A stretch of 64,000 nt of DNA from Antedon mediterranea (taxonomy: Eukaryota > Echinodermata > Crinoidea > Comatulida > Antedonidae): positions 6,792,922-6,856,921 of the forward strand of contig NC_092678.1 in the NCBI RefSeq assembly GCF_964355755.1, given 5' to 3'. The position numbers and the translations under genes were made by a program. Of this stretch, positions 1-64,000 are shown one piece after another. The notes below the pieces were generated by a model, which saw only the letters and a list, made by a program, of their open reading frames with translations, was not told the origin of the DNA and did not search any database. Numbering within the stretch: position 1 is the stretch's first letter; every line of letters begins with the position of its first letter.

Positions 1-135
1 ACAATACAAGGATGTTTATTTCTTTGGTCATCTTCACTTTCTGTAGTGTAACATAAACAATACAATTATCACCCTATAACTTATTCTGAATATTTATTTA
101 TATTTCAATTCCTGAAAATTCCTGATTCTGTCCCT

Positions 136-336
136 ATGTATATTATGTCCCTACAGTATATTCTGTCCCTATATTATGTCCCTACAGTATATTCTGTCTC
201 CGGATTATGTCCCTACAGTATATTCTGTCCGCGGATTATGTCCATACAGTATATTCTGTCCCTATATTATGTCCCTACAGTATATTCTGTCCCTATAGTA
301 TATTCTGTCCCTATATTATGTCCCTATATTCTGTAA
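136..336. repeat. Minisatellite with units like TGTCCCTACAGTATATTC
   Basis: Short imperfect units alternate between a form with CTACAGTATATTCTGTCC and a form with CTATATTATGTCC, giving a tandem array of about 200 bases. Open reading frames through it are only products of the repeat and show no protein family. It should lie in an upstream intron of NPRL2, since the first visible NPRL2 exon starts at 1411. Confidence 0.8.
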
Positions 337-1410
337 GAAAATTATTTTGTGGAAAATTTTATTTTCCACAGCATACTGTAGCATCAATTAAATATGTTTT
401 TGTCCAGTCAGATTTATTTTGCCGATTTTGTAGCAATAGACAGTTTGTTTTTTGATTGTGTAATAGTAAACTATACATTCCAATGACCCTAAAATTTAAT
501 ATCCCGGATAGGTCCTGACAATTCCCTATGGCCTATGAAATTGTTATATTTTCCAAGCAAAGTACAGCACTGTACTGTATATTGAAAAACAGGGTCATTT
601 GATCAGATTTAAAAAAATCTACATTTAAATGTACAGTATACACAGAGGTCCTAAATCTTATATATAAAAATTGAGGCAGCTATAAGTTTTAAACTCAATG
701 CATGTCATAATTTCAACTAAAACAATAATTCATTTTTCAATAGGTAATTATTTTCAGGAAATGGCTCCTGTATTATGCAATCCATTTTGTCTTTTGACTT
801 CCTATTAATTGTTGTAATGAAATTAAATAAAATAATACAATTGAAAAACTTATTATTTTAAGAGTTGGTGTGTTTATAAATCATACGTTATCTACACTCC
901 CACACATGAGACCAGGATGAACAAAATGTCATGACTAAATATTGGTATTGCTATTAATATTAGGTCACCTCCTGGCTAAGGCTTGGTTCCCACTAAGTGA
1001 ATGCAAAGCAAGGACATACTACTGTATATGCTATGAAAATAATTTTCATGGTAAATACAAGGCCATATAAATGGCTGCAGCCGCATCCTCAAATTTGAGT
1101 GTTTACCGACTGACCAACCGACATAGTGAGCTGTAGAGTTGCGTTGCACGCGACTAAAAGCTTTCACACTTGTTCCAGCACGGTTTCGTTCCGGCACCGT
1201 CAAATCAAATCAGACATCAATGTTGCGCTTTCACGATGCTCCACCCGCCTATGTGCCAATCGATATGCATAGCCTCATGAAAACGAAATGAAATAGAATT
1301 CTATAGAACATTTTTATAAGGGTATGTAACTACAAGAGTTACTAACATACTAAACCTCAATCCTCCTTTTATTAAAATTCAACAAAATATTCTTTTTTCT
1401 TTATGGCTAG
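337..1410. other. AT-rich presumed NPRL2 intron, no exon seen
   Basis: I see no exon with NPRL2 similarity here, so the stretch is read as intron upstream of the exon at 1411. A degraded copy of the MITE-B end (GCTTGGTTCCCACTA) starts near 983 and the element appears to run to about 1200. The remainder is AT-rich sequence without a recognisable element. Confidence 0.5.
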
Positions 1411-4400
1411 ATACTATGAAGTAATAACTACTGTACCAATATTTCAGGTGAGTTAAGAAATGTCTACACTATCAAACTTTGTGACAAAAAAGTGTGATAT
1501 GCCCAAATATGGTAGTGATATGCCCAAACATGGTAGTGATATGCCCAAATATGGTAGTGATATGACATCACCGTTTCCATATATGGGCACATCACATTGT
1601 ACATGGAGATATTTGCAGAAAATGTCGAAGTAATTCTTGGGTGGGACTTGAACCCACAACCACCAGATCATAGCCTGGCGTTCATACCTCTAGACCCCCG
1701 AGTTCAGGCTGATAGCAATGGTTAGGTTCACGCCCAAGGAAGCAGCGTGCACTGCCTGCATCGTTATAATGAGGCCGTCAGAGTAGAGCAAACATCTGAC
1801 CTATGAACTTGCGCCCCCAAAAAAAGTGTGATGTGCCCAAATATGGTAGTGATATGCCCAATTATGGCAGTGATATGACATCATAATGTCCATATATGGG
1901 CACATCACATTTTTTTGTAACATAAAGTTTGATAGTACAGATAGAAAAAAAAAAGTTTGATGTGCCCAAATATGGTAGTGATATGCCCAATTATGGCAGT
2001 GATATGACATCATCATGTCCATATATGGGCACATCACATTTTTTTGTAACATAAAGTTTGATAGTACAGATAGAAAAAAAAAAGTGTGATGTGCCCAAAT
2101 ATGGTAGTGATATGCCCAATTATGGCAGTGATATGACATCATAATGTCCATATATGGGCACATCACATTTTTTAAAGTGTGATGTGCCCAAATATGGTAG
2201 TGATATGCCCAATTATGGCAGTGATATGACATCATCATGTCCATATATGGGTACATCACATTTTTTTGTAACATAAAGTTTGATAGTACAGATAGAAAAA
2301 AAAAGTGTGATGTGCCCAAATATGGTAGTGATATGCCCAATTATGGCAGTGATATGATATCATCATGTCCATATATGGGCACATCACATTAGTGGGTCAA
2401 CTACTACTTTTGTTGTTGTCATTGCAGTATTCTAATGTGTACACAGTAACACCAGAAATAAACAGATTGATGGAAGATAAGGAACTACAACAAGAATGCA
2501 TACGATATGTAGCAAGATCTAGTTAGTAAAGTTTATTTTAAAAGGAATGTCATTAAAGAATGTTTGCCGGATGTTACAACTTGGTAATGATGTCACTTGT
2601 GATTGAGTGACATCATTAACAATGATGATGTCACTCAATATTAATCAAAGCATTCTCAAATTATCACTTATACCTCATTTAATCAAAGTATAATAGTATT
2701 AACAATTATAGAAAAAGAAGAATTTTAATAATATCATTATGTATTATGTGCAGAACGAATCGTTATCTAATGTCAAATTCATGCATTTAATACCAGTAAA
2801 TGAATAACTGTTGATTGTTACTTAACTTAATATTAGTTCATCCTCTACAGTATATTTGTATTTGTTTAATGTTCTAATTTTAATTATGTTTGTTTTGAAT
2901 TCTGACATGAATTTTCCGAAAAGGACCAATAAATAAAGTGGTTGTCTTACTGTATAGAGATCCTAAAAGCATTTTACAAAAAAAAAAGGAAAGAAAAAAG
3001 CGATGATATATCCTAAAGTAACCACAAATCAAAGTAATTAACAATAATTCACAGTACATCTAAACTGTTAATAGTATACATGAAAGTTGCACCTACAATA
3101 GAGGCCCTAGAAAATAGAAGTCTCCAAGTAGGCTTCAGTCAGGAGTTTTCCACAAAGAAGAGCCCTCACTCTTCAGAGATTTTCATTAAAATAAACTTTT
3201 TATCACTGCATTTCTTCATCATTACAGAGCATGCAGCACCAACATTTCGTTCAGTATTCAAATTGTATTGCGGATTGCGACCGGCAACAACCGTTAAAGA
3301 TCTATGCTCCCGATATGACCCACGATCTTTGCGAATTAACGAGAGGTCAATTTATTTATGTTAAATTATATTTATTTATGGTTCATTTGAAAATTATTCC
3401 ACTGCAGTTACTGCAGTAACTACTGTATATTCTTTTACTGCAATAACAATTTACTTTATTTCTTTGTAGAAGGGAGGCAGTCACTGCAATAAACAGTGTG
3501 TGTGATTACCTAGAAAAAGCTTGCTAAATAATTGCATAAACAGGTTACTGTAAGAGTCAACAAAATGTAGTTACTGCAGTAACTGCAGTAGTATAATTTT
3601 CACATGATTCCTTTTTTACTATTGTTGTACAGTACATCTAATATAAAGTGTCTCTTCATGCTGGAGAGGGCGGTATTTAAAATAATTGAGAAAACTATAA
3701 TAACGGGTTGCCTTTTGGCAGCGTAACAACACACGACCCATGTCGTTGTTGGGTTATTGATTTAGATGTATAAAGTTCATATATCTACATACAAAGTTTG
3801 TTTATAGCTCAGTAGTGTTGAATAAGTATTATAGCTTGATTTTTGTTACAAAGGCATGTGGCGCAGTGTGCATACACCTAGTTCGGGATCGGGAATTCGA
3901 GACCAATTCTCGTCGCATTGCTTATGTCCTTTACTTATGCTTGCCTCTCTCCACCCAGGTGTAAAAATGGGTACACAATTGCGCTGATTACAAGCTGAGT
4001 ATTATGTGAGCTGTACACATACGTCCAATGGGTAATAAGTGCTTAACAATTTTAAGCATTAAGGCTGTGTTTCCACAGCCCAAAATTAACTGATTAACCA
4101 ATACAAATTGATAAATAAACTGCCTGTGGAAACGTGGTTTAACCGATTCAACAAAATTAACCAAAAATTATCTCATTCAAATCGGTTAAGTATCGAATAA
4201 ATGCGATAATTTTGTTGTGATTGGGCATCTGGTTGTTTTTGTTGGTAATGACTGATCATGCACATTTCCTTGGGTAAAAACTTAACCGATAATTTTGTTT
4301 TGGCTGCGGAACACGGCCTTAATTGAAATATTTGTTCTATCTTCATTTTTTTCACTAGGCATCTGATTCAATTTGGTGTTATGCAAGGACTGCTGAGAAG

Positions 4401-4664
4401 GCTACACAAATACCCAGTAAAAATGGTGACAGACAATGGTCTACAACAGGCACATGAAGTACATAAGTAAGTTTCCCATCAACATCATTTTTCCCAGTGA
4501 CATTCCATACGGAATTAATTGTCTATTAATTAATTATTATTTTTTTCAGGTACATGACGGGACAATTTAATTACGATGAAATATGTTGCAAGACAAGGAA
4601 AAGCAGTAGAGAATTGGACGAGATAATAAACCAAGATGACCAAATAGCGGTCTGCTGGAAGTGA
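1411..4664 (+). CDS. NPRL2: NPRL2 (GATOR1 complex subunit), last five exons
   Basis: NPRL2 is a subunit of GATOR1, the complex that restrains mTORC1 at the lysosome when amino acids are scarce. Five exons join in frame: 1411-1447, 2428-2521, 3228-3345, 4359-4466 and 4550-4664, all with AG acceptors and GT donors. They encode the C-terminal 156 residues of a protein that is about 380 long in vertebrates. Recognisable family blocks are YYEVITTVPIFQ-YSNVYTVTP, LCSRYDPRSLRINER, HLIQFGVMQGLLRRLHKYP and the end YDEICCKT...IAVCWK followed by TGA. The first visible exon is only 37 bases long and starts inside a codon, so upstream exons lie left of the window. Identification is by recalled similarity to human NPRL2. 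The order of blocks and the matching phases make it firm. Confidence 0.9.
1454..2392. mobile_element. MITE-A cluster, tandemly amplified, in an NPRL2 intron
   Basis: Starting about six bases after the splice donor at 1448 is a MITE-A end (GTCTACACTATCAAACTTTG) followed by CCCAAATATGG repeats and their inverted partner CCATATATGGGCACATCACA. A tRNA-like segment separates it from a second part at about 1822-2392. In that part a roughly 130-base unit recurs about four times, one copy shortened. Each unit runs from GTGATGTGCCCAAATATGG to GGGCACATCACATTTTTT and on to TAAAGTTTGATAGTACAGAT. The 179-residue minus-strand frame across it is repeat translation, not a gene. Confidence 0.8.
1632..1706 (-). 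repeat. tRNA-like SINE head
   Basis: The minus strand reads a tRNA-like segment with a B-box arm GTGGGTTCAAGTCCCAC, a five-base anticodon-type stem CCAGG/CTGGT around the loop CTATGAT, and an A-box-like TCTAGAGGTATGA. The acceptor arms do not pair well, so it is probably a SINE head or tRNA pseudogene rather than a working tRNA. It sits between two blocks of MITE-A in an NPRL2 intron. Confidence 0.5.
3389..3601. mobile_element. Palindromic MITE with CTGCAGTTACTGCAGTAACT ends
   Basis: The left end GAAAATTATTCCACTGCAGT and the right end are near-perfect inverted copies over about 35 bases, enclosing roughly 140 bases. It lies in the NPRL2 intron after the exon ending at 3345. Related TTACTGCAATAA-rich fragments recur near 14570, 37020, 39250 and 39540. 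No clear target duplication was seen. Confidence 0.65.
3853..3995 (+). mobile_element. tRNA-derived SINE
   Basis: An A-box-like TGTGGCGCAGTGTG is followed about 35 bases later by a B-box-like GAATTCGAGACC. After these comes a non-tRNA body with CTCTCTCCACCCAGGTGTAA and AAATGGGTAC, a kind of tail common in animal tRNA-SINEs. It lies in an NPRL2 intron. Confidence 0.55.
4059..4322. mobile_element. Palindromic MITE with AAGGCTGTGTTTCCACAGCC ends
   Basis: The left end TTAAGGCTGTGTTTCC is mirrored at the right by GGAACACGGCCTTAA. The interior carries inverted AACCGAT/ATCGGTTAA-type blocks, so the element can fold on itself. The ends are flanked by TTAA. The right end lies about 37 bases before the acceptor of the NPRL2 exon at 4359. 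Confidence 0.7.
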
Positions 4665-4679
4665 AGGGAAATCGATTAA

Positions 4680-4685
4680 AATAAA
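4680..4685 (+). terminator. Likely NPRL2 polyadenylation signal
   Basis: AATAAA occurs 16 bases after the NPRL2 stop codon, with a second AATAAA a few bases later. It would give a very short 3' UTR. Confidence 0.55.
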
Positions 4686-4689
4686 GAAA

Positions 4690-5486
4690 TAAAACATATT
4701 GCCAGGCCATTTAATCAAGCACAACAAAAATTGTCAAAAAGGTTCTTGTGTAAAAATAAGGAGTGTCCATTGGACAATAAAATACTGTACGCAAATAGAT
4801 GCTGTTGTTGGTATTTTGTCTGTGTCAATAACAGTAGTGACTTTTCTATTTCATGATGCACCACCACATTACGCAGATAGTAGTCTATACTTGTTCTGGG
4901 CAACTCATGTTTTCAATTCAATTCAACGTAAACATTTATTTTCTTTCTTTCAATCAATAATAAAACAAATGAATAAGGTATTAAAAAAAAGTAAGTACGA
5001 GTTACAAATAATACATTTCATTAATATAATATATAAACACGACAGGCAAAGAACATTAGTTCTAAACCGCCCGGTGATATACTGAAATTTTAATTAATTA
5101 ATTTGAAACGATAAAGATGAGAAAATATAATATAAATATATAGCCTATATAGACTATTTTTAGTTACACACATATATAAATATACATATTTATATATATA
5201 AACAAATCAGGCAAAGAACATTAACATTAATTTTAATTATTTTATTTATTTATATATATATGTATATATGTACACACACACATATATATATTGTATATAT
5301 ATAAATCCAAAGGCAAATTACTGAAAAAAATTGACAATGCTGTGGGTATCACAGTTTCTGAACGTGTGAAGAATGACTTTTCGACTCAACAACAGTGTGG
5401 TGGGACTACAGATGTGTCCCACCAATGTTACCATTGTTGTTATCGTAGTATTTAAAGAAATTTATTTTAAAAACTTGTTGAAAATT
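4690..5486. other. Spacer with SINE tail fragment and AT microsatellite
   Basis: Between NPRL2 and SEPHS2. At about 5039-5115 there is an inverted copy of the SINE tail also found at 28466-28560 and 28815-28925, recognised by GGCAAAGAACATTAG and CCGCCCGGTGATATACTGAA. It is followed by imperfect TATA/ACACATATAT runs at 5120-5300. No gene was seen. Confidence 0.6.
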
Positions 5487-6167
5487 TGTGGCACACGCAA
5501 GGGAAAGCAGACATAAGTCAGAATTTTCAAAATTGAGATTTCCACAAATACTAAAACTACATAATCCAAGATTTAAAATGCTGAAAAAAATATTTTGATA
5601 CCATGTCTACTTCCAGAGATATCTCAGTCTAAAGTTTTGGCTGTTACAATCAGTATTTTGAGAAAAATGCTTTTAAATTTAAGTAACAGGAAATTACAAA
5701 TACAAACAAATAAACAGGGTCTATTTCGTGCCTAGCTTACCTGGATAAACCAACAATAGCCCCTTCTCCTCGAAGAGTGAGATATAAAAAAGGGTATTCT
5801 AATTGCTTTATTTCAATGAAACTTCGCACCTTCCTTAATTATCTATTGTTCTATTATTATGCAAAATTTTCATTAAAATCAACCAACTGGAACACTTTCA
5901 ATTCAAGCATAAAACATGATAGGTTTTATGAAAATCATACATAATTTACACCATCTTTTAACAAACATACCACATAAAATGTTAAAATGTATTCATTTAT
6001 TTGTCTAAAAACAAAAAAAACACCAAGGTAATGTAAATAAGTACTGTTTCAGCTATCAATTTCTGTAAAAATAAAAAAAATTAAATTTTTTAACCTTTTA
6101 TTGTTTTTGGCTGTCTCTATAAATCTACAAATGCGACTTATGTCCGCTTTCCCTTGCATGTGCCACA
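5487..6167. mobile_element. 681-base non-autonomous DNA transposon (family C, copy 1)
   Basis: The ends are inverted copies of TGTGGCACACGCAAGGGAAA, continuing through GCAGACATAAGTC on the left and GACTTATGTCCGC on the right. The interior is AT-rich and has no transposase frame. It shares blocks such as TTTCAATGAAACTTCGCACC with a second, more diverged copy at 56438-57020, which supports a real mobile family. Confidence 0.75.
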
Positions 6168-6220
6168 TTTTCTATATACTTTACCGTAAAGTACTTTATT
6201 ATAGAACTAAAATTTATATA

Positions 6221-6633
6221 GACAAAATGACAATACTATGTGTATCGGTGGCTGGATCTCAATAGAGAGTACAAAATAAAATAAGCACTGACAAAATGAA
6301 AATACTATGTGTATTGGTGGCTGGATCTCAATAGAGAGTACAAAATAAAATAAGCACTGACAAAATGAAAATACTATGTGTATCGGTGGCTGGATCTCAA
6401 TAGAGAGTACAAAATAAAATAAGCACTGACAAAATGAAAATACTATGTGTATCGGTGGCTGGATCTCAATAGAGAGTACAAAATAAAATAAGCACTGACA
6501 AAATGAAAATACTATGTGTATCGGTGGCTGGATCTCAATAGAGAGTACAAAATAAAATAAGCACTGACAAAATGAAAATACTATGTGTATCGGTGGCTGG
6601 ATCTCAATAGAGAGTACAAAATAAAAAATAAGC
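6221..6633. repeat. 69-bp tandem repeat, six copies
   Basis: Units starting GACAAAATGAAAATACTATG begin at 6221, 6290, 6359, 6428, 6497 and 6566. They are nearly identical, which suggests recent expansion or homogenisation. Each contains GTATCGGTGGCTGGATCTCA. The array lies about 700 bases upstream of the SEPHS2 start codon. Confidence 0.9.
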
Positions 6634-7337
6634 AGGAAGCTGAATCAAAACTATAAAGTAAAACAGCCAGAAATACTGTAAGTTTTCAGAAAACATTCCT
6701 TCATCAAAGTTAAAGACACAGATCATACTATAAAAATTATTACTGTTTACCAGGGAAAAGTGAAATTATTGTACAATTAATTTCTCTCATCGCAGAATAA
6801 ACCCATACATACATGTCTAATAATACTAACATTGAGACTATAACACTATCTTAAGCAATTGTATCATTTTTATTTAAAATTATAAAAAAGGAGGAATTCT
6901 ACATTCTGTAAACATGGATAAACCTTTGATAAATGGTGTATGAAATCATTAGATTGTATGTACAGTATGGTATAAAATGATACCTAAACTCAAATACATC
7001 ATAGTATTTGTCTATGCAAGTCAGATTGAACATTTTGGCAACAATTGCCTTTCATAAAATGAAACTATTATTTGATTGGTTGAGAAAGTTAAGAGAGGGG
7101 CGTTTCTATTTTTAACCACGTGACTAGTGGTGGTTACTCGACTGTGACGTGTGTGAAGTGAGGCGTAACAATAGAGGATTTTCCCGGGGATCAAATTGTG
7201 TTCTGTTTGCTTTAGGCCTAGAAATTGTCTTGTTTTTGTCAGTTTAAATTACACTATTATCGTAACAGTGCATGGTTAAATGCAGTAGTTGTTATTTTAA
7301 ATTAGTTTTAAATAAAAATTAAAATATACAGTATTTT
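6634..7337 (+). promoter_or_regulatory. Upstream region and presumed promoter/5' UTR of SEPHS2
   Basis: The last 260 bases before the start codon are less AT-rich than the surroundings. They include a CCAAT box on the minus strand (GATTGGTTGA near 7074) and the GC-richer segment ending TTTTCCCGGGGATC near 7190. The transcription start was not determined. The first 400 bases are plain AT-rich sequence. Confidence 0.4.
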
Positions 7338-10300
7338 ATGGCGTCGAGAACACCATTCGATCCGAAGGCCTGTGGTCTTGATGAAGATTTCAGGCTAACT
7401 CGATTCACTCAGCTGAAAGGATGAGGTTGCAAGGTCCCTCAGGAGGTACTGCTCAGCCTCCTGGAGGGCCTAGACAACGAAGGGGAGGGAGGGCTAAAGA
7501 AACCACCAACAGCTGGGAAAATTGGTAAGTATGATAATAATGGCATACCTATTGCATAAGCCTAGCATAATAAAACACTAGAATGTAAACTAAAATATGT
7601 GATTTACAATATAATTATTAATAATGTATGTATGGCAAATAATGCTACCAACCAAGTAAAAAAACAGCAACATGTTTATTGGCAAGCTTATATCTCCTAC
7701 AACGTCTAGAGTAGGTTTGTGGGACTTACTATTGCTTGACGCATAAGTAGAACTGGTCTTGCACAAATTGTACAACTAGGCCTACATTAAATAAGGATAG
7801 GTTATGCAAGAGGAAATGAGGTCAGATTTAGCAAACAATTGTTCAGCAACAGAGTTAATTGATTGGCATATTCTATACAATTACATAAACATTTTTTATT
7901 TATCCATAACTCTATTTTAATCTTGTAGGTATTGGAATGGACTCGGCTCTTATACCATTATCTATACCAGGTTTAAATTTAATTCAAACTACTGATTTCT
8001 TTTACCCACTAGTTGATGACCCTTTCATGCAGGTTCGTGCTTAAAACTCTGTCTACTGTACACTATCAATCTAGTTTGAAAAAAAAAAGTGATGTGCCCA
8101 AATATGGTAGTGGTACTGTATGCCCAAATATGGTTGATATGACATCATGTCATATCAGTTTGATAGGGTAGACAGAGGTTAACACATTCTATTATTCATT
8201 TCTAAGCCTAGTATCATTATATAGATGCATTATCCAGGCATGTACAGCTAGAGAAGTTTAGGGGCGAGTGTCAAAAAGTTATTGTGAGTGAAAACAAATT
8301 AGGCTGGGTGGAAGGCTTGCTTTAGAACACCTTATTCAGGGGAAACTTTCTCATGATACAATCAATAATTATTTAAACACCAAATTTATGAGGCAAATAT
8401 ATAACACAGTAGGTCTATTAATGGTGACTTATTTTCTTTTTCTCTCTGAAGCATGTATGGCAACTACTGTATACCTCTAATTTATGTACTTTTCCCTCCT
8501 TAAAATAGGGTAGAATTGCAGCAGCTAATGTTTTGAGTGACCTGTATGCCATGGGTACGACAAAATGCGACAATCTGCTCATGCTTTTAGGCATACCGAA
8601 GAAATTCAGCGAGAAACAACGCGACGTTGTCGTGCCATTAGTAATCAAGGGTTTTAAGGTAAGCATCACATGTGAAACAGTATATCAGGAAACTTTATGA
8701 AAAAATAGACAATAATAGAGGGTGCTATATAAATATGGCCTAGGCTTGAACTAATAATAATAAAAATGTATCCAAAACAATCAATCTCAAAATATTGAAT
8801 CATATAGTAGTTTATCATTTAATATTTAATGTAATGACTATACAAATATTTTAAATTTTTAATAATATATCTATCACTTCGAGGGTAAAACTACGACTGA
8901 TATTTTGTAGCGTTCTAAATGAAGAGGCCGTCATTCTATTTACGATATGTTTTAAAGATTTTAACTTTGCATTTGTTAAGACTTTCTAGGGTGGCCAATT
9001 TTGGGAGATGAATTATCATACAACCTCACCCCTCCCCAAAAAATGAAAATTGTGGGGTCAAAACATGCACCCTAAAACAAGTTTTTGAGTATCTAATATG
9101 AGAGGTGTCCACACACAAATGGTTCAACTGTATGTTTGCCTTTATTATAGGATGCAGCAGATGAGGCAGGAAGTCAGGTGACTGGAGGTCAAACTGTCAT
9201 TAACCCCTGGTTTCTTGTGGGAGGAGTTGCTACGGCAGTTTGCCACAAGGAGGAGTTTGTTATGTATGTCAACATTTATTTAATAAACAAAACATTGTAT
9301 TTTCCATTGCATTATCTTGTTGATATTTTATTACAGGCAATCTATAGAGGGTGCTGATCTATTTCAAATTACTGTAGGTGAAAGGTCGGCCGACAGGGAA
9401 TCCGATAAGATAGGAAAAGTGTATAAAATAAAATGATACTAAACTAAATTTTTGTATCTTAATTATTTATACATTGCCCAGGGAAGGAAGGCAATGGTTA
9501 CTCTCTAAGAATTCACACACAATGAAAATAATGAAGTTCAACTAATATAGCACAAAATGCCCAATGCTAAGTTCTCAACAATCAACACAAAAAATTATAT
9601 AAAAAAGAGCAATACCCAATTTTACAACAACCGATAGTTCCATGACATTTTTACAACCATTTTCCAATCAATGATATAATTGCCTTATTATTAAAAAAGA
9701 GCAAGAAAAGCGCTGAATGAAATAAAATTTATGTAAAATTTCATACAGAAACATTTGGAAATTTAACCAAGCCCAGATAAAACCAATTAAACAAACAAAT
9801 AGATAGATAGAGGGCTCTGTTCATATCCATGGAGTTACAATATTCAATGTACGATACCGTCCTGACAAATTGTTTATCTTTACAGTCACTCTTACTTACA
9901 AACGTATAATGAGTGTTAAACGATGAACCATATTGACACTAATTTTAGTGTTTATCGAATCGAAACGTTTGCTAAGATATCAAGAAGAGTTGTAAACAAA
10001 TTGGAGTGTAACGATAAGCGCTGCCCTGTGTTCGAACCAGGCTGAAATTTTGTCTCTGCGGTTTATAACTTAAATCCATTAATATACCCCTACTTTATAA
10101 ACAATTTGTAACCATTCGTATTTGAGATACAAAAAATACTATGGCTATGACTTTGAAGACAAAGTCACTACTACAGTAAACATATACTGTACATACAGCA
10201 TTGTTTCTTAAATATATATAAGATGAGATAAAAAAATATATAAAAATAATAATAATTTACCTTCATATTCTTTGATTGTTAACTCCAAAGTATATTAATT

Positions 10301-13300
10301 CCATAATAACATCCAAATCCAATTTTAAAAGGCAAAGAAAAATGACTTATTTGACTGCTGACTCCAAAACATAATATCCAATGGTAATAAATACAGTACA
10401 GTAATCCATTTCAAAATGTAGATAAAAACAAATAAATACACACTTTTTGACTGTTAAATCCAAAGCTTAATATTCCATGGTAATAACACATTGTTTTCAG
10501 TGTAAAACATAGTTAGTTTCTAGTTTATAAATCCAATTTAAAAGGCAAAGAAAGGCTGGCTTCAGTTCACTGGTAAAATGGTGGTGTCCCTACTTATTCA
10601 CTACAACAACAACTGAGCAAAAATCACAGCCAATTGTGTGAAATATGTGTATGCAAATGAGGATGCACCTTATGACTATTCATAAGGTAGATAGTTTTTA
10701 ATTAAACTGGATGTACTGTTTTTGTATCATTTATTCTAAATGTTTATGTGTTAACTTAGCATTTTAAGACATAGTGAAATGTAGTCATAGAAGAATAAGA
10801 TTAATTTTGTAATACAGTTTTATTCATGTTATTTATGACCTTTGTTTATGAAGTCATGTTATTTTATGACATTTGTTTAAAAAAAAATTCCTTGCATTTA
10901 ATACCACATACATGACAGCCAAATATCATCGGTATTCCTTATATAATATATAAAAAATTAATGAATTGAATATTACATTGATTTTAATAGACATTTATTC
11001 TAATTATGGATTAATTATATAGAACCACTATGAAGGGAACACCTCAAAGACCCAAACAAGGGTATAAAAGAAACTGACAGTTTTCCTTATTTTTTTTATC
11101 TTAAAACACCATTAATAGTATAAAAAAATCATTTAAAAATTATATTAATTAAATACAGTAGAATCCCTATTAAGGGAACACCTTTGGAACGTTAATAATC
11201 GTGCACCCTGGGTTGGCAGTGCTAAGGCATATTTCCACTCATTCCACTGAATAGGTGTTGGCTTTAGTACTAAGACATATAATTATCTCTACCCACTGCT
11301 TTGGTGGGCTCGAATCTAACATCTGACCAATTAAAATATTGTAAGTAATTTTTCCAAATATCATTATATAATGAACTGTTAATTTCTTCAATCAATATAT
11401 TAAATTTCTTTTATCATAAAATTCTTCTTCATCAGGCCAGACAAGGCACAAGCTGGAGATGTTCTGATCCTGACCAAACCTCTTGGCACACAGATAGCAG
11501 TGAATGCCCACCAGTGGCTTGAGGAACCAGACAGATGGCAAAAGATCAAAGATGTCGTCACAGAGGAGGAGGTAGAATGCGCTTACCAGGAAGCCATGTT
11601 TAACATGGCATCTCTTAACAAGAATGGTAAGGTTCTTGGAAACAAGTTCATTAGAATAAATGAGGTAGATCTAGGAGGCTAGCCTACTTGCTAAATTAAG
11701 CTCAGATTTGGATGAAAGCAACACGTTTCTAAAGCTCTGTCCACAATATCAAACTTTATGTGAAACAAGCACGAATGTGCAATACTCGGGGTACAGCGAA
11801 AGAAGCTGTATACAGACACAGTATACAGTTATTTCACCATAAAGTTAAAGAAAAATAGGTTTCGCCAGGGCTCGAACCGGTTCCTTCTGCGTGTTAAGCA
11901 GACTTGACAACCACTACACTACGAAACCTACTTACACTAAAAATGTGGGTTACAGAAAGTTTTTTAATCCATTTAAATTACAAATAAATATGGTAATAAG
12001 CACAAAGCAAAATAAACATGTGTAAAAGTGATAATTACCGATTACGCAAAATAAGTATTTTAAAAAATAATAAAAATAAGATATACTGTGTATAATTATC
12101 ATATTGCGTATACAGTACTTTTCACCATAAAGTTTTAAAAAAAGGTTTCGCCCGGGCTCGAACCAGGTACCTTCTGCGTGTTAAGCAAACGTGATAACCA
12201 CTACGCCAAGAAGCCGCATATAACTACATAACCCTGTGGTGTGTGTCACACATTGTGGCTTTTTAATTAAACAAATTAATTAACAAATAAGCACGAATGT
12301 GCGATACTCGGTGTACAGCAAATGAAGCTGTAATGACGTCATAAGACGGGATGTGACGTCACATACACATCAATAACCTACCAAATACGGCTATATGGTA
12401 CCATCTTCGAGACGTCTTATGGCTGCATCTGGTTTGAAAATGAAAAATCCGGCTCTATAGCTTTGAGGACATGTGCCTTTAGTATATTCATGCGAAATCC
12501 CAGCTCAATACTACAACGAATAAGGGAGGAGTAGTACTTTGAAAATCGCACTTTTTACTCAATAGTGTCCAGATGGAGGAGAAGGAGAAAATGAGTAAGT
12601 CCTAGACTCGGGTACCCCGAGTAAAAAAATGTGATGTGCCCATATATGGACATGGTGATGTCATATCACTACTACTCTAGCCATATCATACTTTTTTGTC
12701 AAACTAGTTTGATAGTGTGAACAGAGCTTAACGCTCTCTTGCTGTCCTGCTGCCCTCCAAATGGCACTTCACAAAGACATGGGCTGCATGAATCCAGAAC
12801 TACACATTTAAAAAGATGCTCTGGGTTCTTTTAAGTCCACAACAGCTACAGAAAAATTGTAGGGGCCTACATTGACCTCCAGAAAAATGTATTCATTCAC
12901 AGCTGTGCATAAGGAGAGTCTACAACCTATGGTGATTTTGATGATTGTACTGCCAAACTCATCAAGTAGAGTAACATACGATACGATAATATTTATTGTC
13001 ATTTAAACAACATAAAATGTCATTGGTTGAAAAATACGATATATAAAGAATCGTAACCAGTGATTCTAAAGTGTTCTTCCAAACTTACTGTTAAATCAGG
13101 GAGGAGTTAAATTACTGAGTAACTCTTCCCTGGTTAAATGATTGTCTGCAGCATTTAGTGTTTTGATTCAGAGTGATCGGTCTCTTTCAAAAGAGATTCA
13201 AGGTCTTTTCCGATACTTTTATTTGCCCACTTTTGTCCTGTCCTATGTAATATGTTCTTTCAACAACAAAAAAACGCATTCCCCATCTAATATTTCTAAA

Positions 13301-14313
13301 CATTTTGTCGCAAATTTTATTAAAATGCATATTTTTCCAGCTGCGAGCCTCATGAAGAAGTTCAACTCACACGCTGCGACAGACGTGACCGGCTTTGGGA
13401 TTCTTGGACATGCAAACAACCTAGCAACACATCAGTCACAGAAATTAAAATTTGTGATTGATAGGCTACCAATCATTGCGAAAATGACCGATACGGCCAA
13501 AGCGTGTGGCATTAAGTTTCAACTCCTACAAGGTTACTCAGCCGAAACCTCAGGTGAGGATGGAATTAACCTGGAAGTTTGTATATACTATTCAACGAAC
13601 TGAGTAGAATAGACCAGTCCGTCTTTCAACGAATGGAAATATTATCTCCTTTCCACAGTGCAGCACCTACTGTACCACAAACGACAGTGCATACAAGCCA
13701 GATGTGTAAAACCAGAATTAGGTCCAAGGAGATGCTGCGCCCCTACCTTAAAGATGCATTGTCCCCCAAAAACATGAAAAAAAAAAGGTCACAATTAAAT
13801 CAGACTTTGAATATGTTATTTTGTGGTTTTAAAAAAGTTAATCACTTCCATAGAAAAAAAAAATGTTTTCACCTACAAATTGATTAAATAAATGGTTAAA
13901 TTCAACCAAAAACCCACTGGCTGGCAGCCAATTTGGCCATTTTTTGCTTTAAATTACAGTTTTTTCAGATAAATACATTTTTTTTCGGTCCAATTTTTGG
14001 TCAAAGTGGATAACTATTATGTTACATTAAAATGGCATATTCAACAAAAATGTTAAGAATTATTTTTTCAGGGGGACAATACATCTTTAACAATTCAGCC
14101 AACTTATTTTACTAACATATATTAATTATTTTTCAAATAGGTGGCCTTTTGATAGCTATGCCAGCAGCAGATGCTGATGGGTTTTTAAGGGAATTTGAGC
14201 AATTAAGTGGCAACTCAGCCTGGATCATAGGGAGTGTAGAAAGCACAACTGAACCCGGAGCAGTGATCACCGACGGTCCACAAATAATTGAAGTAAAAAC
14301 TAAAATACACTAA
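7338..14313 (+). CDS. SEPHS2: Selenophosphate synthetase 2, selenoprotein (UGA at codon 29)
   Basis: The enzyme makes selenophosphate from selenide and ATP, the selenium donor for selenocysteine synthesis. Seven exons join in frame: 7338-7524, 7929-8032, 8509-8658, 9151-9263, 11436-11626, 13341-13553 and 14141-14313. They give 376 residues, close to the roughly 390 of animal SPS1. Codon 29 (7422-7424) is TGA in the context TQLKG-U-GCKVPQ, where SPS2 enzymes carry selenocysteine and human SPS1 has Thr. All downstream codons are open and conserved, so it is recoded rather than a pseudogene. Other family blocks are [49 protein letters not shown] and the ETSGGLL region. Introns carry MITE-A at 8041, a composite MITE at 11730 and a family D element at 13748. 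The ATG was chosen because the N-terminus aligns with human SPS1. Confidence 0.95.
7422..7424 (+). other. SEPHS2: In-frame UGA selenocysteine codon (Sec29)
   Basis: TGA is codon 29 counted from the ATG at 7338. It sits just before the conserved Gly-Cys-Lys motif, where SPS enzymes have Cys, Sec or another residue. The reading frame continues for 347 conserved codons after it. The SECIS-like hairpin downstream supports decoding as selenocysteine. Confidence 0.93.
8041..8181. mobile_element. MITE-A copy in SEPHS2 intron 2
   Basis: The left end CTCTGTCTACTGTACACTAT and the right end TTTGATAGGGTAGACAGAGG are inverted and flanked by TTA on both sides. The interior has CCCAAATATGG motifs. The element begins eight bases after the exon 2 donor at 8033. 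Confidence 0.8.
9264..11435. other. SEPHS2 intron 4, repeat fragments only
   Basis: The longest SEPHS2 intron, 2.2 kb. Related segments containing GACTCCAAA/TTAAATCCAAAGCT and 'TCCAATTTTAAAAGGCAAAG' recur between 10270 and 10560. A fragment of the family E repeat (CCCTATTAAGGGAACACC) lies at 11020-11190. No coding sequence was seen. Confidence 0.6.
11859..11929 (-). tRNA. tRNA-Val(AAC)-like gene or pseudogene
   Basis: The minus strand gives a seven-base acceptor stem GGTTTCG/CGAAACC, a D arm GTGTAGTGG as in tRNA-Val, an anticodon stem TCTGC/GCAGA around TTAACAC (anticodon AAC), and a T loop TTCGAGC. One T-stem pair is mismatched. It resembles eukaryotic tRNA-Val closely but is probably a pseudogene or SINE head, because a second copy lies nearby in the same element. 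Confidence 0.6.
12145..12215 (-). tRNA. Second tRNA-Val(AAC)-like copy, degenerate acceptor
   Basis: The minus strand repeats the tRNA-Val pattern: GCGTAGTGGTTATCACG, loop TTAACAC with anticodon AAC, and a good T arm CCTGG/CCGGG around TTCGAGC. The acceptor stem has at least two mismatches. Its flanks resemble those of the copy at 11859, so both arose by duplication of a larger unit. Confidence 0.55.
13748..14090. mobile_element. Palindromic MITE with TTAAAGATGCATTGTCCCCC ends (family D, copy 1)
   Basis: The left end TTAAAGATGCATTGTCCCCC is mirrored by GGGGGACAATACATCTTTAA at the right. The interior is shared in inverted orientation with a copy at 38574-38934, including the CTGGCAGCCAATTTGG block. 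It fills most of SEPHS2 intron 6. The upstream 102-residue frame that reads into it is not coding. Confidence 0.8.
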
Positions 14314-15268
14314 ATACTGTATGTTAAGATTAAGTGCAAATCTATGAGAAACTCATACTTATTTTCTTATAAAATACAAATCAAATATTATTTTTTGCAG
14401 AAATACAGTAGAACCTCTCCATTGGAAACCCCTATTTAGGGTACACTTTCATTAAAGGGTCACTTTGTGTGGTCCAAAGGTGTCCCCCCTAATGCGAGTT
14501 CTGTACCTTATAATGTACGATAATATTTTGACCATTATGTGCTGTTAATTTGTAAGGGACTGTATGATAATTACTGCAATAAAACCTTTTTTTGTGTGGT
14601 AATCACCCACACTGTATCAAAAATTTAGTTATAGCAGTAAGTGCAGTAAAATATTTTTGAACATTTTAAAATTCATAATCATTATTAATATTAGTAATTA
14701 ATATAAAATGTTGCCATTTTGATCATGCGATATAAATGTAAGGGATTCAAATTAATTATGTTTATTAAATCATTGTATGAAAAAATTGTGCAACAACTTT
14801 TGTTTTCATGACGATCCATGCTCCTACGAAGCTATTGAGTCTAATAGTCATTCTCATGTTTCAATGACTTTTTGACTCAACAGTTGAGTTGTTACGTGGC
14901 TTGTCACGACAAACAAAGGTGGCTACTGATAAAACGTACACAAAAAAAATGTTTTCATTTTTTTGGAAAAAATAATTTATGAATACTGATCATTTATGTT
15001 TAACTGTTTACCAAAATATATTAAATATTAATTTATGAATCAGTATTAATTGTTATACAATATTAATACTTTCTGTTTTTAGTTTCCCTTATCTTGTAAA
15101 AATTGAGCAGTTTACATAATTTGGGAAAATCCTAAATTAACATGGATTTGTCTGTACTTTTGAATATATTACGGATGATATTCCGTCAGGAAGTCAAATA
15201 TGAACTGATGGAATGGATGGTGGAATATTTCTTGGTAACCATTTCCATGTTCAGGAAGTATAAATAAA
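14314..15268 (+). other. SEPHS2: SEPHS2 3' UTR
   Basis: Inferred to be transcribed because it must contain the SECIS element. It includes a family E repeat fragment (GAACCTCTCCATTGG near 14410) and a TTACTGCAATAA-type fragment near 14570. An AATAAA at 15263-15268 lies about 35 bases after the SECIS and is the likely polyadenylation signal. An intron in this UTR cannot be excluded. Confidence 0.6.
15163..15231 (+). promoter_or_regulatory. SEPHS2: SECIS element of SEPHS2
   Basis: The element recruits SBP2 and EFSec so that UGA is read as selenocysteine. A quartet strand ATGA (15175-15178) faces GATG (15216-15219), allowing the tandem G-A/A-G pairs of the kink-turn core. Helix II is eleven pairs, TATTCCGTCAG (15179-15189) with CTGATGGAATG (15205-15215), with only G-U wobbles. 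The 15-base apical loop is A-rich, with AA at 15191-15192, twelve bases after the quartet, as in known SECIS elements. Below the quartet is an internal loop and then a five-pair helix I, ATATT (15166-15170) with AATAT (15224-15228). Worked out by eye. Confidence 0.85.
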
Positions 15269-15548
15269 TAACAAATGGTTTTTAATAATTAAAAAAAAAT
15301 TAAATATTATGTTGGTTATATGAAAAGAAGTACTATATGAATACATTTTGTAAAGATATCGTTTCTCAATTTTTTATTTTGTCTGCAATACAAATTGAAT
15401 AAATCCGGGTGATGCTCATCAAATTCTGACCACTGACCACTGACCACGAAAGACAAATGAGAAAAAGCAAATGATATATATATGGCCGACTTCTGTCGTA
15501 AATGACAATGTCAACTAGTCTTGCATTCATCTGAATGATGACTATTAA

Positions 15549-15828
15549 GCCAGGACTGTTTAAAGCACCTTTAGTTGGTCCCAACATTGACCAAGGGCTT
15601 CTCTCGTCCAGTGCCCACCTTCACCAGAGGAGAGGCATAAGCCAATATGTCTGAGGCAGATACTAGAGTCAGCAGTGCTGATTTCAAATGCCTAACGGTA
15701 CCCCAGCTCCATATACAGCACCCGGTATTCCCAGATGGTCTCCTATCCAAGCTCTAACCAGGCCAAACGTTGCTTAACTTTGGTGATCTGACAAGAACTG
15801 GTGTTTCAACGTGGTATAGGTCGTATAG
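15549..15828 (-). mobile_element. 5S rRNA-derived SINE, copy 1
   Basis: Read on the minus strand, the high-coordinate end starts TACGACCTATACCACG and continues as a degraded 5S rRNA: AGTTAAGCAACG, CTGGTTAGAGCTTGGAT, GGAGACCATCTGGGAATACC, GGGTGCTGTA. This is followed by a unique body of about 150 bases with GTATCTGCCTCAGACATA and GGGCACTGGACGAGAGAAG. The same head and body recur at 17812-18083. A third partial start (ACGTGGTATAGGTCGTATG) lies at 15887-15905. Confidence 0.85.
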
Positions 15829-15905
15829 TCTGTTATACAGTATTCAATTAGGGCATTGTATATCGCCCATGATTTAGGGCAACATAACGTGGTATAGGTC
15901 GTATG

Positions 15906-16440
15906 TAAAAGCAGGACAGTTGATTAAAACGGTACTAATGCCAATTTACTTTCAAATTTGTTTTCACTAGGAGACAAACCACACGTTTTACCTTTAACTT
16001 GATAGCAACAATTCTTGTTAGATCCAATTAGTTTGATTGTCACTATTCATTACCAGATCATTTACACAGCTACATGAGTTCCAAGTTTGTAATGTATATT
16101 TTTTTTTATCTTTTAAAAATTACAGACCCACGGCAGTTTTACTGAATATTAAAACAGCAAAAAATTATATATTAATAGTAGAAAAGATTTTTAATAAACA
16201 TAAAATATCTATACATCAGTTTCTTTATTAAAACATTATAAATAAACTGTCTATATACAAGCAAAATATCAACATCCTGCCATGATTTAATTGATCGAAA
16301 TAACGGCTAAAATTGTTTATAAACAACTGAAATTTTTATAAATTTTAAAATGTATCTCTAAACCTGCCAACATAAATTAATGTCATTTATTCAATACAAA
16401 TTCTTTCTAGAAAAGTAGAAAAAGATCCGATTATGTTAGA
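15906..16440. other. AT-rich spacer between SEPHS2 and APEX2
   Basis: The ends of two converging genes meet here. Besides AT-rich sequence there are TTTATT motifs (for example near 16225) that could serve minus-strand polyadenylation. No gene was recognised. Confidence 0.5.
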
Positions 16441-16447
16441 AATAAAT

Positions 16448-16453
16448 TTTATT
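16448..16453 (-). terminator. Likely APEX2 polyadenylation signal
   Basis: TTTATT on the plus strand is AATAAA on the minus strand, about 170 bases after the APEX2 stop codon. Another candidate lies near 16225, so this is a best guess. Confidence 0.45.
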
Positions 16454-16620
16454 CTGGTAAATCATCAACATCATTGATATGCCTTCCAACTTCCTGCCTT
16501 CTGGAAAGTACTGTAAATGTAAATCATTTGATTTGCAATGGCCTTCCGAAGATTTATACTAGTGCAACAGCTAGGTCTTTATTGTTGTTACTCCTTGTGC
16601 ATTGGTTGAGTTATTTACAG

Positions 16621-19600
16621 CTATTTTTTCTTCCAGAGAAAGAAGTTACACCTAGCCTCTGGATTAGATTTATGGCCTTCTGGTCTGGCACAAACATAGA
16701 ACTGTTTACCATAGTTAGGCCCAGCCTTTCTTACTGTTCTCATCACGCAATCCTCACTGTGTCCTTTGCACTTTGGAGGTGGCAGTGGCCCTGAAAATAA
16801 CGTTTTCCACGAAGAAGTTAACTTAGGTTTTTCTTTCACACTGTCTGATTCTTCAACTGATGTACTACTACTTTGACTCGACGACTGTGAGCAGTCTTCT
16901 TTCCCTGCTGTTTCTGAACATTTGGAGAGCTGTGATCCTTCTAAGGAATCATTTTCCCGCTCTTTATCTAGATCATCTTTTCCTGTCATCAGTTCTTTAT
17001 CAGGACTTAATCGATTGACTGTACTTGGCTTACTAAAAAAATTCAACAAATTCCCTTTGGTGTTATTAGATTTAAATTTCTTATTTTTATTACCATTTGG
17101 TGTTCCTGTCCTCTTAAGACCACTGACTGATTTATTGACTGATTTATTGTCTGATTTAAAAATTGGCGGAATTGTTGGTTTTTTGCTTGGCGATAGTTTT
17201 GTAAAAAAACTTGATAACTTTTGTTGTTTTCCGCTAAACTCCGGCATAAGTTTTGCACAAAGAGGTGGCAGTTTCTCAGACGGAACACATGTGCATTTGA
17301 GTTCCGCTGTAACTGGACAATGATCAGAACCTTCAACCTCTGGCATGATGTCACAACTGGAGACCTGTGTTTTCAGAAGCTCGACATCAGCAAATATAAA
17401 ATCAATTCTTGTTCCATAATTTGTCTCCCTAGCACTTGTTAAAGTTCTCCAACATGTAAATGCATGCGTCCTTGTTGGGTGTAAGTAACGGAAGGTATCA
17501 ACAAACAGCTTTTCTGATTGCTCGGTTATTGAGTCATTTTCATCATTATCACTATCTCCACCAATTGCCTGCTTCGTTTCATCTGTTGCAGTTTCATGTA
17601 GATCAACTAGGAAACGGTCCAGCCACTTTCTCCCGGGATGGCACATAAAGTATTCCTGTAAATTACAGGTATTAGTATCAGAATTAGTAAAGTTCAAACG
17701 CAATATAAAACCACTACCACTATTTCTAGGCAACTCTTATTTATTTTTATTTTATTAAATTGAAACCAACAGAGATAATTACCGTCACTAACAGGTTTGA
17801 TACAAACAAAGCCCAGACTGTTTAAAGCACCTTGATTGGTCCAAACATTGATCAAGGGCTTCTCTCGTCCAGTGCCCACCTTGCAAGGCAATTATGTCTG
17901 AGGCAGATACTAGATGCAGGGGCTGCCATAAGAGTCAGCAATGAATGCTGATTTCAAATGCCTAACGAGACCCCAGCTCCAAATACAGCACCCGATATTC
18001 CCAGATGGTCTCCCATCCAAGCTCTAACCAGGCCCAACGTTGCTTAACTTTGGTGATCTGACGAGAACCGGTGTTTCAACATGGTAAATTGGTGTTGTGA
18101 CACTAGCTGACCATTCTACTGTTTGAATCTACGTTTTTGAATTTATGGAGTTTATGGAGGCACAAGGTATTTTTGAGAAGCAAAAAAAAAAAATCCCAAA
18201 ACAGTACAACAGGAATTTTGACAGCACAAGTCACAGATGAAAAGTGAGGGGGACAAATCCTTCCTAAATAGATTATACACACACTCAAGACTATCCACAA
18301 TTAAAGAAACAAAATGACTGTTTTATTTTGTGTGTTTTTGTAATAGTAAATTAAAAATTGTACTTTTGTTAGTAGTTTAAGTGAACGCACCTTTATTTAT
18401 AAAGATAGATATAAAAGCGTATGTTCAATAAATTATTATTATTATTACTTTTTTATTTTATCAAGAACATTATACATTGTTTGTTTACACAATTTGAATA
18501 TTGTGTTTACTCAACCATACTATATACATTTTGATTGGAGGTGTCCTCATTTGGTCACCTTAATAAAGGAAATTAGGGTCCTTCTTGTTCAAGGAAAAAG
18601 GAGGAGAAAGAAGGATGCTTTAAGCTTTTTCCCTGTACTAAATCACCCAAGTTTTGTATAATGTTTCTGGCGTTTTTTTTTCTAAGCGCGAGCGTGTAGG
18701 CTTAAATTAAGTCATAGGATATTTTATCATTTTTTAAAAGATATTAATTGATATTGATTGACTTGTGATTGAGAATGAAATTCACTAAAGCTCTGTCTAC
18801 ACTATCAAATTTTATGTGAAAAAATCATGATATCATATTACTATCATATTTGGGTATATCAATACTATTACTATATTTGGGTATTACCCAAATATAGTAA
18901 TACAGGTATTTATATCACTACCATATTTGGGTATATTGACTACCACCATATGGGCACATCATACTTAATTTGTCCAACTAGTTTAATAGTGTATGACAGA
19001 GCTTAAGAAAAAAAAATGGTAGCATACCTCATCTTGTGGGTCACAATGATCAATGGGGCGATGGCAAGAGTTGATATCGCCAACAATTACAACATGCCTG
19101 TAAAAAAAAAGAATAAATTTAGCATGTTTGAGAGACACATGCATTTAATATGCAAATGCAATCATTTGTTGCACACTGTGTGAACATAGAATTGCTAAGA
19201 ACTATTGCTAACCTGCAGTGTAGCGCTTATATAGAAAGCATGCTCAAAATAAAATAGAAAAGTTTTCATCCTAGAACTATTAGGATAACGTAACCAGTTT
19301 TATGTTGCCTAAACTGTATTGTGCCCAAATATGGTGGTGTATGCTTAAATATGGTAGTGATATGGCATCATCATGTCCATATATGGGCACATCACATTGT
19401 TTTGTCACATAAAGTTTGATAGTGTAGACAGAGCCTATAGTCCCTCGATTTGATTGTTCTTATTTATATGTATTGATCATCATTTGATTGGTTAAAAGAC
19501 AGCATAATTAATGGTTATCCTCGAGTTCTAGAATTAAAAACTAATTTCTTTTGTTTTATGTACGATTGTATGTTTAATTACTTATTGTTACATCATCTTC

Positions 19601-21784
19601 CTAGTATAAATGGACACAACATGCACTGTATATACACGTACCGTCCAGCTTTGACCAGTGCTTCAGCCCTGTTCTGCAATAGTTGGTAGAATTTCAGTTT
19701 ATAGGCCTGTCTTACATCATTATCTGCAGCCGCTCTAGGACAATAGACACAGATGACCACTACTTCTTTCAAATGTCCATCTATGCATCTATCAAGTTAA
19801 ATAGAATACTGTATTTAAGAATATAAAAAGTGCAAGGATTTCCAAAAAGAGGAAGGCACAGCAGGTACATTTATTTACAACAGAAATGTATAGTCTTGAA
19901 AGGGGATATTTTATCAACATCATCAGTGTACCCCTACTAAGGGGACACTTTCAGGACCTAAGAAATTATCCCCTTAATAGAGGTTCCTCTTTATAGGGGT
20001 TACTATAGTTGAAGTACTAAAACATATATTTCCTCTTATGTCCCTTTAATAGGGGTGTTCCTTGAATAGGATGCAAGGATGTAAGCTGCAGTGCAAGCGA
20101 ATTGACCAATCACAAGCAACAGTTAGAATAATCTATCACTTTTGATTGGTCAATGCACATATTGGGAACCAAGCTACTGTAATAACAATACTAATGAAAA
20201 TGGTACAGTATACTTACATTTTATGTAGGGTCATGACTGATCTCCCCTCAGAATCCAATGAAACAAGATCTTCGTCAGAGAATCCATTTGTGTTACTATA
20301 ACATCCAATGCTCCCCTGACCTAGGGATGACGTAAGAGCACCTGACAGCCCTTCCTCAGCAGAGACCGGTATGAAACCATCCTTGCAATAAATGGCAACA
20401 CCTGTTAAAAACAATGTTAAATCAGCAACTAAGGCCAAAGAAATATATATTTGTGGTTCTCATCAGATTGAATTTGAGTTTCACCCAGAAGTTCAAACAA
20501 TGTTAGACATTTAAGTTATGTACAGTACCTGAGTAGCCACTCCTCTTTTTTGAGAAACTGAAGAAACTCTTGTAACCTTCAACATTGGCAATTGGTTCAT
20601 CAAGAAGATCTCCTAATGAAAAGAAAAAAAAGTTATCAATAATTAAAATATTGGTCAGTGGAATGCAAATGATTCTACTCATCACATGCATAATGTATTG
20701 AGGTGTTCGTAGCAGCAGTAGATGTTACCAGTCCATCATCTCTCATACAAATATGTTTCGAAATTTCTTTTATCCAGCTGTCATTCGGACACTTGTCAAT
20801 GTCAGTATATTGTATGAGACACTTGAGAGTGATGCGACACTTTGTAATTGTTTTTGTTAGTTTTTGATTTATCTGTTTTTGTATATATAAGAGCAAAAAT
20901 ATTTTCTATGTACATTTTATATGCAAATGACAATAAATGGAAGTAATTTTCCACTGATGAATGAATGGATTGATTAATTAAAAATTGATCACACATTTGA
21001 CTGAATTAGTTGGTTGGAGAGTGATTTTGTAGGTTCGATTATAATCTCGGACAATTTTTGTTCTTATGTCTTTTACTTTGTAATAGTCACGACACCATCA
21101 TCTTTACTAGTCTTACCATTAGGGGATATTTTGAGGTTCATGGGAAGGGGGCCCGATCTTCTAAATAGCGAATGCAATTACTACTACTGTTCCGCTGACC
21201 ACCCACAGCATAAATGAAATTATCCTAGCAGTAGGCCTTCCCAGGCTTGCCATGATTGAGTAATTTTATTCTAGTCTACTAGCATAGCTAGTAGTAGGCC
21301 TAGCCCTAGGCTAATTAGGCCTAGGCCTAGATACGGCAAGATCAGATAGATAGTAGTAGTAGTAGTAGTAGAGTAGGCCTAGCCTAGTTAGTAGTAGGCC
21401 TATCTATTATTATTCTTAGGCCTACTACTAGGCTCATTACTAGGCTATATTAATAAATTTAGTACAGTATGCTTAAAAGAAATCAATACAAACACGTGAA
21501 ACCTAGAGAGATGAGAGTTCTTAGATCTAGGCATAGCCTAGCCCTATTATACCAGTTAGGCCTAGTTGGGCGATGCGTGAACACGGCCACTTTCCAGTGG
21601 CGACGAACACGTTACACACCATGATCCTGCCATTCTACCAGGCGTAGCTAAATTATAGGACAAACTTACTTGTTATTTTTGTCTCCTGCAGACAGATAAT
21701 GTCAGCATTAAGCGAATCGAATAGTTGTTTCAGAGGTATTTTCATTGCACGAATACCGTTGACATTCCATGTTAAAATTCGCAT
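16621..21784 (-). CDS. APEX2: APEX2, AP endonuclease 2
   Basis: APE2 is a nuclear 3'-5' exonuclease, phosphodiesterase and weak AP endonuclease in base-excision repair and ATR-Chk1 signalling. Six exons join in frame: 21670-21784, 20529-20612, 20218-20401, 19642-19788, 19028-19097 and 16621-17655. They give 544 residues against 518 in human. Active-site residues of the exonuclease-endonuclease-phosphatase fold are all present: N7 (WNVNG), E34 (CLQETK), Tyr and Arg of VYCPRA, D184 and N186 (GDINSCH), D285 (RIDFIF), and D311-H312 (GSDHCPV). A PIP box, Q344-xx-L347-xx-F350-F351, should bind PCNA; a second PIP-like KGNLLNFF is at 400-407. The C-terminus is a GRF zinc finger with C496, H499, C522 and C536. 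The linker from 355 to 490 is Ser/Lys-rich. The ATG lies just before MRILTWNVNGIR, the usual start. Introns hold MITE-A copies and a 5S-derived SINE. Confidence 0.95.
17812..18083 (-). mobile_element. 5S rRNA-derived SINE, copy 2
   Basis: It has the same 5S-derived head and body as the copy at 15549-15828, in the same orientation. It lies in the last intron of APEX2. The 5S part again includes CTGGTTAGAGCTTGGATGG and GGAGACCATCTGGGAATA. The body has GGGCACTGGACGAGAGAAG and ends GTGCTTTAAACAGTC. Confidence 0.85.
18786..19006. mobile_element. MITE-A copy in APEX2 intron 5
   Basis: The left end AAAGCTCTGTCTACACTATC and the right end TTTAATAGTGTATGACAGAG are inverted. TAA flanks both sides. It has extra ATATTTGGGTAT repeats inside. 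The right end lies about 20 bases beyond the donor of the exon at 19028-19097. Confidence 0.8.
19319..19436. mobile_element. MITE-A copy, left end truncated, in APEX2 intron 4
   Basis: GTGCCCAAATATGGTGG, the centre ATGTCCATATATGGGCACAT and the right end GTTTGATAGTGTAGACAGAG are present. The left terminal repeat is not recognisable. Confidence 0.7.
19920..20065. repeat. Family E repeat in APEX2 intron 3
   Basis: Inverted motifs CCTACTAAGGGGACAC, CCCCTTAATAGAGGTTCC and CCCTTTAATAGGGGTG identify this family. It also occurs at about 11020, 14405, 31305-31490 and 49778-50430. It is probably a non-autonomous DNA transposon with poorly preserved ends. Confidence 0.55.
20613..21669. other. APEX2 intron 1 with AGGCCTA-rich stretch
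   Basis: The part from 21220 to 21560 is dense in TAGGCCTA/CTAGGCCTAG motifs and contains (TAG)n at 21351-21371. The part from 20700 to 20830 holds a minus-strand open frame rich in Cys, Asp and Lys that matches no family I know. It is not needed to join the flanking APEX2 exons, which fit in phase without it. Confidence 0.5.
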
Positions 21785-22612
21785 GTTTTTAGGTGAAACT
21801 TTTGAATTCCCAGGGACTTTTTTTTCAATGTTTTTTCCACTAGGATTTTCCAGGCGGTCAGTCGCGTCAACACTATGGTAAAACGCGTCACCTAAACACG
21901 AACATGACGTAAACTTTGAAAGCGTATGTTTCTTGTACAGTACTTTAAAAATCTATTTATATTATTATTATTATAAGATATTTTACTTATGTTTTACCTA
22001 CATGAAAATCCTAAGTATATTATTATAATAACTATAATATTAATTGACAATCTGGAAAAAGAAAACACCCAAGAAATACTGTACTGGCGTTGAAGAATGC
22101 ACTGGCTACAACTGGACAGAGCTGGATGGAGTCTAGACAGAATCGTCCATCAGATTTTAAATCTGACTAAAATTAAGGATTTAGGCGTGTCAAAGTTAAT
22201 ATAACTTTTTTTGCTAAAGCAAGTTCTAAAAATCTGGGCCGTACCAGCCAGTACAGTTGGGAAAGTTTCAATTTCAACTCGACCACATCTTCAAGGAGGT
22301 CTTTGTCAACCGTAGATTGGTGGCCCGCACAAAGATTATTCCCTTTTCTTGCAACTGCACCACTTTATTTCTCTAGCTACGGCATTGTAAGTCCGGCCCC
22401 ATGAGGGAAAATGAAACGGCTATGAGCGCCATTGGCTAAAATCGGGGCCGCGGAGCAGTACACCCCCGAGGAAAAAACGGGCATTAAAATATGTTGAGAA
22501 GAGGCTAAAAAACCTCTGCGTTACGCCACTATCTACTTCCAAAATAATTAGAAAAAATTGAGCTACTCAAACAGCAGTGAAACAACAAGTATATGTTTTT
22601 ACAGTTGGACAC
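21785..22612. other. Spacer with presumed APEX2 promoter
   Basis: Lies upstream of the APEX2 start and downstream of the HSP90B1 3' end. Nothing specific was recognised as a promoter. A stretch at 22375-22535 ends in GCGTTACGCCACT, like the end of the hAT-type element at 44026-44213, and may be a degraded transposon. Confidence 0.45.
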
Positions 22613-22618
22613 TTTATT
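22613..22618 (-). terminator. Likely HSP90B1 polyadenylation signal
   Basis: TTTATT on the plus strand reads AATAAA on the minus strand, about 590 bases after the HSP90B1 stop. I saw no closer match in the intervening UTR. Confidence 0.5.
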
Positions 22619-23209
22619 ATAAAACATGTGCCGTGGTAAATTAATGAACTTCTCGTTTTTTAACAACAAATATTTTCATCTTTGTGAAACAATAATTATG
22701 GTATGATTATAATATATTTGTACATAATGAAATTCTTTGCATAAGATTGAGTTGTTGATCCTTACATGGATCTAAATATTACAGTGTTTTCTACCCACAA
22801 AACCTTTCCCATCGACAATAAATTCAAATATAAAATCGAAAAAAAAGAACAAATTTAGTCTCTTTTGGGCTAAAAAATGTTGTTAAAAAGTTAAAAGTAT
22901 TAAAAACATCCATTTAATAGTGTAATAAGTTCCCAGAGACAATAACATTTTAAGCATTATTTTTTAAATAACATTTTTTTAATAACAATATTGGATGAAA
23001 AAAGTATAGAATTAAACAAATGTCTAGAATTATGGACGAACGCTTGCTCAATGATGCGTGAAAATAAATAGTTTTTGAGTTCAAGGAGCAGCATTGGTTG
23101 GTCTAATTATTTTTGGCTAAAGGTCAACAGTTGTAACAATCTACGTATTGCAACCGGATGTTTTGCGAATGAGCGAATGAATTGTCCGTCCTTGTTGCGC
23201 AATCATCTC

Positions 23210-26200
23210 TTATAATTCATCTTTTTTTTCTGCTTTTTCTGTTTCCTCCTGTTGAAATAAAAAATCAACATAAATTAATAATACGCAAGGAAGTGTGTTG
23301 TAACAAATATTTACATGATTGATTTGTACAACAATGTATGAAAATTGTATAACAAATTAACAAATCTCGTAGAAAGAGATGCTTTTTTGACCCAATGCCC
23401 CTGGTTTAGGAACCTTAAGTGGCTGGACATATTTTAATGCCTGTTTTTATATCTGAACCCTGCTCAGTGCACCCCCCCCCCCCCTTCATTCAATATACAT
23501 ATGTGTATATCTTACCTTTTCTTGAACTGGTTCCTGCGTTGGTTCGGCCTCCTCCTCATCTTCTGCTTCATCATCATCATTGTCATTATCATCGTCACCA
23601 GCCTCATCCTCATCCTCTTCCTCCTCTTCCCATTCTTCAGGCTGAAAATAGAGATGGATTCAAAATAAGATCTTATAAAACACTTTATTTAATTAGAAAT
23701 TCTCATCAAAATTTTGCATGCAAGAATTGCATCCATGCACTAAGTTCATTAAACATAAAAGTCAGAAAACAACAACAAAAATCATGACCGTTAAAAAGGA
23801 AATTTATTTTTTATACAAAAACATTGGACAATAAGACATAACCAATATGATGATTAGGAAGGAAAGAAGAAATTAGAAGAAATGGAATTTTAATCTTAAT
23901 TTCATTTTTCTTTTTCATAGATGAACTTTGTCCTTTGGGCTGAGCATTACTAAATTAACATATAATTTCAATCTAGTTTATAATTTAACCTTTTTTTTGC
24001 ATTTAGTTAACAAGGAAGTAGAGGATCTAATAAAATTTGGAGAAATTGCACCTTTTCTTAAATTTGAATATCGTCAACAATGGAGAGTTGAAAGGTCAAT
24101 AATAGGTCAAATACGAAAATCAACCAACCTTTGCGTCTGGGTCAATGTTCATGCTCATTTTCAACATTTTCTCGATTCGACCAGCAAAGGCTGCTGGGTC
24201 TTCTAGAGCGTATCCAGATCGAAGGACGGCAGTCTCAAACATAACATTGGCAAGGTCTATAGCCGTGGCATCCTCTGCATCAGACTCTACTCTTTGGAGA
24301 AGTTCTTTAACTAAAGGATGTTTTGGGTTAATTTCAAGAGTTTTCTTCTGTCCTTTGTAGAATCTACATAAAACATAAGCAAAAGGTAAAAAAATTATAC
24401 TCGACAACAGATACTTGCATCAGTCGTTTTGATTGGCCGAAACATTACAAGTCTTTGTGTAAAGTGCCAATCGTCTAAACTGCATGAATAGATGTTACAC
24501 ATACAAGTCCTTTTTGTGTAAATGCCACTAAACATTTGTTTACAACAGGGGTGAAAATGGGTTTAATACAGGGGAAGAAATGAACCAAGCCCCAGAGTAA
24601 CCCTACCCTTCTAATGATAATCCTTGGTGGTTTCAAAGTACCATGTGTGTATACTGGACCAGAACTATGGTTGAGTGACTTGTTGCCCATTGGCAATTTA
24701 AGCTAGTGTGAAAATCCATGGTTCTGTGGTAGAAAGGAAGAGTCTTCTCAGATAAGGAATATAAACCATAGGTCCAGTTACACATCTAGCTCATGTGAAC
24801 TTGTACATCTTTAACCGGTTGCCCCCGTCATTCTTTAACTGAAGAGGTCACCAAGAATAAAGAAATAATAAAAATAATGCAATACTGTAACATACCCTGT
24901 GTTTGAGTCTTTAGCCTGTGCATAGGCTTGTGCTGTCATGATACGTTCCATATTTCCAGACCATCCGTACGAACTGGCGACCAAAGCACATGGTGAATCG
25001 GTAAGACGTTGCGATACCTTGGCATCCTTGATCTAATGAAAAAAAAACATTTATAACATTACTACAGCTCAACATATAAAACGGAGGCTTGCTTGCACCA
25101 CATTTTATCGATTTCAAACTAACAAAATAACATTATAAATGCGAAGAAATTTAAACTAACATTATAAATGCGAAGAAATTTAAACATCACATGCAAACAA
25201 TTAAGAGATCCTAGGTGTGCACAGGTGTCTTGTGAAGGACAGCGCCACCAGCTAGGCTCGGATAAAAGTAACAGGGCCAGGCTAGGTATACATCTGATGT
25301 CATATTTGTGTAAAATGAAATCAGTAATATTTCTATTGTTTGACCTTTATATAGCTATTACCAAACTTCAGCAAAAAGTTTCAAAGTGTTAAGAAATCTT
25401 GAAGACTACAAATGGGTGTGTTCGTTTTCTCTCAATAGTTTATTTTAATAAGAGGAATTTTTCCAAAATTTGGTCGATTTGACACTTAAAACATACCTTA
25501 TCTTGAAGAGCACTTTCTTTCAGCCACTCTGTGAGTGGTTCAAATTCCTTCTCCAATTCCTCACGTTTCTCTTTCTGTTTATCAGATTCATCGCCCATCT
25601 TTAATCCTTCTTTTGCAACGTTCTGGAATTTCTTTCCTTCAAACTCTGGTAGAGACTGAATGCAGTACTCATCAACTGGCTCTGTCAAGTACAAGACCTC
25701 GTAACCCTTCTTGAGGAGTCTCTCAACAAATGGTGATGTTTCAACCTGAAAGGAAGTACAAAGCGTTTTACAGATAACTATCACTCTCAGACTTTCTGAA
25801 AAACAGAAACTCTTCCAATACCAGACATCTCTTGAGCTTCAAAATGTCTCAAAATCTGTTTTGATCATTAAATACACATTCCGAAAACCAGACTTTCCAT
25901 AAAACCATACATATTAGTTATTATCTATATTCCAGTAAGGGATTTTGACTAGCATCAGAAGTATGAGACACCTCTGTGCTATATTGTTTGTATCCATAGG
26001 CTACTCTCATCCTTCGGACAGGACATAAAGCTGTTGGTTCTGTACACATACAATTACATACTATTTGAATAGTGAATGAATCGAACCAATCACTGAACAT
26101 CACCATATATCTAGCTTTGTGGTTAAAGATGTTGGCTACCAATCCCAGTGTCTTGGTTAAAATTCTTTCGGATGTCAGGATTTTTTTCTCATGACAAAAA

Positions 26201-28905
26201 TAAATTGACTCCGAAAGAGTTTGTTTATATAGAGAATGTTTTATTTGTTTTGTGACCTGGAATGTCAACTTTAAGAAAAAAAAACTAAAATAAATATTAC
26301 CTCTTTTCGTCCAGTTCCAGCCATGAAATAAATATGTTCTTGTTTTTCCTTCATTCTCTCAATGTACTCTGGCAGGCTGGTGACCTCGGTGTCAGAATTA
26401 GAGGAGCTGAATCGTACCAACTTAGCTAGACGAGATCGGTTGCTGTTATCTTCAATTATTCCAAGCTTGATGTTGGTTCCATATTCTTTCCAGAATTCAT
26501 TTTTAAATTTATCGGCGTCCATCTTTTTGATCATGTCCAATGTCTGTACATAAATCATAACATTTATTTATTATTCAGAATCTAAAAACAAACACAATAG
26601 ACAGTGCATTGCTGAACTATAATAATGAAATTAATAATGAATATTATAAAGAGGACAACAAAAACTACTAGGATAAAAATGAGAAAAAAAGAGAATGACA
26701 CAAAAAGAAAACTTCTGTAAGTCTATGCACATTCTGGCCAATAATCGCTCTGATTAGACAGGTCTCTTTCACAAGATGTACAATGTTCGGGATGAATGTT
26801 TTTATGAGTTAAAAGATCAACTGTTCTATTCAACAAGTTGGAGACGAGTATTGCGACTACAAATAACTGCATCTCGTTGACCGATTAATTAATTTACCTT
26901 TCTGACCAATTTCTTCTTGATAACCTTAAGAAGTTTGTGCTGTTGAAGAGTTTCTCGAGAAACATTCAATGGAAGGTCATCGGAATCAACAACACCGTTG
27001 ACGAAATTGAGGTATTTTGGCATCATGCTCTCAAAGTCATCAGTGATGAAAACACGTCGGACATACATCTGAAGAAAGAGGTAACAAGTAATAATAAAAT
27101 TAAGATAAACAGTCATTTTAGGTTGAAATTGAAATGATTCATCATACGGTATTAGACCCTCTAAGCATTTTTTCATAATTGGGTGGTTTATTACCCTCAT
27201 GAATAATTCAGAAATATATTTTCTTTGGCATTGCAATAAAACATTGACACCATTGTCAAAAATCGCATCTGAATATAAAGAGGATCACCTCAAAAGTTTA
27301 GAAATGATATTCGTATAGTTTCAAATCATAGTTGCGGTTTCAGGATTTTAAAATAAAATTCTAAAAATAGGAAAAATGAAGTGTTAAACTTAACCTACTG
27401 TATTTATGGAAATTTAGGATTGGGATTTTTCTAAAAATTCGACCTTTGTGACTTTTCGACTTAGGCAAGGAGTTGACTGTTTATAACTACGAACCTTAAT
27501 GTGGTCAACCTTCTTTCCGTATTCCTGGAACATTCCTTGTGGAGCAGTCTTTGGGATGAAGAGGATGGACCTGAAGGTTACTTCTCCTTCCGCTGTGAAG
27601 TGGGTCTTTGATATCGGTTCATCAGAAGCCTTGGTGAAGCTCTTGTAGAAGTCATTGTATTCTTCATCCGTAACCTCTTTCGGGCTAAAATATAAATGTA
27701 ACAATATAAATTTATATAAACATTGTTTCATGAAATTTAATTTTTATTTTATAAAACGTTCATTCAATTTTTGTAATTTCATGGCAAAGCTAGACAATCT
27801 TGCTATTAAAAAATACATAGTCTAATCAATCAAGGCAATCTAACAACATAATGCTGAGCTACGGAGATCAAAGGGTCTATCTGCGGATGCGACATGACCA
27901 TTATTTACATAGTACATTATAGTATTTGTCACAGCCAAACATAAGATCAAAGGACTGTTAGAAGTTCCTATCTTGGCAAGGCAAGCTCAATGTCCTGTTA
28001 GATTGTCTTGGTATAATTGTATTCAATATTGTTTATTGCTGATAGCGCATAAAAGCGTGGTTGCACAATGCATGATGGGAAGGAGTTGGGGGAAAACAAG
28101 ATTATTTCCCTAATTTCTTTCAATCATGTGTCGCACAAAGTTTTTATCGATAGATAACAGCTAAACATAACAATTCTTGATGTGAAACAAGCCGATTGTG
28201 TCAATTAGACAGCAGGAAAGCCAGAATATATTTGATGGTCGTACCTTCTGGTCCAGATGGGTTTACTCTCGTTCATCAACTTCCAATCCCACGTTGTCTT
28301 TTCAACCGATTTGGTCTTTGGTTTCTTCTCTTCTTCGTCTTCAGTCTCTACTTCAGCTTCTACAAAACAAACAATTTGAAAAGTTTAATTATAATAGACA
28401 CAGATTTAGATTAGAAAATACAGAAACAAAAAATATACTTAATACCAGTATATACAGATTTCCTCATCTTTATCGTTTCAAATTAATTAATTAAATTTCA
28501 GTATATCACCGGGCGGTTTAGAATTAATGTTCTTTGCCTCTTGTGTTTATATATATAAAAGTATCTCTTCGGAGATCCCGCCTCGTGAATAAAAATACTG
28601 AAAGATGAGGGTGTATCAATTTGATCTCTGTTGCGCGTGCGTACAACTGAGGACTAGTGCTGTTCCGCCGTACCACGCCGAGAATGTTAAAGAGTCGTTA
28701 TCCAATCGAGTTCGAACAATACCATGAAAGCCCCAGTGGTCTAATGGTTAGGACATCTGCATATCAAGCAGGCGGTCCGAGTTCGAGTCTCGGTTGGGGC
28801 GACTTTTTCTCATTCTCACAGATTTCCTCATCTTTATCGTTTCAAATTAATTAATTAAATTTCAGTATATCACCGGGCGGTTTAGAATTAATGTTCTTTG
28901 CCTCT

Positions 28906-28948
<43 letters not shown>

Positions 28949-31900
28949 TTGACCAACAAGGAAGGAAATAAACATTAAAAAAAATGTTACCTTCATCTTC
29001 CTTTTCTTCGTCTTTCTTCTCTTCATCAGCTGGTGGCGCTTCTTCCTCCTCATCCTCAATTGGTTCCTCAACCGTTTCAGTCTGTAGTAAAATAATTATA
29101 TTATGTTTTTAATAATTTGAAAATTCAATTTTTTTATCGACACAGTTGATCATGCCCCTAGTTCTCTGTGCCTATAAATAAGAGAATATTAGCAAATAAT
29201 TTTTAAATTTCAACTTTATTAATAAAAAAATAAAATTTAGATTTAGGGACCGTCTTAAAAATTCATTGGACAATGTAATTTTAGAAAAATATACCTTGCT
29301 TGCCCACAGGTAGATGGGGAAGTTGATAAACTGACTGTATTTCTTGACAAGCTTCTCAATAGTGTCAGGCTCTAGGTAATCATAAGCTTCTTCCTTCAAG
29401 TGCAAGCTGAAAATATTAAATAAAACAATATTAATATATTTATAATGATACAGCAAGGAATATAGCAATGATCCCTTCTTGAGGGACAAATAGAAGATAA
29501 AAGAAGAAGAGGCAGATTTCGTAGGAAATGGATTGATGACAAAAAAGAATAGATCAACACCAACAGTGTGTGAAGCAGGCATTGGATAGAGACGGCCGAT
29601 TTGATTGAATTATACCAGTGTATGCATTTGATTGGTTGATTTCGTATCACATGCTGTTCATTATTTAGTTTCAAATTAAGAGAAATTCTTAAATATTTAT
29701 TTAAGTGGAAAAACTTAAATAAAGTTAAATTTAATTAATACCGTACCTGATTGTGGTTCCACGTTTGAGTGTATCGCCACGTGGATCTTCAGTTACGGAG
29801 AATTCACTCGAGTTGGATTCCCAGATGTATTGTTTATCGTCATTGTGTTTAGACGTCACAACTACTGTATCGGCAACTGTAATATTAAAGGACGAAAATT
29901 TTGTTACTACTGTTGTGTCGATAACAAGGCTATATAATAAGGATGAGGCTATCGGCATGGTCAAAGCTATATAATAATTTAAAGTTTTATAGGAACAACG
30001 GCACAGTGAATATATACGCTATATGCATGGTCAATCGTGATAATAGAGAATATTGGATTACATGCATGTTGCCGACTTTTATTATGCAACACCAATGTTT
30101 AGTGGGAAATTGACCATAAAGGCCTATTTATACAAACAAGCAGTATGATCCTGGATAGATATATATTCTATGTGGTTTTCTGTGTAAATTGATCATTATG
30201 CAAATCTGAACTGGCCAATCAGCATTGTCTTATTTTCTTGGGGGCAATTATACAAAAAAAAAATATTTTCTCTGTTTTTATTATATTGAATCTGTGGTAA
30301 TGTTGGGAGACTTGTTGGGCAAGCCTTCTAGTGTTGGCCCCAGTTATAAACTGAATAAATTACTAATATATGAATGCTACCAGTAAAATGCTGGTATTTC
30401 ATTTGTTTACTTAACTAAAATAATACTAGCAAACATTATACTGGAGTAAACCAGTTTACATTTTGTTATTATAAATAATGATTGGATATTGAAACTGAAC
30501 AACACTTACCCAAGAAAGAGGAATAAAATCCAACACCAAACTGACCAATCAAATCACTTGCTTCGCCCTCACCGCCTTTCTGTAATAGAAAATTTCAGAA
30601 CAGGGAATATTGAATGAAAGTTGAGAATTTTAGGCTTAAATAGATGATAAACCTATGATTAATATGTTGCAATAAAACAAGGGGGGTTAGGGGGAGGGAA
30701 GGTTAGTGGGAGGGAGGGTTGGTTAGGGTTAGACAAGTTTTAAAAGTATTGTTTGAATGTTTGCATGGCGAATAAACACTAATAAAGTTTGGTTTATGGT
30801 ACACCATGAGTTTCCAAAAGTATGGTTGAGAATGGTTAATTTTTTATTCTACAACCAAGTTTTCCCTAAGAGCGTTACTCCAAAGAATCGATTGTCGAGA
30901 AAATATTCTCAATTTTACTTTATTTTATTTTTGGACACAAAAACCTTACTTCATTAGTATCAAGTTTGATAGTGTAGACAGAGCTTTATAATTTGTTATA
31001 TTGAGAAAATGCATACTTACAGATAATTTGTCAAAGAATTCGCTTGTTCCCGATTTGGCAATTGTACCCAGATTCTTAACCAAATCATCTTTAGTCATTC
31101 CAATACCAGTGTCAGTTACATGTAGCATGTGATTGTCCTTATCAGCCTAAAAGTACACAAACAAATTAATTAACTTGTCTCTTATTGGAGCACCATATTT
31201 TATCTACTCCTTTCAGAAACACAATGGGAATGGTGTGACCATCCTGGTTGTATTTCGAATACTCTATTGGTTGTGTGAAAATTTAGTATGTAGGTCAAAT
31301 TTAGGTCCAGGTCACAGTAAACCCTCATTAAGGATATTGAAGAACATATATATTACCATTTATTACACGAGAAAGAGGAGTTTCTCCTGGGATTGGCCAT
31401 GGTGTTAAATTCATATATTACCCTCATTCATTATATGGAAAAGTGTCCCTTTAATAGGGATTCTCAAAGCAGGAGGATTCTACTGTAATTTGCTTTTAGT
31501 ATAAATATATTTTTTTCCCCAAGTGCAAGCTAATTGTATAATCCCACCCCCTTGTACGTGAAATTTGCCCGAATTTGGGAGGTGGGACTATACCCGGGGA
31601 TTTCCCGCTGCATGAACTGAAAATGACGATATTTCTTCTAGCTACGATTTAGGCTATCTAAAAGCTATATTCCGATGTAGGCCTTTTTGGTGAGAAATTG
31701 ACGTCGGCCTAGCTAGCTTCAGTAGGCCTAGGCCCACCTCTGGCCTAATGTTAAATTATACACTGAGACTTTGCATGGGGATATGCTTGCGTGCGAAGAT
31801 AATTGTAAAGTCGGGGTGGGATTATACCCGAGGCGGGATTATACCCGAGGAACTATGGTAATTCAAATCTTACCTTAATTTTTATACTTAGTTCTTCGGT

Positions 31901-33757
31901 AGCGTCCAATGCCGTTTTATCGGTAAGCGACAGCAGACGGATCTTATCCAAGGCATCTGATGCATTGGAGATTAATTCCCTCAGGAAAATCTGCAAATTA
32001 AAATTAATTGACATATTAAAATTTGGTTTCCATTATTTTTGGTGCAGAGACAGATTCAAGATTATAAAAATGTATTTTTCCTCCGACGTCTAGTAAATGG
32101 TTTAGGATGTTCTACCACCAGAACTATAGTCAAGGAGAGCATTGAGCCTGTGCAGATTGTATGACTATAGGTACACTGCAGTCATCATCTACATTATAAT
32201 AACAAAAATGTGATATCCATATATAAGTATGATGATGATGATATCACTACCATATTTGGGCATACCACTACCATATTTGGCTATATGACAATTGTCTTAT
32301 GTCAGGATCCGGCAATAACTCACCTCCTTATTTTTATAAAGTGAATTGATAATAAGCTTCATCATACGATTAACTTCTGCTTGGAATTCATGTTTTTCCG
32401 CAGATTCACGCATCTGTTTAATTTCAGATACGCTAAGGCCATCCAATTTTATAGCCTCTTCCTCTCTGTAGAATATAAAAGATAACTTTAACACAATAAT
32501 ACTTTTACAAATTCTCCAGGAATTCACAAATTTAAGAACAATTATGATTTTTAACACGGTGTCCAGAAATCCCCACAAACTAAAAAGTATACAGTGGTGT
32601 AGGCTAATCTACATTTTAGAAAAAAAATTATGATTTTTAAATTAACATGGTGTCCGGAAATCCCCTGTAAATACTATGTTATTTTTGATGGTCACAACAT
32701 TTTTACTATTTCTATAAGATGGCTTTCGTAGAACGAAAATTATGTATATTGATATATTAGCAAACCTTTGTACAACTTCATCATCTGTTTTGGAACCATC
32801 TCTACTACTACCAATGTCATCTTCAATGGTGGCATCACCCTCAGCCTCTTCGGCCATTGCACATCCTGAAGGAATTAAACAAATATTGGGTTGAATACAA
32901 AATATAATCCTGCCTAGGCCTAGTAAAATTCATTTATTATTATTACCAATAGCACAAATTGAATGTTCAGTTTGTCAGAGAGGTGAAAACATTTTTAAGT
33001 TAAAAAAAAAATTGAAATATAATATACAGGAAGAAAACATGATAATATTCGCAACAGGACCAATATATAATGAAAGATGCAAAACATTTTACATCACTTT
33101 GGAATATGGAAAACTTGTATATTGTTTTGCAATAACAATTACAATATAGGCCTAGGTTAGGCCTATGTTTCCTAGGACTTGGCTTGGCCTAATCAATGAC
33201 TAAATAAAGATAATATACGCTACTATTATTATAGTATAATAACTATCAAGGCATAGAGGCCCTCCTAATCTAAGCCTAGATTATAAGAGGATCGAGCCTA
33301 ATAATAAGGTAGGCTATTTAAATTAATACTAATATTAATATAGCCTAGGCCTTTTTAGTGCGTGTGGTGTGGCACACAATTTATTTGAGGAAATTAAACA
33401 TTGAGAAAAACCAACTTAACAATCCTATTAATTAAAAAGGAATTGTTTGTTTTGTCTGTTTCTCTTTAAAAGTCTTAACTTTTAGTCTAGGCCTAGAGCA
33501 TTGTTTAATAATAGAAGAGTGTAGGCCCAGGCCTAGCTAGGTAGTTTAGCCTAGGCTAGGTAGGCTAGTTAGTATTAAACAATCATCCTCAACCATTCCA
33601 GCAAGCAGCACAGCCACACACAGCACATCATCATCACTGGCCTAGGGCCTAGCTAGGCTTCGTTTTTAGAGGCATAATATGTATAAAAATACAAATTGTA
33701 CATACCTGTTAGCAATAAAAGGCCAAGAAGACCGAATATCCAAAACGTCTTGTTCAT
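23210..33757 (-). CDS. HSP90B1: HSP90B1 / GRP94 / endoplasmin, ER Hsp90 chaperone
   Basis: The ER paralogue of Hsp90, an ATP-driven dimeric chaperone for secreted and membrane proteins. Eighteen exons join in frame: 33706-33757, 32766-32865, 32324-32465, 31874-31990, 31021-31146, 30510-30579, 29747-29876, 29295-29406, 28991-29081, 28245-28359, 27495-27684, 26898-27068, 26301-26543, 25497-25745, 24896-25032, 24129-24363, 23516-23641 and 23210-23248. This gives 814 residues (human 803). Residues 1-18 ([18 protein letters not shown]) are a signal peptide core. ATP-site motifs are E103 and N107 ([13 protein letters not shown]), D149 (DTGIGM) and G191QFGVGFYS. An acidic charged linker falls in the two exons at 28991-28245. 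The middle-domain catalytic Arg is R453 (NVSRETLQ). The C-terminus is acidic and ends EKKDEL, the ER-retrieval signal, encoded by a 39-base last exon. Two ER-stress elements lie upstream. Confidence 0.97.
27826..28016. mobile_element. MITE with TCAAGGCAATCTAACA ends (family F) in HSP90B1 intron 10
   Basis: The left TCAAGGCAATCTAACA is mirrored by TGTTAGATTGTCTTGG at the right. The internal block CATAAGATCAAAGGACTGTT recurs at 34640-34803 and, inverted, at 40074-40250. This defines a dispersed family of about 170-190 bases. Confidence 0.7.
28466..28560 (+). repeat. SINE tail fragment in HSP90B1 intron 9
   Basis: The segment CCTCATCTTTATCGTTTC...CACCGGGCGGTTTAGAATTA...TTTGCCTCTTGTG is almost identical to 28815-28910 and to the inverse of 5039-5115. 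The copy ends in a short TATA run. It looks like a 5'-truncated copy of the SINE that includes 28730-28945. Confidence 0.7.
28730..28801 (+). tRNA. tRNA-Glu-like gene with AUC anticodon, probable SINE head
   Basis: It forms a complete cloverleaf: acceptor GCCCCAG/TTGGGGC, D arm GTC/GAC around TAATGGTTAG, anticodon stem TCTGC/GCAGG, loop ATATCAA, and T arm CCGAG/CTCGG around TTCGAGT. The D and T arms match tRNA-Glu, but the anticodon reads AUC, nominally Asp. A TTTTT run follows at 28804. The next 120 bases are a repeat tail seen twice elsewhere, ending in (TA)n, so this is likely a recently inserted tRNA-headed SINE in HSP90B1 intron 9. A true tRNA gene is the alternative. Confidence 0.6.
28815..28945 (+). 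mobile_element. SINE body and (TA)n tail after the tRNA-like head
   Basis: It directly follows the tRNA-like sequence and ends in about 15 TA units at 28911-28942. It shares the CACCGGGCGGTTTAGAATTA block with the copies at 28466 and 5039. The TA tail lies about 45 bases before the exon 9 donor at 28990. Confidence 0.65.
30958..30992. mobile_element. MITE-A terminal fragment by the HSP90B1 exon 5 donor
   Basis: ATCAAGTTTGATAGTGTAGA followed by CAGAGCTTTATAA is a MITE-A right end without a recognisable left part. On the minus strand it lies about 30 bases past the donor of exon 31021-31146. Confidence 0.7.
31305..31490. repeat. Family E repeat in HSP90B1 intron 4
   Basis: AGTAAACCCTCATTAAGG at the left and CCCTTTAATAGGGATTCT with AGGATTCTACTG at the right are inverted motifs of the same family as at 19920 and 50325. 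Confidence 0.5.
32205..32300. mobile_element. MITE-A internal fragment in HSP90B1 intron 3
   Basis: It contains TGTGATATCCATATATAAGT and two CATATTTGGGCAT-like motifs, matching the centre of MITE-A without clear ends. It lies about 25 bases beyond the exon 3 donor at 32323. Confidence 0.6.
32866..33705. other. HSP90B1 intron 1, AGGCCTA-rich
   Basis: It contains many TAGGCCTA, CTAGGCCTAG and GGCCTAGCTAGG motifs, most densely at 33140-33380 and 33485-33660. Nothing coding was seen. Confidence 0.5.
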
Positions 33758-33892
33758 TTTTATGCTATTTTCTCCGACTACCAGTTCAAAAATGAAGTAA
33801 ACACCGGCAAAGAACTACGAAGTGACACCGCCTCCGTTGTTGAGTTGTAAAGGTTTCGTCTCTCTCTCTTTAACGCCACACGTGGATTGTGA

Positions 33893-33911
33893 CCAATCAC
33901 GGAAGACCACG
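33893..33911 (+). promoter_or_regulatory. HSP90B1: ER stress response element (ERSE) 1 of HSP90B1
   Basis: CCAAT (33893-33897), nine bases, then CCACG (33907-33911) is an exact match to the ERSE consensus CCAAT-N9-CCACG. NF-Y binds the CCAAT half, and ATF6 or XBP1 the other half, in the unfolded protein response. It lies 136 bases upstream of the HSP90B1 start codon. Vertebrate GRP94 promoters are known to carry ERSEs. Confidence 0.85.
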
Positions 33912-33966
33912 GAGGTTCTCAGCGACCAATGAAAAATGCACAAATCAACATTGCTCAAATGCTGAG

Positions 33967-33985
33967 CGTGGAGAATTGTGATTGG
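33967..33985 (-). promoter_or_regulatory. HSP90B1: ER stress response element (ERSE) 2 of HSP90B1
   Basis: On the plus strand this reads CGTGG, nine bases, ATTGG, which is an exact reverse-strand ERSE and is collinear with the gene. It lies about 210 bases upstream of the start codon. A lone CCAAT at 33926-33930 sits between the two elements, and an ACGTGG motif at 33880 is a further possible bZIP site. Confidence 0.85.
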
Positions 33986-34019
33986 TCAGTAGTTATAAGG
34001 TCAGGGGTTATGCTGAATA

Positions 34020-35540
34020 AGCCTTGTCTTTTCAATTTGTCCTACCCTATATCCTGTTTTATTCAATGTAGGCCTATTAAATATTATTGATTTTTAACAA
34101 AAAGGATATTTTTATCGATTATGTTAAATTTAGTTTGTTTATTGATTGATACGTAATCGTTTGTTGCTTCATTAATACAGAGTACATATGATATATATTT
34201 TCTAATTTTCCGAGAAATCGAGACCTTATGACATTTTTTACTTAAATTCAGATTTTTTAAGAAAATAGAGTTATAATATGACGTCATTTAATTCTGTAAC
34301 TTTACAATTTCTACCATAATGTTAGTTGCTACATTGAAACGTAGTCCTATAGGCCTAATAAATTACACCTAGATATTAGTATCAACGGCGGGCACCCTAA
34401 TTAATTGCCACGGAGGTCTCAGTATAGGTTTTTAGAAGCCTTCTTAATTTACAGTACTATACTCTACACACTCCATTTATAACACAAGAAACAGACTACG
34501 GTACTGTATACTATTTGGCACGTAAAATAATTCGAATATTGATTACTAATAAAAAAAAACAGCATTTTTGTTATTTGTGTGCGTCTCTCTTTGAGTGATT
34601 GACGTAAATCGATAGTGTTAAGTCATAACAGAGGAATCTAACAACACGATCAAACAGACACCGCGCGCCGCGAAAGATAATGTACATAGTAAAGTACTGT
34701 CTTGATATTTGCTGCAGCCATACATAAGATCAAATGACTGTTACGAGTTCTTATCTTGGCAAGGCGAGCTCAGTGTCCTGTTTTTGATTGCCTTGGTAAT
34801 GCACTCGACGCTCTCCGCTCCTTTAAAAAAATGGTGGTCAAAAGTTAGGACATCAAATTAAGCTCAGCCCAATTCATTTCTCCATGTTTAAGCCCTCCGC
34901 CACCCCCTAAAATCTTGGATTCGCCACTTCAAGTGAAAGAGTGTCCCCTTGTGGGTTTTCCTTAAATCATCTTTTATTTTTCAACAAAAGACTATTGAAA
35001 ATACTTTAATTTTGTTCTCTTATATGATTTATGTAAACAGTATTATGATTACGCAATACAGAATCAAATGTCAAGGGATGGACTCATTGCCCTTTGTTCA
35101 TCTTGTCTGACGTCAACATTTACTTACAAAAAAAAACCAAAAACAAAGACACAAAAAAATCCAAAAGACTCGTCCATGTGGTGACTTTAAATCCCACGAC
35201 TCCCATAAAGGAATAAAATGCATTTTTAAACTTAGAAACAAAAGTACATAATTATCGCTTTAGTATTTCTCCTGAAGAATTAGAAAATGCTTTTAGGCGT
35301 TCAAGGAATGTTTTAAATATTAGTTAGAGTACAACTAATTGCAAATGAGCATGTTTAGTAAAATCAGGTCGGGTGTTCTGTGGCAACAAAATTAGAGTCT
35401 TAATTGATTCAAATTAAGCTATATGCGGAAGTTTAATATGATGGTAAAAATAGGAAAAGTGCGGGAGCAGGTTAAACAAAAATAGATACGGCAATTATGA
35501 ATCTATTTGCAGATGTCTCGCTGTTAAAGTTCTGGTTTTA
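34020..35540. other. Intergenic, one family F MITE, otherwise featureless
   Basis: A family F copy lies at about 34640-34803, recognised by CATAAGATCAAATGACTGTT and ATCTTGGCAAGGCGAGCTC. The rest is AT-rich sequence without coding signals. Confidence 0.55.
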
Positions 35541-35544
35541 TTAG

Positions 35545-35830
35545 AACTGCGACGCAAGGATTTAAAACGCAGCGCAAGCGAGTTAACCAAGTACGAATAA
35601 GGTACAAGTAAGAGTTTTGAATAATCACCCGCTTTTGATAGGTCAAATCACCTACCGATTTATGTTGTATATGAGTGCTTGCGTTGCGTTTCTAGTGGGC
35701 CGCAACGCAAGCTCCTCCAAGGAAACGAAGACCAATCAAAAGCGATGGATTATTCAAACTGTCGCTTGCAATATTGGCCAATTCACTTCCGTTGTGGCTT
35801 ACCCCGGCCCTTTGAAACTAAGCATTAAAT
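35545..35830. mobile_element. Degraded MITE-B
   Basis: Inverted pieces with AACGCAGCGCAAGCGAGTTAACC, TTTTGATAGGTCAAATCACC and TGCGTTGCGTTTCTAGTGGG belong to the MITE-B family. A second inverted set (CCAATCAAAAGCGATGGATT) follows. Terminal GCTTGGTTCC motifs are lost, so the limits are approximate. Confidence 0.55.
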
Positions 35831-35839
35831 GTTAAATTC

Positions 35840-38285
35840 TGGAAATAGGTATTACATATTTATATTTTATCATTTTCGTCTCCTCCTTTTACGACGGAAT
35901 TGGTATCTTTCTCTCTGTCACCCAGAACATTACCACAAAGCTGTTGTTCCATCGGAATAGCATCCAGACCCTGGTCACTTTATAAACAATTTTTGTCTGC
36001 GTCATCCCTTTCAAACGACTGACAGATTATCATTATTATTCACACCGCAGCCGTGTCTCCAAATAATCGCAAGAAATTCCATCGTATTTCAAGTGATCTC
36101 TTGTCAATTTCCCGTGACGGTTATTTTCTAACATTGACTGTAGATAATTTACACAATGGACGTTGATGAAGCGCAACATTTTTAAAACAGCGCCCTCTGT
36201 GTTTGGGTGTATTAAGAAAAATTATAGCACCCTCTATGATTTGATTACGCTTTTATAAAATGATTCTGATATTCGACACCTATTAAACTAGAGAGAACAA
36301 ATACGAAATTCCTCTATTACAATAACCGGACGATAGTTACGTCTTTCGATTCAGAAATTATGAATATTCATTAGTTATACCTTATTGAATATGCATTAAG
36401 TGTGACGTAAGTTCAATACAAGTTAGAGGTTTGTATAATTATAAAAGTAATCAGTTCTACTTCATCAGGAGGGAAATACGTTGAATGATCCTTATTAATA
36501 TAATACATTTTATTTTCAATTTTAGAGATTATAATTGATTTGATCGAGTAAGGCATGCAGGCAACGTAAGTAACAAGTATTACCAGTTTTTTGTTTTTGT
36601 TTTTTTTTTTATTCAGTATATTACATAGAGGCGCCTTACAAGATGGAACCACCTTAGCTTCAAGGGGCCTCAGATTAAAAAATACAACATTTTAAAACAA
36701 AAACCTACAGAAACATCAATCAAATATTCCCGAATTAACAAGAAATTGTTGTACATAATAAAATAATAAAGCATTTTCACAATTCGAAAGAAGATCGGAA
36801 CCAAAAATAAAAATTTCACTTAAAAATGTAAAATTAAATGTTAAAGAAAAATCCTTGGCTAAGATATCCTCAATAATTGAGTTAGCGCTTACAAGTAGAA
36901 TATCTCTTTGTGTATTATAATTAGGGCAGTAACATAAGAAATGAAGCGAATTCTCAACATTAAAGCCACAAGTACATTTTTGTTTTATTACCAGTTAGTG
37001 TATGGTATTCTACTGAGTTACAGCAACAGCAGCAGTTACATTGTTACTGCAATAACAGGCCTACATAATGGTTTTACTGCGTCAATGTAAAGTTTATGAG
37101 GCAATCTTAATGTTATGATACGGTTATGGAGACTGAGCAGATTTTTTCCGTTTTTCATTAAGCATACGAGAACTTAAGTCAACTAATAAAAAGAATGCTT
37201 GCACCAAAAGTTCCACGAAATCTATCCTGACGTGTATGTAAAAAAAAAAGCTAAAATGTGCAGGTTATATAAAGAGTATCTATATTTCTCCAGTATCATA
37301 GGAAAATTCCGTAATGTGTTTCATGTGACGATGACCTAATTACATGATACAGGCACCACAAGTTTTCTTATGACACTGGGAACATATATTCTTACATGTG
37401 GATACAGTAGGCTATAGATCTGCAAACTGTTGGGCAGTAGAAAAATATTGAGATAACATTTCACATCCACATTTATTTACTCATCCTTTATAAATATAGT
37501 TTCATAGCATAAATGATGGCAAGGATCCTGCATAGAGAAGTTTACACTTCTGTTTTCGCAGGACCCTATAAAACCAAGTTACGAAGAGCGCCCTCATGGA
37601 ACAATCACGGTTCATCAAACAAGTGTTACAATGAAATTACAAGTAATAAACAAATATTTATATAAAAATAAATAACACTCGTGAAATTATTGTTTCACAT
37701 AAAAATGTAATGTCTTTCAGATGTGCCACGCAGACGATACAGTAGCTGAATAATTAAAATGCTTTATTGTAGAAAAAAAAATGCATCGAGTAAAAATCAC
37801 CGCGTAAAATTTGTTACGTGGATTAAGTTTTGTATAGCAGATTTTGATGATCGATATAGGTCATGTGACCTTTTTTTTCTAAGAAATTGGATGATTAGAC
37901 AACACAATAAATTATCTTAAAATTTGATTTATGAACAAATGAAGAATAACCGCTCTCACGACAACGGAAAAAATCGTTTATGAAGAGAAATATAACATGA
38001 TTGAGTGTTCCTTTCTCTCCGTATATATCTTTGCCATTTTTTGGACCGCACCGCATGTTGTGAGTGCCACCGATCTAAAGGTGAATGGGTCAACAAATAA
38101 AAAAATAAAAATTTCGTCGTTCTACTAAACGGTAAAAGTGATAATTTAATAGTACTATTGCACGTTTATTTTTTTTAAATGTTGTTCAGCGCGACTGTAG
38201 TGTCTGGTATTCGTTCGATCTTGTAAATATGGGGTGTGGCGTCACAACGGTTCTCTAAAGCGGCCAAAATCGGAGCCCAACTTTA
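35840..38285. other. Intergenic, no recognised gene
   Basis: AT-rich sequence with a homopolymer T run near 36600 and short TTACTGCAATAA-like fragments near 37040. Open frames are short and unlike any family I know. Confidence 0.5.
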
Positions 38286-38390
38286 ATCAATCAATCATCG
38301 ACATTTTTATTCCATAATAAAAATAAAAATATATACAAATACGATAAAAATAATATAATGGAATGGGATACAAAAAGAGCACAAGTACGT

Positions 38391-38495
38391 GCGTTAGACA
38401 ATTAAGTACGTGCGTTAGACAATTAAGTACGTGCGTTAGACAATTAAGTACGTGCGTTAGACAATTAAGTACGTGCGTCAGACAATTATGTAACC
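38391..38495. repeat. 21-bp tandem repeat, five copies
   Basis: The unit AGTACGTGCGTTAGACAATT recurs five times with one substitution (GCGTCAGAC) in the last copy. The minus-strand frame with repeated NCLTHVL is repeat translation. Confidence 0.9.
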
Positions 38496-38573
38496 ATGAA
38501 TAGAACAAACATTAGTACTACAAAAAAACGAACAAACCAAAATAGAAAAATGTGTTTTCTTAACTTAAATATT

Positions 38574-38934
38574 TTAAAGATGTAGGCCTATTGTCCCTAT
38601 GAAAAAATAATTCTTAACAAATTTTTTGTTGAATATTCCATTTTAATGTAACATAATAGTTATCCACTTTGACAAAACATTGGATCGAAAAAAATGTATT
38701 TACCTGACAAAAATGTAATTTAAAGCAAAAAATGGTCAAATTGGCTGCCAGCCAATGGATTTTTGGTTGAATTTTACCATTTATTGTGTCATTTTATAAG
38801 TGAAAACATGATTTTTTTTCATTTTTTTTCCAATTGAAGCGATTAACTTGATTAAAACTACAAAATAACATATTCAAAGTTTGATTTAACGAATCTTCAT
38901 TTTTTCATGTTTTTGGGGGACAATACATCTTTAA
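38574..38934. mobile_element. Family D MITE, copy 2
   Basis: TTAAAGATGTAGGCCTATTG at the left and GGGGGACAATACATCTTTAA at the right are terminal inverted repeats. An extra AGGCC(TA) lies in the left end. The interior matches the copy at 13748-14090 in inverted orientation. The isolated right end TTGGGGACAATACATCTTTA at 56043-56063 is a third fragment. Confidence 0.75.
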
Positions 38935-39020
38935 ATACTCTGCGACATTAAAGGAGTCAGGATTGCCCACCCACAGAGCGGATTAATTAAATAAATTTAG
39001 AACAGAAAGCGCGTTAAAAA

Positions 39021-39565
39021 AATAATGTAATACATGTGCGCGCTGAATGTTCTATTTAACCCGGCTCGCCTTGTTATAATCTATTTTTAAAGTCATAAAA
39101 ACATATTCTCCAGATTCCATCTATAAACATTCAAATGATTGCAATCAACATATCTTAACTTATCTTATCTCACCCTTTGGAAATACTTCTGTCTACTTTT
39201 TTCAGTGTTGTAACATCAAGAAGAAGTGTATAGGTTTATTTCAACTGCAGTTACCACAGAACTACATTTGTTACTGCAATGACATAACATAAATAATGTA
39301 ATACATGTGTTGAATGTTTATTTAACCCGGCTCGCCTTGTTAATAATCTTTCAATTCATGAAACATATATTCACCAGATTCAAATTATAAACATTCAAAT
39401 TATTGCAATCAACACATCTTAACTTATCTTATCTCGCCCTTTGGAAATACTTCTGTCTACTTTTTCCAGTGTTGTAACATCAAGAAGAAGTGTATAGGTT
39501 TTATTTTACTGCAGGTATCTAACAGGTACAGTTAACTACATTTGTTACTGCAATAAATACATGTG
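39021..39565. repeat. 271-bp tandem duplication
   Basis: Two diverged copies begin AATAATGTAATACATGTG at 39021 and 39292. Both share TTTAACCCGGCTCGCCTTGT, TCTTAACTTATCTTATCTC and CAAGAAGAAGTGTATAGGTT. A third partial start follows near 39555. Each ends with a TTACTGCAATAA-type segment. Confidence 0.75.
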
Positions 39566-39569
39566 TTTA

Positions 39570-41330
39570 ATGTTCTAATTTAACCTCAAGAAGTGTTACC
39601 GGCCGATTTTGTATTAGAAAGGGTAAGGATCTTCTTTGAGCATAGCGCCCTCAACCTTACCTATATTGGCAACTTTTCTACATATTTGGCATGATGCTGG
39701 CCATTCCACTCCTAAGTTTAGGACTCGTACATTCTACTACACTATCGACAACATACTAATACTATTCAGCATGTAATCGTATAGGAAAGATCATCCTTCT
39801 TACACTCTATTTAAACATTTTTGCCTAAGGCCATAATATAAAAGAAAGGAAGCCTTGACAATTGCGTCAAGAAACGAATGAAAACACTATTTAATGAAAT
39901 ATATATAATTTTTTCTCGGAAGAGCATTCAAAGCTAACAACATTATAGCCTAAAGGTATAATATTTGTATAATGTTGTGTGAATGGCCTTGAACCTGATG
40001 TCTTAAAACATGACGTCAATCATGTCTAGTCAAGAAACATTTTTTATTAAAACGAACGAGGTCCAATGCATGTTTTACCAAGGAAATCTAACAGGACATT
40101 GAGCTCGCCCTGACAAGATAGGAACTCGTAACAGTCCTTTGATCTTATGTCTGGCCGCGACAAATCAACAGTACTATCTTGTGTATGCCTATAATTCTCC
40201 GCGGCGCACGACGTATTGTGGGACGTGGGACTGATCGTATCGCAGGGCGCCACAGATACCCCTTTTGATGTCTGGCGCTAAGCATCCTGTTGTTATTAAT
40301 GACAACTATTCAGCCGAGAAATCCATATTCAGGGGACACTTTGTTGGGCTTCGAAAGTGCCACACACAACATTTTGTGTCCAAAATGCTTTCAAAATTAC
40401 GCCTCATATACTCCAATGTTTTACAAATTACTTGAAAAAACATTACCTTAGCGTTTCATTGCGTTCATGTGTAATGGAGCAATAATTAATGAAAGTTATC
40501 ACTAAGAAAAGCTATTAACCTGTTTAATAAAAGCATTTGATTGAACACGTCATTTGAAAGAAATTAGGTCGAAAATTGCTACAGCAATGATTGTTATAGT
40601 TGTTTACACCTCCAGCCAAACGAAAAAGAATGACGCAAAAAAAAAAAACACATTAAAAAACGACTGTTACAAAGGTATGGTAATGTCAAATGCTATACAA
40701 AATAGTGTGCTTTCTCATTTTTGTTTCTTCGTCATGTGGTCGGTAGGCCTACCTACGTCGGATGGTCTCCAACGCACGAATTTTAAACGCCACACTACCT
40801 ATCTATACTATATATGTTATTTATTCACGAGACTGATGTACAGTGTACAACTCGTTCAATCAACATTTATTGTTTTTACACAAGTTCGTAATATTACAAA
40901 AATCCAACTGCTTGAATATTTGATTTAAGTTTGTTTCATTAGAAGTTTATGAGGCAGACAGTGTGTATTATTAATCAAAAAAACAAAAAACAATAGTTAA
41001 TTTGGAAAGTCTAGTCCCTAGCCCACAATACACCTAAACGGGTATCTAAACTAGGCCTTTAATGTTATGTTTTCTCCCGGTCCCAAGAGGCTTTGATATT
41101 TTCACAATCTGTGATCCTCCCTTGATGTTCATCCGTCAATTCTAAACAAAAAATTCAGATACATTAGAGCCTAAAACAGACAATATAAATCCGAAATTCT
41201 GTACTTAAATTAACAGGGCGTCATTGTAAAATTAATATAAATTTCCAATGAACCATTCCACTGTTTAAAATGTCGTCAATAATGCAAAACGTCAGAAAGG
41301 AATTAGCCAAAAGTATGGTTACGTATCATT
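39570..41330. other. Intergenic with an inverted family F MITE at 40074-40250
   Basis: The family F copy is recognised by AATCTAACAGGACATTGAGC and ACAGTCCTTTGATCTTATGT. A 124-codon open frame at 40554-40928 has no conserved motif, no splice partners and AT-driven composition, so it is not called. The remainder is unremarkable. Confidence 0.5.
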
Positions 41331-41344
41331 ACTGATAATAAATT

Positions 41345-41680
41345 TGTGATCAATATTGATCAATTGGTGGACCGATGATAAATACTTTATTTATACAGCG
41401 AATGGTTCCCAAGTGGTTTCGATAATATCATCGATTGATCTATATATTGGTGATCAATATTGATCAATTGGTCGATCGATGATAAATACCTTATTCATAC
41501 AGCGAATGGTTCCCAAGTGGTTTCGATAATATCATCAATTGATCTATTGGTAATCAATATTGATCAATTGGTCGATCGATGATCAATACCTTATTTCTAC
41601 AGCGAATGGTTCCCAAGTGGTTCCGATAATATCATCAATTGATCTATTGGTGATCAATATTGATCGATCCATATTTATAT
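41345..41680. repeat. Tandem repeat of about 105 bp, three copies
   Basis: Each unit runs from GTGATCAATATTGATCAATT through CAGCGAATGGTTCCCAAGTG to AATATCATCAATTGATCTAT. Each is itself rich in short GATCAAT/ATTGATC palindromes. A truncated fourth unit ends near 41690. Confidence 0.8.
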
Positions 41681-41700
41681 ACACCAAATGGTTAGTAATG

Positions 41701-41878
41701 CTTGGTTCCCACTATTTAACGTAGATTACTAAAGTCAAGCTTGGTTCCACTAGAACGCAACACACGGACGTAACGCAACGTACGAGACTTGACCAATAAC
41801 TGTCGCTTGTCATAGGTCAACAAGCTTGCGTTGCGTTTACGTCCTGGCGTTGCGTCCTAGTGGGAACCAAGCTTGACT
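41701..41878. mobile_element. MITE-B copy
   Basis: GCTTGGTTCCCACTA at the left and TAGTGGGAACCAAGC at the right enclose inverted CGTAACGCAACG/CGTTGCGTTTACG blocks and a central CCAATAACTGTCGCTTGTCA. The outer GTAGATTACTAAAGTCAAGC and its mirror suggest one copy inserted into another. Confidence 0.75.
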
Positions 41879-42073
41879 TACGTAATCTACCTTAAATACG
41901 AAGTATCTCAATAATTGATTACATATTATTTAAACATTTATAAATTACCCACTTCTACACCCCACCCAAAGTAAGGGTCAAGGGGGGAATGTTGCCTTTG
42001 GTTAAACCCACAGGAGAAATAGGTAAGAACACAGCAAATCGATGCAGGTATGTTTTAGCAAGGTAATATATAG

Positions 42074-42262
42074 CTCGGTTCCCACTAGCGACGCAACGTG
42101 ACCTACGCAACATAAGAATATGCCCTTCTATGCTTCCAGTGTTCTTTTGCCTTGCGTTTGTTACGTGAAATCAAACTTATTTGATTTCCCGTAGCGATTT
42201 GATTACGCAATACAACACTTTGCGCCGATACGTCGCTGCGTTACGTTGCGTTTTAGGCTTAA
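42074..42262. mobile_element. MITE-B variant
   Basis: It starts CGGTTCCCACTAGCGACGCA and contains ATGCCCTTCTA, GTGAAATCAAAC and GCGATTTGATTACGCAATAC. It ends CGTCGCTGCGTTACGTTGCG without a terminal GGGAACC. It matches the variant at 52231-52437 rather than the CAATCACAAGCGA type. Confidence 0.65.
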
Positions 42263-42264
42263 AA

Positions 42265-43485
42265 CAACATGACGCTTAGCTTGGCCAGATCAAAAGTATA
42301 ACCTCTAGTTTTGAAACGATCAGTCTCCGCCCTCTAAACGCTCGTTAAATTGCCTTGGTTTGTTCCGATTAGCAGATTTATGTCCGGGGTTTTGCCGTCG
42401 CGGCATTTTCTTTACAGCATCCTTTTGAATAGTTTAACTGCCTGTGACAACGTAATACATTGCATTGGTTGTAAACACGACGCTGATACAGGCTAATGCG
42501 ATACATATTTTATTTCTACGCCTTTTAGACAAATTTAATTAGACAAGTTATTAAGTCTTCTAGAATTCAATAGAGAATTTTATACACAAGTACTCTTAGG
42601 TCAACACACAAAAGCGACCGCCACTATAACGCGCTGTAAAATACACTAAAAATAATTTGATAATTATATAAAAAACTTGAATAAAGTTATTATCTAACGA
42701 TCAATACAATAACCAAGTCTTTTGAAATTTCAATAACCTTGTCAAAATGAGAAACACTTTCTCTTTATCTATTTTCCAATTTATTTTACGTTTTTATTCA
42801 TCACAGTTTAAAATGTAATCAAGTCAACGAGGAAACAAAGGTAACCCATTAATACGAGAATTCTTTATATTCTTTTCTTGGTCCTTCTTCATCGATAATT
42901 ACGTTGCGTCAAACTCATTAATTGTCACATTATTTTAATCATGGACAAATCTATTTCATTTGTTAAAATGATGTAAATTGTCATTATGTATAATAGCGTT
43001 TCACCACAAGCGAAATGAATTTTCAAGGTTTTATATATACAAAGATTCATATTATTGAATAGGTAGTGGTTACAGGGTTCAATCCTGAATGTAGTTCGGG
43101 TTAGTGAAATCCGCCTCCTCAACCACCCTCATCATTGGCCAGAAACCCCTAGGATGGACAGATTTCACTAACCTTACTATGCATGCCATCGTGATTCATC
43201 ATACGGTTTCTCCATCCATGGACGGGTTACTAACTATTGAAGTGACGAAATAACAGATAATTCAACCTTACACAGATGTTAGTTGGTCAGTAACGAGTGT
43301 TAAATTTAAATATATATTTTAAATATTGGGGAGAAATTAAACAATTTAATAATTTTCTTTGATGAATATATCCCTTCTAGATTAGATTTTAAGAGATCAA
43401 GAATTGTGACAAAATTGATTACAACTTAATTATCACATTCAATAATCGTATTCACAATTAGTAGGGACGGGCCACGTGACTAGTT
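42265..43485. other. Intergenic, no recognised gene
   Basis: AT-rich. A pair GTTAGTGAAATCCGCC (43099) and CAGATTTCACTAAC (43160) is inverted and may belong to a small hairpin element. No gene or RNA gene was identified. Confidence 0.5.
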
Positions 43486-43487
43486 TT

Positions 43488-43624
43488 ACCAAAAAAATTT
43501 GCCCAAATATGGTATTGATATGCTCAAATATGATAGTGGTATGACATCACCATGTCCATATAGGCCTATAGGCAAGATCAATTTTTTTTGTCACATAAAA
43601 TTTGATAGTGTAGACAGATCTTAA
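43488..43624. mobile_element. MITE-A copy, left end degraded
   Basis: It contains TTGCCCAAATATGGTATTGA, a central TGTCCATATAGGCC and the right end ACATAAAATTTGATAGTGTA with GACAGATCTTAA. Confidence 0.7.
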
Positions 43625-44025
43625 CAATCATTCTACGCAAAATATTTCAGAGCGTGCGCACAATGCATTTAACTCGACAGCTGCCGTAGTCTACAACAGT
43701 GGCGCGTAGTGAAAATGCAAGGTCGATAATAATGTTTTATGGCGCCGCCAAGATGCTACAAACACGCCAAAATGGCATTTGCTACACTGTAATGATTATT
43801 TAAATAATCGAACTGATAATATGCGACGATGAATGATATTTATATTATTTATTTTGAATCTAGGCCTACTAAACTGACCTTTATAAATAGGCCTATATTC
43901 AATGCGAGTTGGGTACAAAATACATAAAGCGGATTTTGCTATGTTTTTGTATGTGGTATAGATTTACAAAATATGTAAACGTAAGTGTAAAAGTAATAAG
44001 GTACGCGATCATAACACGTTACCTA

Positions 44026-44213
44026 CAGTGGCGTAACATAGAGACCCGAGTCCCCTGGTTTAGGAACCCTAAGTGGCCTTCCAACACTGGAGACATTAGA
44101 CAACGCTGGAGACAACAATTTAATGCCTTTTCCTCTGGGCACTGCTCAGGGGCCCTATAAGCTCTTGGGCCCGTGGGTTTAGCCAGTGAGCGTTCATAGC
44201 CGTTACGCCACTG
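44026..44213. mobile_element. hAT-type MITE with CAGTGGCGTAAC ends
   Basis: The ends CAGTGGCGTAAC and GTTACGCCACTG are exact inverted repeats. Flanks GTTACCTA and CTTACCTA match at seven of eight bases, the 8-bp target duplication expected for hAT elements. The interior has TCCCCTGGTTTAGGAACC, also found as a fragment at 23396-23416. The 83-codon frame here is not a gene. Confidence 0.85.
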
Positions 44214-44244
44214 CTTACCTACCTCAAGTTAATTTTTTTTCTCA

Positions 44245-44360
44245 CTAGGACGCATCGCAAGGACGTAAACGCAACGCAAATAATTTGACCAATCACAATT
44301 AATGGATTATTCGACATTCCGCGTTGTCATTGGCTTGCGTTGCGCTTACGTCCTCCCGCG
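44245..44360. mobile_element. MITE-B copy, ends degraded
   Basis: It contains CACTAGGACGCATCGCAAGG, then CCAATCACAATTAATGGATT and the inverse GCGTTGCGCTTACGTCC. Only part of the terminal repeat remains. Confidence 0.65.
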
Positions 44361-44374
44361 CTTCATCCTAAAGC

Positions 44375-44624
44375 TTGGTTCCCACTAGAACGTAACGCAA
44401 GGACGTAAACGCAACGCAAGCGTTTTAACCAATGACACGCGAAGTTATAGACAGTTAGTAACGCAAGGACGTAAACGCAACGCAAGCGTTTTAACCAATG
44501 ACAAGCGAAGTTATAGACAGTTAGCAATCACAAGCGAATAAGTCATCGCTTGTGATTGGTCAATTCACTTGCGTTGCGTTACGTCCTTGTGTTGCGTCGC
44601 TAGTGGGAACCAAGCTTGATGGTC
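44375..44624. mobile_element. MITE-B copy with internal tandem duplication
   Basis: It is bounded by GCTTGGTTCCCACTAGAACG and GTCGCTAGTGGGAACCAAGC. A 66-base left-arm segment starting GTAACGCAAGGACGTAAACG is present twice (44391 and 44457), enlarging the left arm only. Confidence 0.8.
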
Positions 44625-45118
44625 AGGAATCATAAGCATAACCTAAACATTGGGAAGGCAGGGACACATTTGTTTACATTATTAACATTAGTTAAAGTTT
44701 ATAACAATTCCGTGAAATCTTACAATAATCAATAAATAATATTCAACCTTCAAAGAAAATTTTGAATAATACAAACGCTGTCTACTGACGTCATGATGAC
44801 GCAAAAGACTAAACATTTTTCACGATAGACATCATTGGACAGCTATTTTAAATCTACTATAAAATTGTTCGGTAATTTCTTTTCTCTCTTATTAATTGTA
44901 ATTGTGATTTTGTCTCTTTAAAATGGCAATATCATTTCAGGCATTATTTCTTTGCGAGGAAAAAAAAAGTTATATACAAATAATGAATGCAACTACAACT
45001 ATTGTTATGAGGTGAAAATAAAATATTTTCACCGAAAGAAAGGTGCATGGATAAAAATTAAATAATTTGTTTTATATAACATCTAATTATTATATACTTT
45101 TTTTGCATCTGTAGTAAT

Positions 45119-45234
45119 TTTGCACACGCAAGTACATATTTGCACTCGTATAGTACCAATTTGCACTGGTAGTACACATTTGCACCCGTATGGTACACAT
45201 TTGCACTCGCATAGCACAACTATGCACCCAAAAT
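45119..45234. repeat. Tandem repeat of about 22 bp (ATTTGCACTCGTATAGTACC type)
   Basis: Five or so imperfect units with TTGCACNCGTATRGTACACA. A G15-type homopolymer follows at 45243. Open frames on both strands here are repeat-driven. Confidence 0.75.
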
Positions 45235-45259
45235 CGTATATTGGGGGGGGGGGGGGAAG

Positions 45260-46250
45260 AGGTCGACAGTTTGGAGTAAGACTGAAAGAACACCAAAAAA
45301 AGACACTGAAAAGGTCTCCGATCGCAAATACACCCGGGCAGCTAGAAAGGAATCAACATCCGAAATCCACAAATCCACCATCACAGACTTGGAGGGGGAA
45401 AAAATTCTTGACAGAGACTCTAACCCATTCACGCGTAGAATCAGAGAGACAATCCAAATCAGAAAGAGGGGTCTCACGCAATCAACCGCGACGAAGGGGC
45501 TGTATTTCTCGATCACGTATACACATCATTGCTACGAAAAAATATGACGTCACCTAGAAACAATAGCAACAGATTTTCAGGAAGTAGCAGTGGACCGGAT
45601 CACTTGTGATCAAGACATCAGTCAAGATGGCGAAAGTTAAAGAATGTGAGTAATTTCTTTACTAGATTTGTCAAACAAAATGATTTATTTATTATCTACA
45701 ATCCTACAAAATGCACTCATTCACGGGTGTACCCGACTATTCAACGGCGTTTAATAGGCCAGTAAATTCAATGCACGACACGTGATACCTAATCAACCAT
45801 CAAGTGTATTATAAAATAGAAATAATAAACATAAATGAAGAATAATAATAATAATACATAAGATGCATGCCATGCCATTAAAATTCATGAGTGTGGTTAC
45901 GTGATTTGAACTAGGATACAGGGGATCTAAAATTCATTGAAATTAAGAATTTCAACGAACTGATATTAACAGAACTAATTAAAATTCAATAGCGCTAAAT
46001 TATTATCTATTATAAGCTTTGTGTCTTATACGAAGGATGAATTTCAAAATGTCAAAAGTAATTTACCAGCACTGATTTCTTTGAAAACTAAAATGAACGA
46101 CAGGCTGACATTCAAAGCATATAGAGTTAATTATTACCGTCTATACCATCAGTCCCAACACTGCCGTATAATGTTAGGGATGGAATAATTTTCATTTTAA
46201 AACAAAGATTTCTATATTCGGGAAAATTAATTTAAGGCCTTACACTTTAT
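45260..46250. other. Intergenic, less AT-rich stretch then AT-rich
   Basis: The part 45260-45560 is less AT-rich than its surroundings and open in two frames (up to 145 codons on plus), with no recognised motif. ATGGCGAAAGTTAAAGAATG followed by TGAGTAAT at 45626-45651 could be a short first exon (MAKVKEC) with a GT donor at 45648. Without downstream exons this remains a guess. Confidence 0.3.
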
Positions 46251-46264
46251 GAAAAAATAAATCG

Positions 46265-46575
46265 CCACGAAAGGGATGAGACGGGGTTGATAGTAATAGA
46301 GTATCAAAATGACCGGAATTTAAGGCCACATATTAAAACAAACCCGCCACGAATGGGAGAGAGTGGGGGAGTATATAATAGAGCATCTAAATGACCAGAG
46401 TTTAAAGCCACATGAAGAAGAAACCCGCCACGAATGGGAGGAGACGGGGGTGGGGGAGTGTATTATGATAGAGCATCAAAATTACCGGAATTTAAGGCCA
46501 CATATTAAGAAGGAAAACCCGCCACGAATGGGAGGAGAGTGGGGGTTGGGTCGGTTAGTATATCATTTTAAGTAG
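46265..46575. repeat. Tandem repeat of about 90 bp, three to four copies
   Basis: Units carry CCGCCACGAATGGGAGGAGA, then GGGGGAGTATA and TAGAGCATCAAAATGACCGG, AATTTAAGGCCACATATTAA. Copy lengths differ through small insertions. Confidence 0.8.
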
Positions 46576-46834
46576 ATGATCGGAATTGCACTGAGACATT
46601 TAAACTTTAACATTTGAAAACCGGCACGGAGGGTTGGAGATAGTTGGGGTTCCGACGCCCCACCATTCCACAAGGATCCCCGCTCTGAATACAAAATCGA
46701 TAACTTGTATTAGTTTCGAAAAATTGTTAAAACTGAAATAATTCATTGTAACGCCTTAGTAAATTTGACAATTTATTTCTCTTATATTGTTTTGGTGAAT
46801 TATGGATATGGGAAAAAGAATTTGACTTTGTAAA

Positions 46835-47035
46835 CCAAATCAAGGTATAGGAGTTGATAATGCAAAACTTTGTAACTATTATTGTTAATATGTTATAATA
46901 GCCTGGTTTAAACTAACAAATGATTATGATGAGGTATGGTGATTTAATCAAATATTATAATGTGACGTCCTCACACGTCTTTGATTTTCTTTCTTCTTCT
47001 TTTCTGATCTTTTTAATGTTGATTGGAGTTTAATT
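46835..47035 (+). mobile_element. LINE 3' end fragment 1
   Basis: It matches the 3' part of the neighbouring element at 47520-47720: GTTGATAATGCAAAACTTTG, AAATGATTATGATGAGGTAT and AATGTGACGTCCTCA. It is therefore a truncated copy of the same retrotransposon 3' region. Confidence 0.6.
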
Positions 47036-47041
47036 CATAGG

Positions 47042-47770
47042 ATGCCTTACGAATGTACTCCTGACACTAAAACACAATTCCTGCAGTTCAGATTTATACA
47101 TATAATTCTTCCCACAAATAAGTTACTGCACAGAATTAGCCTGGTTCAAGATGATAAATATTCTATTTGTAGTAAAAAAAAAAAAACCAGTAGAATATCT
47201 AATATGGTCTTGCGAGAAAACTTCTAAATTGTGGGACGATGTGTTTTATTGGTTCAGGAAATTAGACATCCGTTTTAAAATAGATTATATAGACATATGC
47301 TTTGGTATTTTTGAATACAAATTTACAATTTTAGTAACATGTTTTTTTACTTCTTACTAAGAGATATATATATATATAAATGCAAGATTTATAAAAGTCC
47401 TCTTAACTTCAATCACGTTAAGGACTGGGTACTTTTTACAGAAACTGTGGAGAATAATATTGCAAAAAATAGAAATAAGTATAATGTCCATATCAAAAAA
47501 GTATTGTAAACTAAATTAAGGAATAAGAGTTGAAAATGCAAAACTTGGTAATCATTATTGACAAGGGGTTATTATAACCTGGTTTAACTTAAGAAATGAT
47601 TATGATGAGGTATTTGTGGTATATCAAACATTGAAAGAGATAATGAAAAAAGAGAATGACGATTGAGATAATGTGACGTCCTCAAGCGTCTTTGGTTTTT
47701 CTTTTTGTTTCGTTCTGTTTAGTGTAATGTTTTTGATAAAAGGAAAAAAAAATAAAGTTTTTGAAAAAAA
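47042..47770 (+). pseudogene. LINE ORF2 C-terminus (zf-RVT region) with 3' UTR and poly(A)
   Basis: Frames from 47042 and 47151 together read TPDTKTQFLQFRFIHIILPT, NKLLHRISLVQDDKYSICSK, then VEYLIWSCEKTSKLWDDV. This is the C-rich zinc-binding region that follows reverse transcriptase in several animal LINE clades. The frame shifts near the A-run at 47173, and stops follow, so it is a dead fragment. A 3' UTR with GTGACGTCCTC precedes AATAAAG and a long A-tract near 47765. No RT domain is attached. Confidence 0.65.
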
Positions 47771-48159
47771 AAAAAAAAAAAATTTTTAATATTAATTTCA
47801 ATTAAAAATATATAGTTTCTGTTCAGTTTTGTAATTCCCGTGAAACTCTATTTGTCGGAACATTCAACACATTTCCCGTTTCGTTGAACCATCTTTACAC
47901 ACATCTAAATTCAAATAATTATGCAACGGAAAATAACATAACGTTATACAAATTTCCTACTTTTTTTTATTTGAAGATTGTTAAAATTCTGTCTGTTATT
48001 CTGTACAACCTCAATTCTTTTTGTATGTTATCTGTAAAATGATTTCATGTCATTATGGTATTCCGAAATAAAAAAAAATAGGCTAATAATGAAAAACAAT
48101 TGAGAATACAGTAGTGTGTGCACGCAGCGCGCGCCAAGTGGTAGCCGAGCTACTACTTT

Positions 48160-48296
48160 GAGAAAAAAAAGTGTGATGTCCCCAAATATGGTGGTGATAT
48201 ACCTAAATATGGTAGTGATATGAGATCATCATGTCCATATATGGACATGTCACATGGTTTTGTCAAGTAAAGTTTGATAGTGTAGACAGAGCTTTA
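48160..48296. mobile_element. MITE-A copy
   Basis: It contains AAGTGTGATGTCCCCAAATA, the centre ATGTCCATATATGGACATGT and the right end AAAGTTTGATAGTGTAGACA followed by GAGCTTTAG. The left terminal repeat is missing. Confidence 0.75.
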
Positions 48297-48324
48297 GTTC
48301 CAAACCTATTCAGATTCGGACCAA

Positions 48325-48531
48325 GTGATTCCCATCTGCTTGATGTCAAGGTGTGTCGAAAGGGAGGAAGGCATTGAGTTATCATGCGGGTTAAGGCAGG
48401 GGTGCCGCGCGCAAAATATAGCCATACAATCGACACTGAGCTTTCCTCGACTATTAGACCTACTCTACTTGGATGATAGGGACTTAAAACCGAAGGCCCA
48501 GAGTGGTCACATGTGGATCCTGTGTATTTAA
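48325..48531 (+). pseudogene. Possible degenerate LINE reverse transcriptase fragment
   Basis: The frame includes ELSCGLRQGC and, 25 residues on, LLDLLYLDDRDL. The first resembles the GLRQGCPLSP block and the second the Y-x-DD catalytic block of LINE reverse transcriptases, but the spacing is too short and the rest is not alignable. It may be an internally deleted relic. Chance similarity is possible. Confidence 0.35.
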
Positions 48532-49030
48532 GAACTCGGGGTGTGTGGATGGGGTTCCTGGTCCCTGTCGACAGAAGCCTGTACAGAACGAAGGTGAGAA
48601 GGAACGTTGTATATTTCGTTCACACCTGTGCGCAATTCCGCCTTACAGGCTACGAGTCGCAGCTTATTTCTTCACATTTACATTACATATCAACTATCTA
48701 AAAATAGAATATAGGCCTATGAAAGTGTGTTTTAGAACATGTATTTTTCCTGTGTGATCAAGACACTATAAATCAATCAACAGGCCTGCTTTTGTAACTG
48801 TATGTTAACCCACTTCTATCAATAAACCCCATTAGCACTTAAATCAGAAACAGAAATCGATAATAGGTAAAACACGGCACAATGTACGGTTGTGTAGTAG
48901 GAACGTTAAGGTTTAACAGAATTGATTGACAGTTCTATTAAAACAATGAAGAACATAAATTAAATTCTGTCGTAAAAACTGACTGGCGTTCAGTTTTGGA
49001 TACAGTATGCAAAGCGTGAAGATAATTAAG

Positions 49031-49397
49031 TTAAGCTTGGTTCCCACTAGAGACGTAACGCTAGGACGTCGCAACGTAAGCGAGTTAACCAATGAAGCTT
49101 GGTTCCACTTGTTCCCACTACGACGTAACGCAAGGATGTAAACGCAACGCAAGCGTGTTTACCAATTACAAGCGACAGTTCGAATAATCCATCGCTTGTG
49201 ATTGGTCAACTAACTTACGTTGCGTTACGACCTTGTGTTGCGCTTCTAGTTGGAACCAAGCATTACAAACGATAGTTCGAATGAGCCATCGCTTTTGATT
49301 GGTCAAATCACTTACGTTGCGTTACGTCCTTGCGTTGCGTCGCTAGTGGGAACCAAGCCTTCGTCCTAATTGCGTTGCGTCTTTAGTGGGAACCGAG
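49031..49397. mobile_element. Nested MITE-B copies
   Basis: Terminal motifs GCTTGGTTCCCACTAGAGAC (49035), GCTTGGTTCCACTTGTTCCC (49098) and right ends TTCTAGTTGGAACCAAGC (49261), CGCTAGTGGGAACCAAGC (49357) and TTTAGTGGGAACCGAG show at least two copies inserted in or beside one another. Two central CCATCGCTTGTGATTGGTCA / CCATCGCTTTTGATTGGTCA blocks support this. Confidence 0.75.
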
Positions 49398-49796
49398 AAT
49401 TATACTGTATTTGTAAAATTATCACGAAATGCTCGGATCGGACACGAAGTGCAATAACATAAAAACAAAAATGATTTCCCAAAAGAGTAAAACAATATAT
49501 AAAATATGGATAAATCCTATTGTAATTTAAAAACACTAAACATGAACTAATTAAGAATTTTGAAGTATTATCAAACAAAGTATTAAATTTAGATCGGCTG
49601 ATCTACACACGATTCCACCGGACGTACCGATATGAAAAAATAAATAATATATAAAACAAATAAATAAAATAAACCAGGGAAGAGTGATTTTTTTTTTTTG
49701 GAGTACTACATTTTGCCAAGTAATAAATGAAATAAAAAACAAATAGCATAGTATAGTTTGAGATTTACTATTCATGAGCAGAACCTCTATTAAGCT

Positions 49797-49909
49797 TGGT
49801 TCCCACTGGTTCCCACTAGAGACGCAACAAGTGAGTTGACCAATCACAATCAATATATTATTCATAATAATAATAATTATAACTGTTGCGTCGCTAGTGG
49901 GAACCAAGC
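49797..49909. mobile_element. MITE-B copy with TTA target duplication
   Basis: It runs from AGCTTGGTTCCCACT to TAGTGGGAACCAAGCA, flanked on both sides by TTA. It is a short copy of about 113 bases. Confidence 0.8.
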
Positions 49910-49944
49910 ATTAAGTGGACATGGCCAAACAAACTGGTCCCTAA

Positions 49945-50320
49945 AGCCGATTTTCCACTAGGCGAATTTGTTCGCGCGAATCAAAAGCGTCATGCTATGC
50001 ACATGCGTATTCGCGTTTCTGTCTGTCATATACTGCCTTCTTCGACGAATTCTATTTCCTTTGATTTTTCGCTTTAGCGAAATTTACTAGTTCGAATTGT
50101 TTCTATTTTTTGCGAAGCGAAATATTGCGCAACCAATCAGAGCTCAGGAAATGAGCTATGACGCTTTCATGCGCACTCATGCGAATCGAAATGCTCAGCA
50201 ACCACGCGAGGAACATGAACGTCGCAGCTATTCGCTCATGTAGTGGAAAGAGAGTAGGCGATTTTTTTCTCTTCGAAACGTTTGATTCGCGCGAACAAAT
50301 TCGCCTAGTGGAAAATCGGC
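49945..50320. mobile_element. 376-base palindromic MITE, TAA target duplication
   Basis: AGCCGATTTTCCACTAGGCG and its exact inverse form the ends. The inverted repeat continues through AATTTGTTCGCGCGAATC, at least 38 bases, and partly inward (TTCGCTTTAGCGAA centre). TAA lies on both sides. This is the best-preserved inverted-repeat element in the window. Short ends with a TAA duplication suggest a PIF/Harbinger-type source. Confidence 0.85.
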
Positions 50321-50439
50321 TTAATAGAGGTTTCCACTGAATAGGGGTTAAAATATATCATATTTCCCCTTGTACACTTTATAAGGTATCCCCTTAATAA
50401 GGGGTTTGTTTCATTTGAAAACGTCCCCTTAAATAACAA

Positions 50440-51800
50440 ATTTAATAATGAATAGAGAAGGAGTTTTATTGTATTTTTGGGCATTAAATTATTAGTAAAA
50501 AAAAACGAAAAAAAAAAAAAAAACAACACCCCAAACAAGAAAAAAAAAAAGCACACAAAATATTTTCAACCTTTGAACCTTTGAATGTGTTTTTCTATTT
50601 CCCAAAAGATCAAGAATAAAAAGATAAATCGTTGTAATTTAAAAACTAATTAACAAGTTTTCTTTAAGTAATTAAAGCATAAAATGTCGATTATCCCCCC
50701 AAAAATTGGGAAGATTTCCAATTTAACGTTTAATACGATTTTATTTTAATAACTTTCACAAAAGATTGTTAAAACAAATCTACGTACAAGGCCGTAAAGA
50801 GAGGAATAATAACAGTCGAGGAAAAGACTAACATGACGTAGTTTAGTCGTCACAAATCGGATTCAAATATTTCATTTTTAATTTTTTTTTTTTTTACACT
50901 TTACCAATCTGAAATCAAAACTACGTCATCCATTAGTTCATTGGTCCTCTACAACTTTGTGTAGGCCTATATAAGTGAATTATTTGCTACTATCCCCTTA
51001 CTGTACTTACTTAAACAAAAGTAAAACGAAAATTCCAACTGAGAGAATTATCGATAATTGGAATGCTTACCTGCATCTGACCTGACGTTTTGTCGATTTT
51101 TATGAAAAAGAACGTTGTTATGCAAGGCCTAAATTTAAAGTAGGCCTTTGAAAATCAATGTTAACAAATCTACGAGAGTTTAAATAATGTACAAATCTGC
51201 CAATGTTACTACTGTTGTGCCATTTAAAAAACATGTAAGTAAGGAATAAATCTCCTCGTTAACCCGATACATAAATTGTTATATCTGCTGATTGTTCTCT
51301 TTTAACTTTTATATGTTGTACTGGTGATAAAATGTAATCTCCGCTGACTGCTAAACAACTATTTTGAGGGCGAACATTCGTTAAAAATATAAAAATGTCT
51401 CATGAACTCTTGGCCTAGGTAGGCCTGCAAGCAAGAATATTAATATTACAAGTTCCTTCTTCTTTTCCATAATATTTATCTATTTTCAAGTTCTATATTT
51501 AAATGTTATGATGTCGCTTTGGTGGTATACAGTATAAAATGTAGAAAGTGGTAAATATATGACATAAAAAAATTACAAACGATGAAAATTTTAAGTGAAA
51601 TACACTGTAAATAGTTAATGATTTTTATTGTTTTTATATATCAAATATGTTTATAGTAATGTAGTTTCAATTGTTATTTTGTAATTTTTAATGCAAGCAA
51701 TGGAATTTCCAGAAATGGATGAAAATAAAATTTGAATCTTGAATCTTGATTACCGTTTTGTAACATTAGTGATTTGTTAATTTCGTATCACGTGTCGTCA
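50440..51800. other. Intergenic, no recognised gene
   Basis: AT-rich with long A and T homopolymers (50500-50550, 50880-50895) and no recognisable coding sequence. Confidence 0.5.
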
Positions 51801-51812
51801 ATTGTTAGGTCT

Positions 51813-52012
51813 ACTGCCCGGTACAAGTCAAATGTTCTATTGCACGGTACAAGTTGAATGGTTCTATTGCACGGTACAAGTTGAATGGTTCTATTGCACG
51901 GTACAAGTTGAATGGTTTTATTGCACGGTACAAGTTGAATGGTTCTATTGCACGGTACAAGATGAATGGTTCTATTGCACGGTACAAGTTAAATGGTTCT
52001 ATTGGACGATCG
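51813..52012. repeat. 27-bp tandem repeat, seven copies
   Basis: The unit GGTTCTATTGCACGGTACAA (then GTTGAAT) repeats about seven times with few substitutions. Because 27 is a multiple of three, frames stay open and encode repeated FYCTVQVEW or NGSIARYKL. There is no evidence for expression. Confidence 0.9.
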
Positions 52013-52043
52013 GCCTTGAGCCATGTAAATATTTATTTTCTTT

Positions 52044-52204
52044 AAGCTTTGTTCCCACTTGGACGCAACGTAATGACGTAGCAAACTGAAGGCGGCGAGT
52101 TGACCAATGGCAAGCGATAGTTCAAATAATCCATCACTTGTGATTGGTCAAATTAGGTGTTGCGCTTACATCCTTGAGTTTGCGTACTAGTGAGATCCAA
52201 GCAT
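52044..52204. mobile_element. MITE-B copy
   Basis: It runs from AGCTTTGTTCCCACTTGGAC to TACTAGTGAGATCCAAGCAT with central CCATCACTTGTGATTGGTCA. TTA (left) and TAA (right) flank it. Confidence 0.7.
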
Positions 52205-52230
52205 AATGGACGACTCGGGAGACAACCTAA

Positions 52231-52437
52231 AGCTTGGTTCCCACTAGCGACGCAACGTAACGTAATCTACGCAACGTAAGCAAATGCCCTTCTAATAATT
52301 GTGTTTGCTCCCGCCTGCGTGAAATCAAACCTGCGATATTTGCAGCACTATTGCGTCGTCGGTTCCCACTTGTGATTACGCAATACAACACTTTGCGTCA
52401 ATACGTCGCTGCTTGCGTTCTAGTGGGAACCACGCGT
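52231..52437. mobile_element. MITE-B variant copy
   Basis: It begins AGCTTGGTTCCCACTAGCGA and ends CTAGTGGGAACCACGC. The interior (ATGCCCTTCTAATAATTG, GTGAAATCAAAC, GATTACGCAATACAACACTT) matches the variant at 42074-42262, so MITE-B has at least two subfamilies. Confidence 0.75.
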
Positions 52438-52728
52438 TACTTTCGTAGGCCGAGGAGGTTATTTCAATAAATTTGCGTCAAACCAAAACGGAAATTAAGG
52501 ATTCATCAAATTTGTTCCGAATTAAGAAAATAAATTGGTTATATTTTTCTGTTTATCATTCAAACAATCAAACAATTGTTCATCGTCAAATGATATCGCC
52601 TAATGCAAGAAAAACCACAAAGGTACGCAGTCATGTATATTATTGGCATGATGACATCATCAGTATAGTGATTGATCAAATTACTTGCATTGCGCTTACG
52701 TTGTAAGTACTGTAATTGTCGCCTTTTC

Positions 52729-52868
52729 CTAAAAAATATGATATTCCCATATACTACTACTATATGGACATGATGATATCATGTCACTACCATATTTAAG
52801 ATCACTACCATATATGGGCACATCACATTTTTTGGACACATAACGTTTGATAGTGTACGTCAATGCTG
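52729..52868. mobile_element. MITE-A copy, diverged
   Basis: It contains TGATATTCCCATATACTACT, ACCATATATGGGCACATCAC and the end CATAACGTTTGATAGTGTAC. The terminal CAGAGCT is lost. Confidence 0.65.
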
Positions 52869-52879
52869 TTATGCCGTTT

Positions 52880-53477
52880 TCAAAGGTGAACTGTTTACAT
52901 TGTTTGTTTACGGCGTTGATTAAAGATAAAAAAATAATTTTCTTTTAAAATATTCTTGTCTTCATTGAAACATTACACAGAAGTTAAATATGCATTTGCT
53001 ATCAATTGAACTCAAGATGCAACAGAGTGACGTAATGAGTAAGTGCGCGGAAAACAATGACGTCACATCGTAAATAGAGAAAATGTAAACAAACTATTTA
53101 GGACAATAATCTCATAATTCTCGAATCATACAATAAAACATTTGTTGGTTTGTTTATGGCTCGTTCTACATTGTTTGTAATCTTTTCTCTGTTTTAATAA
53201 TTGACAGTATTCGAAGATATGGAACACTGTCAGATAATGAAATAGAAATACAGCCTTATTAAATGCACCCCCGAGAACCCCGATTGATACAATGCAACGA
53301 CGTAAACGTAACGTATCGATGCAACAAGGCGTAAGAAAACTTACACTGTGTGTCAAAAGTGGAAACCAACGACGCAATCACGTTCCCGTAGACGAATGAT
53401 TCATTTAACGTCATTTTCAGTCCTTGCGTACTGTACGTCGCAAAAAGGATGATTCAATTTTTTGTAAGAGGGGGATG
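52880..53477. other. Spacer with MITE-B-like remnants
   Basis: Fragments such as CGACGTAAACGTAACGTATC (53298) and GTCCTTGCGTACTGTACGTCGC (53420) resemble MITE-B arms, but no complete element can be outlined. No gene was seen. Confidence 0.45.
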
Positions 53478-53479
53478 CT

Positions 53480-54795
53480 GTAGTGTTTCAAGGTAGAAGA
53501 GGAAGAAGGGGAGGAGTGGTAGAAGAGAAAAAAGGGGAGGAGTGGTAGAAGAGGAAGAATAGAAGTGGAAGAAGAGGTAGAAGAGAAGAATAGAAGTGGA
53601 AGAAGAGGTAGAAAAGGAAGAATAAAGGGAGGAGTGGTAGAGGAGGAAGAAGGGGAGGAGTGGTAGAAGAGGAAAAAGGTGGAGGAGGGGTAAAAGAGGA
53701 AGAATAAAGGGAGGCGTGGTAGAAGTGGAAAAAGGGGGAGGAGGGGAAAAAGAAGGGGTGGAAGGGTAAAAGAGAAAGAAGGGGAGGAGGGGTAGAAGAG
53801 AAAGAAGGGAGGAGGGGTAGAAGAGGAAGAAGGGAAGGTGTGGTAGAAGAGAAAGAAGGGGAGGAGTGCTAAAAGAGAAAGAAGGGGAGGAGTGGTAGAA
53901 GAGGAAAAAGGTGGAGGAGGGGTAAAAGAGGAAGAATAAAGGGAGGCGTGGTAGAAGTGGAAAAAGGGAAGGAGGGGAAAAAGGGGGGTGGAAGGGTAAA
54001 AGAGAAAGAAGGGGAGGAGGGGTAGAAGAGAAAGAAGGGAGGAGGGGTAGAAGAGGAAGAAGGGAAGGTGTGGTAGAAGAGAAAGAAGGGGAGGAGTGCT
54101 AAAAGAGAAAGAAGGGGAGGAGTGGTAGAAGAGGAAGAATAGAAGTGGAAGAAGAGGTAGAAGAGAAGAATAGAAGTGGAAGAAGTGGTAGAAGAGGAAG
54201 AAGAAAGGGAGGAGTGGTAGAAGAGGAAGAAGAAAGGGAGGAGTGGTAGAAGAGGAAGAATAAAGGAAGAAGTGGTAGAAGAGGAAGAAGGGGAGGAGTG
54301 GTAGAAGAGGAAAAAGGGGGAGGAGGGGTAGAAGAGGAAGAATAAAGGGAGGAGTGGTAGAAGAGGAAGAAGGGGAGGAGTGGTAGAAGAGGAAAAAGGG
54401 GGAGGAGTGGTAGAAGAGGAAGAATAAAGGGAGGAGTGGTAGAAGTGGAAAAAGGGGAAGGAGGGGAGGAGGGGTAAAAGAGAAAGAAGGGGAGGAGTGG
54501 TAGAAGAGGAAAAAGGGGGAGGAGGGGTAGAAGAGGAAGAATAAAGGGAGGAGTGGTAAAAGTGGGAGGACGGGAAAAAGGGGGAAGAGGGGAGGAGGGG
54601 TAAAAGAGAAAGAAGGGGAGGAGGGGTAGAAGAGAAAGAAGGGGTAGAAGAGGAAGAATGGGTAGAAGAGGAAGGAGATGTATTAGAGGAAGAAGGGGTT
54701 GGGAGTAGAAGAAGAAGGTATGGGAGTGGAAGAAGAAGGGGTTGGGTAGAAGAGGAAGAAGGTGGTGGTGGGGAAGAAAAGGAGTAAGAATGTGA
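53480..54795. repeat. 1.3 kb purine-rich (G/A) minisatellite
   Basis: The plus strand is almost entirely G and A. Units of about 25-27 bases resemble GTAGAAGAGGAAGAAGGGGA followed by GGAGTG. A higher-order duplication of about 231 bases is visible: blocks at 53661 and 53893 both read TGGTAGAAGAGGAAAAAGGT and continue alike. The 340-codon minus-strand Ser/Pro/Leu/Phe frame comes from the repeat and is not a gene. Confidence 0.95.
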
Positions 54796-54899
54796 GGGGG
54801 AGATAATGTAGGGGATGAAGAAGAGGAGGGGTATAGAGGAAGAAGAACATGGGTAAGGGAGAGAGAGCGTGATACAATGAAAACAAATCAAATTTATTG

Positions 54900-56435
54900 G
54901 TAGATACTGTACTTCGTTTGTGAAGCAAATTTATTTGATAAAAAACTAGGTTCAGTAAATGAACATACATTTATTATTATGTTCTATTTATTAGAAAAAA
55001 GTAACTTCGAAAAAGACTGATCCTTAAAAAAAAAAAGCAGAGCGAATTTCTACAATAACCAATCATTATTATAAGACTATTTTATTAAAAGAGAAAATTA
55101 TGTCTTAATAGAAACTTTATTATGGGATATAATATCTCACACTCAACCCATGATTGAATCGAACCAATGTTTACTTTTTTAAAGATCTTATTACTTGGTA
55201 AAGCTTGTCTATTTGCATCATAACGTCCACAATTTTCCATTTATCTTTTGATTCCCTTTTTAAAATTAATAATAATAAATGTTCTTCGCGAGTTCCATAA
55301 AAATCGATATATTGATAACGTCACAAAAGCGTAGTAAAATCTCGAGTTATCTATGTATTCAATATAGACCGAAATAGTAAGTAGCGGTCTCTACATTTTG
55401 CCAACTTTTTCATGAGCGGTTATTTTACTTTTCTTGTAATTATATTATATCTCATTCTTATTAAGAATTATATGTGAAGGTTAGATATTAAAGATAGAAA
55501 ATATATCATATTTACATAATCTTCGTTATGTAAATGAGATATGCCACCACGAAAACATTTCATTCGCTTTTATTCCAATATTCTAGGAAAATTAAGAAGG
55601 AAATTCTAGAATTTCAAAACGTCTATTATTTTTAAATTTGTCTAAAACTTTTTAATCTTTATTAAGATGAAATTTAAAAAATAAAATGGTAGTGATACCC
55701 TTTGGATATATTTTGCCAATTTAGTTTTTACATCATTATAAAGACAAAATTGACAAAAGTATTGGGTTTTGGAATTAGTCAAAATAAAGATATAATGTTT
55801 CTTGTTGTTGAAAAGGCTCTTTGATTGTCATTTATTCATTTTCAATAACAATTAAAGAAACAATTACCTGTAATTCTAAGAAAAAAAGTTTTCCGAAAAC
55901 CAATTATCTGTTTTGCGTTAATACATTTTTAATTCATTTTTCTTACTAATCATTATTTTTGTTTGGCAAAAATGAACAACTTTTAAATACAAAAAGGCGT
56001 ATTTAATGTTTGATTTTGCTTTTCATCTTTATGTTTTATGTTTTGGGGACAATACATCTTTAAGTTGTTTGAAATATATAAACAAAAATATCCTGTGTTC
56101 TGTAGTGGCATGTCACATAAGCAATAACCTGATCTGTCCTTTTATATCTTTCTGTTTGATTCCATCAAAACTGAAAAAAAAAAAACAATGAAGATAAAAA
56201 CTGGTGGTAATTAAAAAAAAATAACCATGATTTTTTTTAAATTTCATTTTTTTTAAATTTTATATATAAAAAGTCTTTCAGTATTATTAGTAAAAAAGAG
56301 TGTTTAGGAGGTAATAGCCCAAGTCTGTAAGACATTCTATTAAAAGGAAAATATGTAGATAGAAATAATAATTTATTGTATATTTAATATCTAAGAAAGG
56401 TTTTTTTACTTATTTTACAATTGAAATAAGACTAA
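54900..56435. other. Intergenic, strongly AT-rich
   Basis: No gene was recognised. Only the right end of a family D MITE (56043-56063) stands out, and the rest of that copy cannot be delimited. Confidence 0.5.
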
Positions 56436-56437
56436 AT

Positions 56438-57020
56438 TGTGACACTTGCAAACGAAATCAGACATAAAATATTTCCACAAATTCTGAAACTATATACCTA
56501 CAAATTTAAAATAGTAAAAAAATCACTATCTCTACTAGATATATGAGATGATACAAGATATCATCACAGTCTAAAGTTTGTTACAGTTTTGAAAAATGCT
56601 AATAAAGTTAAGCAACATGAAATGACAAAAGTACAACAAAAAAACCAGGCTGTTTTAAAGGGTACGCCTTAGTAAAGGGTATTCTAATTGTTTTATTTCA
56701 ATGAAACTTCGCACCTTCGTTCATTAACTATTGTATTATTATGCAAAATTTTTATTAAAAACAACCCATCGGAATATTTTTTAAAAATAAAGCATAAAAT
56801 ATGATAGGTTTTATGACAATCATACATAATTGACACAACATTTTAAAATGTATGCATTTAATTGTTTAAAAATAAAAGAAACACTAAGGTAATGTAAATA
56901 AATACTATTAACTATCAGTTTCTGTAAAAGTAATTTTTCAGCCTTAGTATTGTTTTTGGCTGTCTATACAAATCTACCTATGCGATCACTTATGTCTGAT
57001 CTCGCTTGCATGTGCCACAA
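56438..57020. mobile_element. Family C transposon, copy 2
   Basis: TTGTGACACTTGCAAACGAA at the left and TCGCTTGCATGTGCCACAA at the right are diverged versions of the 5487-6167 ends. Both copies share TTTCAATGAAACTTCGCACC and ATTATGCAAAATTTT in the same order. This copy is about 100 bases shorter. Confidence 0.75.
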
Positions 57021-57315
57021 TTATTGTATTGCATTTTTTTTTCATAAATCAATACATTCTAAAGTCATTATTTATACTGTGTTTATTGAAATCTATAAGA
57101 TGAAAACCCACGCTTTTAAATGTCATGAAAACCACAGCGATTAAAATGAAACAACAATACTTCTGACATATTGACATCTGAAAAGTGTTTTTATGGCTGT
57201 TCTTTAATAGAATAGTAACAACGTAAAATGAATAACGTTTGGAAAACATGACTCGATAACGCAGATGAAACCTCACTTGTTTGCAATAATATTAAACTTT
57301 GTTTAAAACTGTCAA

Positions 57316-57476
57316 TTAAGCTCGGTTTACAATCTAGTTTGACAAAAGAAGTGTGATGTACCCAAATATGGTACAGTTTTGTGATATGCCCAAATGGTAA
57401 TGATATGACATCATCATGTCCATGGACACATCATATTTTTTGTCACATAAAGTTTGATAGTGTAGACAGAGCTTTA
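57316..57476. mobile_element. MITE-A copy with TTA flanks
   Basis: It runs from AGCTCGGTTTACAATCTAGT to AGTTTGATAGTGTAGACAGA with GCTTTA. The interior has TACCCAAATATGG and CATCATGTCCATGGACACAT. The flanks are TTA on both sides. Confidence 0.8.
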
Positions 57477-57479
57477 GAA

Positions 57480-60400
57480 GCCAACTGAATTGGGATCTGC
57501 CAGAGTTATTTAGTTCAGTTTTAGGTTTACCCTGGTCTCTCCAATTCAGTTTTTGTTGTTTTATGTGAATATTGAAAAATACCAAATAAATATGATGAAA
57601 TGAAATTAATTTGTAAAGGAGTTCAAACGCCCAACCTTACAAGATTCAGTCCATGGAACTGTGAGATCAATAAAAGTAAAGTAATATTTATTGCTTTTCA
57701 AGAACAGTACAATTTATAAAACAGCATAACATTTGAATGAAAATAAATACATAAAATAATACAAACATTAAACTTGAACAATTAAACATGGAAGCAGGCG
57801 TATAACAAATAATATTGGATTGTGAGAGGTGGGTTCGAGAGCTGGAGTGGCAAGTTGCTACACCCAAATCTATGTTTTTGCATTGTAATTTCCAAAATCT
57901 ATCATAGGGATCTTCCTGTGCATTCAACTTTCAAAATACTACAAATTTTAACTTGAAAGTTTGGTGGAATTTAACTACAAATTATGCAAGATTCTTACTT
58001 TGCTTTTGTACAGCAGTTGACGATGAAAATAAATTGGAAAGAAAAATAAGGATGAAAAAGATTTCTAGTGTTACTATCACTATCAGCATTATTTTTAAGA
58101 GAATTTTTGTTTGCACGATGGTCAAAAACACTAGGAAGCAATAGACTGTAACCAACATCTGAGCATGCTCACAATAGTGGGTCAAAATCGTGGATTATCT
58201 GAAACAACCCTGATTAATTTTTGAAAATGTGCAGATGTTTGTTACGCTTATATGCTGTTTAACATGTGTTCATGACGTTTGGCACAAACTAGTCACCAGC
58301 ATCGCAATTTACGACTTATATTACTTTTTAAAATGCAATTTAATAATATTTCTAATTTTTATGATTTTTTCTATAAGCAACAACAACTTGGGAATTCTTT
58401 GTTATTCCTAATTAAATGTCTTATTTTATCAATATAGAATATTTTTAGAAAGTTTCATAGAAAAAAACTAAGTTTTTGAAATATTTGATATGTCTTTATA
58501 ATAATAATGATTGTAAATCTTTATACCATTTTATGCTTTGTAATAGTGTATGAATTTTTTCTGATACTTCATTGGTTTTATTGTATTTAGACAGGGATAA
58601 GACAATATCAAATATTATTTATAATTATGTATTATATTCTTAAAAATTTATACTGAAATATCATTTTAAATATCCATTGTTTATCACATGCGCAACAAAA
58701 GTGAGCTGTCCCCAAAATGACGAAATGACAAAAAAAGTTACATTTTTTGTTCTTGATTTTTAATAATGTAAAAAAAAAACATACATTCAATAAATAGAAA
58801 CAACATTGATCAAATCACCAAAAAAAAAAGTCACTATATATATTTATATTTCTGGGTTGCGAAAAGAAATTGAGGAAACCATATGTTGACAAATAATAAT
58901 TTATATAGATTAAATGTTCTATATTTAGAATAAAGAATCGAAATCTAGTAATAAATATGGAATGACAGATCACAACAAATTATTTTTTTTTTAAACGAGT
59001 CACTAAGGTGAAATATTTGGGCTTGTTTGATAATTAGAATAAAAAAACGTCTCTGACATTTCCTGTCAGTCCTGTTAAAATGCGAGCTCCACTCAGACTT
59101 TTTTTAGCTATATTATGTTTAAGTATGTAAATTGAAACAGAGAAAATCAAAGAAACAGGGCAAAATCCTCAAATTACTAAAAAAAAAAAAAAATTGGTCA
59201 GAAAATGTTTTTTTTTATTTGCTACATAAAAAATAACACTTTTCCAGTGTTTAGAGGTTCAATAATTGATCTTAAAGTGATAGTACAAGACGTCATGAAA
59301 TGCTTTCTACTCGTCAGTGAAACACAATTGTGATACCTTTTCCCCATGGGTTGGTACAAAATATGAAAAAAACGAGCGGCCATTATTAATTTATACATGA
59401 ATTGAAAACTAGATCAAATAAATTTACTTTAAATTAAAAACTTTTATTGCACACTTTCAATCAATTGTCTTTGGATTATTTTTTTTTTCTTTTTTCATTT
59501 GTGTGATTTATATACACATTTAGAACATTATTTTGTTTGTTTTTGTCTTTGTTTTAGCATCCCTGACACAAGCATTTGCTTTCTTGGTGATACCATTATT
59601 TTTGGAAATTGTTATTTTGATGAAAAATCAATCTTTATTTCCATCATAATCATTTTAAAAATTTAAAAATATGTGAAGGAATAGTAGTATTTTTGCCCAC
59701 TACGTCCCATTAGGACTACTCAATCAGAAGCTAAAGCAAGCAGCAGTTATAGTTCTAAGTTTTGCAAAAATGGAAACGCCACTATAATTTATTGATTCCA
59801 GCTGCTACAGTAGACCCAAAAAACGTCTGCGAAAAGAGTCTATTAGGACATGTCATGTACAAATCCCAAAGCATTTCTGGTATATTCACTGTCAGATATT
59901 CATTGAATTATTATCAAAACAGTCCATTAAAGTTTGTGTTTGTAATAGGATACTTCACACTTGAAATATCTAGGGATATGAAGTGACCCCCAGACTTGAC
60001 CTTAGCAATAAAATTAACTAAAGTGACAGAAATTGAGTGTTCACTTCTGTAAAAAAAAAATAATATTTATTCACATATAAAAAGAGAAAAGAAACCCAAA
60101 AACCATTGTCTGAAAGACAATTTAACTGAATGAATAATAATACCAATTTTCTGAGTGGAGCTCAATTACATTGTCTGTTGCTGCTTGTTTTATAGTACTT
60201 TAAATATCTTATTTTCCATTTATTTTTAATCTTTTGGGGTGCAAATCAGATTAAAAAAAACAAACAGTATAAACTGTCACTTGAAATGAGATGACAGACA
60301 ATCAACAATTTACCTTATATTGTAGCTATATAAACATTAGTAAAAAACTCATGTATGGCCTTTTTTGTTTAATTCAGTTATCTTTTAGGGTGCAATTCAA

Positions 60401-61215
60401 ATTAAGACAGCGATTGCGTTGCAGTACAATACTGTCATTTTTTAATGAAATGACACGCAATCGACCAATGTACCTTGTTAAGCTATACAAATATTGTTAA
60501 AATTTAATTAGCATATTATTTAAATTATTACTTTTATTATTACTTATATATATATTAGTATTAAAATGAATACACTATTTGGTTTTTCTACAAGGCCATC
60601 TTGATGTTTGGTTTAAATAATTAAAAAACTGTACCAAATAAAATTTAAAATTTGAATATTATGGAATAACAAAAAAAATAATAAAAATATAACTCATGGA
60701 TTGAAATGTACAAATTACAACCCATTTTTTAGATTAAAGATTAATCATTTTGTAGATAGGATAAGATTGAAAAATAATGTTTGAGAATACAGAAACCTCA
60801 TTTTTGACATTGGTAAAACTCTCAATGTTTGAGATTCTTAATGATGCAGGAATTAGTCAATCCAAAATGTTGTCGTAATTCTCAACATAGAGGGCAGTCT
60901 CAAATAGGCATTTCCTTTTAATGATTTTTTTTGTTATTGACACGTCATAATTATTAATAAAAAAAAAACGTGACAAAGGGCAATATTTGAGTTAATGCTT
61001 TGGGATATTTAAGTACTTTTAAAGATATCTGAAGCATCCTTGGGCGACGTTTATTTAAAGCTGATACAGTTAAGAGCTGTTTGTCAAAAGTGATGTAAAG
61101 CTCTTCTAGGTGATACATTAGATATTGGAAATCTTTTTAATTTACAGAGTAGAGTAGATATTATGCAGCTCTTAATACCATGTCAATGTTTATAGCAATT
61201 ATATTTGTTGTTCTT
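57480..61215. other. AT-rich stretch, no recognised gene
   Basis: It may include a long 3' region of the minus-strand ARPC4 gene, but nothing proves it. A minus-strand AATAAA (plus-strand TTTATT near 57697) could be a transcript end. Between 60225 and 60500 two diverged copies of a roughly 140-base segment occur (CTTTTGGGGTGCAAATCAGA / CTTTTAGGGTGCAATTCAAA). GAGCTCCACTCAGA at 59082 is inverted at 60151. Confidence 0.4.
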
Positions 61216-61218
61216 TTA

Positions 61219-61382
61219 AGATCATGTCAAATTATTCTACTGATACAGGTTCTGTTTTATCTTAAATTCTTTTCTCTTATGCAAATTTGTTGGGCATTTC
61301 AACGATTAGCCATTAACTTTATGTACATTGACATTAACTAAAATCAAAGAGAAGGTATTCACTAGAATAATTTGACATGATA
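61219..61382. mobile_element. Small MITE with ATCATGTCAAATTATTCTA ends
   Basis: ATCATGTCAAATTATTCTA at the left and TAGAATAATTTGACATGAT at the right are exact inverted repeats of 19 bases, about 164 bases end to end. Only this copy was noticed. Confidence 0.75.
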
Positions 61383-61483
61383 CGAAGCATAATACTGTAC
61401 TTCCAGATTTCGCTCTTTGAGGATGAATTGTTCGGTACCACAAAACTAATGAGAGAGGAAACTATAAAAGCGGAAACAAAACG

Positions 61484-61556
61484 TTGTGGTCTAATGGTCA
61501 AGGTGCCTTGAATGGTAGGCTAGAGGGTCACAGGTTTGAATCCTTTAGAATCAATT
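61484..61556 (+). repeat. tRNA-like SINE fragment
   Basis: TGTGGTCTAATGGTCAAGGT resembles an A-box D arm, and CACAGGTTTGAATCCTTTAG a B-box. The stems do not pair well, so it is a degraded tRNA-derived element. Confidence 0.45.
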
Positions 61557-61559
61557 ATC

Positions 61560-63045
61560 ATACAATCAATTTATGGGATTTACCAAAATACTAAGGAAGG
61601 ATCCAGGATTTTGGAGGAAAGCTACAGTATTTTAACATCATCTTCTATTCTCCTCATGAAAGCTATGCTAAAATGGTATCCTTAGGAACTTTTGTGGAGC
61701 AGTGCAGAAAAAATCTTTAAAAAACTACAGTACTGCAAAAACAAAACAAAAAATGCTAAATCATATTTCAGTCCTTTTCAAACAAATAACTACAGTAGTC
61801 AATCATATTAAATTCAGTCTTTACACTTGTTAATATATAAATTTTTTTGGTATATTTATGTTTTTAATGATTAAATATTTTTTAGATTATAATAGAATCC
61901 CAACAAAAATAAGGTAGCTACAGAAAAAAAAAATCTTTCATTATGTATCTATTTGTAATCACTAATTTATGTTATCACTTCTTTTTTTTTTTTAATCATT
62001 TTTTATGATGATTTTCCTAATAAATTCAAATTAAAAAAAACCTTAAATTTTCTCTAATAATACCAAATTTTCAAAACTATGGACATTATAACAAATATTA
62101 TTCATGTGAGTGTGAGTAAATACTACTGTAGTGCTAACATTCCAAAAAAACCTTTTACAAAATTCCCTATTCAATTTAATTTTTTGTAGAGTTAATGTTA
62201 TTTAAAATTGTGTTGTACCATCAGAATCGTGGCATCATGTTGGTGCAATTAGCAATAATCCTCCAAGGCACTAAGGCAAGATATTGTGATTATTATAAAC
62301 ACATTTTTAGAGAGATGCCAATAAACTTAATTACTTTGGACACAGATGTTAATGTACAATAATTTAACTAATTGTCATTCTTAAAACAATTTAAACTTTG
62401 ACCTGAAATCTGTACATAATGTTTGGTCGCATTAAGAAATACATATACAGTAGGATTTACTTACAGTATACTGGCATGCGGAATGCAAAGAATGAATGTA
62501 CAATTAGGCTTGGGGATGAGGGATGGAACAAGGTATAGGAATGGAGGGAAGTGGGATCAGAAGAAATGTTAATTGAGGGATTGAATGAAGGATTGGAGAA
62601 GGAATGGAAAGATGGGAAGGAAATTATAGGCAACAGAAGGGATTTTTAAGGGAATTTAAGTTTTGGACAGAAAGATTTCAAAAATTAACCATTTAATAAT
62701 TTCATTATTAATTTCATTATTTATTTCATTAAACAATACAATTTTTTTGATGACCACTTTATACTGTACATACATATTCTGTGATACTTACTATTTTTAC
62801 ATGTAGAGTACAGGGAATAATTTCGCCAGGTTAGAATAGCAAAAAGCTATACAAAACAACTTTATTGCTACACATTTACTGTAGTACAATTGTGTAGCAA
62901 AAAATACAATACAAAACTATGTTTCTCAAATCAAAAATCACTTTGATTAGCAATATTGCTAAACAGAATTTCGAAATTAAATTTTTCCCCTGGAGTATGT
63001 GTAATTTTTACCATTTATGAATTGTGAGACAATTCACTGTTTTTA
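61560..63045. other. AT-rich stretch before the ARPC4 exon
   Basis: Homopolymer and TTTTAA-rich sequence with a GGAATGGA/GGAAGG-type purine-rich stretch at 62505-62640. A similar stretch occurs at 63085-63180. No gene was recognised; it could be ARPC4 3' UTR or intergenic. Confidence 0.45.
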
Positions 63046-63235
63046 AACTGCAAAATCAAAATCAGATCAATCAACCAGAAATGAAGGTAATGATGGATTG
63101 GAATGAAAGATGGCAACGATGAATTGGAAGGAGGAATGGAAAGAAGGCACTGAAAAAAGGAATGAGAAGGATGGGAAGTGGAAATGTTCAATCTCAACAT
63201 TTAATTCTGTAGTTTTAAAGATAATTTTTACTTAC

Positions 63236-63406
63236 TCGTTTTAAGAATTCTTCGGCGGCAATACGTGCTCTGGAATTCAAAGCTAATTTCATTTCGCTGA
63301 TCTCTTTGTCGATTTCTTCCATAAATTGAATTACAAAGTCGACCAGTTTATGTTTAAACATCTGCTCTGTGTGGAAGTTTGTTATCAGAAAACTTATATC
63401 ATAACC
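63236..63406 (-). CDS. ARPC4: ARPC4 (Arp2/3 complex subunit 4), penultimate exon
   Basis: ARPC4 is the p20 subunit of the seven-protein Arp2/3 complex that nucleates branched actin filaments. This exon is 171 bases, 57 codons in phase 0, bounded on the minus strand by an acceptor TTTCAG and a donor GTAAGT. It reads [40 protein letters not shown] and [16 protein letters not shown], nearly identical to the end of human ARPC4. Human ARPC4 has only two more residues (NF) after this point. A last exon is therefore expected at lower coordinates, and all earlier exons beyond 64000. A possible last exon starts at 63048 (acceptor TTTTGCAG). It would add FKNSELSHNS and a stop codon at 63016-63018, unlike the short human end, so it is not included. 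Confidence 0.92.
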
Positions 63407-64000
63407 CTGAAAATAATATAAAGAAATATATTTCATATGTTTGTCTGGCGTTTGATTGAAATCCACAATTTTCACCACATAGGGTGTGTTTGTATACTCT
63501 TGTTTACGATGGTGTAAATTTCAATTTTAAAGAATAAAATTTGGATCAAAATTTTATGTAAAATCAAATAAGAACTGTGGTGCGACCAGTGATTTGTAAT
63601 AGCCGATGGCTGGATAGCAATCTATAGTGATAGCAGTTCAAGAAGTGATTCTCCATGGAGAGGGAACCAACAAGATGGCGGCTGCAATCGACCAATCAGA
63701 TATGCCCTATGCAGTACGCACTACTACGCCTGTGTTGAGCCTATCTACGTGAGAAGCGTAGCGTTAATCGTATAAACGCGAACGCATTTAATTTCTATAT
63801 GATCCTCGTATACAAATAATGCCAGATTACCAAGAAATTATTCATTCTATTACGGTTAACAATAATTATATTTAATTTTATAAAAACTTCACTGTGCTTT
63901 GACAAGAATATGTGTTGTAATTTATGTGATATTAATGTATTATATTAGATTATTATTTTTTATATTAAATAATGTTTTTGAACACATTTATGGCCGCCAT
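63407..64000. other. Presumed ARPC4 intron with a YY1-like ATGGCGGC site
   Basis: CAAGATGGCGGCTGC at 63669-63683 matches the well-known YY1/ATGGCGGC promoter element and would also start a 25-codon plus-strand frame. Nearby CCAATCAG (63694) adds a promoter-like look. The window ends in ATGGCCGCCAT. Whether this is an ARPC4 internal promoter, another gene's first exon or an intron cannot be decided. Confidence 0.35.

Follow-up and report, generated by a model that had tools for sequence, protein, structure and literature searches.

The 64-kb window of the Antedon mediterranea genome that was analysed here carries, on its forward strand, a selenophosphate synthetase (SPS) gene of seven exons, the borders of which were placed from sequence and homology. 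Exon 1 (7338-7524) begins with an ATG at 7338, which is preceded by an upstream in-frame stop, and ends at a GTAAGT donor; exons 2 to 6 occupy 7929-8032, 8509-8658, 9151-9263, 11436-11626 and 13341-13553, and the coding part of exon 7 (14141-14313) closes with a TAA stop at 14311-14313. Joined, the exons give 1131 nt with remainder 0, or 376 codons plus TAA, and all six introns start with GT and end with AG. The translation contains one internal stop, the TGA of codon 29 at 7422-7424, which stands at the selenocysteine/cysteine (Sec/Cys) column in the context LKG-U-GCKVPQE. Intron 5 contains two tRNA-like sequences on the minus strand, at 11857-11928 (38.9 bits) and 12143-12215 (33.1 bits; threshold 29 for both), and a tandem repeat with a unit of about 70 bp, in some six copies by eye, occupies 6207-6644 and ends about 700 bp upstream of the ATG.

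Human SPS1 (9hjt/3fd5) matches the predicted protein at 480 bits over residues 1-374 (phmmer), Leishmania SPS2 gives 303 bits, and the NCBIfam selD model (TIGR00476) scores 257.6 bits against an equivalog cut-off of 125; both AIRS domains are present. Read from its sequence, the gene is an intact multi-exon SPS with a match quality far beyond chance, and the in-phase, full-length synthetase of seven exons that a preliminary description had put here is borne out by the frame, the splice borders and the similarity to human SPS1. The same description had assigned the sole in-frame stop to the Sec/Cys position, and alignment to SPS1 and SPS2 proteins agrees, with the TGA falling on that column opposite Thr29 of human SPS1 (phmmer) and Cys46 of Leishmania SPS2 (four-way alignment). 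Eight catalytic or ATP-binding positions were mapped from Leishmania SPS2 with a residue list taken from PMC7595633, where the labels Lys46, Asp64, Glu173 and Asp279 misfit the chain and were re-mapped by motif or number to Lys49, Asp74, residue 173 (Gln) and Asp278; on this list, a little uncertain for those four labels, the window gene has TGA at one position and the Leishmania SPS2 residue at all seven others, including the catalytic Lys. In the four-way alignment of the window gene, human SPS1, Leishmania SPS2 and the second SPS gene described below, the window gene is the lone departure at 9 of the columns where the other three sequences agree, and the second gene at 41.

At 0.85 kb past the stop codon, our own structural scanner and direct pairing predict a candidate SECIS-like element at 15162-15230 on the plus strand. 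Helix I (15162-15172/15220-15230), in its best ungapped register, pairs at 10 of 11 positions, the core consists of AUGA at 15175-15178 and GA at 15216-15217, helix II (15179-15189/15205-15215) pairs at 11 of 11 positions, and the 15-nt apical loop carries an AA (15191-15192) on its 5' side, 12 nt downstream of the core UGA by direct pairing. The scanner, which looks for AUGA or GUGA, a hairpin with unpaired AA or CC, and GA, was used in three versions after Rfam scans had missed the element; the energy of the candidate was -21.3 kcal/mol in the first version and -18.2 in the later two, owing to different flank lengths. The candidate is the only scanner match on the plus strand of 14230-17600 and the best of five over both strands of the window (-18.2 versus -13.5 kcal/mol for the next), and among first-order Markov resamples of 14314-15400, 75 of 1000 gave any scanner match and 0 of 1000 reached -18. 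As a positive control, the scanner obtained -27.4 for the SECIS of a GPx gene with the motif NVASQ-U-GFT, which Rfam SECIS_1 also places, 1.2 kb after that gene, at 34 bits and thus under its cut-off of 35. With E values of up to 10 allowed, SECIS_1 still gave no match to the window candidate, and a genome-wide search with this model missed it as well. Scanner scores are not free of false matches, since scanning both strands of the 12 fetched loci (44,809 bases in total, with two loci overlapping the window) also gave a match of -16.1 that lies antisense within another gene. The 106-nt stretch around the candidate has a z of -1.46, and 16 of 200 shuffles do equally well; its minimum free energy structure retains helix II at 8 of 11 pairs and loses helix I, and the fold of the whole region lends weak support; the energy model leaves the non-standard pairs of a SECIS core unscored. 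An AATAAA signal precedes the candidate at 14578-14583 and another follows about 30 nt past it, at 15263-15268; use of the proximal signal would yield mRNAs from which the candidate is absent.

A further predicted structure adjoins the in-frame UGA itself. An SRE-like hairpin on the plus strand (7426-7478, -31 kcal/mol), separated from the UGA by a single base, has a z of -3.86, with 0 of 200 shuffles as good; for a larger stretch around it the z is -2.21, with 5 of 200 shuffles as good. It resembles the SRE structures that Mariotti et al. (main text of PMC4561486) report from this part of SPS genes with a UGA.

The genome (354 Mb in 18 contigs) was searched for the machinery of Sec synthesis and insertion and for other selenoprotein genes. 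Two tRNA-Sec genes, both with anticodon TCA, score over the cut-off among 46 matches, SepSecS is matched in three pieces and the eEFSec domain in one, whereas PSTK gives weak matches in two pieces, below the cut-off of the whole-protein family. The thioredoxin-reductase model gives 17 matches, one of which, in the C-terminal exon, extends to the end of the model and holds one TGA. Three of eight GPx matches contain TGA, two of them in a Sec motif, NVASQ-U-GFT and NTATY-U-GFT. No match to the Rdx family (SelT, SelW and SelH) was found in the genome search, and a search for COX1 gave none either. The complete selenoprotein system claimed in the preliminary description therefore stands for tRNA-Sec (two genes), SepSecS and the eEFSec domain, and falls short at the weak PSTK matches and at Rdx. 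Two observations were made alongside: the third-best tRNA-Sec match sits in a tRNA-Ser array, with 11 tandem tRNA-Ser genes in 3 kb at locus L003 (G000 C10:15179878-15182960), and downstream of the GPx gene with NTATY-U-GFT the scanner returned a match of -14.4, a possible SECIS (L011 2112-2155, plus strand).

The genome search for SPS gave 13 matches in two places, seven belonging to the window gene and six to a second gene on the minus strand of C9 (23805721-23809125, equivalent to 8626-5222 of locus L006; matches spanning 23805727-23809125), on the same chromosome and 17 Mb away. Once its exons were joined, the second gene likewise comprised seven, giving 393 codons with no internal stop. 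The two genes share the intron phases 1,0,0,2,1,1 at all six introns, and five of the six coincide to the residue in the alignment, the first being displaced by two columns where the alignment is gapped. At the Sec column the second gene reads LKG-S-ACSLPE, with the Ser codon TCT, and thus has a residue other than Sec or Cys, the SPS2 of this genome being a separate gene. Seven of the eight catalytic or ATP-binding positions, as re-mapped from PMC7595633, are changed and only Asp120 is kept, whereas in human SPS1 the Sec column alone is altered; opposite Asp74, one alignment places Asn of the second gene and another His, and neither places Asp there. We considered and rejected a plain pseudogene, given the open seven-exon frame and the bias among codon positions in comparison with the window gene (231, 259 and 140 of 375 aligned codons identical at positions 1, 2 and 3, respectively). 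The gene probably lacks a SECIS, because the sole scanner match downstream on its strand lies 3.7 kb past the stop, antisense in a DUF1751 gene. It is apparently an SPS1-type pseudoenzyme whose Sec column holds Ser.

The second gene is the less expected part of these results and matters more than the window gene, which is itself new only as a member of its family. Mariotti et al. (main text of PMC4561486) describe four SPS duplications, in which the column holds Thr, Gly, Leu or UGA/Arg; a figure legend there also allows an unknown residue. Like SPS1-Thr of vertebrates, SPS1-Gly of tunicates, SPS1-Leu of clitellates and SPS1-Arg of insects, the second gene encodes neither Sec nor Cys and is the partner of a UGA copy; it differs from them in having Ser and, on the re-mapped list, in the change of six of the seven further catalytic or ATP-binding positions, which human SPS1 keeps. 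The word serine does not occur in the main text of that paper, and our literature search met no SPS1-Ser, no pseudoenzyme selenophosphate synthetase and no echinoderm SPS1, which is short of showing that the Ser form is absent from print. The molecular function of SPS1 is called uncharacterised in the legend to Figure 4 of PMC4561486, and the function assay in its main text is rescue of a fly mutant. An open SPS1-type copy that has lost most ATP-site residues offers a ready test of whether the SPS1 role needs catalysis.

We consider it highly probable (about 0.93) that the window gene is an intact SPS2 (SEPHS2) in which UGA 29 is decoded as Sec. The UGA at KG-U-GCK, the SECIS candidate, the hairpin after the UGA, the active-site residues and the Sec machinery are all features of metazoan SPS2; the gene differs in that at 12 columns it has the Leishmania residue against a different one common to human SPS1 and the second gene, and it was compared with human SPS2 through a provisional, non-database sequence only. 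According to the main text of PMC4561486, SPS2 is encoded by all metazoans except some insects and nematodes, and a Sec-containing SPS2 is therefore the usual state in animals. Reading of codon 29 would depend on tRNA-Sec, eEFSec and a SECIS-binding protein, assisted by the adjacent hairpin, and the enzyme would convert selenide and ATP to selenophosphate, while the copy 17 Mb off probably carries a separate SPS1 role that involves no catalysis. The Sec-containing SEPHS2 of the preliminary description fits the SECIS candidate and the Sec machinery at the level of prediction, and the window gene matters mainly for annotation, in which the UGA should be given as Sec and the SECIS marked.

The UGA might instead be read as another amino acid in a gene with no SECIS, as proposed for Hymenoptera; such SPS1-UGA genes are described for Hymenoptera and some Paraneoptera in the main text of PMC4561486, and they share with the window gene both the UGA at the same column and an RNA structure beside it. 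The preliminary description, in which no SECIS was named, was compatible with such a gene as well. The strength of the hairpin next to the retained UGA, the proximal AATAAA at 14578, from which SECIS-less mRNAs could arise, and the failure of Rfam to recognise the SECIS candidate would all suit such a gene. The window gene nevertheless differs from SPS1-UGA in having a predicted SECIS and in lacking the hexanucleotide GGG-UG[C/U] reported in that text, in place of which it has GGUUGC. Because the SECIS candidate is accompanied by Sec machinery in the genome, SPS1-UGA is unlikely at the level of prediction, and an ordinary, textbook SPS2 selenoprotein is the better description. An SPS2 is moreover needed, since TGA also occurs in the Sec motif of other genes and, of the two SPS genes found, only the window gene has a Sec/Cys codon at the column; we therefore regard a SECIS-less reading as very improbable. 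Still more improbable is a decaying copy, in which the TGA would act as the stop that it is under the standard code and have arisen by simple nonsense mutation: that stop lies exactly on the Sec column of a frame of 1131 nt that has no other stop or frameshift and GT-AG borders at every intron, and the window gene shows 9 lone departures to the second gene's 41.

The age of the pair is a separate question from the identity of the window gene as SPS2. With four sequences and Leishmania SPS2 as outgroup, the split that groups the window gene with Leishmania, and the second gene with human SPS1, has a lead of 20 lnL units, is recovered in 9980 of 10000 RELL replicates (9983 of 10000 when gapped columns are removed), and is favoured by 12 parsimony columns versus 3 and 4 for the alternatives. 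With a bacterial SelD as outgroup (264 columns), the split placing the window gene outside is recovered in 9433 of 10000 replicates, at 5.7 lnL units and with 6 columns versus 5 and 2. A search for relatives gave one bacterial SelD in genome contigs and no match in viral contigs. When provisional, non-database sequences of human SPS2 and fly SPS1 were added, the window gene again fell outside the rest with a support of 89, the support for the placement of the second gene being 39. At face value, the duplication would be older than the split from vertebrates, which conflicts with the single-gene metazoan ancestor argued for in the main text of PMC4561486. We keep this age as a lead only, because the trees comprise only four to six sequences, two of them provisional, with remote outgroups, and because the same text warns of faster SPS2 evolution after duplication and of long-branch artefacts.

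The somewhat likelier history is that of a lineage-specific duplicate pair, comparable to those of vertebrates, tunicates, clitellates and insects, in which the window gene would be outgroup-like in appearance only; such a pair is compatible with the SPS2 reading. Both genes lie on the same chromosome and their introns agree in position, apart from the first, and in phase, and the post-duplication speed-up and long-branch artefacts reported in PMC4561486 could mimic an old split. Against it stand the tree comparisons above and the fact that the long branch in the four-sequence tree belongs to the second gene, not to the window gene. It is conceivable, although we find it doubtful, that the animal ancestor had two SPS genes, the window gene continuing the old SPS2 line and the second gene, catalytically dead and with Ser, the line of human SPS1. 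If that were so, the SPS1 role would need no ATP chemistry and the published single-gene metazoan ancestor would need revision.

Other features were noted in and around the two loci. A recurring short element, MITE-like by eye, with TTTGATAGTG-like parts and CAGAGC near its end, occurs within or close to each of the two SPS genes (window about 12630-12730; L006 about 4680-4540 and about 6840-6680, minus strand). On the minus strand of the window lie two dispersed 5S rRNA-like sequences (15710-15828 and 17980-18097), an open frame at 16621-17736, presumably APEX2-like, with a GRF zinc finger and a sub-cut-off match to the endonuclease/exonuclease/phosphatase family, and an exon of an HSP90 family gene (25440-25838). 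The region 52001-56000 is strand-biased, with a GC skew of 0.43, and its minus strand has long open frames of low complexity at 53417-54930.
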